NCBI GenBank assembly: GCA_021781555.1 | Contig: JAJXWQ010000029.1 | Location: 1-40,585 of the forward strand | From: a bacterium | GTDB lineage: Bacteria > Cyanobacteriota > Sericytochromatia > S15B-MN24 > VGJW01 | Length of the DNA stretch: 40,585 nucleotides | Reading direction: 5' to 3' | Shown: one piece after another, positions 1-40,585 of the stretch | Layout of the letters: every line of letters starts with the position of its first letter | Position numbering within the stretch: the stretch's first letter is position 1 | Program-made: the position numbers and the translations under genes | Notes under the pieces: generated by a model | Databases searched by the model: none | What the model saw: the letters and a program-made list of their open reading frames with translations, nothing else | Told to the model about the DNA's origin: nothing

Positions 1-431
1 AAGTCGGCGCCCACGCGGTCCATCTTGTTGATGAACACGATGCGGGGGACGGCATAGCGATTGGCCTGCCGCCAGACGGTCTCGCTCTGGGGCTGGACTC
101 CGCCGACCGCGCAGAACACGGCCACCGCGCCGTCGAGCACGCGCAGGGAGCGCTCGACCTCGACCGTGAAGTCCACGTGGCCAGGGGTGTCGATGATGTT
201 GATCCGGTGGTCCTTCCACAGGGCCTGGGTGGCCGCGGAAGTGATGGTGATGCCACGCTCCTGCTCCTGGACCATGTAGTCCATGGTGGCGGCACCCTCG
301 TGAACCTCGCCCATGCGATGCAGGCGGCCGGTATAGAAGAGGATGCGCTCGGTCGTCGTGGTCTTGCCAGCGTCGATGTGCGCCGCGATCCCGATATTTC
401 GGGTGCGATCCAGGGAGATCGTGCGAGCCAT
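1..431 (-). CDS. fusA: Elongation factor G, N-terminal part (cut by window edge)
   Basis: Translation elongation factor G, the GTPase that drives ribosome translocation in the cytoplasm. Only the first 143 or so residues lie in the window; the rest continues beyond base 1. The protein opens [20 protein letters not shown] and shows the G-domain motifs in order: P-loop AHIDAGKT, switch I RGITIT, G3 DTPGH and G4 NKMD. The start is the ATG at 431-429. It is the third gene of a minus-strand rpsL-rpsG-fusA series, 36 bases after rpsG, which is the classic str operon order. The match is unambiguous; only the missing C-terminal domains (II to V) cannot be checked. Confidence 0.97.
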
Positions 432-467
432 GGATTTATATATCTCGGGTTTCTGTCTCGGGTCCGT

Positions 468-938
468 CTACCACCGATAGTGCGCGAAGGCCTTGTTGGC
501 CTCGGCCATCTTGTGGGTATCCTCGCGCTTCTTGACGCTCGGTCCGGTGTTGTTGAAGGTCTCGAGGAACTCCAGTGCGAGCTTCTCCACCATCGGCTTG
601 CCGCTGCGCTTGCGAGCGTTCGTGATGATCCACCGCGTGGCCAGTGCGACGCCCCGCTCGGGCTTGACCTCGATGGGCACCTGGTAGGTTGCGCCACCGA
701 CACGCCGCGGCTTGACCTCGAGCAAGGGCGTGGCGTTCTTGAGGGCCCTTGCGAAGACCTCGGGCGCCTCCTTGCCCACCTTCTCCGAGACCTGGTTGAT
801 GGCGCCATAGAAGATGCGCTCGGCCAGCGACTTCTTGCCGCACTCCATCAGGCAGTTGATGAACCGCGTGGCGACGGGGTTCTGGAGCTGGGGATCCGGC
901 TCGTGTTTCTTCCGGACGATATGACCACGACGAGGCAT
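468..938 (-). CDS. rpsG: 30S ribosomal protein S7
   Basis: Small-subunit protein S7, which nucleates assembly of the 16S rRNA 3' major domain and in many bacteria autoregulates the str operon. The 156 residues are the standard length. The start [11 protein letters not shown] is followed by the conserved [17 protein letters not shown] helix and the C-terminal [15 protein letters not shown] typical of S7. The ATG at 938 has a GGGAG ribosome-binding site a few bases upstream on the minus strand. It lies 23 bases downstream of rpsL and 36 bases upstream of fusA, so the three are almost certainly co-transcribed from the promoter at 1400-1428. Confidence 0.98.
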
Positions 939-961
939 TTAAATGATCTCCCTTGGAAAAT

Positions 962-1345
962 CTACTTCTTGGCGGCCTTGGGACGCTTGGCGCCGTACTT
1001 GCTGCGACTCTGCATCCGGTCCTTGACACCCGCGGTGTCGAGCGTGCCGCGCACGATGTGATAGCGAACGCCCGGGAGATCCTTGACGCGGCCGCCGCGG
1101 ATGAGGACCACCGAGTGCTCCTGGAGGTTGTGGCCGACACCCGGAATGTAGCTCGTGACCTCGATGCCGTTCGTCAGCTTGACGCGAGCCACCTTACGCA
1201 GGGCGGAATTGGGCTTCTTGGGGGTCGTGGTGTAAACACGCGTGCAAACCCCCCGACGCTGCGGGCACTTCTGGAGGGCGGGAGACTTGGTCTTGTAGAC
1301 GACCCTCTCCCGCTCTTTGCGGACGAGCTGGGCTATCGTGGGCAC
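962..1345 (-). CDS. rpsL: 30S ribosomal protein S12
   Basis: Small-subunit protein S12, part of the decoding centre. The 127 residues match the family length. The conserved segments [10 protein letters not shown] and [13 protein letters not shown] are intact, with lysines at the two positions where streptomycin-resistance substitutions usually fall, so the sequence looks streptomycin-sensitive (inference). The start is a GTG at 1345-1343, chosen because a strong AGGAGG site lies just upstream (about 1351-1356). It is the first gene of the rpsL-rpsG-fusA operon and follows a well-spaced sigma-70-like promoter with a leader of roughly 50 bases. Confidence 0.98.
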
Positions 1346-1399
1346 GAGATCCTCCTGGGTGATTTAAGGCAAACTTAAAGACAGATGGCGCGAATCACA

Positions 1400-1428
1400 A
1401 CTATACGGGCGCTCGCCTCGGGCGTCAA
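1400..1428 (-). promoter_or_regulatory. Promoter of the rpsL-rpsG-fusA operon
   Basis: Read on the minus strand, TTGACG (1428-1423) and TATAGT (1405-1400) are separated by exactly 17 bases, a near-consensus housekeeping sigma-factor promoter. It lies about 55 bases upstream of the rpsL GTG. No other promoter of this quality was seen in the 330-base gap to the divergent transpeptidase gene. Confidence 0.75.
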
Positions 1429-1675
1429 GCGGGACCCGCTCGGCGAGGGCGGGAGAAGCCCGGCACTTGCCTCGAATGGACCCGCAATGCCCCCTCCGGG
1501 GCAGACCACCATGGTAGCCGGGTTGCGGAGCACGCGCCAGCCCGTTCTCCGGACGTCGCAAGCAGCCTGTCCAAGCCCGGGGCCAGAACTTTAACCGGAT
1601 CTCTGCATGACTTTAAACGAATGTCAGGGACTGCGGGCGATATTCCATCTCGAGAGGTCGAGGAGGTTTCAACGC
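1429..1675. other. Intergenic gap between rpsL promoter and the L,D-transpeptidase gene
   Basis: About 250 bases without a credible gene. It must hold the promoter of the plus-strand gene at 1676, but I see no well-spaced -35/-10 pair. Two similar AT-rich words, CTTTAAC and CTTTAAA, occur near 1590 and 1612. No hairpin or RNA gene is evident. Confidence 0.5.
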
Positions 1676-2584
1676 ATGCCAGAGAAAGGCGCGATGGCCG
1701 CGCCACTGGGCAAGTTGCCCGATATCTTCGCGCCGCGTCGCAGGGGCGGAGCGGCGACCGCTCGCTCCGGCGCGGGAGCTCGAGCCGAGGCGAGCGTGAG
1801 CTGGATTCCGGCCGATCGCCTGGAGATCTCCGGCCCGGCCGCCCGCGATCGCAAGGCAGGCGCCAAGACGCTCTCCGATCTCCTCCCCATCCAGAAGGGT
1901 GTCTACCGCGTGGTCCTCGACTACACGGACCCGGCTGCCAACCACCTGTACCTCGTGGATACGCGAGACGATCGCGTGACGGCCCGCTACGTATCGAACG
2001 GCGGCAAGCAGCAGATGACGGACGGCGCGCACTGGACCGTCGACTTCGAGGTCCACCGCCCGACCTGGTCGCCCACTCGCGACGAACTCGCCGAGAACCC
2101 CGACTTCAAGCCCAACGGTCCCGGCCCGTCCGATTCGATGGGCCTGATCAAGCTTCATATGGACGGCGCGGAGTACATCCACGGGATCGAGGATGCCCGC
2201 ATCGTCGGGGGGATCGTCGAGCCTCTGACCAGCAGCCTGGATGCCCTCGGGAGCGCGCACTCGCACGGCTGCTGGAACATGAGCAACCCCAACGTGGTCG
2301 AGCTGGCCGAGCGCTTCGGGGTCGGGCCAGGGACCGACGTGACGATCTTGAGGCCGGGAGACCCGACCGCTCAGAAGACCGCAGCGGCGCTGGCGAAGGA
2401 CATGGCCTCGCAAGGGCTGGGCGATCGCCGGCTCTCCGCCGGCCTCGGCCTTCTCGAGGCGGATTACCGGGGCGCCCACAAGTACCTTTCGCCGACCCCC
2501 TACAAGACCCGGAACGGGCAGGTGCAGCCCCCCGACGCCTGGTACCTCAAGCTCTGGAAAAAACGACGGGCCCTGGGGGCCTGA
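1676..2584 (+). CDS. L,D-transpeptidase (YkuD-fold) family protein
   Basis: Predicted L,D-transpeptidase-type enzyme, a family that makes 3-3 crosslinks in peptidoglycan or attaches proteins to it. The catalytic signature is visible: YIHG (His about residue 169) followed by SHGCWNMSN (His 197, Cys 199), then a valine-rich strand ending GTDVTI. The protein has 302 residues from the ATG at 1676, chosen because GAGGAGG lies about 13 bases upstream; an in-frame extension to 1607 has no such site. Oddly, the N-terminus is basic and Ala/Gly-rich with no hydrophobic signal segment, unlike most exported family members. It converges on the exported protein gene at 2602 with only 17 bases between stops. 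Enzyme class is secure from the motif, substrate is not. Confidence 0.82.
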   Translation: MPEKGAMAAPLGKLPDIFAPRRRGGAATARSGAGARAEASVSWIPADRLEISGPAARDRKAGAKTLSDLLPIQKGVYRVVLDYTDPAANHLYLVDTRDDRVTARYVSNGGKQQMTDGAHWTVDFEVHRPTWSPTRDELAENPDFKPNGPGPSDSMGLIKLHMDGAEYIHGIEDARIVGGIVEPLTSSLDALGSAHSHGCWNMSNPNVVELAERFGVGPGTDVTILRPGDPTAQKTAAALAKDMASQGLGDRRLSAGLGLLEADYRGAHKYLSPTPYKTRNGQVQPPDAWYLKLWKKRRALGA

Positions 2585-2601
2585 CCGGCCCTCCAGCCGG
2601 G

Positions 2602-3540
2602 CTAGAGGATGATGACCACCGAGACGCCACCCTTGGTCCAGGCTTGCTTGAGCTCCTGAAGGCCGGCGTCCGAGACCAGCAGGTCCGAGTGGGTGCTCCC
2701 CGCTGACCGCTCGACCATGAGCCTGAGGGCGTGGCCGCCCGCGATATCGACCGCCCCACCCATCGTGTGCACGTACGCTACCGGCGGTCGGCTGGCCAGG
2801 CCCTGGCCGGCGATCGAACGGATGGACGGCGCCAGCGCAGGCTGTGCCCCGGTGTTGCGAGCGTCGAGGATGATCCCGGTATAAGGCGATCCCCCGACCG
2901 GCATGGAGGAACTCGAGTCCGAGGCGAAGACGATCGGGGAGGGCTCGTCGTGGAGCACGGCCCCCGCCAGGCCATCCTGGCCGAACAGGGGCATGCGGAG
3001 CGTGACCTCGACCGAGCCGTCCGGCAAGACATGGGTGTCGGTGGTCTGCGCCTGTGCGATGCGCTCGTTGACCGCAGCGCGGACGTTGTCGTCGGAGACG
3101 GCGAGATCGTCGACGGTGGCATCGCCGTTGACACGGATCCGGTCGACGATCTCGGAGAGCTCCCGCATGGCGTCGTCCATGGCGTAGGCCTGGGCAACCT
3201 TCCGCCGGACGAGCAGGGCCCCGCGATCGGGCGAAACGCCGATGCCCATCACGGTGATCACGCGCTTGGTCCAGTTGATGGTGTCGGTGAACGGAGCATC
3301 GCTCCCCACCGACGGCGTGGTGCCAGCGATCTCGACCAGCGCATCCGAGGGTGTGTCGAGCGCCCCGGAAATGCCCCGAGACCGGCGCAGAGCGGCGCGG
3401 GCCGGCACCTTGGCGCGCGGGATCGAGTGCCTGGCCACGGGCCGGGCGCGGTGCGGAATCCCCCCTGCCGCCGCGGAGCCTGCGGGAAGGGCGCAAACCG
3501 TCGCAGCCAGCAGGACCAGGGCAAAAGTGCGAGAGAGCAT
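2602..3540 (-). CDS. Exported LPP20-like protein
   Basis: A 312-residue secreted protein of unknown function. The first 25 residues form a Sec signal peptide (basic start, leucine/alanine core, cleavage near GSAAA-G); no lipobox cysteine is placed for acylation. The central part, with a VITVMGIGVSP strand, an Ala-rich helix, a RVNGDATVDDL segment and a TLRMPLFG strand, resembles the LPP20/FlgT-N-like fold seen in periplasmic and flagella-associated proteins. A second segment, YTGIILDARNTGAQPALAPS, is the companion motif found after it in many of these proteins. It is divergent from the RidA-family gene. A TATAAC word at 3546-3551 (minus) sits too close to the ATG at 3540 to be assigned confidently as a promoter. 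Family call is from pattern recognition. Confidence 0.62.
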   Translation of the reverse strand: MLSRTFALVLLAATVCALPAGSAAAGGIPHRARPVARHSIPRAKVPARAALRRSRGISGALDTPSDALVEIAGTTPSVGSDAPFTDTINWTKRVITVMGIGVSPDRGALLVRRKVAQAYAMDDAMRELSEIVDRIRVNGDATVDDLAVSDDNVRAAVNERIAQAQTTDTHVLPDGSVEVTLRMPLFGQDGLAGAVLHDEPSPIVFASDSSSSMPVGGSPYTGIILDARNTGAQPALAPSIRSIAGQGLASRPPVAYVHTMGGAVDIAGGHALRLMVERSAGSTHSDLLVSDAGLQELKQAWTKGGVSVVIIL

Positions 3541-3635
3541 TCCCTGTTATACCATTGACGGACTTGCCGCGCGGGAACCGCCCGGGCCGTCCCGCAACGG
3601 CCTTCGTCCCTTCGGTCTGGAGATGGATATCGCCC

Positions 3636-4100
3636 ATGAGCACCGCTGCAACACGCCTCGAGGAACTCGGACTCGAGCTCCCCGCCCCCACTGCCGCCGT
3701 CGCCAACTACGTGCCCTTCGTCCTCGAGGACGGCTGGATCTATGTTTCCGGGCAACTCCCGCTGGTCGATGGCAAGCTGACCTGCCGCGGATCGGTCGGG
3801 GCAGACGTGACGACCGAGGATGCCTACCAGGGGGCGCGACGATGTGCCCTGCAGGCGCTCGCGCTGATCCGCCAGGCGGCAGGGAACCTGGACAACGTAC
3901 GGATCGTTCGGGTCGGGGGCTTCGTGGCCTCGGCGCCTGGATTCTACGATCAGCCCAAGGTGATCAACGGCGCCAGCGACCTCTTCGTCGAGGTCCTCGG
4001 CGACCTGGGCAAGCATGCGCGCGCCGCCGTCGGAGTGGCCGGCCTGCCGCTCGGAGCTTCCGTCGAGGTCGAGGTCCTGGCCCGGGTGCTCGACGATTAG
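3636..4100 (+). CDS. RidA (YjgF/YER057c/UK114) family protein, long variant
   Basis: RidA-superfamily protein; characterised members are cytoplasmic trimers that hydrolyse reactive enamine/imine intermediates from PLP enzymes. This 154-residue form belongs to the longer subgroup that begins RLEELGLELPAP and carries the signatures VANYVPFV, YVSGQLPL, DQPKVINGASDL and HARAAVGVAGLPLG. The start is the ATG at 3636, giving the normal N-terminus of that subgroup; a GGAG lies about 14 bases upstream. The conserved arginine that binds ketoacids in canonical RidA falls in a differing context, so imine deaminase activity is not assured. The stop codon at 4098-4100 lies within the start region of the LIM-DA1 gene, suggesting coupled translation. 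Confidence 0.85.
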   Translation: MSTAATRLEELGLELPAPTAAVANYVPFVLEDGWIYVSGQLPLVDGKLTCRGSVGADVTTEDAYQGARRCALQALALIRQAAGNLDNVRIVRVGGFVASAPGFYDQPKVINGASDLFVEVLGDLGKHARAAVGVAGLPLGASVEVEVLARVLDD

Positions 4101-5136
4101 GTGCACCGGCTGCGGGCGGGAGATCGAGGGGCGCTTCCTGCGCGCCGGCGCCGCGGCCTACCACCCGGGGTGCCTGCGCTGCAGCCAGTGCGGCCAGGCG
4201 CTGTCACGCTACCTGGAACACCGGGGCCAGATGTACTGCCAGGGATGCTACGCGGCCAGCGTCGCACCCAGGTGTGCGGTATGTGACCGACCGATCACCG
4301 GTAAGTACTTCCAGCACGAGGGTCGTCCGGTACACGAGGTCTGCTACCTCAAGCACGTGGCCGAGAAATGCGCCATCTGCGGTGGGGGGCTCGCCGGAAG
4401 GATCGTGACCGACTCCTGGGGCAACCGGTTCCACGAAGCGCACCTGCGCCAGTTCCCCCCGTGCGATTCCTGCGGGCGGTCGACCGCGCCTGCGATCGGA
4501 CACGGCGGCGCACGACTGGCGGACGGTCGGACGATCTGCTCGGTCTGCCTGGCGACGGCAGTGCGGAGCGAATCTGACGCCCGTTCTCGCTACGAGGCGG
4601 TGCGCCGCCAGATGGCGTCCTGGGGGATGGAGATCGCCCCCGACATCCCGCTCAAGCTCGTCGGGCGACCCGAACTGGCCGGGCGCCTCGCCAGGACGGG
4701 CCACAAGGTGGCCCGGGGAACGTTCGGCTTCACGCACATGGAAACCCGCTACGAGATCGACCCGGGGCGCATCGTCCCGCGCCACCAGATCACCGAGCAG
4801 AACGCCGGCATCTTCATCCTGCACAGCTTGCCCGCCGACCTGTTCGAGGGGGCTTGCGCGCACGAACTGGGGCATGCCTGGGCCTTCCTCTCCGGCTGCC
4901 CGCGGCACCAGCCACAGCTATCCGAAGGTTCTTGCAACTACTTCCGCTGGCGCCTGCACGCGGAAGAGGGCACTCCAGACGCCCAGGCCCACATGAAGAC
5001 GATGCTCGAGGATCCCGATCCCATTTACGGCCAGGGATTCCGGCGGGCCAAGAAGTACGTGGACCGGAACGGCTTCGACGCCCTGCTCGAGCTGCTGCGG
5101 CGATCGAGCGACTTTCCACTGTTTTCATTCATCTAG
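4015..5136 (+). CDS. LIM-domain DA1-like zinc metallopeptidase
   Basis: A bacterial member of the DA1-like family. In plants DA1 proteins join LIM zinc fingers to a C-terminal peptidase that cleaves growth regulators. Numbered from the ATG at 4015 (373 residues), the first LIM module has all eight ligands (C30, C33, H50, C53, C56, C59, C75, C78). A half module follows (C87, C90, H107, C110), then a second LIM-like module (C119, C122, H140, H143, C150, C153, C175, C178). The peptidase shows HELGH at 283-287 with the downstream glutamate in SEGSCN (E304), and the family tail NPDPVYG-like DPDPIYGQGFRRA. No ATG, GTG or TTG occurs in frame between 4015 and the first LIM cysteine, so either the gene overlaps the RidA gene by 86 bases or an ATT at 4096 is used. 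No signal peptide, so probably cytoplasmic. Confidence 0.8.
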   Translation: MRAPPSEWPACRSELPSRSRSWPGCSTIRCTGCGREIEGRFLRAGAAAYHPGCLRCSQCGQALSRYLEHRGQMYCQGCYAASVAPRCAVCDRPITGKYFQHEGRPVHEVCYLKHVAEKCAICGGGLAGRIVTDSWGNRFHEAHLRQFPPCDSCGRSTAPAIGHGGARLADGRTICSVCLATAVRSESDARSRYEAVRRQMASWGMEIAPDIPLKLVGRPELAGRLARTGHKVARGTFGFTHMETRYEIDPGRIVPRHQITEQNAGIFILHSLPADLFEGACAHELGHAWAFLSGCPRHQPQLSEGSCNYFRWRLHAEEGTPDAQAHMKTMLEDPDPIYGQGFRRAKKYVDRNGFDALLELLRRSSDFPLFSFI

Positions 5137-5223
5137 AGCGGTTTCGCCTGGGCCGGATCGGGCCCGGGGAGTCAAACGCGGCCCGGTTGCACCGCACAAC
5201 GACCGCGCAGAGGGATTCAAAAA
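5132..5223 (+). repeat. Decayed copy of the 104-bp dispersed repeat
   Basis: Starts TCTAGAG, contains GGATCGGGCCC and GAGTCAAACGCGGCCCGGTTG, then GACCGCGCAGAGGG-TTCAAAAAGG, aligning along its length with the intact copies at 13157-13364. It begins within the last codons of the LIM-DA1 gene and its TAG is that gene's stop codon. Confidence 0.7.
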
Positions 5224-5247
5224 GGGCCCGGCCGAACGGCCGGGCCC
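5224..5247. terminator. Strong GC hairpin after the LIM-DA1 gene
   Basis: A perfect 10-bp stem, GGGCCCGGCC with GGCCGGGCCC, around the tetraloop GAAC. Five A residues precede it on the plus strand, so the minus-strand transcript would carry the stem followed by a U run; the plus strand lacks one. Likely terminator-type structure ending the RidA/LIM unit, though its orientation best fits minus-strand transcription. Confidence 0.6.
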
Positions 5248-5395
5248 CGAAGTCGGAGGAAGGAGTTTTGTGAATTAGGTCTATAAGCTAGAGTTGCGTG
5301 CAGGCGGAGGGCCCGATGAGCGATCGCCGGATTTCGTCCACCTGCATCTTGGACCGCCGGGGACCGGCGAAGGTTTCAGGAGATCGCGAATTTCG

Positions 5396-6439
5396 ATGGA
5401 CGAGAAGTTGACGACCCGCAGCAGCGGCCTGACGGCAGAGCTTGCCACCGAGAGATTCCCGGCCGTGTATGCCTTCCAGGCAGAGAGCGGCTATCGCGTC
5501 GAGCGGCGCGAGCTGAATCTCGCCGAACTGCCCGACGCCGAGGTCCTGGTCGACGTCGCATACTCGTCTTTGAACTACAAGGATGGCCTGGCGGTCACCG
5601 GCCGCGGGAAGATCGTGCGAAAGTTCCCGATGGTGCTGGGGATCGACCTCGCGGGCACGGTGGTCGAATCGCGATCCGATGCCTTCAAGCCGGGGGATCG
5701 GGTGCTCGGCATCGGCCAGTCGCTGTCCGAGACCTCGTGGGGGGGCTACAGCGGGTACCAGCGCGTGCGCCCGGATATCCTCATCCCGGTGCCGGAGCGC
5801 TTCAGCCTGGCCGAGGCCATGGCGATCGGAACGGCGGGATTCACGGCGATGCTGTGCGTGATGGGACTCGAGCACCAGGAGGTGCTGCCCGAGGCGGGAC
5901 CGGTGCTGGTGACGGGTGCTGGCGGCGGGGTGGGTTCGTTCGCCGTGGCACTTCTGGCCGGTCTCGGATACGAGGTGGTGGCCTCGACCGGGCGGACCGA
6001 GATTCACGGCTACCTGCGCCAGCTCGGAGCTGCGAGCTTCGTTTCGCGATCCGAACTCGAGGCGGCCGGACCAGCGCTGCAATCGGCGCGCTGGGCCGGG
6101 GGCGTGGATACGGTCGGCGGGACCATTCTCGCCAACGTCATTTCCCAGACCCGATACGGCGGGGCGGTCGCGGCCTGCGGCATGGCGGCGGACTCCGAGC
6201 TACACGTCTCGGTCTTCCCCTTCATCCTGCGGAACGTGGCGCTCCTGGGCACGAGCTCCTCGGCCACCCCGAGGCCCAAGCGCCTGGCCGGCTGGGATCG
6301 GCTCGCTCAGGACCTGCCTGCGGGAGCGCTGGCTCGGATCGCCTCCCGGATCGAGCCCATGAGCCGCATTTTCGACCTCGCCGAAGAGATCATGGCCGGG
6401 CGAATCCAGGGCCGCGTCGTGATCGACGTCAAGGCCTGA
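5396..6439 (+). CDS. acuI: Acrylyl-CoA reductase-type quinone oxidoreductase (YhdH/AcuI family)
   Basis: Medium-chain dehydrogenase/reductase of the YhdH/AcuI group, which reduces acrylyl-CoA to propionyl-CoA with NADPH and detoxifies acrylate-like electrophiles. The 347-residue protein has the group signatures SSLNYKDGLAVTGRGKI, PMVLGIDLAGTV, GIGQSLSETSWGGYSGY and the nucleotide-binding TGAGGGVGSFAV loop; no catalytic zinc cysteines are present, as expected. The ATG at 5396 has an AGGAG about 12 bases upstream; an upstream in-frame extension to 5294 looks like leader sequence. The family usually has about 325-330 residues, so this one carries roughly 15 extra N-terminal residues. It stands alone between a hairpin and the convergent lipoprotein gene, whose stop it overlaps by 11 bases (6429-6439). 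Confidence 0.88.
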   Translation: MDEKLTTRSSGLTAELATERFPAVYAFQAESGYRVERRELNLAELPDAEVLVDVAYSSLNYKDGLAVTGRGKIVRKFPMVLGIDLAGTVVESRSDAFKPGDRVLGIGQSLSETSWGGYSGYQRVRPDILIPVPERFSLAEAMAIGTAGFTAMLCVMGLEHQEVLPEAGPVLVTGAGGGVGSFAVALLAGLGYEVVASTGRTEIHGYLRQLGAASFVSRSELEAAGPALQSARWAGGVDTVGGTILANVISQTRYGGAVAACGMAADSELHVSVFPFILRNVALLGTSSSATPRPKRLAGWDRLAQDLPAGALARIASRIEPMSRIFDLAEEIMAGRIQGRVVIDVKA

Positions 6440-7391
6440 ATCCCGAGCCCTTCGTCCGGGTAGAGCTGCCACCCGCGGGCTGTGGCGCCTCGGTCGCGGC
6501 CGTGCCGGGAGTCGTGCCAGCTGTTTCGTGCTGCGGCGGCTTGCCGGTTTCGAAGCGGCGCGGTGGCATGGTGACGCCACGCGGTGGCATGCCGACACGG
6601 CGCGGTGGCATGGTGACGCCACGCGGTGGCATGCCGACACGGCGCGGTGGCATGGTGACGCCACGCGGTGGCATGCCGACACGGCGCGGTGGCATGGTGA
6701 CGCCCCGCGGCGGCATGCCACCGCGGCGCGGTGGTGTCACGATGCCGCGCGGTATGCCAGTCCGGGGATGAACCACGATCGGCTCGTACCGGACCGGAGC
6801 CGGTACCTCTACGATCGTCAGCGGGGACACGTAGGTCAGCGGCACCGTGATCGGGTAGGCCAGGGTGTAGGAGGGAAACAGGCTGTCCGCGACGTAGTAG
6901 GCGGGAACCATCTCGCCCTGCTGGAGGACGAGCATCGGATAGAAGTACAGCCCGGTACTCTGGTCGAAGAAACAGAGCGGAACGTACTGCTCGCCCGTGA
7001 GGACGTAGGGGATGTACGTTCCCTGCTGGGTCTCGTAGAACAGGGCGTTCGCGAAGATGTCTGTCGAGAACCCGGGCGCGAAGCCGACATAGACCCCCGG
7101 CTCGCCCGTGAAGGTGTCCGGAGCGAACTCGCTGGCGATCTGGTCCTGCCCCACCCTGACCAGCTCGCTCGAGGCCCGGGACATGGGAATCCGGCTCGGA
7201 GCCTCCTGCAGGAGGGTTGCCGCGTCAAGCTCGTGAACGACCGGTTCGACGATCTGGCTCACCTGCATCACGGGATGCGTCCCCGCGAGCGGCTGGCCCG
7301 GCGATAGCCCGACCACGTGCGCGGAACAGGCGAGCAGGCTTCCGGAAAGCCCCATCAACAGCAGGTTCCTGACCAGGCGCAGCGAGACCAT
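6429..7391 (-). CDS. Lipoprotein with C-terminal 14-residue Pro/Arg/Gly repeats
   Basis: A 320-residue predicted lipoprotein of unknown function. The N-terminus is a type II signal peptide (basic residues, LLLMGLSG core, lipobox LLAC with Cys at about 22). The middle region (about 95-215) is rich in Tyr, Phe, Pro and Val with segments such as PYVLTGEQYVPL and PAYYVADSLFPSY, suggesting beta structure at the cell surface. Residues about 220-275 are tandem 14-mers of the form PPRR-VGM-PPRGVTM, strongly basic and proline-rich. The tail is Thr/Pro/Gly rich. I do not recognise a family. It overlaps the convergent acuI gene by 11 bases at the 3' ends. A basic repeat tract on a surface lipoprotein could bind acidic polymers, but that is speculation. 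Confidence 0.72.
   Translation of the reverse strand: MVSLRLVRNLLLMGLSGSLLACSAHVVGLSPGQPLAGTHPVMQVSQIVEPVVHELDAATLLQEAPSRIPMSRASSELVRVGQDQIASEFAPDTFTGEPGVYVGFAPGFSTDIFANALFYETQQGTYIPYVLTGEQYVPLCFFDQSTGLYFYPMLVLQQGEMVPAYYVADSLFPSYTLAYPITVPLTYVSPLTIVEVPAPVRYEPIVVHPRTGIPRGIVTPPRRGGMPPRGVTMPPRRVGMPPRGVTMPPRRVGMPPRGVTMPPRRVGMPPRGVTMPPRRFETGKPPQHETAGTTPGTAATEAPQPAGGSSTRTKGSGFRP
6559..6762 (-). repeat. 42-bp in-frame tandem repeat within the lipoprotein gene
   Basis: Three identical 42-base units start at 6559, 6601 and 6643, followed by a diverged unit at 6685 and a degenerate partial one from 6727. Each unit is itself two similar 21-base halves. The unit length is a multiple of three, so the repeat number can change without breaking the reading frame. 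Confidence 0.93.
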
Positions 7392-7558
7392 GTTTCCCCC
7401 TTCCCGGCGGGACCGATCGGCTCGAGCAGCGCAAACAGCCCTGGCGACCGGGTGCTCTCTTCGGCTTCGTAGCGCAGTCTAGGACCGGAGCCCGACGCGT
7501 CAATGGCTCGACGCAAGCTTCGCGCCCGGCGGCCTGGCCCGTCGGCTCACCGCCAGAT

Positions 7559-7592
7559 CGAGGGCTCGCCGGCCAGTGCCAGCGAGCCCTCG
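7559..7592. terminator. Hairpin downstream of the malic enzyme gene
   Basis: An 11-bp perfect stem (CGAGGGCTCGC with GCGAGCCCTCG) with further GGC/GCC pairing inside the 12-base loop, 52 bases past the malic enzyme stop and 168 bases upstream of the lipoprotein start. No U run follows on either strand, so it may act as a stem-type terminator or transcript-end stabiliser. The surrounding gap 7392-7644 holds nothing else that I can identify. Confidence 0.6.
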
Positions 7593-7644
7593 GCTGCTTG
7601 CTTTCGCACCGCGCCGGACTTGGTTCGGAGCGGCCCTGATCCGC

Positions 7645-9315
7645 TTACCTGGCGGACAGGTAGTCCTGGTACTGCGGATCCCACATCATCGACCGGATCA
7701 GCGCCTTCAGGTCGTCCGGCCGATCGATTCGAGCCAGGCCATCCTGGAATGCGACCTCGGCCACCCCCTCGGCGACGGTCGCCGAGATTTCCCAGATCTT
7801 GGAAACTGGAGGATACACGCGACCGAGCGCCAGATCGCTCTCTTGAACGAGGCTCGCGAGGGCCTTGGCTGCGGTGAAGAACATCTTGTCCGTCACCCGC
7901 CGGGCCTGGCTGGCCACGATCCCAAGCCCCAGACCGGGGAAGATGTAGGCGTTGTTGCCCTGGCCCGGGACGTAGACCTTGCCCCCGAAATCGACGGGCG
8001 GAAACGGGCTGCCGCTCGTGTAGACGGCACGGCCGTCGGACCACTTGTAGGCCTGCTCGGCGGTGCATTCGGCCTTGGAGGTCGGATTGGAAAGCGCCAT
8101 CACGATGGGCCGCTCGTTGATCCGGGCCATCTCGCGGACGATCGGTTCGGTGAAGGCACCTCGGATCGCGCACGCTCCGATGAGGGCGGTGGGCTTGAGC
8201 TCCTGGATGGCGGTCTGCAGGTCCGTGATCGGCTCGTGGTCATGGGCGAAGGGCGCCTTGTGCTCGGTCAGGCGATCGCGGCCCTTGACGATGAGTCCGT
8301 TGCGGTCCATCAGCCAGCAATGCTGCCTGGCTTCCTCGAGCGAGGCGCCCTCGCTCACCATGGCCGAAACGATCAGGCTTGCGATGCCAATGGCAGCCTC
8401 GCCCGCTCCGTAGAACAGGACCTTCTGATCCCGGAGACTGCCTCCGACCAGGCGCAGCGAGGAGATCATCCCGGAGGTTGCCGTAGCGGCCGTGCCCTGG
8501 ATATCGTCGTTGAAGGTGCAGACGCGGTTGCGATACTTCTCGAGCAGGCGGAAGGCATTCGCGTTGCCGAAGTCCTCGAACTGGATGAGTGCCAGGGGCA
8601 GGTTCTCCTGGACCGCCATCACGAATTCCTCGACAAAGGCGTCGTATTCCTCGCCACGCGTGCGGTGGGTCCGCAGGCCGAGGTAGTGCGGGTCGGCGAG
8701 GAAGGCCTCGTTGTCCGTGCCGACGTCGAGGGTGACCGGCAAGACCTGGGCCGGGTGAATGCCCGAACAGGCGGTGTAGAGCGAAAGCTTTCCGACCGGA
8801 ATACCCATGCCGCTGGCCCCGAGATCGCCGAGGCCAAGGATGCGCTCGCCATCCGTCACGACGATCACGCGAACATCGCGATGCGGCCAGTTGCGCAGCG
8901 TCTGGGCGACGTGGCCACGATCCGTGATGGGGATATACAGACCGCGGGGCCGGCGAAACATCCGTCCGAACTCCTGGCAGGCCGTGCCCACCGTCGGCGT
9001 GTAGATGATGGGCAGGATCTCTTCCAGGTTATCCCGGACCACACGGTAAAACAGGGTCTCGTTGGTATCGTGCAAGCCCATCAAGCGGGTGTACTTGTTG
9101 ATGTCCTTGCTCAGGCGGCGGATGTTCTCGATTTCCCTTCCCGCCTGCTCCTCGAGGGTCTCCACCGCCGGCGGCAAAAGGCCCTGGAGACCGAGCGCCC
9201 GACGCTCGGCAAGGCTGAAAGCCGTACCCTTGTTCAAGAGGGGATCGTGGAGAAGCGCGACCCCCGTCGCCATTTGTATCCCTTGCTCGGTCGTTGGCAG
9301 CACTAGCTCTTGCAT
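7645..9315 (-). CDS. maeA: NAD-type malic enzyme (oxaloacetate-decarboxylating malate dehydrogenase)
   Basis: Converts malate to pyruvate and CO2 with reduction of NAD(P). The 556-residue protein is of the large, MaeA/eukaryotic type. The signatures are clear: LLNKGTAFSLAERR at the N-terminus, the tyrosine motif IIYTPTVG, the metal/substrate-binding FEDFGNANAF, the FNDDIQGTA motif, the nucleotide-binding loop FYGAGEAAIG and the C-terminal GQGNNAYIFPGLGLG. The ATG at 9315 is chosen; the alternative ATG 14 codons later would still keep the domain intact. An AAAGG lies just upstream, after a stable leader hairpin at 9332-9353. It is a single-gene unit with a hairpin after its stop. Cofactor preference (NAD versus NADP) is inferred from overall similarity only. 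Confidence 0.95.
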   Translation of the reverse strand: MQELVLPTTEQGIQMATGVALLHDPLLNKGTAFSLAERRALGLQGLLPPAVETLEEQAGREIENIRRLSKDINKYTRLMGLHDTNETLFYRVVRDNLEEILPIIYTPTVGTACQEFGRMFRRPRGLYIPITDRGHVAQTLRNWPHRDVRVIVVTDGERILGLGDLGASGMGIPVGKLSLYTACSGIHPAQVLPVTLDVGTDNEAFLADPHYLGLRTHRTRGEEYDAFVEEFVMAVQENLPLALIQFEDFGNANAFRLLEKYRNRVCTFNDDIQGTAATATSGMISSLRLVGGSLRDQKVLFYGAGEAAIGIASLIVSAMVSEGASLEEARQHCWLMDRNGLIVKGRDRLTEHKAPFAHDHEPITDLQTAIQELKPTALIGACAIRGAFTEPIVREMARINERPIVMALSNPTSKAECTAEQAYKWSDGRAVYTSGSPFPPVDFGGKVYVPGQGNNAYIFPGLGLGIVASQARRVTDKMFFTAAKALASLVQESDLALGRVYPPVSKIWEISATVAEGVAEVAFQDGLARIDRPDDLKALIRSMMWDPQYQDYLSAR

Positions 9316-9331
9316 GATGGCCTTTCACTTC

Positions 9332-9353
9332 CGGCTCCCATTCAAGGGAGCCG
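9332..9353 (-). promoter_or_regulatory. Stem-loop in the malic enzyme leader
   Basis: An 8-bp stem (CGGCTCCC with GGGAGCCG) with a 6-base loop, ending 17 bases upstream of the maeA ATG. The GGGAG arm resembles a ribosome-binding site but is sequestered in the stem. It could modulate translation or be a terminator of an upstream transcript; no U run follows. Confidence 0.4.
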
Positions 9354-9434
9354 TACCATCCTACCGCCGGCTGTTTCGAACCGAAACCCGGTCAAAGTGC
9401 GGAACTGCTTTGTAGCGAACTGCCCGGCCGACTC

Positions 9435-10754
9435 TTAGCTCGGCTGCGCCTGGTCGGCAGCCGCTCCATTGTGTGCCAGCAGCCGCGAGCGCGCCATACC
9501 TACCAGGAAGAGGGAGCCACAGACGAGGATCGTCCCGGAGCCGGCGATCTCCCTGGCCAGCTCGAGCGCTGCGCTCGGATCGGCGACGATGCGCGTATCT
9601 GCAAGCGGGCTGAAGGCTGCCAGGTCTGCGGCCGGCATGGCTCGATCCGAGGGGGGAGTCGTGAGGATCAGGGCGCTCGCCTGCGGCGCCAAAAGCTCGA
9701 GCATGGCCGCAGCGGGCTTGTCCGCCAAGGCGCCGAAGACCGCGACGGGGTGGCCCAGCTCCGGCAGCTCGTCGAGGGAGCGGACGAGTTCCCGCATGCC
9801 CGCCTCGTTGTGGGCGCCGTCGAGAAGCCAGCGGGACTCGCCGATCTCCAGGAATTCCATCCGTCCGGGCCAGGTGGCGCTGGCCAGGCCCTGGCGCAGC
9901 GCATCCTCACCGAGGACCCAGCCTTGGTCCCGCAGGGCGAAGGCGGCCTCGAGCGCCAGCGCGGCGTTCTTTTGCTGGTAGGTCCCCCGCAGGCCGAGCT
10001 CCCACTCCCGACCCGCAAAGCGGATGCCCTGGCCGCGCGGCTTCCGACCTGGGGCGCCGGGAGGGGCTGCGCTGGGCTCGGCTGCCGGAACCCAGGTCAG
10101 GGGCGCGCCCTTGTCACGTGCGATCTCCTGGATCACCGCGAGCGCATCCCCTTCGGCCTGCGTGAGCACCGGTCGGCCCGGCTTGAGGATCCCGGCCTTC
10201 TCCCGGGCGATCGCCGCCGCGTCAGGGCCGAGAATCTCCGTGTGATCGAGCGAGATGTTCGTGATGATCGTCAGCACGGGGGCAGCGACGACGTTGGTGG
10301 AATCCAGCCGGCCGCCCAGGCCGACCTCGAGAACCGCCACGTCGACCTGTTCGTGGGCGAACCAGGCCAGGGCGGCGCAGGCGATCATGTCGAAATCCGA
10401 GAAGGGTGCCGGGGTCAGGCCGGCCTGCTCGACCTGCCTGGCCGCGGCGCGGGCCTCGGCCAGCAACACCTCGAGCTCCGCGGGCGGGCAGGATCTGCCA
10501 TCGATCCAGAGCTGGTCGGCAGGGGTTTCGAGCTTGGGCGACGTGAACCGCCCCACGCGCTTGCCCGCCGCCCGCAGCATGCCAGCGATCATCGCCGTGA
10601 CCGAGCCCTTGCCGTTGGTGCCGGCCACGTGGACGACGGGATAGGCCAGGTGCGGATCGCCAAGCCGCGCCAGGACCTGGACCAGCGAATCCGGACCTGG
10701 CCACTGGGTCAACCAGGGTCGAAGCTGAGCGGCGGAGGTTGCGTTGACGAGCAT
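9435..10754 (-). CDS. folC: Bifunctional folylpolyglutamate synthase / dihydrofolate synthase
   Basis: ATP-dependent ligase that adds glutamate to dihydropteroate and to tetrahydrofolate, in the cytoplasm. The 439-residue protein has the P-loop HVAGTNGKGSV, the RFTSPKLETPADQLWIDG segment, the DVAVLEVGLGGRLDSTN motif, SLDHTEILG and REKAGILKPGRP, and the C-terminal domain signatures PGRMEFLE, LLDGAHNEAGM and VFGALADKPAAAM. The length is normal. The ATG at 10754 has a GGAG site about 7 bases upstream. It is divergent from folP, so the folate genes form a back-to-back group across a 192-base gap. Residues 225-250 contain a Pro/Ala-rich linker that varies in this family. Confidence 0.95.
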   Translation of the reverse strand: MLVNATSAAQLRPWLTQWPGPDSLVQVLARLGDPHLAYPVVHVAGTNGKGSVTAMIAGMLRAAGKRVGRFTSPKLETPADQLWIDGRSCPPAELEVLLAEARAAARQVEQAGLTPAPFSDFDMIACAALAWFAHEQVDVAVLEVGLGGRLDSTNVVAAPVLTIITNISLDHTEILGPDAAAIAREKAGILKPGRPVLTQAEGDALAVIQEIARDKGAPLTWVPAAEPSAAPPGAPGRKPRGQGIRFAGREWELGLRGTYQQKNAALALEAAFALRDQGWVLGEDALRQGLASATWPGRMEFLEIGESRWLLDGAHNEAGMRELVRSLDELPELGHPVAVFGALADKPAAAMLELLAPQASALILTTPPSDRAMPAADLAAFSPLADTRIVADPSAALELAREIAGSGTILVCGSLFLVGMARSRLLAHNGAAADQAQPS

Positions 10755-10873
10755 GGCGATGGCTCCGGGGGGCCAGGCGGCCCGCGGGTCGTCCGGCGCG
10801 TGCTACCATAGCAGACTGCCAGGATCCGTCGCAACCGCCCGCCGCCCCGATCCTGGCCGACGCAAGGGCGACC

Positions 10874-10942
10874 CGGAGCCTTTCGCAGCGAGGCTGGCGG
10901 GCGAGAGGCCCAGAAGGGCCCGCTCAAACGGGAAAGGGTCTT
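10874..10942 (+). repeat. Possible decayed copy of the 104-bp repeat
   Basis: In the folC-folP gap, the order GCAGCGAGG, GGCGAGAGG, AGGGCCCGCTCAAACG, AAAGGGTCTTA resembles the 3' half of the intact repeat (GCAGCGAAG, GCGCAGAGGG, CCCGTTCAAAC, AAAAGGTCTA). Resemblance is partial, so this is tentative. No clear promoter was seen for either folate gene in this gap. Confidence 0.3.
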
Positions 10943-10946
10943 ACCG

Positions 10947-11807
10947 GTGACCATCGGGCTCCAGAGTTCCAGCGTCTTCCGCTGCGGGCGCTTCAGCCTC
11001 GAACTCGGGCGCCGGACCCTGATCATGGGCATACTGAACCTGACCCCGGACTCCTTCTCGGGGGACGGCATCGACGGCGATCCCGCACGAGCCGTCGAGC
11101 GGGCCAACGAGCTCGTCGCGGCCGGCGCCGACATCCTCGACATCGGTGGCGAGTCGACCCGGCCTGGCTCGGCGGTCATCGACGCGGACCTGGAACTCCG
11201 GCGCGTGATGCCGGTGATCGAGCGCCTGGGCGATCTGCCCGTGCCGATCTCGGTCGACACGCGACGGGTAGCCGTCGCTCGATCCGCACTGGCTGCGGGA
11301 GCCGCCATCATCAACGACGTCACGGGCCTGGGCGAGGGACCTCCGCTGGCCAGCCTCATCGCCGGTTCGGGCGCCGGGGTGGTGCTCATGCACATGCAGG
11401 GAACCCCCCAGGACATGCAGCGCGATCCGCACTACGAGGACGTCGTGGGCGAGGTTGCGACCTTCCTGGCGGCGCGGGCGCGGGCCGCTTGCCAGGCCGG
11501 CATGGCTCCGGATCGCATCGTCCTGGATCCGGGCATCGGTTTCGGCAAGACGGCCGAGCACAACCTCGCGCTGCTGGCCCACCTGGATGCCCTGAAGGAA
11601 CTCGGGTACCCGGTCCTGGTCGGCACGTCGCGCAAGTCGTTCATCGGACAGATCACCGGCCAGCAGGTGGGGTCCCGCGTGGCCGGCAGCCTGGCTTCCG
11701 TGGCGCTGGCCGTAGCCCGGGGCGCGGACATCGTGCGCGTGCACGACGTGCACGAGACCCGCCAGGCGGTAGCGATCGCAGATGCGATCGTCCGGGAGGC
11801 CCGATGA
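10947..11807 (+). CDS. folP: Dihydropteroate synthase
   Basis: Condenses 6-hydroxymethyl-7,8-dihydropterin pyrophosphate with p-aminobenzoate in folate synthesis; the sulfonamide target. The 286-residue protein shows MGILNLTPDSFSGDG, ADILDIGGESTRPG, PISVDTRRVAVA, AIINDVTG, LMHMQGTPQDMQ, IVLDPGIGFGKT, LVGTSRKSFIG and RVHDVHET, all in family order. The start is a GTG at 10947 (about ten residues before the usual core), with no strong ribosome-binding site, so the exact start is less sure than the identity. Its TGA overlaps the ATG of a ten-codon mini-ORF that bridges to folB, pointing to coupled translation of the folP-folB pair. Confidence 0.95.
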   Translation: MTIGLQSSSVFRCGRFSLELGRRTLIMGILNLTPDSFSGDGIDGDPARAVERANELVAAGADILDIGGESTRPGSAVIDADLELRRVMPVIERLGDLPVPISVDTRRVAVARSALAAGAAIINDVTGLGEGPPLASLIAGSGAGVVLMHMQGTPQDMQRDPHYEDVVGEVATFLAARARAACQAGMAPDRIVLDPGIGFGKTAEHNLALLAHLDALKELGYPVLVGTSRKSFIGQITGQQVGSRVAGSLASVALAVARGADIVRVHDVHETRQAVAIADAIVREAR

Positions 11808-11836
11808 CCCTCGACGCCCCTGGCCGGAGATCCTGA
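11804..11836 (+). CDS. Ten-codon bridging mini-ORF between folP and folB
   Basis: ATG at 11804 overlaps the folP stop (ATGA), encodes MTLDAPGRRS, and its TGA overlaps the folB ATG by one base (TGATG). A GGGAGG site sits about 5 bases upstream, within the folP 3' end, which is a better site than folB itself has. It is most simply a translational-coupling relay that carries ribosomes from folP into folB rather than a functional peptide. Its translation is inferred, not shown. Confidence 0.45.
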   Translation: MTLDAPGRRS

Positions 11837-12204
11837 TGACAGACAAGATGTTGCTCACCGGTTTGGTCTTCGTGGGACATCACGGCTGCTCGGCCGCGGA
11901 GCAGGAGGTCGGCCAGCGCATCCGCGTCTCGGCCGAGCTCGCGCTCGACGTGCGCCAGGCCGCCCGGACCGACGACCTGCGCGACACCGAGAACTGGTCG
12001 ACCCTCTACAAGGAGATCAAGGCCATCGTCGAGGAGCGGAGGTTCGCCCTGGTCGAGGCCCTGACCGAGGCGATCGCCCAGCAGCTCCTGGAGCACGAGC
12101 GCGTCAGCCAGGTCGTCGTGCGAGTGGAGAAGCTCCAGCCGGCGTTCCGAGGCCCGCTCGAGAGCGTCGGGATCGAGGTCCTGCGGACCAAGCCGAAAGC
12201 GTGA
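11836..12204 (+). CDS. folB: Dihydroneopterin aldolase
   Basis: Cleaves 7,8-dihydroneopterin to 6-hydroxymethyl-7,8-dihydropterin and glycolaldehyde, supplying the substrate used (after pyrophosphorylation) by FolP. The 122-residue protein has the normal length and the motifs LLTGLVFVGHHGCSAAEQEVGQ, the glutamate/glutamine active-site context, LVEALTEAIAQQLLEHERV and the C-terminal VRVEKLQPAF. The ATG at 11836 has GGAG 8 bases upstream and overlaps the stop of the mini-ORF. No folK (pyrophosphokinase) follows; the next gene is unrelated. The 94-base gap after folB contains an AT-richer stretch (TTAATCCAAACCTAAG) that may be the promoter area of the next gene. Confidence 0.92.
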   Translation: MTDKMLLTGLVFVGHHGCSAAEQEVGQRIRVSAELALDVRQAARTDDLRDTENWSTLYKEIKAIVEERRFALVEALTEAIAQQLLEHERVSQVVVRVEKLQPAFRGPLESVGIEVLRTKPKA

Positions 12205-12298
12205 GCCAACCCCAAGCACGGCTCGGCCTTGCTACTTCTTAGCCCTGGCTTAATCCAAACCTAAGACAGGACCGACCCCTGACCGCCGACAGCAAGGT

Positions 12299-13081
12299 AT
12301 GCAGGCTGGCAAGGTAGGGAGCTTGGCCTCGCGTGCCGTCCCGCTTTCGGCCGGGACCGCCGCAGGCACTCTGGCGCAGGCACGGGGGGGTTCATCCCCA
12401 CCGGCGTCGTCCGGCGCAGGCGCGGCATCTGGCTCTCAGATCGTCTCCGCGGAATCGTCCCTGTCGTCCATTTTGGCCGGTGCGTCGTCCTTGCTCTCGG
12501 TGGGGTCCTCCATCGCCGGCGTCGGCGGTGCCACTGGCGATCCCGCCACACTCTCGGTCGACGGCCATGGCAACCTGGTCATCGCCTACCCGGTCCTCGG
12601 CTTGTTCCCCGTGCACTTCGCCGTCAGCACCGAGGATCTCCTTTCGGGCAAGTACGGCCGGTCGCTCACGGCCGATCTGCGCCGCCCCGGCGAGGCCGTC
12701 GTCTCGGGCGATCTGAGCTGGCACGGCATCCCGGTGCCGGTGCCTGGCATGGCGATCGCGGGACTGCCGCCGATCCCGGGCGTCAGCACGGTCCAGGCCA
12801 ACCTGCTGGCCGATCATGTTCTGCGCCTGCAAGGACAGGCGACGGCCGGGATGCACTGGGGCGCGACGCTGAGCCTGGCGAAGCTGAGCAACGGCGTCTA
12901 CCGCACCACGATATCCAACGTGAGCCTGTTTTCTTCGCAGATGAACGTCCCCGACTGGCTCGTGCGAGCAGCGACCTGGATCGCAGCCAAGCTCGGCGAA
13001 CTCCCCCCGGGCGTCCAGCGCAATTCAGACGGCACCTTCACCCTCGACCTCAACCAGGTCCTCGGGCCCGCGTCGGACTGA
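12299..13081 (+). CDS. Unrecognised protein with Ser/Gly/Ala-rich N-terminus
   Basis: A 260-residue protein that I do not recognise. Residues 1-75 are low complexity, dominated by Ser, Gly and Ala. From about 80 onward there is an ordered, beta-rich domain with LSVDGHGNLVIAYPVLGLFPVHFAVSTEDL-like alternation (given here as the pattern only over residues 84-113), a VPVPGMAIAGLPPIPGV loop and a C-terminal amphipathic segment with PDWLVRAATWIAAKLGELPPGV. No signal peptide or membrane span is evident. The ATG at 12299 has an AGCAAGG a few bases upstream. It sits between folB and a hairpin plus the 104-bp repeat doublet. The coherent reading frame and codon use support a real gene; function unknown. 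Confidence 0.62.
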   Translation: MQAGKVGSLASRAVPLSAGTAAGTLAQARGGSSPPASSGAGAASGSQIVSAESSLSSILAGASSLLSVGSSIAGVGGATGDPATLSVDGHGNLVIAYPVLGLFPVHFAVSTEDLLSGKYGRSLTADLRRPGEAVVSGDLSWHGIPVPVPGMAIAGLPPIPGVSTVQANLLADHVLRLQGQATAGMHWGATLSLAKLSNGVYRTTISNVSLFSSQMNVPDWLVRAATWIAAKLGELPPGVQRNSDGTFTLDLNQVLGPASD

Positions 13082-13100
13082 TCCGGTCCGTTCGCCCGCT

Positions 13101-13119
13101 GCGCTGCAGCGCGCAGCGC
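13101..13119. terminator. Hairpin after the unrecognised gene
   Basis: A 7-bp stem, GCGCTGC with GCAGCGC, and a 5-base loop, 20 bases past the stop, followed by TCTTG. A weak U run makes it a possible terminator only. Confidence 0.4.
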
Positions 13120-13156
13120 TCTTGCCCGGGGGGCCGGCGCGGGTTGACGGCGGCGT

Positions 13157-13260
13157 TAGAGTGCTCCCGGTTTGAATGGATCGAGCCCGATGAGTCAAAC
13201 GGGGCCCGGTTGCGCAGCGAAGCGACCGCGCAGAGGGCCCCGTTCAAACTGCAAAAGGCC
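13157..13260 (+). repeat. 104-bp dispersed repeat, tandem copy A
   Basis: Begins TAGAGTGCTCCCGGTTTGAA and ends GCAAAAGGCC, directly abutting copy B. Contains inverted arms AACGGGGCCC and GGGCCCCGTT flanking a GTTGCGCAGCGAAGCGACC core. Differs from copy B at two positions out of 104. Confidence 0.95.
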
Positions 13261-13364
13261 TAGAGTGCTCCCGGTTTGAATGGATCGAGCCCGATGAGTC
13301 AAACGGGGCCCGGATGCGCAGCGAAGCGACCGCGCAGAGGGCCCCGTTCAAACTGCAAAAGGTC
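13261..13364 (+). repeat. 104-bp dispersed repeat, tandem copy B
   Basis: Second unit of the doublet, followed by TAGA. The arms are at 13302-13311 and 13339-13348. The word GTTTGA at 13274 can pair with TCAAAC at 13299 or at 13348, so two alternative folds are possible. It lies 61 bases upstream of the M23 peptidase start. Confidence 0.95.
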
Positions 13365-13425
13365 TAGATTGGATGGGTCGTCGCCCGGACCAAAGACGGC
13401 AAGGCCGAGCCAGAAGGGAAACCGC

Positions 13426-14283
13426 ATGACCGCGAATCCGCAGGAGACGGGCGGGAGCGTACCGGCCGAGCAGCGTGGCGACAGCCGCGTCCTCCGGTAT
13501 GACGCCTCCGCCGTGTTCATGCTCGAGCCGGTCCTGGGACCCCTGACCTACCTGGGGTTCAGACCCTTCGGACGCCGCATTCCGGTCTACAAGTACTACG
13601 ACCAGAGCGGCCTGGACATCAGCTACGGGCTGGTGGTCTCGACCCGGCGATCGCGGGATTGGCGTGGCGGCAGGCGGACCTACGAAGGCCACCCCGGCGT
13701 GGACTTCGTCGTCCCGGTCGGGACTCCGGTCGTCGCCGCCGCACCGGGGGTCGTACGCAGTGTCGGGGACGATCCGCTCGGCGGGACCTTCGTGTGGATC
13801 GACCACGGCGGCGGCTACGGTTCCGACTACCACCACCTGTCGAAGGCCCTGGTCGAGACCGGCCAGAGCGTGGCCCGTGGACAGCGCATCGCGCGCTCGG
13901 GTGCCACGGGCTGGATCCTGACCGGCACCCGACCATGGATCCCTCCGCACCTGCACTTCGGGCTCACGGTCAATGGCCTTCCGCTCGATCCCTACACGGG
14001 ACCGACCCCGTGGGGGAAAGCCGGATTCTGGCGGGATCCCGATCGTCCGCTGCCGTTTGCCAGCGGGGTAGAACCAGGTCCCGACCTGCCGATGAGCCTG
14101 CGGCCCAAGGACGAGGTCTTTGCCGCCGATGCGGACGTGGCCCCGATCCTCTTTGGCAACTACGGCAACGTCATGGCCTTCCTGGCGCCCGCAGCCATCA
14201 GTTTCAGTCCCGAGCCGCTCGACCTCAGGGTGCAGCTCACCCTTCCCTTCGAGGCCAGCCAGTTCGACGAGGTCATCGTCTGA
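13426..14283 (+). CDS. M23-family (LytM-fold) metallopeptidase
   Basis: A 285-residue protein with a zinc endopeptidase domain of the LytM/M23 type, a family that cuts peptide bridges in peptidoglycan. The zinc ligands are visible: HPGVDF (His and Asp of the HxxxD motif, near residue 90) and HLHFG (near residue 183), with the HHLSK histidine between. The glycine-rich AAPGVVRSVG turn is typical. The ATG at 13426 is chosen for the GAAGGGA site about 8 bases upstream; longer in-frame reading upstream runs into the repeat and has no protein-like character. No signal peptide or membrane segment is visible, unusual for a wall enzyme. The C-terminal 90 residues are an unrecognised beta-rich extension. 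Its downstream neighbour is convergent. Confidence 0.85.
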   Translation: MTANPQETGGSVPAEQRGDSRVLRYDASAVFMLEPVLGPLTYLGFRPFGRRIPVYKYYDQSGLDISYGLVVSTRRSRDWRGGRRTYEGHPGVDFVVPVGTPVVAAAPGVVRSVGDDPLGGTFVWIDHGGGYGSDYHHLSKALVETGQSVARGQRIARSGATGWILTGTRPWIPPHLHFGLTVNGLPLDPYTGPTPWGKAGFWRDPDRPLPFASGVEPGPDLPMSLRPKDEVFAADADVAPILFGNYGNVMAFLAPAAISFSPEPLDLRVQLTLPFEASQFDEVIV

Positions 14284-14305
14284 GGATCCCGCCCGCGAGA
14301 ACCGG

Positions 14306-16843
14306 TCACTGCGCCCGGTCCGCCTTGGCCCCCGGCCAGTCGGTTCGGGGCACCAGCCGGCGGATCTCGTCGGACAGGGATTCGAGGCTCACGGCGCCCT
14401 TCTGGATGACCCGCTTGACGCTGCCATCGAGCTGCTCGCGCTCTGCCCTTGAAAGGTCCTTCGCCGTCAGCACGATCACCGGGATGTCCCGCCAGTCGTC
14501 TCTGCCCCTGAGGGCCGCCGCGAACTCGAAGCCATCCATCACGGGCATCATCAGGTCGAGAATGATGAGCTCGGGCCGGAGTTCCTCCAGGCGGACCATG
14601 CCCATACTGCCGTTTTCGGCCTCGACCACCGACCAGCCGGACTTCTCGAGCATCCGCCGCATCATGCTCCGGCTCGCGACATCGTCCTCGACCAGCAGGA
14701 TGCGGCGACGGCCCTTGTACTCGTCGAGCACGGCCCGCAAGCGCTCGAGGTCGACCGGCTTGGTCACGTAGTGGGCCGCTCCGAGCGCGTAGGCCATCTG
14801 CTGATCGTCGAGTACCGAGACCATGATCACCGGAATGCTGGCCAGTTCGGGATCCGCCTTCAGCCGGCTCAGGACCGTCCAGCCATCCGTTTCTGGCATC
14901 ATCGCATCCAGGGTCACGAAGATGGGCTTGAGTTCCCGGGCCATGCGGATCCCCTCGTCTCCGCCCCGGGCGATCGCGACCTGGTAACCGAGCATCCCCA
15001 GGTTGTGCTTGAGAATCTGGCAAGAGACCATGTCGTCGTCCACGACGAGGGCAAGGGGCTGGTTCTGCCGGGTGGGACCCTCGTCGGGCCGCTCCCTCTC
15101 TTCGACCTTCGGCGCGCCACCAGCCGGCAAGCGGATCGTGAAAGTAGAGCCCTGGCCGGGCTCGCTCTCCACCGACACGTCTCCACCCATCATCTGGCAG
15201 AACCTGCGGGTAATGGCCAGCCCGAGCCCCGTTCCGCCGAACTCCCGCGTCGTGGAGGCATCCGCCTGGGTGAAGGCCTGGAATAGCTTTGCCATCTGCT
15301 CCGGGCTCATCCCGATGCCGCTGTCTCGAACGCGAAAGTGGATCTCGGAACCCGAAATGCCGACATCCAGATGGACGCTGCCGCCACGGGTAAACTTGCT
15401 GGCGTTGCTCAAGAGGTTCAGCAGGGACTGACGGAGTCGCATGCGATCGGCATGGATGGCCTCGATGTCGTCGGGACAAGCAACCGTGAAAACATTCGCG
15501 TTCTTTTCCATCAAGGGCGAGATCGTCGCCACGATGTCGGAGATCATGTCGGGAACCGCGATGTTCTCCGGGCTGAGCTCCATCTTGCCCGCCTCGATCT
15601 TCGACAGGTCGAGGATGTCGTTGATCAAGGCCAGCAGGTGCTTGCCTGCGGACTGGATCTTCCGGGAATCGGCGGCCATCTCCTCCTCGCCCCGATCGGC
15701 CAGCTCTTCTTCGAGCATTTCGGAATAGCCGATGACGGCATTGAGCGGCGTGCGAAGCTCGTGGCTCATGTTCGCAAGGAAGATGCTCTTGGCCGCGTTG
15801 GCCTCCTCGGCCACCGACCTGGCCTCGGAGAGTTCATCCAGGATCCGCTTTTGTTCCGAAAGATCGTGAATCGTCTCGATGGCCCCCAGAGTGGAGCCAT
15901 CGGGACCCACCAGGCTGCAGGCGACGGCCTGGGCCCACACGGGACGACCTCTGACGAAGATCTCGACCTCTGCGGTCAACATGTGGCGCCCGGATCTGAC
16001 CGTCTCGTACTTCTTCAGGAATTCCTCCTCGGGGTTGCGCAGGAGATCGATCAGGGTCGGCCTGCGCAGACCATAGAACGGAATGCCATGCTCGAAGTTG
16101 CCCTTGCCGATGATATCGGCGGCCCCGTATCCGGTCATTTCTTCCGCCGCCCGGTTCCAGGCCGTCACGACGCCGTTGTTGTCTATGACGAAGGTGGGAT
16201 CGGGGAGATTGTCCAGGACGCCCGCGAGGTAATGCCGTTCGGCCGCCAGTGCCGCCGAGGCTGCCTTCTGCCCCGTGATGTCGATGGCCGCGGCCACGAA
16301 GCCGGTGAGCGTGCCGTCGTTCCCTCTAAGGGGCGTGATCGAGAGGTTGACCGGAACCCGCCGGCCATCCTTGCGAACGTAGGTCCACTCCTCGAGGCTC
16401 GATTGTCCATGGATCGCCGCTTCGACCAGCAGCTCCTCGGCACCGATCGGGCGCCCCACGGTCCCGGTGAGTTCCCGGGCGTGCTGCTCGATCTCGGCGC
16501 GCAGATGAAACTCCATAGCCAGCATCCGGCCCTCGACCTCGGACGCCCGGTAGCCCAGCAACAGCTCGGCCCCCCGGCTGAAAAGGGAGACCTTGTTATC
16601 GAGGCCCGCCACGATGATCGACACCTGCGACGCGGCGTCGAAGATGGCCTCGCGCTCGGCCTTGGCGTGCTGGATCCGGGCCAGCACGTGTTCGGTCTGC
16701 TCGAACTGCTCGACCACCAGCTGGGCGCTGACATCCGCCGCCTCGCGAGCCGTCCGCAACTCGCTCCGCAGCAAGGCATTCTCCTCGCGGAGCGCCGCAA
16801 GTTCCAGGCTCGGGGAATCACCAGCAAAGTGGCTGACAAGCAT
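14306..16843 (-). CDS. Hybrid sensor histidine kinase with two PAS and two receiver domains
   Basis: An 845-residue cytoplasmic hybrid kinase: coiled coil (about 12-65), PAS 1 (64-195), PAS 2 (204-332), HisKA with the phosphorylated His 361 in [12 protein letters not shown], HATPase_c with N, G1 (DSGIGM) and G2 (GTGLGL) boxes, then two receivers. Receiver 1 has VVDDD, the acceptor Asp in LDAMMP and a KP motif; receiver 2 has LVEDD, LDLMMP and a C-terminal IQKGA in place of KP. The start is ATG 16843, which has AAAGGTGAG upstream; a GTG four codons earlier is possible. It overlaps the hydrogenase maturation protease gene by 26 bases and is the last gene of the hydrogenase operon. With no membrane segment, its input must be cytoplasmic, and the hydrogenase encoded upstream is an obvious candidate (inference). 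Confidence 0.9.
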
Positions 16844-17426
16844 GGATCTTCTCACCTTTGACGAGCGCCAGGCACAGGGAGACGGCCTTTTCCACAGCCG
16901 CCTCGCCGACCGGGGGCTCTAGCCCGACCAAGAGAATTTCCGCAGGCAATCGCTCGAGAACGGCGGGAAGGGCGCCCAGGAGGTAGGGCAAGCCCCCGTC
17001 ATGGCCGTAGTGAACCCCTTCCGCACGGCCGAGCGCGACGGTGCAATCGTACAGCGTCACCTGGCCCGGATCGGACAGCCCGCTGGTCGCGTCGACCAGA
17101 ATCACGCGGCCAGCCTCCTCGAAATGCCCGAGCAGTCCCAGGCCCGCCAGGCCGGCATCGATCACCTGAACACCCGAAGGCAGGACGCCCCTGGCCAGCC
17201 GGTCATACACCAGCCAGCCCGCCCGATCTTCCGGGATCAAGGAGTTCCCCAGGCACAGGATGCGGGTCGGCGCGGACGGCCCCCCCGCAAAGGCGTTGCC
17301 AGCCCCAACGACGCGAGCACCGAGCGCGTCCGGTGGCGGGTCGCGCAGAGGCACGGCGCCGCTGTCGTTCGTCGCCCACCCACGATCGACCAACCGCGAC
17401 TCAAACCTGCAACGTAGCCCTGCCAA
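16818..17426 (-). CDS. Hydrogenase maturation protease (HybD/HycI family)
   Basis: Endopeptidase that removes the C-terminal tail of a NiFe hydrogenase large subunit after the metal centre is inserted. The core begins at [13 protein letters not shown] (acidic nickel ligand after the GN motif), continues with [14 protein letters not shown] (second acidic ligand) and [16 protein letters not shown] (His ligand), and ends with [12 protein letters not shown], in family order. The start is uncertain: the TTG at 17426 overlaps the large-subunit gene by 26 bases, and a GTG at 17354 would shorten the protein by 24 residues; the first 50 residues are outside the conserved core. Its position directly after the large-subunit gene, and the tail left on that subunit, show that this hydrogenase is matured by cleavage. 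Confidence 0.85.
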
Positions 17427-18939
17427 GGCTCTGTCCTCCCCGAACGGCGTGAACGCTGCAAACCAGGCAGGGATCGAACGAGCGGATCACGTGGCCGACC
17501 GCGACCGGGTTGTCGGGATCCGCAATGGGCGTACCCAGCAGAGCCTCCTCCCAGGGCCCCCTGATTCCGGCAGAATCGCGGGGTGAGGCATTCCAGGCCG
17601 TCGGTGTGATGATCTGGTAACGCTCGATGCGCCCGCCGGAAAGGGTGATCCAGTGCCCCAGGGCCCCACGAGCGGCCTGGGTGAGGCCAGCCCCCCTGCC
17701 GTCGGTGATCTCGCCCGGGGGGTTGTAAAGCTCCACGGTCTCGGCCTGCAACAGCTCCTCGAGCCAGGTGTCGAGAGCATCCATGAGGCTCGCCGGTCGC
17801 ACCAGGCGGGCCAGCTCTCGGATCACGGCGTCCGGACCGCCCCGGCCCACCAGATCCGAGAACAGGGGATTCCCTGCCATCAGGAACTCGGCCAGGGGAC
17901 CGGTTTCCGCCGGAAGTCCCCGATAGCGTGGCGCCTTGGCCCAGGAGTAGCGCCCACCATCGGGACCGCTCGCATAGGGTCGGGTGAGGCCCTCGAAAGG
18001 GTGCAGCCCACCCTCGTAGCCCTCGAACCAGGAGCTGGCGATGTGCTCGGTGACCTCGCCCTGGTCGAAGGGCGCAAGGGCGCCGTTCTGGATGAATCCG
18101 GCCGCTATCAGCGTGGCGGAGGGCGCCTTGACCCTGGTATCTGCGGGCAGGTCCAGGGCCCCGAAGGAGAGGAAGTTGCCATGGCCGCGCCCGAGGCCGG
18201 TGAGGCCGGCCTGGCGGGCAAAGCGCAGGAAGAATCCGACCTCGCTGTCGCGCTGGGAGGGATTCTCCTCGAGCCAGGCATCCAACCCGGCCGCCGTCCC
18301 GACCTCGCGCCAGCGCTCCACGCTGCAGCCCAGGACCTTCTGCTCGTACCAGGAGCGGAAATCGCGCACGATCTGGCGGCACCGCATGAGGCCGATGCGA
18401 TCTGGAGCGTGGACCACCCCCCCGGGAACCATGTAAGAGGAGTGCGGCCACTGGCCTCCGATGAGACCGATGATATCGAGGAGCTTCTTCGTCTGCTGCA
18501 GGGTTTCGATGCAGCTCGAACCGCGCAACGGGGTGTACCGGGCGACGGCCTCGTCGAACATGGGGTGGGCACGATAGGCAGAAACCGCGAAATCCACCAT
18601 GTACATCAGCACCGCCTGGCGGATATCGCTCTGGATATGCTCGGCCATCAAGGCGACGTTGCGCAGGCGGACGGCATCGCCCGGAATCTTGGCCCCGCTC
18701 GCGTCGTCGAGGGCCCGCACCGCCGCGGTCAGGTGGGTGGTCGAGCAGATACCGCAAACCCGCGGTGTGATGACCAGGCCATCGAGGGCACCCCGATCGA
18801 TGAGCAAGTTCTCGATGCCGCGATACATCGTACCGGCGCTCCAGGCGTCCACAACCACGCCATCGGCCACTTCGACCCGGATCTCCAGATCGCCCTCAGC
18901 CCGATTGAGCGGTATGTCGAGAATTCGGCGTTCTCCCAT
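17401..18939 (-). CDS. hupL: NiFe hydrogenase large subunit
   Basis: Catalytic subunit of a NiFe hydrogenase, which oxidises or senses H2. The 512-residue protein has both cysteine motifs that hold the NiFe(CN)2CO centre: RVCGICSTTH (C62, C65) and DPCLVCSVH (C491, C494, H497). A 15-residue tail follows His 497, matching the maturation protease next door. The L0 motif reads RAEGDL where most enzymes have RxEGH. No Tat or membrane signal. The ATG at 18939 follows the small-subunit stop by 5 bases. With its partner it most resembles group 2 (cytosolic, cyanobacterial-type uptake or sensory) enzymes. Pure sensors of the HupUV/HoxBC type lack the tail, so this is not one of those. The symbol is used by resemblance. 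Confidence 0.92.
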   Translation of the reverse strand: MGERRILDIPLNRAEGDLEIRVEVADGVVVDAWSAGTMYRGIENLLIDRGALDGLVITPRVCGICSTTHLTAAVRALDDASGAKIPGDAVRLRNVALMAEHIQSDIRQAVLMYMVDFAVSAYRAHPMFDEAVARYTPLRGSSCIETLQQTKKLLDIIGLIGGQWPHSSYMVPGGVVHAPDRIGLMRCRQIVRDFRSWYEQKVLGCSVERWREVGTAAGLDAWLEENPSQRDSEVGFFLRFARQAGLTGLGRGHGNFLSFGALDLPADTRVKAPSATLIAAGFIQNGALAPFDQGEVTEHIASSWFEGYEGGLHPFEGLTRPYASGPDGGRYSWAKAPRYRGLPAETGPLAEFLMAGNPLFSDLVGRGGPDAVIRELARLVRPASLMDALDTWLEELLQAETVELYNPPGEITDGRGAGLTQAARGALGHWITLSGGRIERYQIITPTAWNASPRDSAGIRGPWEEALLGTPIADPDNPVAVGHVIRSFDPCLVCSVHAVRGGQSLGRATLQV

Positions 18940-18944
18940 TTCGT

Positions 18945-19883
18945 TCAGACCCGGTTCTGCCTCTCGGTGAGTCGCTCGGGAGCCGCCACGGCGGCCATCC
19001 CCTTGTAGACCATGTAATGGGCGCGTCGAACCCCCGGCGGAAGGTTCAGGGGAATGCCCTCCACGTTCGGAGTGACGAAGAAGGGCGATCGCTGGGGGAA
19101 ATCAGGCTCGGTGCACCCGAAACAGGGAACGCCCACCCTGGGCTTGGACGTGCCCTTGCTCCACAAGAGCTTGTTGCAGGGTCCGTAGGCCAGCGGGCCG
19201 TGGCAGCCCATGTGGAAGAAGAGGCAGCCCCGGCCTCCGAAATCCTGCTCTTCGACCCGAAACTCGTGATACTCGTTTCGACTGCAGCCCTGGTGCACCA
19301 GCGTACCGAACCACTCGAGGGGACGATTCAGCCCATCGAGGTCGAGCCGGACCCCTTCCGCCAGCGCGCTCAGCGCCCCGAGGACGACCTCGGCATGCAC
19401 CGGGCAGCCGCTCAGGTTGAGCACCGGCAAACCCCGAGCACTGCGAAATCCACTCCCGAGGAACCCACCCGGCTCGTGGCCCTTGAACTGCAGGCCGGTC
19501 GCCTCGATCTCGGCGCCAACGCCCAGGCCGCCGAAACTGGCGCAGGTGCCGGCTGCCACCACGAACCCGGCCCGGTGTGCCAGCTCCGCGATCAGATCCT
19601 TCTTGGGCCGACCGTTCCACCGGTCAAAGAGGCCCGTTCCGGCCGGTCCGCGAATGACGGCCCCCTCCACGACGAGGACATCGAGCGGTCGCCGGCCCGA
19701 GATGATGGCGTCCAGCAGCGCCTGGTGCTCGCCAGCCGACAGATTGGACAGGGAAGGATGCCACAGCACCTCGATATCCAGAGCCGACAGAAGGTCGAGC
19801 AGGCTCGGCGAACTCGCGCTCAGCAGCGCCATCGTGTCGCCCCCGCAGCCCCCGGATTGCAGCCAGTAAACGGAGAACGACAT
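18945..19883 (-). CDS. hupS: NiFe hydrogenase small subunit, cytosolic type, Asp at a proximal-cluster position
   Basis: Iron-sulfur electron-transfer subunit of the NiFe hydrogenase, 312 residues. It begins directly with the cluster domain (MSFSVYWLQSGGCGGDTM) and has no Tat signal peptide, as in group 2 hydrogenases. The usual CxxC at the proximal cluster is C13-GG-D16, so one cysteine ligand is replaced by aspartate. The other proximal ligands appear in AAGTCASFGG and NLSGCPVH; medial and distal ligands in HQGCSRNEY, GGRGCLFFHMGC and VPCFGCTEPDF. The LWHPSL motif (about 40-45) is typical of the cyanobacterial group. The ATG at 19883 overlaps the stop of the adenylate cyclase gene by one base (TGATG), tying hydrogenase synthesis to that of the signalling protein. 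Confidence 0.92.
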   Translation of the reverse strand: MSFSVYWLQSGGCGGDTMALLSASSPSLLDLLSALDIEVLWHPSLSNLSAGEHQALLDAIISGRRPLDVLVVEGAVIRGPAGTGLFDRWNGRPKKDLIAELAHRAGFVVAAGTCASFGGLGVGAEIEATGLQFKGHEPGGFLGSGFRSARGLPVLNLSGCPVHAEVVLGALSALAEGVRLDLDGLNRPLEWFGTLVHQGCSRNEYHEFRVEEQDFGGRGCLFFHMGCHGPLAYGPCNKLLWSKGTSKPRVGVPCFGCTEPDFPQRSPFFVTPNVEGIPLNLPPGVRRAHYMVYKGMAAVAAPERLTERQNRV

Positions 19884-21481
19884 CAGCGCCCTACTTTCCC
19901 TGCCGGGCCCTCGGCGATCAGAAAGGTTTCCATCTCACCCTTGCCCTTGATATTGATCACGCCGCGCCGCTCGATGGGAAAGCGATCCCCCAACCGGCTG
20001 GCCGTCTCGGCAGAGACGTGAATGCGTCCGGGGATGCCGTGGGATTCCATACGCGAGGCCACGTTCACCGTGTCGCCCCAGACGTCGTATGCGAACTTGT
20101 GAGCCCCGATGACTCCCGCAACGACCGGCCCCGAATGCACGCCAATGCGCATGGAGAAATCTCGGCCGGCCGCGGTGCTGAAGCGGGCGACCGCGGCGAG
20201 CATCTGCTGGCTCAGTTCGATGCAGGCGGCCGCGTGATCGGGACGTGGCGCGGGGAGACCCGCCGCCACCATGTAGGCATCTCCGATCGTCTTGATCTTC
20301 TCGACCTGCAGACGGGTCGTGATGGAGTCGAGCTCGAAGAACAAGCGGTTGAGATCGTCCACCAGCTCCTGGGCGCTCACCTTGGCCGATATCGCGGTGA
20401 ACCCGACCAGATCGGCGAAGAGGATACTGACGTCGTCGAACCGATCCGCGATGCGGTGCTCGCCGGCATGCATCCGCCGGACCACGCCGGCCGGCAGGAT
20501 GTTGAGCAAGAGAGTCTCGCTCTTGCGCTTTTCCTCCTCGATCTGCTGCAGGTACTTCCGCTCCCGATCCCGAGCCTGCTTGCGCTCCAGGGAGGAGTCG
20601 ATCCTGGCCGAGAGCAGGGTCGGGTTGATCGGCTTGGGCAGAAAATCTTCGGCGCCGGCCTCCAGACAGCGCACGACACTCTCCATCTCGCTGAAGGCCG
20701 AGATCATGATGACGGGAATCCCAGCGGTTGCAGGCTGTTCCTTGAGCTTCATCAACACCTCGTAACCGCTGATGCCCGGCATCATCAAGTCGAGAAGAAT
20801 CAGGTCGTAGGCGTGCAAGCCCGTCATCTCGAGAGCGCGCTGCCCGCTCTCGGCGATGTCGGCACGCTGACCCTCCTTTCGCAACCGGCGCGCCAGGAGA
20901 TCCCGATTCGACTCGTTGTCGTCCACCACGAGAATGCGACCGGGCAAGGCTTTGCGGCCCACCTGCAGGGAGGAGCTCCGGAGGATCTGCTCCAGGGGCG
21001 CCACCAGCACGTCGCTGTTGAGAGCCGAGCTATGCTCGGCATCTCGCGAAAAATCGATGAGCGTCTCGAGCTGGTCGAGAAGCCGGCTCGCCTCGTCGAG
21101 CATGCGCTCCAGGTCCGGCACCATGCCTTCGATCCCGAGGAAGACCGCATCCTCGATGAGCATCTCGCAGTAGCCCTTGACCGCACTGAGCGGCGTCCGC
21201 AGATCATGGCGAATGGCTGCCTGAGCCGCCTCCGGGTCGTCGCCGCCCAGCACATCGGCACCCCGGTCGGGGTCGAGCAACAACCAGGACAGGTCCGCCA
21301 GGAGGCGTGCGGAGGAGTAGATGCGATCGAAATCGTTGATCAGGCTCTCGGTGCCGCTCTTGAGGGCCTCTTCGAAGAGCATCTCGGCGTAACCGAGCAA
21401 CGCCGTAACAGGAGCCATGAGATCTTGCCGCATGTTGGCCAGGAGAGCGGCCCTGGCCCAGTTCTCGCTTGCCCCCAACAT
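19883..21481 (-). CDS. DHp-DHp-receiver-class III adenylate cyclase
   Basis: A 532-residue signalling protein. Domains: a degenerate HisKA-like helix pair (about 12-65, Gln 19 in place of the phospho-His), a second HisKA-like pair with an intact His 92 in RHDLRTPL, a receiver (182-300; acidic pair 187-188, acceptor D231, K283), a coiled coil (300-330) and a class III cyclase (345-515). No HATPase_c domain is present. The cyclase has both metal aspartates (D357 in FADLVGF, D401 in TIGDAYM), the adenine-selecting pair K395 and D466 (YDVWG) and the transition-state residues N473 and R477, so an active homodimeric adenylate cyclase is predicted. Start ATG 21481 lies 18 bases after the response-regulator gene; a TTG four codons earlier is possible. 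Its stop overlaps hupS. Confidence 0.88.
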   Translation of the reverse strand: MLGASENWARAALLANMRQDLMAPVTALLGYAEMLFEEALKSGTESLINDFDRIYSSARLLADLSWLLLDPDRGADVLGGDDPEAAQAAIRHDLRTPLSAVKGYCEMLIEDAVFLGIEGMVPDLERMLDEASRLLDQLETLIDFSRDAEHSSALNSDVLVAPLEQILRSSSLQVGRKALPGRILVVDDNESNRDLLARRLRKEGQRADIAESGQRALEMTGLHAYDLILLDLMMPGISGYEVLMKLKEQPATAGIPVIMISAFSEMESVVRCLEAGAEDFLPKPINPTLLSARIDSSLERKQARDRERKYLQQIEEEKRKSETLLLNILPAGVVRRMHAGEHRIADRFDDVSILFADLVGFTAISAKVSAQELVDDLNRLFFELDSITTRLQVEKIKTIGDAYMVAAGLPAPRPDHAAACIELSQQMLAAVARFSTAAGRDFSMRIGVHSGPVVAGVIGAHKFAYDVWGDTVNVASRMESHGIPGRIHVSAETASRLGDRFPIERRGVINIKGKGEMETFLIAEGPAGKVGR

Positions 21482-21499
21482 CCCGCTGCCCAAGCTCCG

Positions 21500-21910
21500 T
21501 CAGTGCACTGAGGCTGCGCGGGTCAAGATCGTTTCGATCTTTTCGAGCAATCGCGGTAGATCCACCGGCTTGGTGTCGTAATCGTCACAACCGGCTTCCA
21601 GAGCCTTGTCTCGATCTGTGGCCATGGCATGCGCGGTCAACGCGATCACAGGAATCTTCTTGAGCTCCGCATCGGCCTTCAACCGACGCGTGGCCTCCCA
21701 ACCGTCCAGCTTGGGCAAGCTCATGTCCATCAAGATGAGATCAGGGGCCTCCGAAGCGGCCATCGCCACCCCTTGCTCGCCGTCGGTTGCCATGACGACC
21801 GAATACCCCTTCCGAATCAGCCGTCGCGACAACATATCGCGGTTCATCTCGTTGTCCTCGACAATGAGAACCTTGGGCACTTCTCCGGTTGAAGGCGACC
21901 GATGGAACAT
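21500..21910 (-). CDS. Single-domain response regulator (DivK/CheY-like)
   Basis: A stand-alone receiver of about 136 residues with no output domain. It shows VLIVEDNEMNRD (acidic pair), the phospho-acceptor Asp in LMDMSLP, the T/A switch in ALTAHAM and the KPVD lysine. The EDNEMNRDMLSRRL opening is typical of DivK-type phosphorelay carriers. The ATG at 21910 is chosen since the receiver fold starts about ten residues later; upstream in-frame residues have no family character. It is the first gene after the promoter at 21994-22022 and precedes the cyclase gene by 18 bases. Likely role: shuttle of phosphoryl groups between the hybrid kinase and other DHp or receiver domains in the operon (inference). 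Confidence 0.9.
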   Translation of the reverse strand: MFHRSPSTGEVPKVLIVEDNEMNRDMLSRRLIRKGYSVVMATDGEQGVAMAASEAPDLILMDMSLPKLDGWEATRRLKADAELKKIPVIALTAHAMATDRDKALEAGCDDYDTKPVDLPRLLEKIETILTRAASVH

Positions 21911-21993
21911 CTCGCGCCCCTGTCTTGAAGGTGATTGAAGACCTGCTCCCTTAGGGTGCGCGCACCTCCCGACACACGCCATCCGAGCAATAC

Positions 21994-22022
21994 ACTATAG
22001 AAGCAACCGTACCAGTCCGCAA
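21994..22022 (-). promoter_or_regulatory. Promoter of the response regulator-cyclase-hydrogenase operon
   Basis: On the minus strand TTGCGG (22022-22017) and TATAGT (21999-21994) are separated by 17 bases, the same spacing and -10 word as the rpsL promoter. It lies in the gap between the invertase stop and the response-regulator ATG, giving a leader of about 75-80 bases. Confidence 0.6.
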
Positions 22023-22085
22023 CCAGCTCGCCCGACCGGGGCCCGAGCGCCTGCGGCCCGGACCCGATAGAAGCGCCCGCCGGAG

Positions 22086-23519
22086 CTACCGTTCCTGCTG
22101 CAAGGGACCGGGTGCTGCCGCGACAAGCCAGCCTCCCTGCGGAACCAGACGAACCTGCCAGAAGGCCTCGATGCCGGAGCGTAGCGCCTCGTCGGCAACC
22201 AAATAACCCGCGATCGACCAGGTCTGCCGGGTCCTGGCATTGAGGCCCGGATGGCCCTCGCTGTCGTAAAACTCGGCCCAGAAGGGCGGCAGCCCCGAGC
22301 TCGCGACCGCCAAGGCGCGGGTGGCCAGTTCGCCCCGGCCGCTGGCCAGGCACGCCGCCACGAAGGACCAGAGGATGTACGGCCAGTGCCCTCCGTTGTG
22401 ATAGCTGCCAGGCCGCGCCCGGGCATCTCCGTCCATCCAGATTTCGTAGTTGGGACCCGTCAGGCTGGGCCAGCACACGGTGACGGGCATGCAACCGATG
22501 AGATCCTCCCAGCGAGCGGCGATGCCACCCATGAGGGCCTCGATCCGCGGCTCCGAGAGAATGCCGCTGACGGCCGCCAGGAGGTTGGGAAAGGGCCAGA
22601 GGCGGGTGTCGAGGTGCCGGGTTCGCAAGGTACCCCCGAGATAGCCGCAGCCGGGAGGCAAGGTCGCGATCGCCGGCCGGAGCCTGGAATAGTCGATGTT
22701 GAAGGGATTGGGATTGTCCTTGCCATGGCCCTCCGGCGCGAGGAGCTCGCGATCGTCGACCGTCTGGCGATCGATCCAGTACCAGCGGTTGATCCAGGAC
22801 TGGAGCGCCTCGGCCTCCAGGCGGCACCACGCGCCGATCTCGGAGCCTGCTTCGAGGTAATCGAGGAGCCGGGCCGCCCACCTGAGTGCCAGGGCCAGGA
22901 GCACCTGAAGCTGCAGAGGATAGCCATAGAGGCCGGCCGGGCGATCGATCTCCGTGACGGACTCGGGCGCTGCCATGAGAGGAAGGGGGTCGAACCGCGG
23001 TGCGACCAGCAGGCCGAGGGCCGCTTCCAGGGCCTCGCGACGGGCCCGGAGCCAGTCAAGATCCTGCGTCGTCTCGACGAAGAGCCCCACCAGGATGACG
23101 AACCAGAGGGTGGAATCGACCGAGTGCACCGCACCGATCGCCTCCTCGCCGCCGTAATCCACCGCGTCGTAGCGCGGGGAGAAGCCGATGGGCATCAGCC
23201 CGTAGGTGCGGCGAAGACGGGATTGGCGGCGGATCAGGGCATCGAGGAAGAGTCCCACGATGCTGGGGTCGTACCGCAAGAAGAAGAGCATCGGGCCGAC
23301 GTTGTCCCGGGTCCACACGTTCGCGTAGTGGCTGGTGGGATCGTCCTGGCACGCGATGGTGCCACAGGGCTCCCCGCGCTCGTCCCGGGCCAGGGCGCCG
23401 AACAGCAGCTCGATCGCTTGATCCCGGACCGCGCTGCCGACCTGGTCGTGCTCTTCCACCTGCTCGTCAGTGCCTTGGTCGCAAGGTGCGGAGACTCTGC
23501 AGTTCGCCTTCCAGGCCAT
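22086..23519 (-). CDS. GH100 alkaline/neutral invertase-like glycoside hydrolase
   Basis: Cytosolic enzyme of glycoside hydrolase family 100, which hydrolyses sucrose to glucose and fructose and is known mainly from plants and cyanobacteria. The 477-residue protein has the family landmarks in order: GEPCGTIAC, NVWTRDNVGP (catalytic Asp region), AVHSVDSTLWFVIL, the DRPAGLYGYPLQLQVL helix, NPFNIDYSRL, GYLGGTL, the SYHNGGHWPYILW motif and the QTWSIAGYLVA tail. No signal peptide. The start is uncertain: ATG 23519 lacks a good ribosome-binding site, and a GTG about 20 codons later would also keep the fold. It lies 133 bases downstream of the sucrose-phosphate synthase-like gene on the same strand, so synthesis and breakdown of sucrose are encoded together. 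Specificity for sucrose is inferred from family and context. Confidence 0.8.
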   Translation of the reverse strand: MAWKANCRVSAPCDQGTDEQVEEHDQVGSAVRDQAIELLFGALARDERGEPCGTIACQDDPTSHYANVWTRDNVGPMLFFLRYDPSIVGLFLDALIRRQSRLRRTYGLMPIGFSPRYDAVDYGGEEAIGAVHSVDSTLWFVILVGLFVETTQDLDWLRARREALEAALGLLVAPRFDPLPLMAAPESVTEIDRPAGLYGYPLQLQVLLALALRWAARLLDYLEAGSEIGAWCRLEAEALQSWINRWYWIDRQTVDDRELLAPEGHGKDNPNPFNIDYSRLRPAIATLPPGCGYLGGTLRTRHLDTRLWPFPNLLAAVSGILSEPRIEALMGGIAARWEDLIGCMPVTVCWPSLTGPNYEIWMDGDARARPGSYHNGGHWPYILWSFVAACLASGRGELATRALAVASSGLPPFWAEFYDSEGHPGLNARTRQTWSIAGYLVADEALRSGIEAFWQVRLVPQGGWLVAAAPGPLQQER

Positions 23520-23652
23520 GGCCTGGCCGGGCGCTTGCGGACCTCCGCTGCCTGGGATGTGCCCAGGACGAGCCGGCAGGTAACGGCTCCCGGAAAAAGG
23601 CGCGCTCTTACCGGATATCGCTGCAAAGCTGGAGAAGTTTAGCGGCTTTGCT

Positions 23653-24882
23653 TTAGCGCGCAGCGCCTCGCAGAACCGGGGATTCGAGAGCGTCCTGGTA
23701 GACCGCCAACATGCGCTGGGCAACACCGGGCCACGTGTACGAGCGAAAAGCGCGCTCGCGCCCTGCGCTTCCCAGACGCTCTTTGAGTGCCGGATCGGAA
23801 AGGATGCGCGCGATCGCGGCAGCCAGGCGGCGAACATTGCCAGGTTCGACCAGGATGCCGTTCTCGCCATCCTGGATGGTGCAAGCGAGGCCGCCCGTGC
23901 GGCTCGCCACCACCGGGCTCCCGCACGCCATGGCCTCGAGCGCGACCAGGCCGAAGCTCTCGTAGTAACTGGGCACGACCGTGACATCGGCAGCCGAGTA
24001 GTAGCGGCCCAGCCGAGCGTGATCTACCGCCCCGAGGAACCGGATCCGATCCTCGAGACCGAGGTCCCGCGCAAGCTCCTTGATGCGCTGGGCTTCGGCC
24101 TTGTCCGGCGAATCGGGACGCACCCCGCCGATGACGACCAGCTGGACGTTCCACCGTCGTGCCAGCAGCTGGGTGGCCCGGAGCAACCCGGCGAGGCCCT
24201 TGTTGGGGTCGAAACGGCCTACGAAAAGCAGCACGCGGTCCGCGGGATCCAGGCCGGCCTCGAGCCGGCAGCGCTCCCGGTCGAGTGGCTGGAACCGCCT
24301 GGGGTCGAACCCGCAGGGCACGATCGCCACCTTCCGCGCACGGTAGAGATTCGCGAGGTTGGTCGCCTCCCTGCGGTTCGTCGCGACCAGCAGGCTCTCT
24401 CGAGCCAGTTGCTCCTCGGTGGCAAAGCGATCGGTTGCATCGGGCAGCGGGAACCCAGCAGCCACCTTGACCCGGCCCAGGGAGTGGCTCGTGTGGACCA
24501 GCGGGAGGCGGCGCCGGGCGGCCAGCTTCAAGCCGACCCAGCCAGCCAGCCAGTAGTGCGAATGCACCAGATCGTACCGGGGAAGCTCGGGCCACGTGTC
24601 CTCGAGTTTCTCGAGAAAGCCCGGCAGCTTGTCCCAGAAGGCATGCCTCCCGACCTGGCGAGGCCGGCTGATGGGGATGCGTACCACGCGGCAGCTTGGA
24701 CCGAAGGACTCGGCCTCGGTCCGGGATCCCGCAAGGTTCTCCGTGAACACGTCCACGGCCGTGCCGGCGCCGGCGAGACTCCGCGCCAGTTCCCGGACAT
24801 AGACGTTCTGCCCGCCGGCGCCCTCGCACCCCACACTTGCCGTGGGATCTCCGTGCAACGAAATCATGGCGATACGCTTCAT
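23653..24882 (-). CDS. GT4 glycosyltransferase, probable sucrose-phosphate synthase
   Basis: A GT-B fold glycosyltransferase of family 4. Sucrose-phosphate synthases transfer glucose from UDP- or ADP-glucose to fructose-6-phosphate. The 409-residue protein starts MKRIAMISLHGDP, followed by GGQNVYVRELARSL, the donor-domain LLFVGRFDPNKGLAGLL and the E-x7-E element in ESFGLVALEAMACGSPVVAS. The GGQNVYV N-terminal loop is typical of bacterial sucrose-phosphate synthases and of MshA-like enzymes. Proximity of a sucrose-phosphatase (26319) and an invertase (22086) decides for the former; mannosylfructose-phosphate synthase is an alternative. ATG 24882 gives the normal N-terminus; 17 codons upstream in frame are ignored. 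It is divergent from the LysR-RCK_C regulator across 80 bases and is presumably controlled by it. Confidence 0.78.
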   Translation of the reverse strand: MKRIAMISLHGDPTASVGCEGAGGQNVYVRELARSLAGAGTAVDVFTENLAGSRTEAESFGPSCRVVRIPISRPRQVGRHAFWDKLPGFLEKLEDTWPELPRYDLVHSHYWLAGWVGLKLAARRRLPLVHTSHSLGRVKVAAGFPLPDATDRFATEEQLARESLLVATNRREATNLANLYRARKVAIVPCGFDPRRFQPLDRERCRLEAGLDPADRVLLFVGRFDPNKGLAGLLRATQLLARRWNVQLVVIGGVRPDSPDKAEAQRIKELARDLGLEDRIRFLGAVDHARLGRYYSAADVTVVPSYYESFGLVALEAMACGSPVVASRTGGLACTIQDGENGILVEPGNVRRLAAAIARILSDPALKERLGSAGRERAFRSYTWPGVAQRMLAVYQDALESPVLRGAAR

Positions 24883-24912
24883 GTTCTCGTTGTACGCTCG
24901 CCGCCGTGGAAT

Positions 24913-24960
24913 GATAACGCTTCTTGAAAACAATTGGGCTCATATATTAGAGTTGCTAAT
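24913..24960. promoter_or_regulatory. Divergent promoter region with LysR-type operator
   Basis: An AT-rich island in the 80-base gap between the GT4 and LysR genes. A perfect inverted repeat ATTAG-N5-CTAAT (24946-24960) fits the T-N11-A LysR box and ends two bases before the LysR ATG. Plus strand: TTGAAA (24924-24929) and TATTAG (24945-24950), 15 apart. Minus strand: TAATAT is a good -10 for the GT4 gene. The operator overlaps both -10 elements. Confidence 0.6.
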
Positions 24961-24962
24961 GT

Positions 24963-26213
24963 ATGCACCTCCGCTACCTCGAGACCTTCGCGGCCGCCGT
25001 GGATCAGGGATCCTTCACCAAGGCGGCCAGGAGCCAGCACCTGACCCAATCTGCGGTCAGCCAGCAGATCAAGGAGCTCGAGCAGTGGCTGGGCTTGCCG
25101 CTCTTCGAGCGGCACGGCCGGAGCACGCTTCCAACGGACGCCGCCCGGCGCTTTCGCGAGCAAGTCGGCACCATCCTGGCCCAGGTGCAACTGGCGCGGG
25201 AAGAAGCTCGCGGCTTCGAGGACGGCAGCGTCGGCCACCTGGCGATCGGGGCCACCTATGCGGTCGGAACGTTCCTGGTTCCGGGTCTTCTCAAGCGCCT
25301 GCGCCAGCGGGGGAGCAAGCTCCGGATCTCGGTCGACTTCGGGACCGTCCAGTACCTGGCCCAGCTCCTGGCCTGGCTCAAGCTCGACGTGGTGCTGACG
25401 GACTTTCCCCTGTCCCGACGAGACCTCGGCTCTCTTAGCCAGGAGCCTCTCGCCGACGACGAGATCGTCCTGGTCACGCGGGCCAACCACCCCTGGGCCC
25501 GATCCGGCCTTCCGATCGCCCCGGCCCAGCTCCGCGACGTCCCGCTCTTGCTGCAACCCGCCCCGTCGACCACACGGGCTCTGGTTCTGCGATGCCTGAG
25601 CGAGGCAGGGGTCGACGTCACCTCCTTGTGGGTCGAACTCGAGCTCGGGAATACCGAGGCACTCAAGCGTGCCGCCCGCGAGGGGCTCGGGCCGACGTTC
25701 GTGTCGCGATACGCGGTGGAATCCGAACTCGCCGCGCTCCAGCTGGCGATCGTCCCGATCGCCGGCGTCGAGATCCGCCGCAAGCTCTGGTGCCTGACGG
25801 CGATGCCCGAGCACCGACCGAGCCGAGCGCAGCGCTTCCGGGAATTCCTCTTCGAGGTCTTCGAGAACTTTCGCCTCGACAGCCACCGCTTCGCCGAGGC
25901 GCTCCAGACGGCCGGCCTGGGGCTCGAAGCCCCAGGGGCCACGCTCGAAGAGACCCGCCCGGACGTGGTTGCGCTCCTGGCCTCATCTCGCCGCCAGGAA
26001 GCCGTGGTGGAGACGACCGTCGGCAGTGCGGCCAGCCGGCAGACGATCGCCAGTCTCGGGTTGCCGGGCGACTGCCTGGCCATCCTGCTCCGGCGCGGGC
26101 AGGATGTCCTGGTGCCCAAGGGAGACACCCGGCTCGCAGCCGGCGACCGCCTCACCTTCCTGGGCCGGGCAGACGCGGTCGAGGCGGCCCGGCGCCAGAT
26201 CGAGCATTCCTGA
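24963..26213 (+). CDS. LysR-type regulator fused to an RCK_C (TrkA_C) domain
   Basis: A 416-residue transcription regulator. Residues 1-60 are a LysR winged helix-turn-helix (MHLRYLETFAAAVDQGSFTKAA, with QSAVSQQIKELE as recognition helix); about 88-295 is the LysR ligand domain. Unusually, about residues 340-412 form a complete RCK_C/TrkA_C domain, with VVETTVGSAASRQTIASLGL, ILLRRGQDVLVPKGDTRL and AAGDRLTFLG, a fold that binds nucleotides including c-di-AMP in KtrA, CpaA and BusR. Standard LysR proteins end near residue 300. The ATG at 24963 gives the canonical N-terminus but has no ribosome-binding site, and a -10-like element lies about 13 bases upstream, so the mRNA may be leaderless. It divides the sucrose-phosphate synthase gene (divergent) from the sucrose-phosphatase gene (convergent). 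Confidence 0.87.
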   Translation: MHLRYLETFAAAVDQGSFTKAARSQHLTQSAVSQQIKELEQWLGLPLFERHGRSTLPTDAARRFREQVGTILAQVQLAREEARGFEDGSVGHLAIGATYAVGTFLVPGLLKRLRQRGSKLRISVDFGTVQYLAQLLAWLKLDVVLTDFPLSRRDLGSLSQEPLADDEIVLVTRANHPWARSGLPIAPAQLRDVPLLLQPAPSTTRALVLRCLSEAGVDVTSLWVELELGNTEALKRAAREGLGPTFVSRYAVESELAALQLAIVPIAGVEIRRKLWCLTAMPEHRPSRAQRFREFLFEVFENFRLDSHRFAEALQTAGLGLEAPGATLEETRPDVVALLASSRRQEAVVETTVGSAASRQTIASLGLPGDCLAILLRRGQDVLVPKGDTRLAAGDRLTFLGRADAVEAARRQIEHS

Positions 26214-26281
26214 GCCGCTGGATGCCTGGCCCTTCTCGGGGGGGCCGAACGCCACGACCCGCCTGCCCGCGCGGATCCGTA

Positions 26282-26318
26282 TCTTTTGCAGTGTGAACGG
26301 GTCCCTCTGCGCGGGCGC
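26282..26318 (-). repeat. Partial copy of the 104-bp repeat, reverse orientation
   Basis: CTTTTGCAGTGTGAACGGG then TCCCTCTGCGCGGGCGCT matches the reverse complement of the repeat's 3' end with a few substitutions. It abuts the stop codon of the sucrose-phosphatase gene (26319-26321), in the 105-base gap between two convergent genes. A GGCCC/GGGGCC pair at 26228-26246 nearby could be a weak bidirectional terminator. Confidence 0.7.
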
Positions 26319-27092
26319 TCACCAGCCGAGCTGCGCCAGACCCTCGAGAATTCCAGCCGCCGCGAAGCCCTGCGCCCGATATGCGCGACTTCCCAGCCCG
26401 GCGAGCAGTCCTGGCGTCGCGTTGCCCACCGCGATCGCATTACGGCCTCCGGCCAGCATCTCCAGGTCGTTCTCCGAATCCCCGCACGCAGCCGTCCGCT
26501 CCTCCGGGATGCCAAAGCGGCGCTGGAGGTAGACGTTGGCATTGCGCTTGCCGGCCCGTGCCGGCAGGACATCGAGCAAGTTGCCCGTCTGCACCAGCTT
26601 CGCGTCGACCCCGGCAGCCGCCAGGGCCTCGGCCAGTGGCGCCAGATCGACTCGCGACCGGAGCTCGAAACTCTTCTTGAGCTCCGTCTGTGCGACATTC
26701 TCCTGCCAGGCGAGGGAGTTGCCATACCCGCTGCCGATCTCCGCCACTGCGATCGCGTTCCAGCGCCAGGAGACGAAATCCCGCCAGGCGGGATCCGGGC
26801 CGGATTCGCTCTCGTAAGCGATCTCCGTCCCGAGGCCCGTCACCAGCACGTCGGGCCAGGGCAGCTCGGCCGCGACCATCAGCTCATCGGCCGAGCGTCG
26901 GGTCCGCCCGGTGTTGAATACGAGCACGACCTCGGACTGCCGGGCCGAGATCCAGTCGAGCAGTCGCCGGGTCGCGCCGACTTCCCCGACCAAGGTGCCA
27001 TCGAGATCGCAAACCAGCATCCGCCGGCCGGGCCCGGATCCCGCTTCATTGCTCATGGCTGGCATGTCCGCGCGTCGCCCCCCGCAGGGCAT
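26319..27092 (-). CDS. Sucrose-phosphate phosphatase-like HAD hydrolase
   Basis: Cytosolic HAD-superfamily phosphatase of the sucrose-phosphatase type, which dephosphorylates sucrose-6-phosphate and completes sucrose synthesis. Motif I is MLVCDLDGTLVG (nucleophile D29, acid D31), motif II FNTGRT, and motif IV ACGDSENDLEML. Between them is the family cap region with DVLVTGLGTEIAYE, SWRWNAIA, LVQTGNLLDVLPA and GKRNANVYL. 257 residues from the ATG at 27092 (GAGAG upstream); ATG 27056 is an alternative close to the conserved core. It converges on the LysR-RCK_C gene. Mannosylfructose- or glucosylglycerol-phosphatase are related alternatives, but the nearby GT4 and GH100 enzymes favour sucrose. 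Confidence 0.82.
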   Translation of the reverse strand: MPCGGRRADMPAMSNEAGSGPGRRMLVCDLDGTLVGEVGATRRLLDWISARQSEVVLVFNTGRTRRSADELMVAAELPWPDVLVTGLGTEIAYESESGPDPAWRDFVSWRWNAIAVAEIGSGYGNSLAWQENVAQTELKKSFELRSRVDLAPLAEALAAAGVDAKLVQTGNLLDVLPARAGKRNANVYLQRRFGIPEERTAACGDSENDLEMLAGGRNAIAVGNATPGLLAGLGSRAYRAQGFAAAGILEGLAQLGW

Positions 27093-27139
27093 GATACTCT
27101 CTCGGCTCCGCCGCCCGGCGCCGATCTCGGCGCCTCGAA

Positions 27140-27209
27140 GTCAAACGGGGCCCGGTTGCGCAGCGAAGCGACCGCGCAGAGGGCCCCGTTCAAACTGCAA
27201 AAGGCCTAG
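27140..27209 (+). repeat. 104-bp repeat, truncated copy
   Basis: The last 70 or so bases of the repeat, from GTCAAACGGGGCCC to AAAAGGCCTAG, identical to copy A over this length. The 5' third is missing, replaced by unrelated sequence. On the minus strand its terminal CTA supplies the TAG stop of the EF-hand lipoprotein gene. Confidence 0.95.
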
Positions 27210-27850
27210 CTTGGCAGCACGGCGGGCAGGCCGAGCGTCGCCTCGAGCTGGGGCCGGAGGAACTCGAGCTGGAAGGCGCGAGCCTCGCCCGGACCGGTCC
27301 ACACCAAACCGTCGTGGTTGAGGTCCAGCTTCTTCATCAGGCTGGTTATCAGCGGCCAGTCGCTGGTCACGTGCAGATCCGAGGCCAGGTAGGTGTGCAG
27401 CTCCGACGGATCGAACCTGCCATCCGCCAGAAAGGGCTTGATGGCGGCGTCCATGGCCTGCACGCCCAGCAAGGCGTAAATCTGCTCGACCTGCCCGGCC
27501 GCGAGCGCCGCCTGGTACTCGCTGGCCGTCACCACACCGTCGCCATTGGCGTCGAACTGGGCGAAGAACAGCTGCACCAGCCGCGGCGAGTGGCCCGCGG
27601 CATACTCGGAACGGCTGATGGCGCCATCGTGGTTACTGTCGGCGGTCGCGATGAGGAAAGACCACTGCTCCTCGAGGACGACCCTGGCGGCCGCCCCGAG
27701 CTCGACGTCCTGCGCGGGTTCAGCGATCGCCGAGGCGCCGAGAACCGACGTCCCCTGGGAGGCGCCCAGCGAGGACCCCAGGGAAGTTCCGCAGCCAGCC
27801 GTTGCCATGGTGGCCACGATCACAGCCAGTCCTGCCCCCCGCAACGCCAT
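27206..27850 (-). CDS. EF-hand lipoprotein
   Basis: A 214-residue predicted lipoprotein that binds calcium. The signal peptide ends in lipobox TAGC with Cys 20. Two canonical EF-hand loops follow, DSNHDGAISRSE (71-82) and DANGDGVVTASE (100-111), then a degenerate loop around ADGRFDPSE (142-150) and a fourth, DLNHDGLVW (from 175). So two hands look fully competent and one or two partly. The Ser/Gly-rich stretch 20-45 is a linker from the membrane. The ATG at 27850 has AAAGGGG 8 bases upstream. The stop codon comes from the adjacent repeat. Role unknown; extracytoplasmic Ca-dependent structural or sensory role is an inference. Confidence 0.85.
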   Translation of the reverse strand: MALRGAGLAVIVATMATAGCGTSLGSSLGASQGTSVLGASAIAEPAQDVELGAAARVVLEEQWSFLIATADSNHDGAISRSEYAAGHSPRLVQLFFAQFDANGDGVVTASEYQAALAAGQVEQIYALLGVQAMDAAIKPFLADGRFDPSELHTYLASDLHVTSDWPLITSLMKKLDLNHDGLVWTGPGEARAFQLEFLRPQLEATLGLPAVLPS

Positions 27851-27886
27851 GCTTAGCCCCTTTCGAAGTCTTCTTAACCTAATCTT

Positions 27887-27914
27887 AGCTTACTCTTTGG
27901 TGGTGGCGAGTCAA
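27887..27914 (-). promoter_or_regulatory. Possible promoter of the EF-hand lipoprotein gene
   Basis: TTGACT (27914-27909) and TAAGCT (27892-27887) with a 16-base spacer on the minus strand, about 37 bases upstream of the ATG. The -35 is good and the -10 weak; the DNA between here and the start is AT-rich for this genome. Confidence 0.4.
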
Positions 27915-28014
27915 GAGGGCGCTCGGCTTCCAGCTGCGGAAGCGAGGCTCCGGCGCGCGGGACCGGAGCCAGGCCAGCCAACCCGCCCGTCTCGATCGCA
28001 GAGAATCGCCGGCG

Positions 28015-28860
28015 TCAGGGCGTGGCGAAGGAATCGATCTGGGCGATGCCCGAATTCACCTCCGGCGCATTGGGCGAGTGCACGGTGTTGAGGAAGACCA
28101 CCGTGGCCTGCGGCGCCACCTGCTGGAACATGTTGACGTTGGCTGGCTCGTTGTCGAAGCAGCCGACAATCGTGCCATTCTGCTCGAGAGTCTGGGTCTG
28201 CGCCCCCTTGAACTGAGCGTCGGACTGGCCCCGGGTCGACTTCAGGATGAGCTCGGTAGCGCCGTCGGCCGGATCCCAGGGGAAACCGTCTGCAACCAGG
28301 GCCTGCTGAGTGCCCGATTCCATCGCGGCGCTGCGGCCCGTCATGTAGACCACCTCCGCTCCGGACGTGGCGACGGCCTGTACGTAGGCGGCGGCGCCAG
28401 GCTCCGGGTGATCGTACCCGACGTAAGCGCCCGAGAAGAAGCGAGTCGTCCAGAACCTCTGGACCGCGGACTCCTGGGACGCCGACATCCCCATCTGCGT
28501 GAGCGCGCCCGTGATGTCATAGCTCACGTCCGCAGGCGTGAGGGCGTCAATCTGGGCCAGGTAGGGAGCACCGGCCGCGGTCGCACCCCACTCCTTGAGG
28601 ATTTCAAGGTTGCGATAGGCGGTGCAGAAGAGGGTATCGTCCAGATCGAAGATCACGATCGGATGCTGGTGACTGGCTGCAAGCTGGCGGTCCTGCGAAA
28701 GGATCGTCGCCAGGGGGCCGGTCACGGTCCCCTGGCCCGTCGAGGCACTCTGGAAGCCGGACTGCCCATCGAAACCTAGCGTTGCTCCGGGAGCAATCCC
28801 GCATCCCGCGGGCGCAAAGGCCAAAGAAAGGAAGATCGTCCAAAGCGCACGACGCCGCAC
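28015..28860 (-). CDS. HAD-superfamily hydrolase lipoprotein
   Basis: A 281-residue predicted lipoprotein with a HAD phosphatase fold. The GTG at 28860 is taken as start since AAGGAG lies 7 bases upstream and it gives a signal peptide ending in lipobox PAGC (Cys 20). Motif I is VIFDLDDTLFCT (D72, D74), motif II MTGRSAAME, and motif IV GCFDNEPANVNMF; FPW and LKSTRGQSD-FKG segments fit a HAD family often seen in Gram-negative genomes. The substrate is unknown; acid phosphatase activity on extracytoplasmic phosphomonoesters is plausible. An in-frame extension to 29217 runs into the divergent MFS gene and is not credible. The C-terminus ends SGIAQIDSFATP. Confidence 0.82.
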   Translation of the reverse strand: MRRRALWTIFLSLAFAPAGCGIAPGATLGFDGQSGFQSASTGQGTVTGPLATILSQDRQLAASHQHPIVIFDLDDTLFCTAYRNLEILKEWGATAAGAPYLAQIDALTPADVSYDITGALTQMGMSASQESAVQRFWTTRFFSGAYVGYDHPEPGAAAYVQAVATSGAEVVYMTGRSAAMESGTQQALVADGFPWDPADGATELILKSTRGQSDAQFKGAQTQTLEQNGTIVGCFDNEPANVNMFQQVAPQATVVFLNTVHSPNAPEVNSGIAQIDSFATP

Positions 28861-28927
28861 AAGCTTCTCCTTTGAGTAAAAAGGGGTTAAGGTTGCTTGT
28901 CGGCCCGCGCGTCCATAACTTGCTATA

Positions 28928-28956
28928 CCTTTTGCAGCTGAAACGGGTCCCTCCAG
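28928..28956 (-). repeat. Decayed fragment of the 104-bp repeat, reverse orientation
   Basis: CCTTTTGCAG-CTGAAACGGGTCCCTC matches the reverse complement of the repeat end with about five changes. It lies in the 212-base gap between the divergent HAD lipoprotein and MFS genes; read on the minus strand it ends GGTATAGC, where intact copies have GGTCTAG, so mutation may have made a -10-like word. Confidence 0.55.
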
Positions 28957-29072
28957 AAAACTCCGCGGGCCGAAGATCCGGCGCCTTGAGGCCGGGCCTC
29001 CGTAGCGATTAAGATGGGTCGGGCCGGAAGCGACCACGGCCCCCCGGGGATCCCCCTTTTCAGGTCGTTTGG

Positions 29073-30332
29073 ATGGCCCCTGCACCGATGGCGATCGCCG
29101 CAAGACCGAATCCCCCTGACGCCCGCCAGGCGCCGATCCGGCGCATCCTGGCCGCAGCCTTCCTGCGCTCGGTTGCCGTCGGCATGGTGGGGGTGCTGCT
29201 CGGCATCTGGCTGGCACGGCGAGGACTACCGCCCGGGGCGATCGGCGAGGTGGTGGCGGCCGGCCTGGGGGGGACGGCGGTAGCGGCGGCCCTTGCGGGC
29301 CATAGTGAACGCATCGGCCGCAAGCGCTTCCTGATCAGCCAGACCTTGCTCGCCGCGCTTGCCGGAATCCTCTTGCCGCTGGCTTCGAGCCCCGCCATCG
29401 CGCTGGCCGTCGCCTTCGGTTGCATGTTGAACGGCATGGGCAAGGACCGCGGCGCGGCGTACGTGATCGAGTCCGCACTCCTGCCCGAGTACGTGGGCAA
29501 GAAAACGCAAACCTGGGCGTTCGCCTGGTACACCCTGCTGCAGGACTCTGGCTATGCCGTCGGGGCGGCGCTCGCCGGCCTGCCCGCATGGACGACCGCA
29601 GCTGGCTGGACCTCGCTCGACGGCGGATTCCGCCTTGCCTTCGGCTGCTACGCAGCGCTGCTGGTCCTCGCCGCCCTCCTTTACGCGGGCCTACCCGCGG
29701 CCCTCGACGCTCCGCCCGCCGGCCCGCCTCGGCCCCTCTCACCCGCCACCCGCCAGAGGGTCTTCGGACTGTCCGGTCTCTTCGTGATCGACGCCCTGGG
29801 CGGCGGCTTCCTGACCGCAGCCCTGGTGTCGTACTTCCTGGATGTGCGATTCGGCGTGGGGCCGGCAGCGATCGGCTTCCTCTACATGGCCGCCCGCCTG
29901 GCGAATGCCGCCTCACACCCGGCATCGGCCTGGCTGGCCGGGCGGATCGGCCTGATCAACACCATGGTCTTCACCCACATTCCGTCCAGTCTCTTCCTGG
30001 TGGCCATGGCCTTCGCGCCGACCTTCCCGCTGGCGGCGACCCTGTTTCTCTTGCGCGAGTGCCTGGTCGAGATGGACGTTCCGGCACGCCAGTCTTACGT
30101 GATGAGCATGGTCGCGCCCGAGGAACGTACGGTGGTCTCGTCCATCACCAGCCTGGTGCGGCAGGGCGGCTGGGCCGTGGGCCCCGCGATCGCGGGCTGG
30201 GCCACGGCCGGCCTGGCCCTGGCTGCGCCGCTCGTGGTCGGCGCGGGCCTCAAGATCTCCTACGACCTGCTGCTGTTCGCGGCATTCCGTCGCGTGAAGC
30301 TCGAGCAGGAGGGCGGGGCGACCGTTCGGTAG
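29073..30332 (+). CDS. MFS transporter
   Basis: A 419-residue inner-membrane protein with about twelve hydrophobic segments in two halves and a cytoplasmic linker near residues 205-225 (Pro/Ala-rich). The first-half loop between helices 2 and 3 has GHSERIGRKRFLI, a form of the MFS signature (G-x-x-x-D/E-R-x-G-R-R/K). A charged residue in EMDVPARQSY in the second half is also common among drug or metabolite exporters. The start is ATG 29073; ATG six codons later is possible. It is divergent from the HAD lipoprotein gene and followed by the repeat at 30418. Substrate cannot be told from sequence. Confidence 0.85.
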   Translation: MAPAPMAIAARPNPPDARQAPIRRILAAAFLRSVAVGMVGVLLGIWLARRGLPPGAIGEVVAAGLGGTAVAAALAGHSERIGRKRFLISQTLLAALAGILLPLASSPAIALAVAFGCMLNGMGKDRGAAYVIESALLPEYVGKKTQTWAFAWYTLLQDSGYAVGAALAGLPAWTTAAGWTSLDGGFRLAFGCYAALLVLAALLYAGLPAALDAPPAGPPRPLSPATRQRVFGLSGLFVIDALGGGFLTAALVSYFLDVRFGVGPAAIGFLYMAARLANAASHPASAWLAGRIGLINTMVFTHIPSSLFLVAMAFAPTFPLAATLFLLRECLVEMDVPARQSYVMSMVAPEERTVVSSITSLVRQGGWAVGPAIAGWATAGLALAAPLVVGAGLKISYDLLLFAAFRRVKLEQEGGATVR

Positions 30333-30410
30333 CCTCTGGCCGAGGGCGTGTGGCTTGCGCCCAGCAAGAACGGAACCAGGCAGCGGGCAGCTGAAGACGC
30401 TGGGCTTGCC

Positions 30411-30525
30411 AAAGGTCTAGAGTGCTCCCGGTTTGAATGGATCGAGCCCGATGAGTCAGACGGGGCCCGGTTGCGCAGCGAAGCGACCGCGCAGAGGGCC
30501 CCGTTCAAACTGCAAAAGGTCTAGA
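30411..30525 (+). repeat. 104-bp dispersed repeat, copy after the MFS gene
   Basis: Full copy at 30418-30521 (TAGAGTGCTCCCGG to GCAAAAGGTC, then TAGA), differing from copy A by single bases such as GAGTCAGACGG for GAGTCAAACGG. It is preceded by AAAGGTC at 30411-30417, the terminal word of another unit, as if one member of a former tandem pair was lost. Confidence 0.95.
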
Positions 30526-31079
30526 CGCGCGTCAGTGCGGCCAAGCAGCACGCGGATCCAGGCGCGCCTTTGACGCCAGCGAGCCTGAGCCGCACCGCAT
30601 CTGGCCGTGGCAGATGCGACCTAAATGCGCCAGCTCGGATACGTATGTTTCACTGACATCCGACCAAGTGACCTGGGAATACGGTCAACAAGCGACCTCA
30701 TGTCCCACGGGGTGTCAAGATTGTTCGAAAGCTTTCCGAGCGCACGCACTGGCGGCCGGCGCGTGCAACCGTCCAGATTCCAGCAGGGCAGGGAGTCCGT
30801 GTTGACCAGGCGCGGGCAGGCACCACGAGCGCGATGTAGTCAGGGCGCTCGTTAGCTCGGATCGGCCGCGGCACGACATCCTGACCCCAGGCGAAGGGGT
30901 GGTCGAGTTTCAGTTTCTCACTCTCACGGCGCTCTGGATCATTTTTTGCCCTTCAAGCTCGGGCTTGCATCGGCTGGCGCTTGCCGCCAACCTGACCGGC
31001 TTTGAAGCCCGGCGGGTCTTTCGCTCCGTGGCACGACCGGGCGAGTCGCCCGATCGATCATTTTTTGTATAGGTAGAAC
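30522..31079. other. Gene-poor 560-base gap
   Basis: No convincing gene. Short open frames on both strands lack family character; one minus-strand frame (about 30952-30698, beginning RAKNDPERRESEKLK) looks protein-like but has no good start and may be a gene remnant. The 12-base word GATCATTTTTTG occurs twice, at 30937-30948 and 31056-31067. The stretch must include the promoter for the kinase at 31080. Confidence 0.5.
31038..31066 (+). terminator. Weak terminator-like hairpin with T run
   Basis: A 6-bp stem CGGGCG/CGCCCG with a 3-base loop (31038-31052), then ATCGATCA and six T residues. The 8-base gap between stem and T run makes it a poor terminator; it lies immediately upstream of the kinase gene. 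Confidence 0.3.
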
Positions 31080-32360
31080 ATGGCTATGGATACCGATGCC
31101 CTGGCTGCGTGTGCGAACGCGGTCCTCGAGCTGCACTTCGACGACTTCCTCGCAAGGTACACCGCCTTGCAAGCCGACTGGCTCCCGGCCTCGCCGGATG
31201 TCCTGCAGTCCAGCTGGCACGGCTTCGATGCAAACGATCTACGCTCTTGGCTGACATCGCTGACGTCTGGCGACGCGCGGGATCCCCTTCTCGATCTCTG
31301 GAGCGGCCTCCGGGTCGCCGAACCGCTGGCCAATGCGCCCATGCTGGGAGCCCTCATGCGCAATCTGGCACTGCTGGGGACCCTGCAACAGAACGTGCCC
31401 GCCCCCGACCGCATGCTCGAGGTGGCACGAGCCCTCGACGCGATCCTCTGGAACTCGCTTGCGCTCGCCCTGGAAAGAACCGACGCTGGCCCTCTCCCGG
31501 TCGATCCGGCCGTGCGGGAGAGGGCGCAGACCCTGATGCTGGCTCGGAGTCTGGTCGCGAACGAAGGCAGACGCCAGGATGACGCCGCGGCCAGCACGCC
31601 CGAGCTCGTGCTCCGCTTGCAAGAAGCCGCCGTCAGGATCGCCGAGACCAACCCCGGCCTCCAGGAACTCGATCACACCAAGGTCTTTTTTCTGGGCACC
31701 GTGGCGCACGAACTCCGCGCCCCACTGTCTGCTGCCATCGCATTTGGCGCGAGCTTGCGGGAGGAGGGCGTCGGGCCGCTCAATGCCTCCCAGCGGCGGA
31801 TGCTCGACGAGCTCCTGCGCTGTCTGGAGCAATGCGGGGTCCTGCAAGATGATCTCCTGGATCTGGCCAGCTTCCAGACCGGGAAGTTCTCGCTGCTTTC
31901 ACGCTCGGTCGACTTCCGGCGCCTCGTCGAACGGGTGGTTGGAACGTTCGAGAGTGCCGCCGCCAGCAAGGGGCTCACGCTCGCGATAGACGGTCCCGAT
32001 GCGATAGAGACGATCGTCGGCGACGACCGGCGCATCTACCAGGTCCTGTTCAACCTGGTCGACAATGCCATCAAGTTCTCCAGCAAGGGAACGGTCGTGG
32101 TGCGGTTTCGTCGGGAGGCCCGGTGCATCGCCTGCGAAGTCGAGGACGAAGGCGTCGGCATTCCGGAAGCCCTGGCTGACGATATCTTCAAGCCCTTCGG
32201 GAGGCTCCAGAATTCCCCGGGCGTGCGCGGCACCGGACTCGGCCTGGCCATCAGCAAGGCGTTGACAGAAGCGCACGGGGGCTCGATCGGCTACCGTCGC
32301 AAGGCCGATCCTGGGGTGGTCTTCTGGTTCAAGGTTCCAGCAATAGGAGATCCTCTGTGA
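31080..32360 (+). CDS. Sensor histidine kinase with unrecognised N-terminal domain
   Basis: A 426-residue soluble histidine kinase. Residues 1-190 are an all-helical domain that I cannot assign; its pattern of Leu/Ala helices vaguely resembles RsbR-type or globin-like sensor domains. HisKA follows, with His 210 in VAHELRAPLSAA, then HATPase_c with the N box NLVDNAIKFSS, G1 DEGVGIP, and G2 GTGLGLAIS. No membrane segment or receiver. ATG 31080 is the start, with AGGTAG upstream; ATG two codons later is equivalent. Its TGA overlaps the GTG of the next kinase by four bases (GTGA), so the two are translated together and may act as a pair. Confidence 0.87.
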   Translation: MAMDTDALAACANAVLELHFDDFLARYTALQADWLPASPDVLQSSWHGFDANDLRSWLTSLTSGDARDPLLDLWSGLRVAEPLANAPMLGALMRNLALLGTLQQNVPAPDRMLEVARALDAILWNSLALALERTDAGPLPVDPAVRERAQTLMLARSLVANEGRRQDDAAASTPELVLRLQEAAVRIAETNPGLQELDHTKVFFLGTVAHELRAPLSAAIAFGASLREEGVGPLNASQRRMLDELLRCLEQCGVLQDDLLDLASFQTGKFSLLSRSVDFRRLVERVVGTFESAAASKGLTLAIDGPDAIETIVGDDRRIYQVLFNLVDNAIKFSSKGTVVVRFRREARCIACEVEDEGVGIPEALADDIFKPFGRLQNSPGVRGTGLGLAISKALTEAHGGSIGYRRKADPGVVFWFKVPAIGDPL

Positions 32361-34390
32361 CCCCTTCTCCACGACCCAGACCCGCCCAGTCGGGCATGCG
32401 CCTGGCCTCCATCCACCTGGCGGCGCTGCTCCTGGTCGGGGCCGTCGTGGCCCTCCTCCTGCGGGGAGCGCTCCTGTTCGGTCCGGCTGGAAGCCAGGCG
32501 TGCGCGCCGGGCATTCCCCTGGAGCCAATGATCATGGGTTCCCAGGTGATTGCCCTGATCTTGTTAGGCCACAGGGAGGCCCCGCCTACCCGGCGCTGGC
32601 TGGCCACGCTCCTCGCGCTGGGGCCGTCCATCGCCGGAATCTTCCTCCTGGAGAGCCACTCCGGCAAGTACCTGCCCAGCTGCGGCGCCTGGTCCTTTGT
32701 CTCGGGAATGACCTCTCTCCGCGATGCGGGATTCGGCAACCCGCTCGTCGCCCTCGGGCCCCCAGCCATCCTCGATGGCCTGGCGATCGCGCTTCTCGAC
32801 GATCGGCCCCGCAAGGGGATCTACCTCGCCGAGCTCCTGGTCCTGCTGGCAATCTTCTTCCCCCTCGTGACCTTCATGGGCCACGTCTTCCAGGTGGCTC
32901 GGGGGCTCGACCCCGGCAGGATCCTCAAGGTAAGCCTGCTTCCGGCACTGGGGTGGATGGCGGAGAGCGCGGCCATCTTGCTGGCTCGCCCGTCCCGCGG
33001 CCTCGTGGTACGGCTTGCCGACACCACCTCGCTGGGACGCACCCTGCGGATCCTCGTTGCCGGGATGCTTGGCGTGCCGGTGATCGCAGCCTGGGCCATC
33101 TACCGCATCTCAGATACCTTTTCTATCCCGGACACCCTCCGCGATGCCCTGATGGCCTTCGGCATCGCTTTTGCGGGGGTGGGCCTTCTCTTGTGGCTGG
33201 CGCTGCTGCTCGAGCGCTCGTATGCCACCCACCAGCTCCTGCAGCGCACCCTGCAAGAACGCGAGGAGAGGCACCTTGCCGTGCAGGGTGCGCTGGAGAA
33301 ACTGGCCGCCAGCGAGGAGCGGTACCGCGCCATGCAGGAGGCAGCCCCTTACATGCTGGCGCTCGTAAGCGGAGGGCGGTACCGATACATCAACCGGGCC
33401 GGAGCGAGATTGCTCGGGGCACAGAACGCCGAGGAACTCGTGGGCCAGATCGCCCAGGGCTTCGATACTTGCTACTGTGTTGTCAACAAGGTTTTCGAGT
33501 GCGTTCCGGCGGGCTCGATCACCCGGCGGTGCCCGATCACCATCGTCGGGGTCGATGGTCGCTCGCTCGAGATCGAAGCCGAGTGCAACTCGATCGAACT
33601 CGACGGGGAGATCGTGATACGCGTGACCGGTCGGGACCTTGCCGCGGAGCGACGGGTGGCTCTGCTCGAGCAAACGATTGCAGCCGTGGGCGAGGCCAAC
33701 GCGACCAAGGACGAGTTCCTGCGCACCATTTCCCACGAGCTACGGACCCCCCTTAGCGTCATCTCGGGTTTTGCCTATCTCATCAAGCAGGCAGTTTCCG
33801 ACAAGGATCCTGAGCTCCTTGATTGGGCGAACCAGATCGAGTCTGCCGGTCGCGCCATGCTCGAGATTATCACCGAGATCCTGGACATGGCGGCCATCCA
33901 GGCAGGGCGGCTGGAGATCCGCCTGGGCCCGGTAGATCTCCGGGAGGTGATCGACGAGGTGGTCGGACAGTTCGGCCCGCTGTTGCAGGCCAAGGACCAG
34001 AGCCTTGAGGTCGACGTCGCGGACTTCCTCGAACTGCAGGCCGATTTTCCGCGCCTACGCCAGGTCTTGGTGAACCTCCTGGCCAATGCCTCCCGCTACT
34101 CGCCGCCAGGGACCCAGATCCATGTCCGAGCGGACCAGGAAGGCTCCAGCGTACGGGTCGAGATAGAGGACCACGGGCCCGGGATTCACGAGGCGGCGCT
34201 CTCCCGACTGTTCCAGCCTTTCGCTGTGGCCGGCGATGCGGCGGCGCAGGGCGGGATCGGGCTCGGACTCGCGATCTGCCGTGGCCTGATCGTCGCAATG
34301 CAGGGTACGATCGGCATCGACACCCGGATAGGCGAGGGGTCGACCTTCTGGTTCACGCTCCCGGTTGCCGCTGACCTGGCTGCCCGGTGA
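32357..34390 (+). CDS. Membrane-bound PAS sensor histidine kinase
   Basis: A 677-residue inner-membrane kinase. Seven or eight hydrophobic helices span about residues 18-286, forming an integral membrane sensor module of unrecognised type. A coiled coil (288-318) leads to a PAS domain (about 318-430) with four cysteines (C372, C374, C382, C392). HisKA has His 460 in [12 protein letters not shown], and HATPase_c shows NLLANASRYS, EDHGPGI and GIGLGLAI. GTG 32357 is the start, overlapping the previous kinase's stop. Its 3' end overlaps a convergent single-domain response regulator gene by 38 bases, a likely partner since neither kinase has a receiver. Confidence 0.88.
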   Translation: MTPSPRPRPAQSGMRLASIHLAALLLVGAVVALLLRGALLFGPAGSQACAPGIPLEPMIMGSQVIALILLGHREAPPTRRWLATLLALGPSIAGIFLLESHSGKYLPSCGAWSFVSGMTSLRDAGFGNPLVALGPPAILDGLAIALLDDRPRKGIYLAELLVLLAIFFPLVTFMGHVFQVARGLDPGRILKVSLLPALGWMAESAAILLARPSRGLVVRLADTTSLGRTLRILVAGMLGVPVIAAWAIYRISDTFSIPDTLRDALMAFGIAFAGVGLLLWLALLLERSYATHQLLQRTLQEREERHLAVQGALEKLAASEERYRAMQEAAPYMLALVSGGRYRYINRAGARLLGAQNAEELVGQIAQGFDTCYCVVNKVFECVPAGSITRRCPITIVGVDGRSLEIEAECNSIELDGEIVIRVTGRDLAAERRVALLEQTIAAVGEANATKDEFLRTISHELRTPLSVISGFAYLIKQAVSDKDPELLDWANQIESAGRAMLEIITEILDMAAIQAGRLEIRLGPVDLREVIDEVVGQFGPLLQAKDQSLEVDVADFLELQADFPRLRQVLVNLLANASRYSPPGTQIHVRADQEGSSVRVEIEDHGPGIHEAALSRLFQPFAVAGDAAAQGGIGLGLAICRGLIVAMQGTIGIDTRIGEGSTFWFTLPVAADLAAR

Positions 34391-34742
34391 GAATGCCGAT
34401 CCGCGCCAGGAACCTGGGCATGTCCAGAGGCTTGGAAAAGTAGTCCGCGACCCCGAGTTCCAGCGCCCGGTGGGTATCGGCCGGCAAGGCGTAGGCCGAA
34501 GTGACCACGATGGGAATGTTCGCAGACGCGGGATCGCGACGGAGAATTTCGATCGCCGAGTAACCATCCCGACCTGGCAGGCGAAGGTCCATCAAGATTA
34601 GGTTCGGACGAAAGGCCCTCGTCTCCGCGAGGATGTCCTCGGCGCTCTCCAGGGCAACGATCTCATAGCCTTGCTGGACGAGGAGGCCCGCCAGCAGCTT
34701 CCGGTTCGCCGGGTTATCCTCCACCACCAAAATACGTGCCAT
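34353..34742 (-). CDS. Single-domain response regulator
   Basis: A 129-residue stand-alone receiver: ILVVEDNPANRK (acidic pair), acceptor Asp in LMDLRLPG, TSAYALP switch and SKPLDM lysine. ATG 34742 has AAGGAAG 7 bases upstream. It converges with, and overlaps the last 38 bases of, the membrane kinase gene, so the two transcripts are antisense at their 3' ends. Domain type (EDNPANRKLL) matches DivK-like relay proteins. It may take phosphate from either kinase upstream. The 111-base gap to the chemoreceptor gene is unremarkable. Confidence 0.92.
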   Translation of the reverse strand: MARILVVEDNPANRKLLAGLLVQQGYEIVALESAEDILAETRAFRPNLILMDLRLPGRDGYSAIEILRRDPASANIPIVVTSAYALPADTHRALELGVADYFSKPLDMPRFLARIGILTGQPGQRQPGA

Positions 34743-34853
34743 GCGTCTTCCTTATGTAGAACTATTGCGAAAGCAGGGTCTACCAGACAGGCAGACCCGA
34801 AAAATCCCCCCATTCACGAGGAGACCCGGACAATCCCGGCAAATTCCTCCAGC

Positions 34854-36737
34854 TCAGAACAGAGCGTATTCGTCCTCCGCCGGAGTTTCAAGCACCACCT
34901 TCAGAGCCGCCTGCCCCCGCAGTCTCTCCGCCTCGGAGCTGAAGCGACTCGCTATGAGCTGGAGCCACTGCGAACCGACCGGTGCATCTCCCTGGCTGCT
35001 CGCGAACGAACGCAGCTGCCTTGCCAGGGCCCTGGACTCGGTGATCCAGTCGTCGACCGAAAGAAAGCCTCGGGCGGCTTCCGGCAGCGACCTTGCCGAC
35101 TCGCCCATCGCGGCCGCCATGGCGTCGACCTGCGCGGCAGCCAGCTCGATGACACGGCCAGTGCCCTCGTCGGGCGATCTGGCGGCGGCTTCCTGCAGAT
35201 CGGAGATCCCGTGACTGATGACCTGCTGGATGAGGTCGTCGTTCTGGAGGGCCGTGAAGACCCGGGAAGCGTCAGGGGCTGACATCCTCCCGACGGCGGT
35301 GACCAGCGGCGCAAAGCATTCGGTGGCGCGTTCCTTGAGGCTTTGCAGGGAGGCCGCAGCTCCGACCAGATCCACCGGGGCCGCAAGCTGCACGGGGCCC
35401 GGTGCGGCCAACAGCTGGATCAGGGGTGACGCCTGGATGTCCACGGGCGCAGCGGAACCCGGCACGCGCTCCCTGGCCGCTTCCCACAGACGGATCACGC
35501 GGTCCTTCAGCGCCAGGATGACCGTCATCATTTCCGTCGAAAACTCGGCAGACTGGCGAGTTCGGTCGGAGAGCTGGCGCGCCCCCTCGATCTGGTCGAT
35601 GGACACGAACGAGACCTCGCGTGTGTAGTGATGCATGCCCGAAATGGTCGCCTGGACGTCGTTCACCTCGGACTCCTGTCCGTGGGAAAGATCCCGCAAT
35701 TTATCGAGCACCTGGCGTCCAGCTTCGAAGCTCTGCGTTAGATCGTCGGCGCGCTGGATCTGGGCTTCGACCGCCCGGCCGATCCGATCGATCAGGGCGA
35801 CGGTCTCCTCGAAGCACCGATGAACCTCGCGCAGGGCCAGGGTCGATTGCCCGGAGCGCTCGTGCCCCTGCCCGGCAACCTCCACCCCGCGACGAATCGC
35901 CCCGTGGGCCTGCGCCATCTCCACGGCCAGGTTTTGCAGCTGCTGGCCGATCCACGTGGCCGCCTGGTTGGACTGCACGGCAAGCTTGCCTACCTCTTCT
36001 GCAACCACCGTGAATCCGCGACCGTGCTCTCCGGCCCGGGCTGCCTCGATCCGGGCATTCAGCGCCAGGAGCTTGGTCTGGTCGGCGATGTCGTCGATGG
36101 CTTCGGCCTTCCGGGAGATCTCCTGGGTGGCGCGGTTCAGGCCGTCGAAAAGGTGCGCCAGGGTCTCGATGACCGCAGCGATCTCCGCCATGCCTGCATC
36201 GACCCCCGCCGCTGCCCGATCGCCCATACCGGCAGCGTCGAGCGCTACGTGGGCGCTCGTCCGCACCGCGTGCGATGCTTCGAGAACCTCATCGATCGCA
36301 TCCCGCAGCTGGCGGTTGAGGGCCATGTTTGCCTCGGTCTGGAGGTCGAAGACCTCGAAGCCCGCCCGGATCTCGGCGATGGATCCGACCACGCGCGTCA
36401 CGGCTTCGATCATTCCTTCGCTGGTCTGCGACAGGTTGCTAATTTCCGAGAAAACCTTGTCGATCCCGGCCTCCAGCGTTCGCATTGCGGACGCGTTCTT
36501 CTGGCTCGATTCCAGGACCCCCTGACTCGACAACATGAGCTGCTGGAAGCCTTCCAGCAGACTCCGACTGTGTTCTTCGACCTCCTCGGGCAAGCTCGTG
36601 TCCTCGGTGGAAAGCTCCTCGGGCGTGTCGGTACCGGCAAGCGCAGACGGCTTGCCCCGAGAACGCTGCCAGGCCGCCAGGTAACCAAGCAGGAAGGCCG
36701 GCCCCATACCGAAGGCCCACGAGAACTCACCGAGCAT
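34854..36737 (-). CDS. Methyl-accepting chemotaxis protein with short N-terminal anchor
   Basis: A 627-residue chemoreceptor. One hydrophobic segment (about 6-23) forms a membrane anchor, and there is no periplasmic ligand domain, so it senses a cytoplasmic cue or a partner. Most of the chain is a long coiled coil with the kinase-contacting hairpin tip [33 protein letters not shown]. After the signalling domain, residues about 440-627 form an extra helical region with DDLIQQVI (D501, Q505), similar to the D-x-x-x-Q active-site motif of CheZ. ATG 36737 is chosen for the membrane anchor that follows; it lies 11 bases inside the end of the metallo-beta-lactamase-fold gene. Last gene of the che operon. 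Confidence 0.86.
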
Positions 36738-37446
36738 GGAAATGCCGGTCCCTCGCGACTCCAGGCGGCCAACTTGCCGACCGGTCTGGGGCGTCAAGAT
36801 CCGAACCACCGGCGGAAATATCGCCCCCCGTACTCGTTGCCGCCCTATCGTCGAAGATCTCGCTCCGGTACACGTTATCGAGGCTGCGCCGGAGCATGTC
36901 GCCGACGCCTTCCACCAACGGATCTCCGTGGCCCGGAAAGATGGTTTTCAAAGGCAAGGCCACCAGCGTCTCGAGGGTACGAACGAAGGATCGGGAATAA
37001 CTTCCACCGGGCATCATGAGGTTCAATTCCGTGTCTCCAGAGAACAGGACGCCGTCATCGGGACCGTAGAGGCAGATCGAGTCGTTGGAGTGTCCTGGCG
37101 AGTAGATCACGTAGAAATCCCGATCACCCAGATGCATGCTCTGCCCGTCGCGGACCCGCTTGCAGCGGGGATTGTGATGGCTGTAAGCCCAGACTTCCGG
37201 GTCGAACTCCTCGGCGATACGATCCAGCCCTCCGCTGTGGTCGAAGTGCGAATGCGTCAGGACAACCTGCTGGACCGCTCGCTTGCCCACCCCCGTAGCC
37301 AAAGACAATAACTCGCTGACCACCGCGCCGTTGGCCCCGACATCCACCAGGGTGTTCACATCGGACAGGTGATTCCAGTCACCCCGGATCAGGTACACCT
37401 CGGAACTGTAGACCGCGGGATCCTTGCGCAGGCGAAGGACCCTCAC
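36727..37446 (-). CDS. Metallo-beta-lactamase-fold protein in the che operon
   Basis: A 239-residue metal-dependent protein. All ligands for a dinuclear site are visible: THSHFDH (H65, H67, D69, H70), SPGHSNDS (H119), FSGDTE (D138) and FPGHGDP (H173). No signal peptide. The C-terminal 40 residues are hydrophilic and poorly conserved-looking. The GTG at 37446 overlaps the cheR stop by four bases (GTGA) and its 3' end overlaps the chemoreceptor start by 11 bases. The family includes hydrolases and di-iron oxygen-binding proteins; an oxygen-sensing diiron MBL protein (ODP) works with chemoreceptors in Treponema denticola, so a sensory role is possible here (inference). Confidence 0.85.
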
Positions 37447-38051
37447 GACGCGACCTTACGGAAAAGCTGGGCATTGGCCGTGACTTGCTCGAACAGCGGC
37501 TCGACCTCGGGGGGCAGCTTCTGCGTCTGCTCCGTCGCGAGAAACCCGCCGGGAGCCAGGGCGGAGTGGAACATCTTCAGTACTTCCACCCGCTCCGGCG
37601 GCTGGAAGTGCAGCAACACATTCTTGCAAAGGATGAGCCCGAAGTCGTCACCGACCCGCTCCAAGCTCAGCAGATCGTGCTTCACGAAGACCACGCGGCT
37701 GCGGATCGCCTCGACCAGCTGCAGGGTATCCGGGTCGGCCGTCTCGGTGAAATAGCGCTCCTTGATGTCGCCGGGAATCCGCGCGAGCTCGGCGGCCGGG
37801 TAGACTCCCGCCGCGATGATCGGGCCGAAGAGATCGCACGTATCGACGTCCGAGGCCGTGATACGCACGTTGCGAAAGGAAAAATGGCCGATATGATCGG
37901 CCAGCACCATTGCCAGCGAGTATGGCTCCTGACCCATGGCACAGCCAGCGTCCCAGATGCGAATACGGCTCGAACCCGACGTGTAAGGAATGAAGTGAGC
38001 CGCGATCTGCTCGAGCGTCAGGAGATCCCGGAAAAAGTAGGTAAAGGCCAC
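37443..38051 (-). CDS. cheR: CheR-type methyltransferase lacking the N-terminal helical domain
   Basis: SAM-dependent methyltransferase that methylates glutamates on chemoreceptors for adaptation. The 202 residues correspond only to the catalytic domain (family norm about 270-280). It starts FTYFFRDLL, equivalent to the TSFFRD motif, then has the SAM site IRIWDAGCAMGQEPYSLAM, ASDVDT, AGVYPAAELARIP, RVVFVKHDLL and LILCKNVLLHF. The GTG at 38051 follows the cheA stop by two bases. No in-frame upstream N-domain exists, since that DNA is the end of cheA. It precedes the MBL gene with a four-base overlap. Truncation seems genuine, not a frameshift artefact. Confidence 0.85.
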   Translation of the reverse strand: MAFTYFFRDLLTLEQIAAHFIPYTSGSSRIRIWDAGCAMGQEPYSLAMVLADHIGHFSFRNVRITASDVDTCDLFGPIIAAGVYPAAELARIPGDIKERYFTETADPDTLQLVEAIRSRVVFVKHDLLSLERVGDDFGLILCKNVLLHFQPPERVEVLKMFHSALAPGGFLATEQTQKLPPEVEPLFEQVTANAQLFRKVAS

Positions 38052-38053
38052 GA

Positions 38054-40165
38054 TTAACCCCGTTTCAATTCAGCGTCGCCCGCACCGGAAGGTGCCAGTT
38101 CAGCCTCCTGGACCAGACGCGCTGCATCGAGGATGAGCGCCAGGCGGCCATCCCCCAGAATGGTCGCGCCCGAGAGTCCCTCGATCCCCTTGTAGAGGCG
38201 CCCCAGCTGCTTGACTACCGTCTGGATCTGTCCCACGACGCGATCGACGGCAAAGCCGACCAGGCGATCTTCAACTGAGGCGATGACGACCTGCTCGATC
38301 GCCTGGCCGGGCCCCGGGATGTCGAAATGCTCCCGCAGGCGAATGTACGGAACGATGGACCCCCGCAGGTTGACCGCCCTGCGCCGATCCGATCCCCGCG
38401 TGCGATCGTTGAGTTCGATGCACTCGGTGACCGAGGCCAGGGGCAGGACGAAAGAATCGTCCCCGACCGCAACCAAGAGTCCCTCGATGATGGCCAGCGT
38501 GAGCGGTAGCCGGATGCTGAAAATCGTTCCCTGACCACGCTCGCTCGTGACTTCGAGGCTGCCTTGCAGGGTATCGATCGTCCGGTTGACCACATCGAGC
38601 CCGACCCCCCGCCCCGAGACCTCCGTGATCTCGCGCGCCGTGGAAAAGCCCGGCTGCAGCAGGCAGGCAATGAGTCCGCGTTCGTCGATCTCGGTCCCCG
38701 GGGCCAGGCCACCCCGCTCGACAGCCTTGCGGCGAATGGCTTCGTAGTCGAGCCCCGCCCCGTCGTCACTCACGCGAAGGAGAATGTGCGTGCCCTCGTG
38801 GCAAGCGCGGATGGCCAGCATACCGTGGCGGCTCTTGCCGGCTGCCAGGCGAACTTCCGGGGTCTCCAGCCCATGATCGAGGGAATTGCGGATCAGGTGC
38901 ACCAAGGGATCCCCGAGCTTTTCGATGACCGTCTTGTCGAGCTCGGTCTCCCCACCCTCCACCACGAAGTCGACCTCCTTGCCCAGCTGACGGCCGAGGT
39001 CGTGGGTAAGGCGGCGGAACTTGGCAAAGAGCGACCCGATCGGCAACATGCGCATGTTCAGCGCGTTGTCGCGTACATTCCAGGTCAGCCTTTCGACCTC
39101 CTCGGCGACCGCATTCAACGCCGGATCGGCACGCTCCTGTGAGATCTGGCTGAGGCGGGCTTGCACCGTGACCAGTTCGCCGACGAGGTTGATGAGCGAG
39201 TCCAGCTTGTGCGAACTCACCCGTATTCCCGAGCCGGACTCGGCCACCTGCCTGTGCGCCTGGGTCTTCAGGTGCTCTTGCTCGGCCAGCGCAGCCGCCA
39301 CCTTTTCAGGGGGAACGAGGCCTTGGCTGACCAGCAGCTCGCCCAGGCGCGGTCGGCCCTCGAGGGAACGCTCCAGGTCTGCCGGGCCAAGATCGCCACG
39401 ATCGACCAGAATATCGCCAATCCGCGGCGCCTGGCCTTGGTCGAGGGCCGCGAGTTCCTCGATCTGGACCTCCGCGTAATCCTCGACGAACTCGAAGACC
39501 TCGGCGATGGCGGCCCGGCCAGCGGCCGTCGTGAGGATGATGTCCCAGTAGAGATGGCAAGCGTGTGGATCAATCTCTTCGAGGGGCGGCACCCTCCCGG
39601 CGTGGCAGACCATCCTGCATTCGCCCAGCCCCCGCAGCTCCCTCAGGATCCCCAGGGGGTTGGACCCCGAGGCGAAGAAGTCGGTGGCCGGCTCGAAGCG
39701 GATGCGATAGCTGAGGCACGGCGCTCCGTCGGCGGCAAGGTCGCACGGCAAAGCCGGCGCTCCCGCGCCGGCCGCACCCACCGCCACCGGCTGGGTCAAT
39801 AACCGCAGGGAGCCCAGGAGGGCAGCCTGAAAAGCCAGGTCGTCCGGTCCGAGATTCTCCTCTGAAAGCAGGAGCTGCTTGATATGATCGCGCGACTTCA
39901 GCGCGATCGCAACCAGGTCGCTCGAAACCGCCAGCACTCCGTCCCGGACCGCCGAGAACGCCGCCTCGAGCTCGTGGGTGAACGCCGCCGTTTTCTCGAA
40001 TCCGAACATCGCCCCCGAGCCCTTGATCGTGTGGAGGGCGCGAAAGACCCTCCCGACCAGCTCCTCGTCGGACGGGGACTCGTCGAGTTCGAGCAGAGCC
40101 GATTCGAGGTCGCCCAGAAGATCGAACGCCTCCTCCTTGAATGCCTGGCGATGGGGTCCATTCAT
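38054..40165 (-). CDS. cheA: Chemotaxis histidine kinase CheA with MshEN-like insert
   Basis: Central kinase of chemotaxis, 703 residues. HPt domain with phospho-His 45 in ALHTIKGSG; an alpha/beta domain (150-235) in the P2 position with FFASGSNPLGILREL; a short repeat (about 247-300) with GDILVDRGDL and LGELLVSQGLVPPEKV, typical of the N-terminal MshEN/T2SSE-N helical module; the dimerisation domain; HATPase_c with LIRNSLDHGLE, DDGAGLD and GRGVGLDVV; and a C-terminal CheW-like domain. ATG 40165 overlaps the cheY stop (ATGA). No separate cheW or cheB is in the window, which ends just upstream of cheY. Confidence 0.95.
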   Translation of the reverse strand: MNGPHRQAFKEEAFDLLGDLESALLELDESPSDEELVGRVFRALHTIKGSGAMFGFEKTAAFTHELEAAFSAVRDGVLAVSSDLVAIALKSRDHIKQLLLSEENLGPDDLAFQAALLGSLRLLTQPVAVGAAGAGAPALPCDLAADGAPCLSYRIRFEPATDFFASGSNPLGILRELRGLGECRMVCHAGRVPPLEEIDPHACHLYWDIILTTAAGRAAIAEVFEFVEDYAEVQIEELAALDQGQAPRIGDILVDRGDLGPADLERSLEGRPRLGELLVSQGLVPPEKVAAALAEQEHLKTQAHRQVAESGSGIRVSSHKLDSLINLVGELVTVQARLSQISQERADPALNAVAEEVERLTWNVRDNALNMRMLPIGSLFAKFRRLTHDLGRQLGKEVDFVVEGGETELDKTVIEKLGDPLVHLIRNSLDHGLETPEVRLAAGKSRHGMLAIRACHEGTHILLRVSDDGAGLDYEAIRRKAVERGGLAPGTEIDERGLIACLLQPGFSTAREITEVSGRGVGLDVVNRTIDTLQGSLEVTSERGQGTIFSIRLPLTLAIIEGLLVAVGDDSFVLPLASVTECIELNDRTRGSDRRRAVNLRGSIVPYIRLREHFDIPGPGQAIEQVVIASVEDRLVGFAVDRVVGQIQTVVKQLGRLYKGIEGLSGATILGDGRLALILDAARLVQEAELAPSGAGDAELKRG

Positions 40166-40527
40166 CCAAGCACCCTCTGGACGACCGAGAGGAGCTTGTC
40201 CTGATCAAAGGGCTTGACGATCCAACCGGTGGCTCCGGCAGCCTTTCCAGCCTGCTTCATGCTGTCCTGAGACTCGGTGGTCAGCATCAAGATGGGCAAG
40301 TATTGCCACTGCGGCTGGGAACGCACCGCCTTGATCAGGTCCAGGCCATTCATCACCGGCATGTTGAGGTCCGTGATCAGGAGGTCGATGCCTTTTTGCT
40401 CCATGCTGGCCAGGGCTTCCTGACCATTGGCCGCCTCGACGACATCGAATCCGCAGCTAGAGAGAGCGAAAACCAGCATCTGCCGCATGCTGCTCGAGTC
40501 GTCCACGGTCATGACCGTCTTCTTCAC
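40162..40527 (-). CDS. cheY: Chemotaxis response regulator CheY
   Basis: A 121-residue single-domain response regulator. The motif set is VMTVDDSSSMRQML (acidic pair), acceptor Asp in LITDLNMPVMNGLDL, LTTES (switch Thr) and VKPFDQDKL (Lys). The DDSSSMRQ opening is characteristic of CheY proteins that work with CheA. The GTG at 40527 is chosen: GGAGG lies 8-12 bases upstream and no better start exists. It is the first gene in the visible che operon and overlaps cheA by four bases, so both are translated together. The 58 bases upstream to the window edge hold the ribosome-binding site but no clear promoter. Confidence 0.94.
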   Translation of the reverse strand: MKKTVMTVDDSSSMRQMLVFALSSCGFDVVEAANGQEALASMEQKGIDLLITDLNMPVMNGLDLIKAVRSQPQWQYLPILMLTTESQDSMKQAGKAAGATGWIVKPFDQDKLLSVVQRVLG

Positions 40528-40585
40528 GGCAGCTGCCTCCAGCCCCGGAGGTCTTCGCCCGCGATCCCTGCCAGGTCAGCGACCT

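Follow-up and report, generated by a model that had tools for sequence, protein, structure and literature searches.

A LysR-type regulator with an RCK_C tail of apparent antiporter origin at a sucrose-synthesis locus in the Cyanobacteriota

Within a 40,585-nucleotide stretch of DNA from a Cyanobacteriota genome assembly (the window), a gene placed among those for sucrose synthesis encodes a LysR-type protein that continues into a C-terminal RCK_C domain. We propose, with a probability of about 0.5, that this protein is a local regulator of sucrose metabolism whose tail derives from a neighbouring CpaA-like antiporter, and that the RCK_C domain adds an ionic or turgor input. The combination is a real, selected domain architecture, a variant of the RCK_C-regulator idea that is unreported in the literature found. 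The genomes compared here probably represent a non-photosynthetic class of the phylum. The sucrose genes around the regulator are as follows.

22086..23440, minus strand: alkaline/neutral invertase of family GH100, start approximate (PF12899, 3.2e-83)
23653..24882, minus strand: sucrose-phosphate synthase (SPS), a GT4 enzyme (6kih, 1e-87)
26319..27026, minus strand: sucrose-6F-phosphate phosphatase (SPP; S6PP, PF05116, 3.6e-51)

The regulator gene lies between SPS, with the neutral invertase beyond it, and SPP; SPS and the invertase are divergent from the regulator, and SPP faces it. The nearest match of the GT4 enzyme is the cyanobacterial sucrose-phosphate synthase Tll1590 (6kih), and assignment as MshA was ruled out because that match scores lower (about 1e-64). 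Together with the S6PP match, this upholds the statement in the first-pass annotation that the flanking genes make and dephosphorylate sucrose phosphate. Two of its gene starts were revised: that of SPS, from 24933 to the ATG at 24882 as the most probable start, since homologues begin at an equivalent, conserved Met, and that of SPP, from 27092 to near 27026. The invertase, the next gene past SPS, was missing from it. Further along the minus strand, the window also encodes a fusion of HisKA, receiver and class III adenylate/guanylate cyclase domains (19883-21493), which adjoins genes for the small and large subunits of a [NiFe] hydrogenase (16818-19883); genes for a HycI-type maturation protease and a PAS/receiver hybrid kinase follow downstream.

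The regulator itself is made up of these parts.

24963..26213, plus strand: LysR-RCK_C fusion regulator, 416 aa (Pfam HTH_1, LysR_substrate and TrkA_C)
24969..25148, plus strand: LysR winged helix-turn-helix, residues 3-62 (HTH_1, PF00126, 4.6e-23)
25224..25862, plus strand: LysR effector (substrate-binding) domain, residues 88-300 (LysR_substrate, PF03466, 2.5e-38; Foldseek 8sbf and 5y2v)
25872..26009, plus strand: linker of antiporter origin, residues 304-349, disordered over part of its length in the model (alignment to the RCK_N end of CpaA-like antiporters)
26010..26198, plus strand: TrkA_C/RCK_C domain, residues 350-412 (PF02080, 2.2e-12; profile and Foldseek matches)

Each of the three domains scores above its Pfam curated cut-off within the one 416-aa open reading frame, as expected from the original description of a complete LysR protein followed by TrkA_C/RCK_C. 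An AlphaFold2 model of the whole regulator (mean pLDDT 86) consists of a LysR body, a partly disordered linker with low pLDDT within residues 304-344 and a folded RCK_C domain, so the tail has both the fold and the TrkA_C match that define RCK_C/TrkA_C membership. The LysR part likewise shows the features of its family, namely an N-terminal HTH_1 followed by LysR_substrate and a T-N11-A dyad upstream of a divergent gene. The best full-length Foldseek matches are 8sbf (ACIAD0746) and 5y2v (CcmR), and the top sequence and fold matches assign the LysR part to the CcmR/YeiE-like regulators, in which ligands are bound by the effector domain. A complete LTTR body and a T-N11-A box between divergent genes are thus shared with the CcmR/YeiE/CbbR-like regulators, but the RCK_C tail occurs in none of the matched structures.

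The fusion was found in one of the 386 genomes searched across the phylum, including all 18 examined in the class, in a search that scored up to nine candidates per genome and could therefore miss a case in LysR-rich genomes. A plasmid search returned no LysR-RCK fusion, and the near-full-query matches inspected there run on into a neighbouring annotated gene; a public genome scan for close homologues gave just two LysR matches, both weak and partial. No report of LysR combined with RCK_C or TrkA_C was found in a literature search.

A frameshift or assembly artefact as the source of the fusion was ruled out because a diverged copy, 78% identical, is present on another contig, so the fusion is genuine. 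This contig of the same assembly, C12, carries the same four genes in the order invertase-SPS<>LysR-RCK/SPP, with identities to the window copy of 75% (invertase), 65% (SPS), 78% (LysR-RCK) and 54% (SPP). The outer flanks of the two copies differ, copy 2 lying between a ClC chloride channel gene and an Na_H_Exchanger gene. Positions 86-7745 of C12 (locus L034) form an ion and osmolyte island of ClC, invertase, SPS, LysR-RCK, SPP and a cation/proton antiporter. The RCK_C domain (80% identical) and the LysR part are equally conserved between the copies, and the linker is freer to vary (66%); the dN/dS of RCK_C is about 0.14, like that of the LysR part, and by this comparison the tail is under purifying selection.

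The tetranucleotide composition of C12 matches that of other contigs (r 0.96-0.98). A foreign origin of C12 may nevertheless be considered because the contig is without a 41-bp repeat of which about one copy would be expected in its 10.6 kb, given an assembly total of at most about 360. This near-palindromic element, GGGGCCCGG...AGAGGGCCCC, occurs in the window at 13201-13241, 13305-13345, 27147-27187 and 30462-30502, and in the 3.8-Mb assembly there are 187 forward and 176 reverse matches with three mismatches allowed, some sites perhaps being counted on both strands. It is often grouped at intervals of about 104 bp and located at contig ends. A same-genus genome has two copies, so the element is almost absent there, and 17 further relatives have none; the element appears to be a recent REP-like expansion.

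The intergenic region between SPS and the regulator contains a candidate operator and promoter.

24941..24965, strand not assigned: putative LysR-type operator with 10-bp arms, a 5-bp spacer and a T-N11-A core (from sequence comparison)
24924..24953, plus strand: sigma-70-like promoter of the regulator, TTGAAA-18-TAGAGT (consensus match only; overlapped by the putative operator)

A T-N11-A motif alone is uninformative, with 1290 matches within the window. The putative operator, CATATATTAG-AGTTG-CTAATGTATG, has arms complementary at 9 of 10 positions, and mononucleotide shuffling reached this value 20 times in 2000. In the second copy, 15 of the 17 positions of the core (24945-24961) are identical, versus 32 of 62 in the remaining intergenic region, and the spacings from the box to both starts are the same in the two copies (71 nt to SPS, measured from the centre, and 2 nt to LysR-RCK). 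With up to three mismatches allowed, the core has no match in the assembly outside the two LysR-RCK/SPS intergenic regions, and the operator was not found in the upstream regions of the relatives G004, G002 and G001. The arm complementarity and the conservation in the second copy substantiate the site marked earlier at 24946-24960. A dimer or tetramer of the regulator would be predicted to bind this box and to control the divergent SPS-invertase genes; it would also be expected to repress its own gene, whose -10-like hexamer and start codon are overlapped by the box.

Sequence comparison also points to the source of the tail. Residues 304-414 of the regulator can be aligned to positions ~505-623 in CpaA-like antiporters (Na_H_Exchanger, TrkA_N and TrkA_C) from the same family of organisms, with 40-43% identity and E values down to 9e-18. 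Because this alignment already starts within the last part of RCK_N, the linker is of antiporter origin as well. In a tree, the tail and the antiporters from its own family cluster together (support 100/98). We infer that the RCK_C tail was acquired by gene fusion with a CpaA-like cation/proton antiporter, the antiporter tail having replaced or extended the C-terminus of a LysR regulator.

Related genomes contain arrangements of the same genes in which the LysR protein has no tail. In G004, from a related genus, a tail-less LysR gene ends at 3182 and is followed 6 bp downstream, on the same strand, by an antiporter gene that begins at 3189 and is truncated by the contig end; SPS and SPP there run divergently from LysR. 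The G002 antiporter is located between the invertase and SPP-SPS. In G001, from the same genus, the gene divergent from a tail-less LysR encodes a ClC channel with 77% identity to the one beside copy 2. The linkage to sucrose genes, loss of which the first-pass annotation had named as grounds for abandoning its idea, is thus kept in both fusion copies and with the tail-less LysR of the related genus. The tail's origin in an antiporter, the second copy and the ion-transport genes around that copy are additions to what was noted before. In another genome, G005, LysR genes of the same clade are tandem duplicated (locus L041, 1099-3058).

The simplest reading of these arrangements would be that the antiporter body was lost from a LysR-antiporter pair at an ancestral sucrose locus. 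An equally possible alternative is fusion with an antiporter copy of the type kept elsewhere in the source genome, on contig C68, because the tail is nearer to this full-length antiporter, whose RCK_C is the closest to it by identity (47-49%), than to the G002 antiporter. The retention of the C68 antiporter, and the tendency of RCK_C domains to pair with each other, would also fit a tail that assembles with an RCK gating ring or an antiporter RCK_C and relays transporter state by protein contact, but tethering at the membrane would impede DNA binding, and we consider such a relay highly improbable.

These gene neighbourhoods also bear on what sucrose is for. The regulator could be an ordinary regulator of carbon metabolism, with sucrose as a carbon store turned over by invertase rather than an osmolyte and the antiporter association incidental; the neutral invertase does belong to the cluster, and sucrose has multiple roles in cyanobacteria. 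Against this, antiporter or ClC genes adjoin LysR or sucrose genes in four contexts (C12, G001, G002 and G004), and it is the balance of Sps and invertase that sets the sucrose level of cyanobacteria under salt (PMC6753628). We therefore regard a purely carbon-related role as unlikely and prefer that of a regulator with an ionic or turgor input.

If the tail is a sensor, c-di-AMP is a plausible ligand. The source genome encodes the diadenylate cyclase CdaA (DAC, 1.1e-41, plus a CdaA_N domain), the type of enzyme for which the first-pass annotation had suggested a search, and 17 of the 18 genomes of the class have a diadenylate cyclase, although c-di-AMP (ydaO) riboswitches were found in 0 of the 18. 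The best PDB matches of the RCK_C profile were TM1088B, SaCpaA, SaKtrA, BsKtrA and KtrC, and the last four are reported c-di-AMP receptors (PMC10243994, PMC12453120). When modelled alone, the tail gave as best Foldseek matches TM1088B (3jxo) and the RCK domain of Staphylococcus aureus CpaA with c-di-AMP (4ys2, 5f29); the RCK_C of BusR was at rank 50. The tail is of the short-loop CpaA type, its loop being two residues shorter than that of KtrA. S. aureus CpaA, of the same type, is among its nearest solved relatives in sequence and fold and shares its whole-protein architecture with the antiporters that have the tail, but it is a membrane antiporter with RCK_N and RCK_C, and its RCK_C is about 24% identical to the tail; the likeness described here is one of overall sequence and fold.

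The polar ligand contacts of KtrA are not preserved. KtrA binds c-di-AMP through Ile163, Ile164, Asp167, Ile168, Arg169, Ala170, Asn175, Ile176 and Pro191 (PMC7288161); in an alignment with 4xtt, the polar contacts Asp167, Arg169 and Asn175 are Gly, Pro and Leu in the tail. The tail belongs to the same RCK_C family as the gating subunits KtrA, KtrC and TrkA but has neither their long loop nor this Asp/Arg/Asn set, and the regulator, being without RCK_N, is no channel subunit. The polar pocket residues of BusR (the pocket comprising Asn157, His160, Ala164 and Thr165) are likewise unmatched. The second-messenger switch for osmolyte synthesis proposed in the first-pass annotation is therefore favoured by the cyclase and the conserved sucrose linkage and weakened by the loss of these contacts, which are those of KtrA and BusR and not of the short-loop CpaA type to which the tail belongs, and we put the chance that the tail binds c-di-AMP somewhat below even.

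The lost contacts would also suit a tail that is a ligand-free oligomerisation module, stabilising a LysR dimer or tetramer in which the effector domain alone senses (for example, a sugar phosphate or 2-oxoglutarate). RCK_C domains dimerise by nature, and that of BusR is a dimer in isolation without ligand (PMC8517857), and a CcmR/YeiE-like LysR part brings a ligand-binding effector domain of its own. Oligomerisation of LysR proteins needs no such tail, however, and the RCK_C core, as conserved as the LysR part, keeps the VPxGDT/GDRL segment as in the antiporters and SaCpaA, which leaves this explanation rather unlikely.

It is also conceivable, but quite unlikely, that the tail senses another ligand, for example NAD(H) or a different nucleotide, or else a cation. 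Its Foldseek neighbours also include Vibrio TrkA, MthK (Ca2+) and GsuK (NAD), and we know of no ligand for TM1088B, the closest sequence. Organisms not expected to have a cyclase also carry similar RCK_C domains, an example being E. coli, which has TrkA_C domains and showed no DAC in the search controls. RCK proteins have their NAD/ATP site in RCK_N, however, nearly all of which is missing from the regulator, and among short-loop structures with a bound ligand the nearest is the CpaA/c-di-AMP complex.

The closest functional parallel is BusR, another DNA-binding protein with a C-terminal RCK_C domain and linkage to compatible-solute genes. BusR combines a GntR-type winged HTH, a coiled coil that acts as a ruler and RCK_C, and is activated by c-di-AMP to repress the glycine-betaine uptake genes busA; it has no effector domain, whereas the regulator described here has a LysR HTH and an effector domain, and its candidate target is synthesis rather than uptake. 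In BusR and CpaA, c-di-AMP is received through RCK_C (PMC8517857, PMC10243994): it strengthens DNA binding by BusR, reducing osmolyte uptake (PMC8517857), and activates K+ export by CpaA (PMC10243994). In the mechanism proposed here, the LysR effector domain would read a metabolite and an RCK_C dimer would supply a second, ionic or turgor signal, most likely c-di-AMP. By analogy with BusR and CpaA, high c-di-AMP (high K+ or turgor) might lower sucrose synthesis, this direction being a guess. A c-di-AMP-responsive LysR protein, born by antiporter-tail fusion and coupling the K+/turgor messenger to transcription of sucrose-synthesis genes, is thus a tentative proposal, possible rather than probable.

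Control of sps transcription in cyanobacteria, including by salt signals, is largely unknown (PMC6753628), and an antiporter sensor tail on a regulator beside sps provides a concrete, testable link to such signals. Should the tail bind c-di-AMP, the BusR principle would then cover the synthesis of solutes as well as their uptake, and the fusion would show how sensors can arise when a regulator fuses with a neighbouring transporter. To our knowledge, no LysR-type RCK_C regulator was known before, and this one would then be the first. At the level of sequence, the locus suggests that sucrose production in this bacterium may be tied to the salt and potassium state of the cell.
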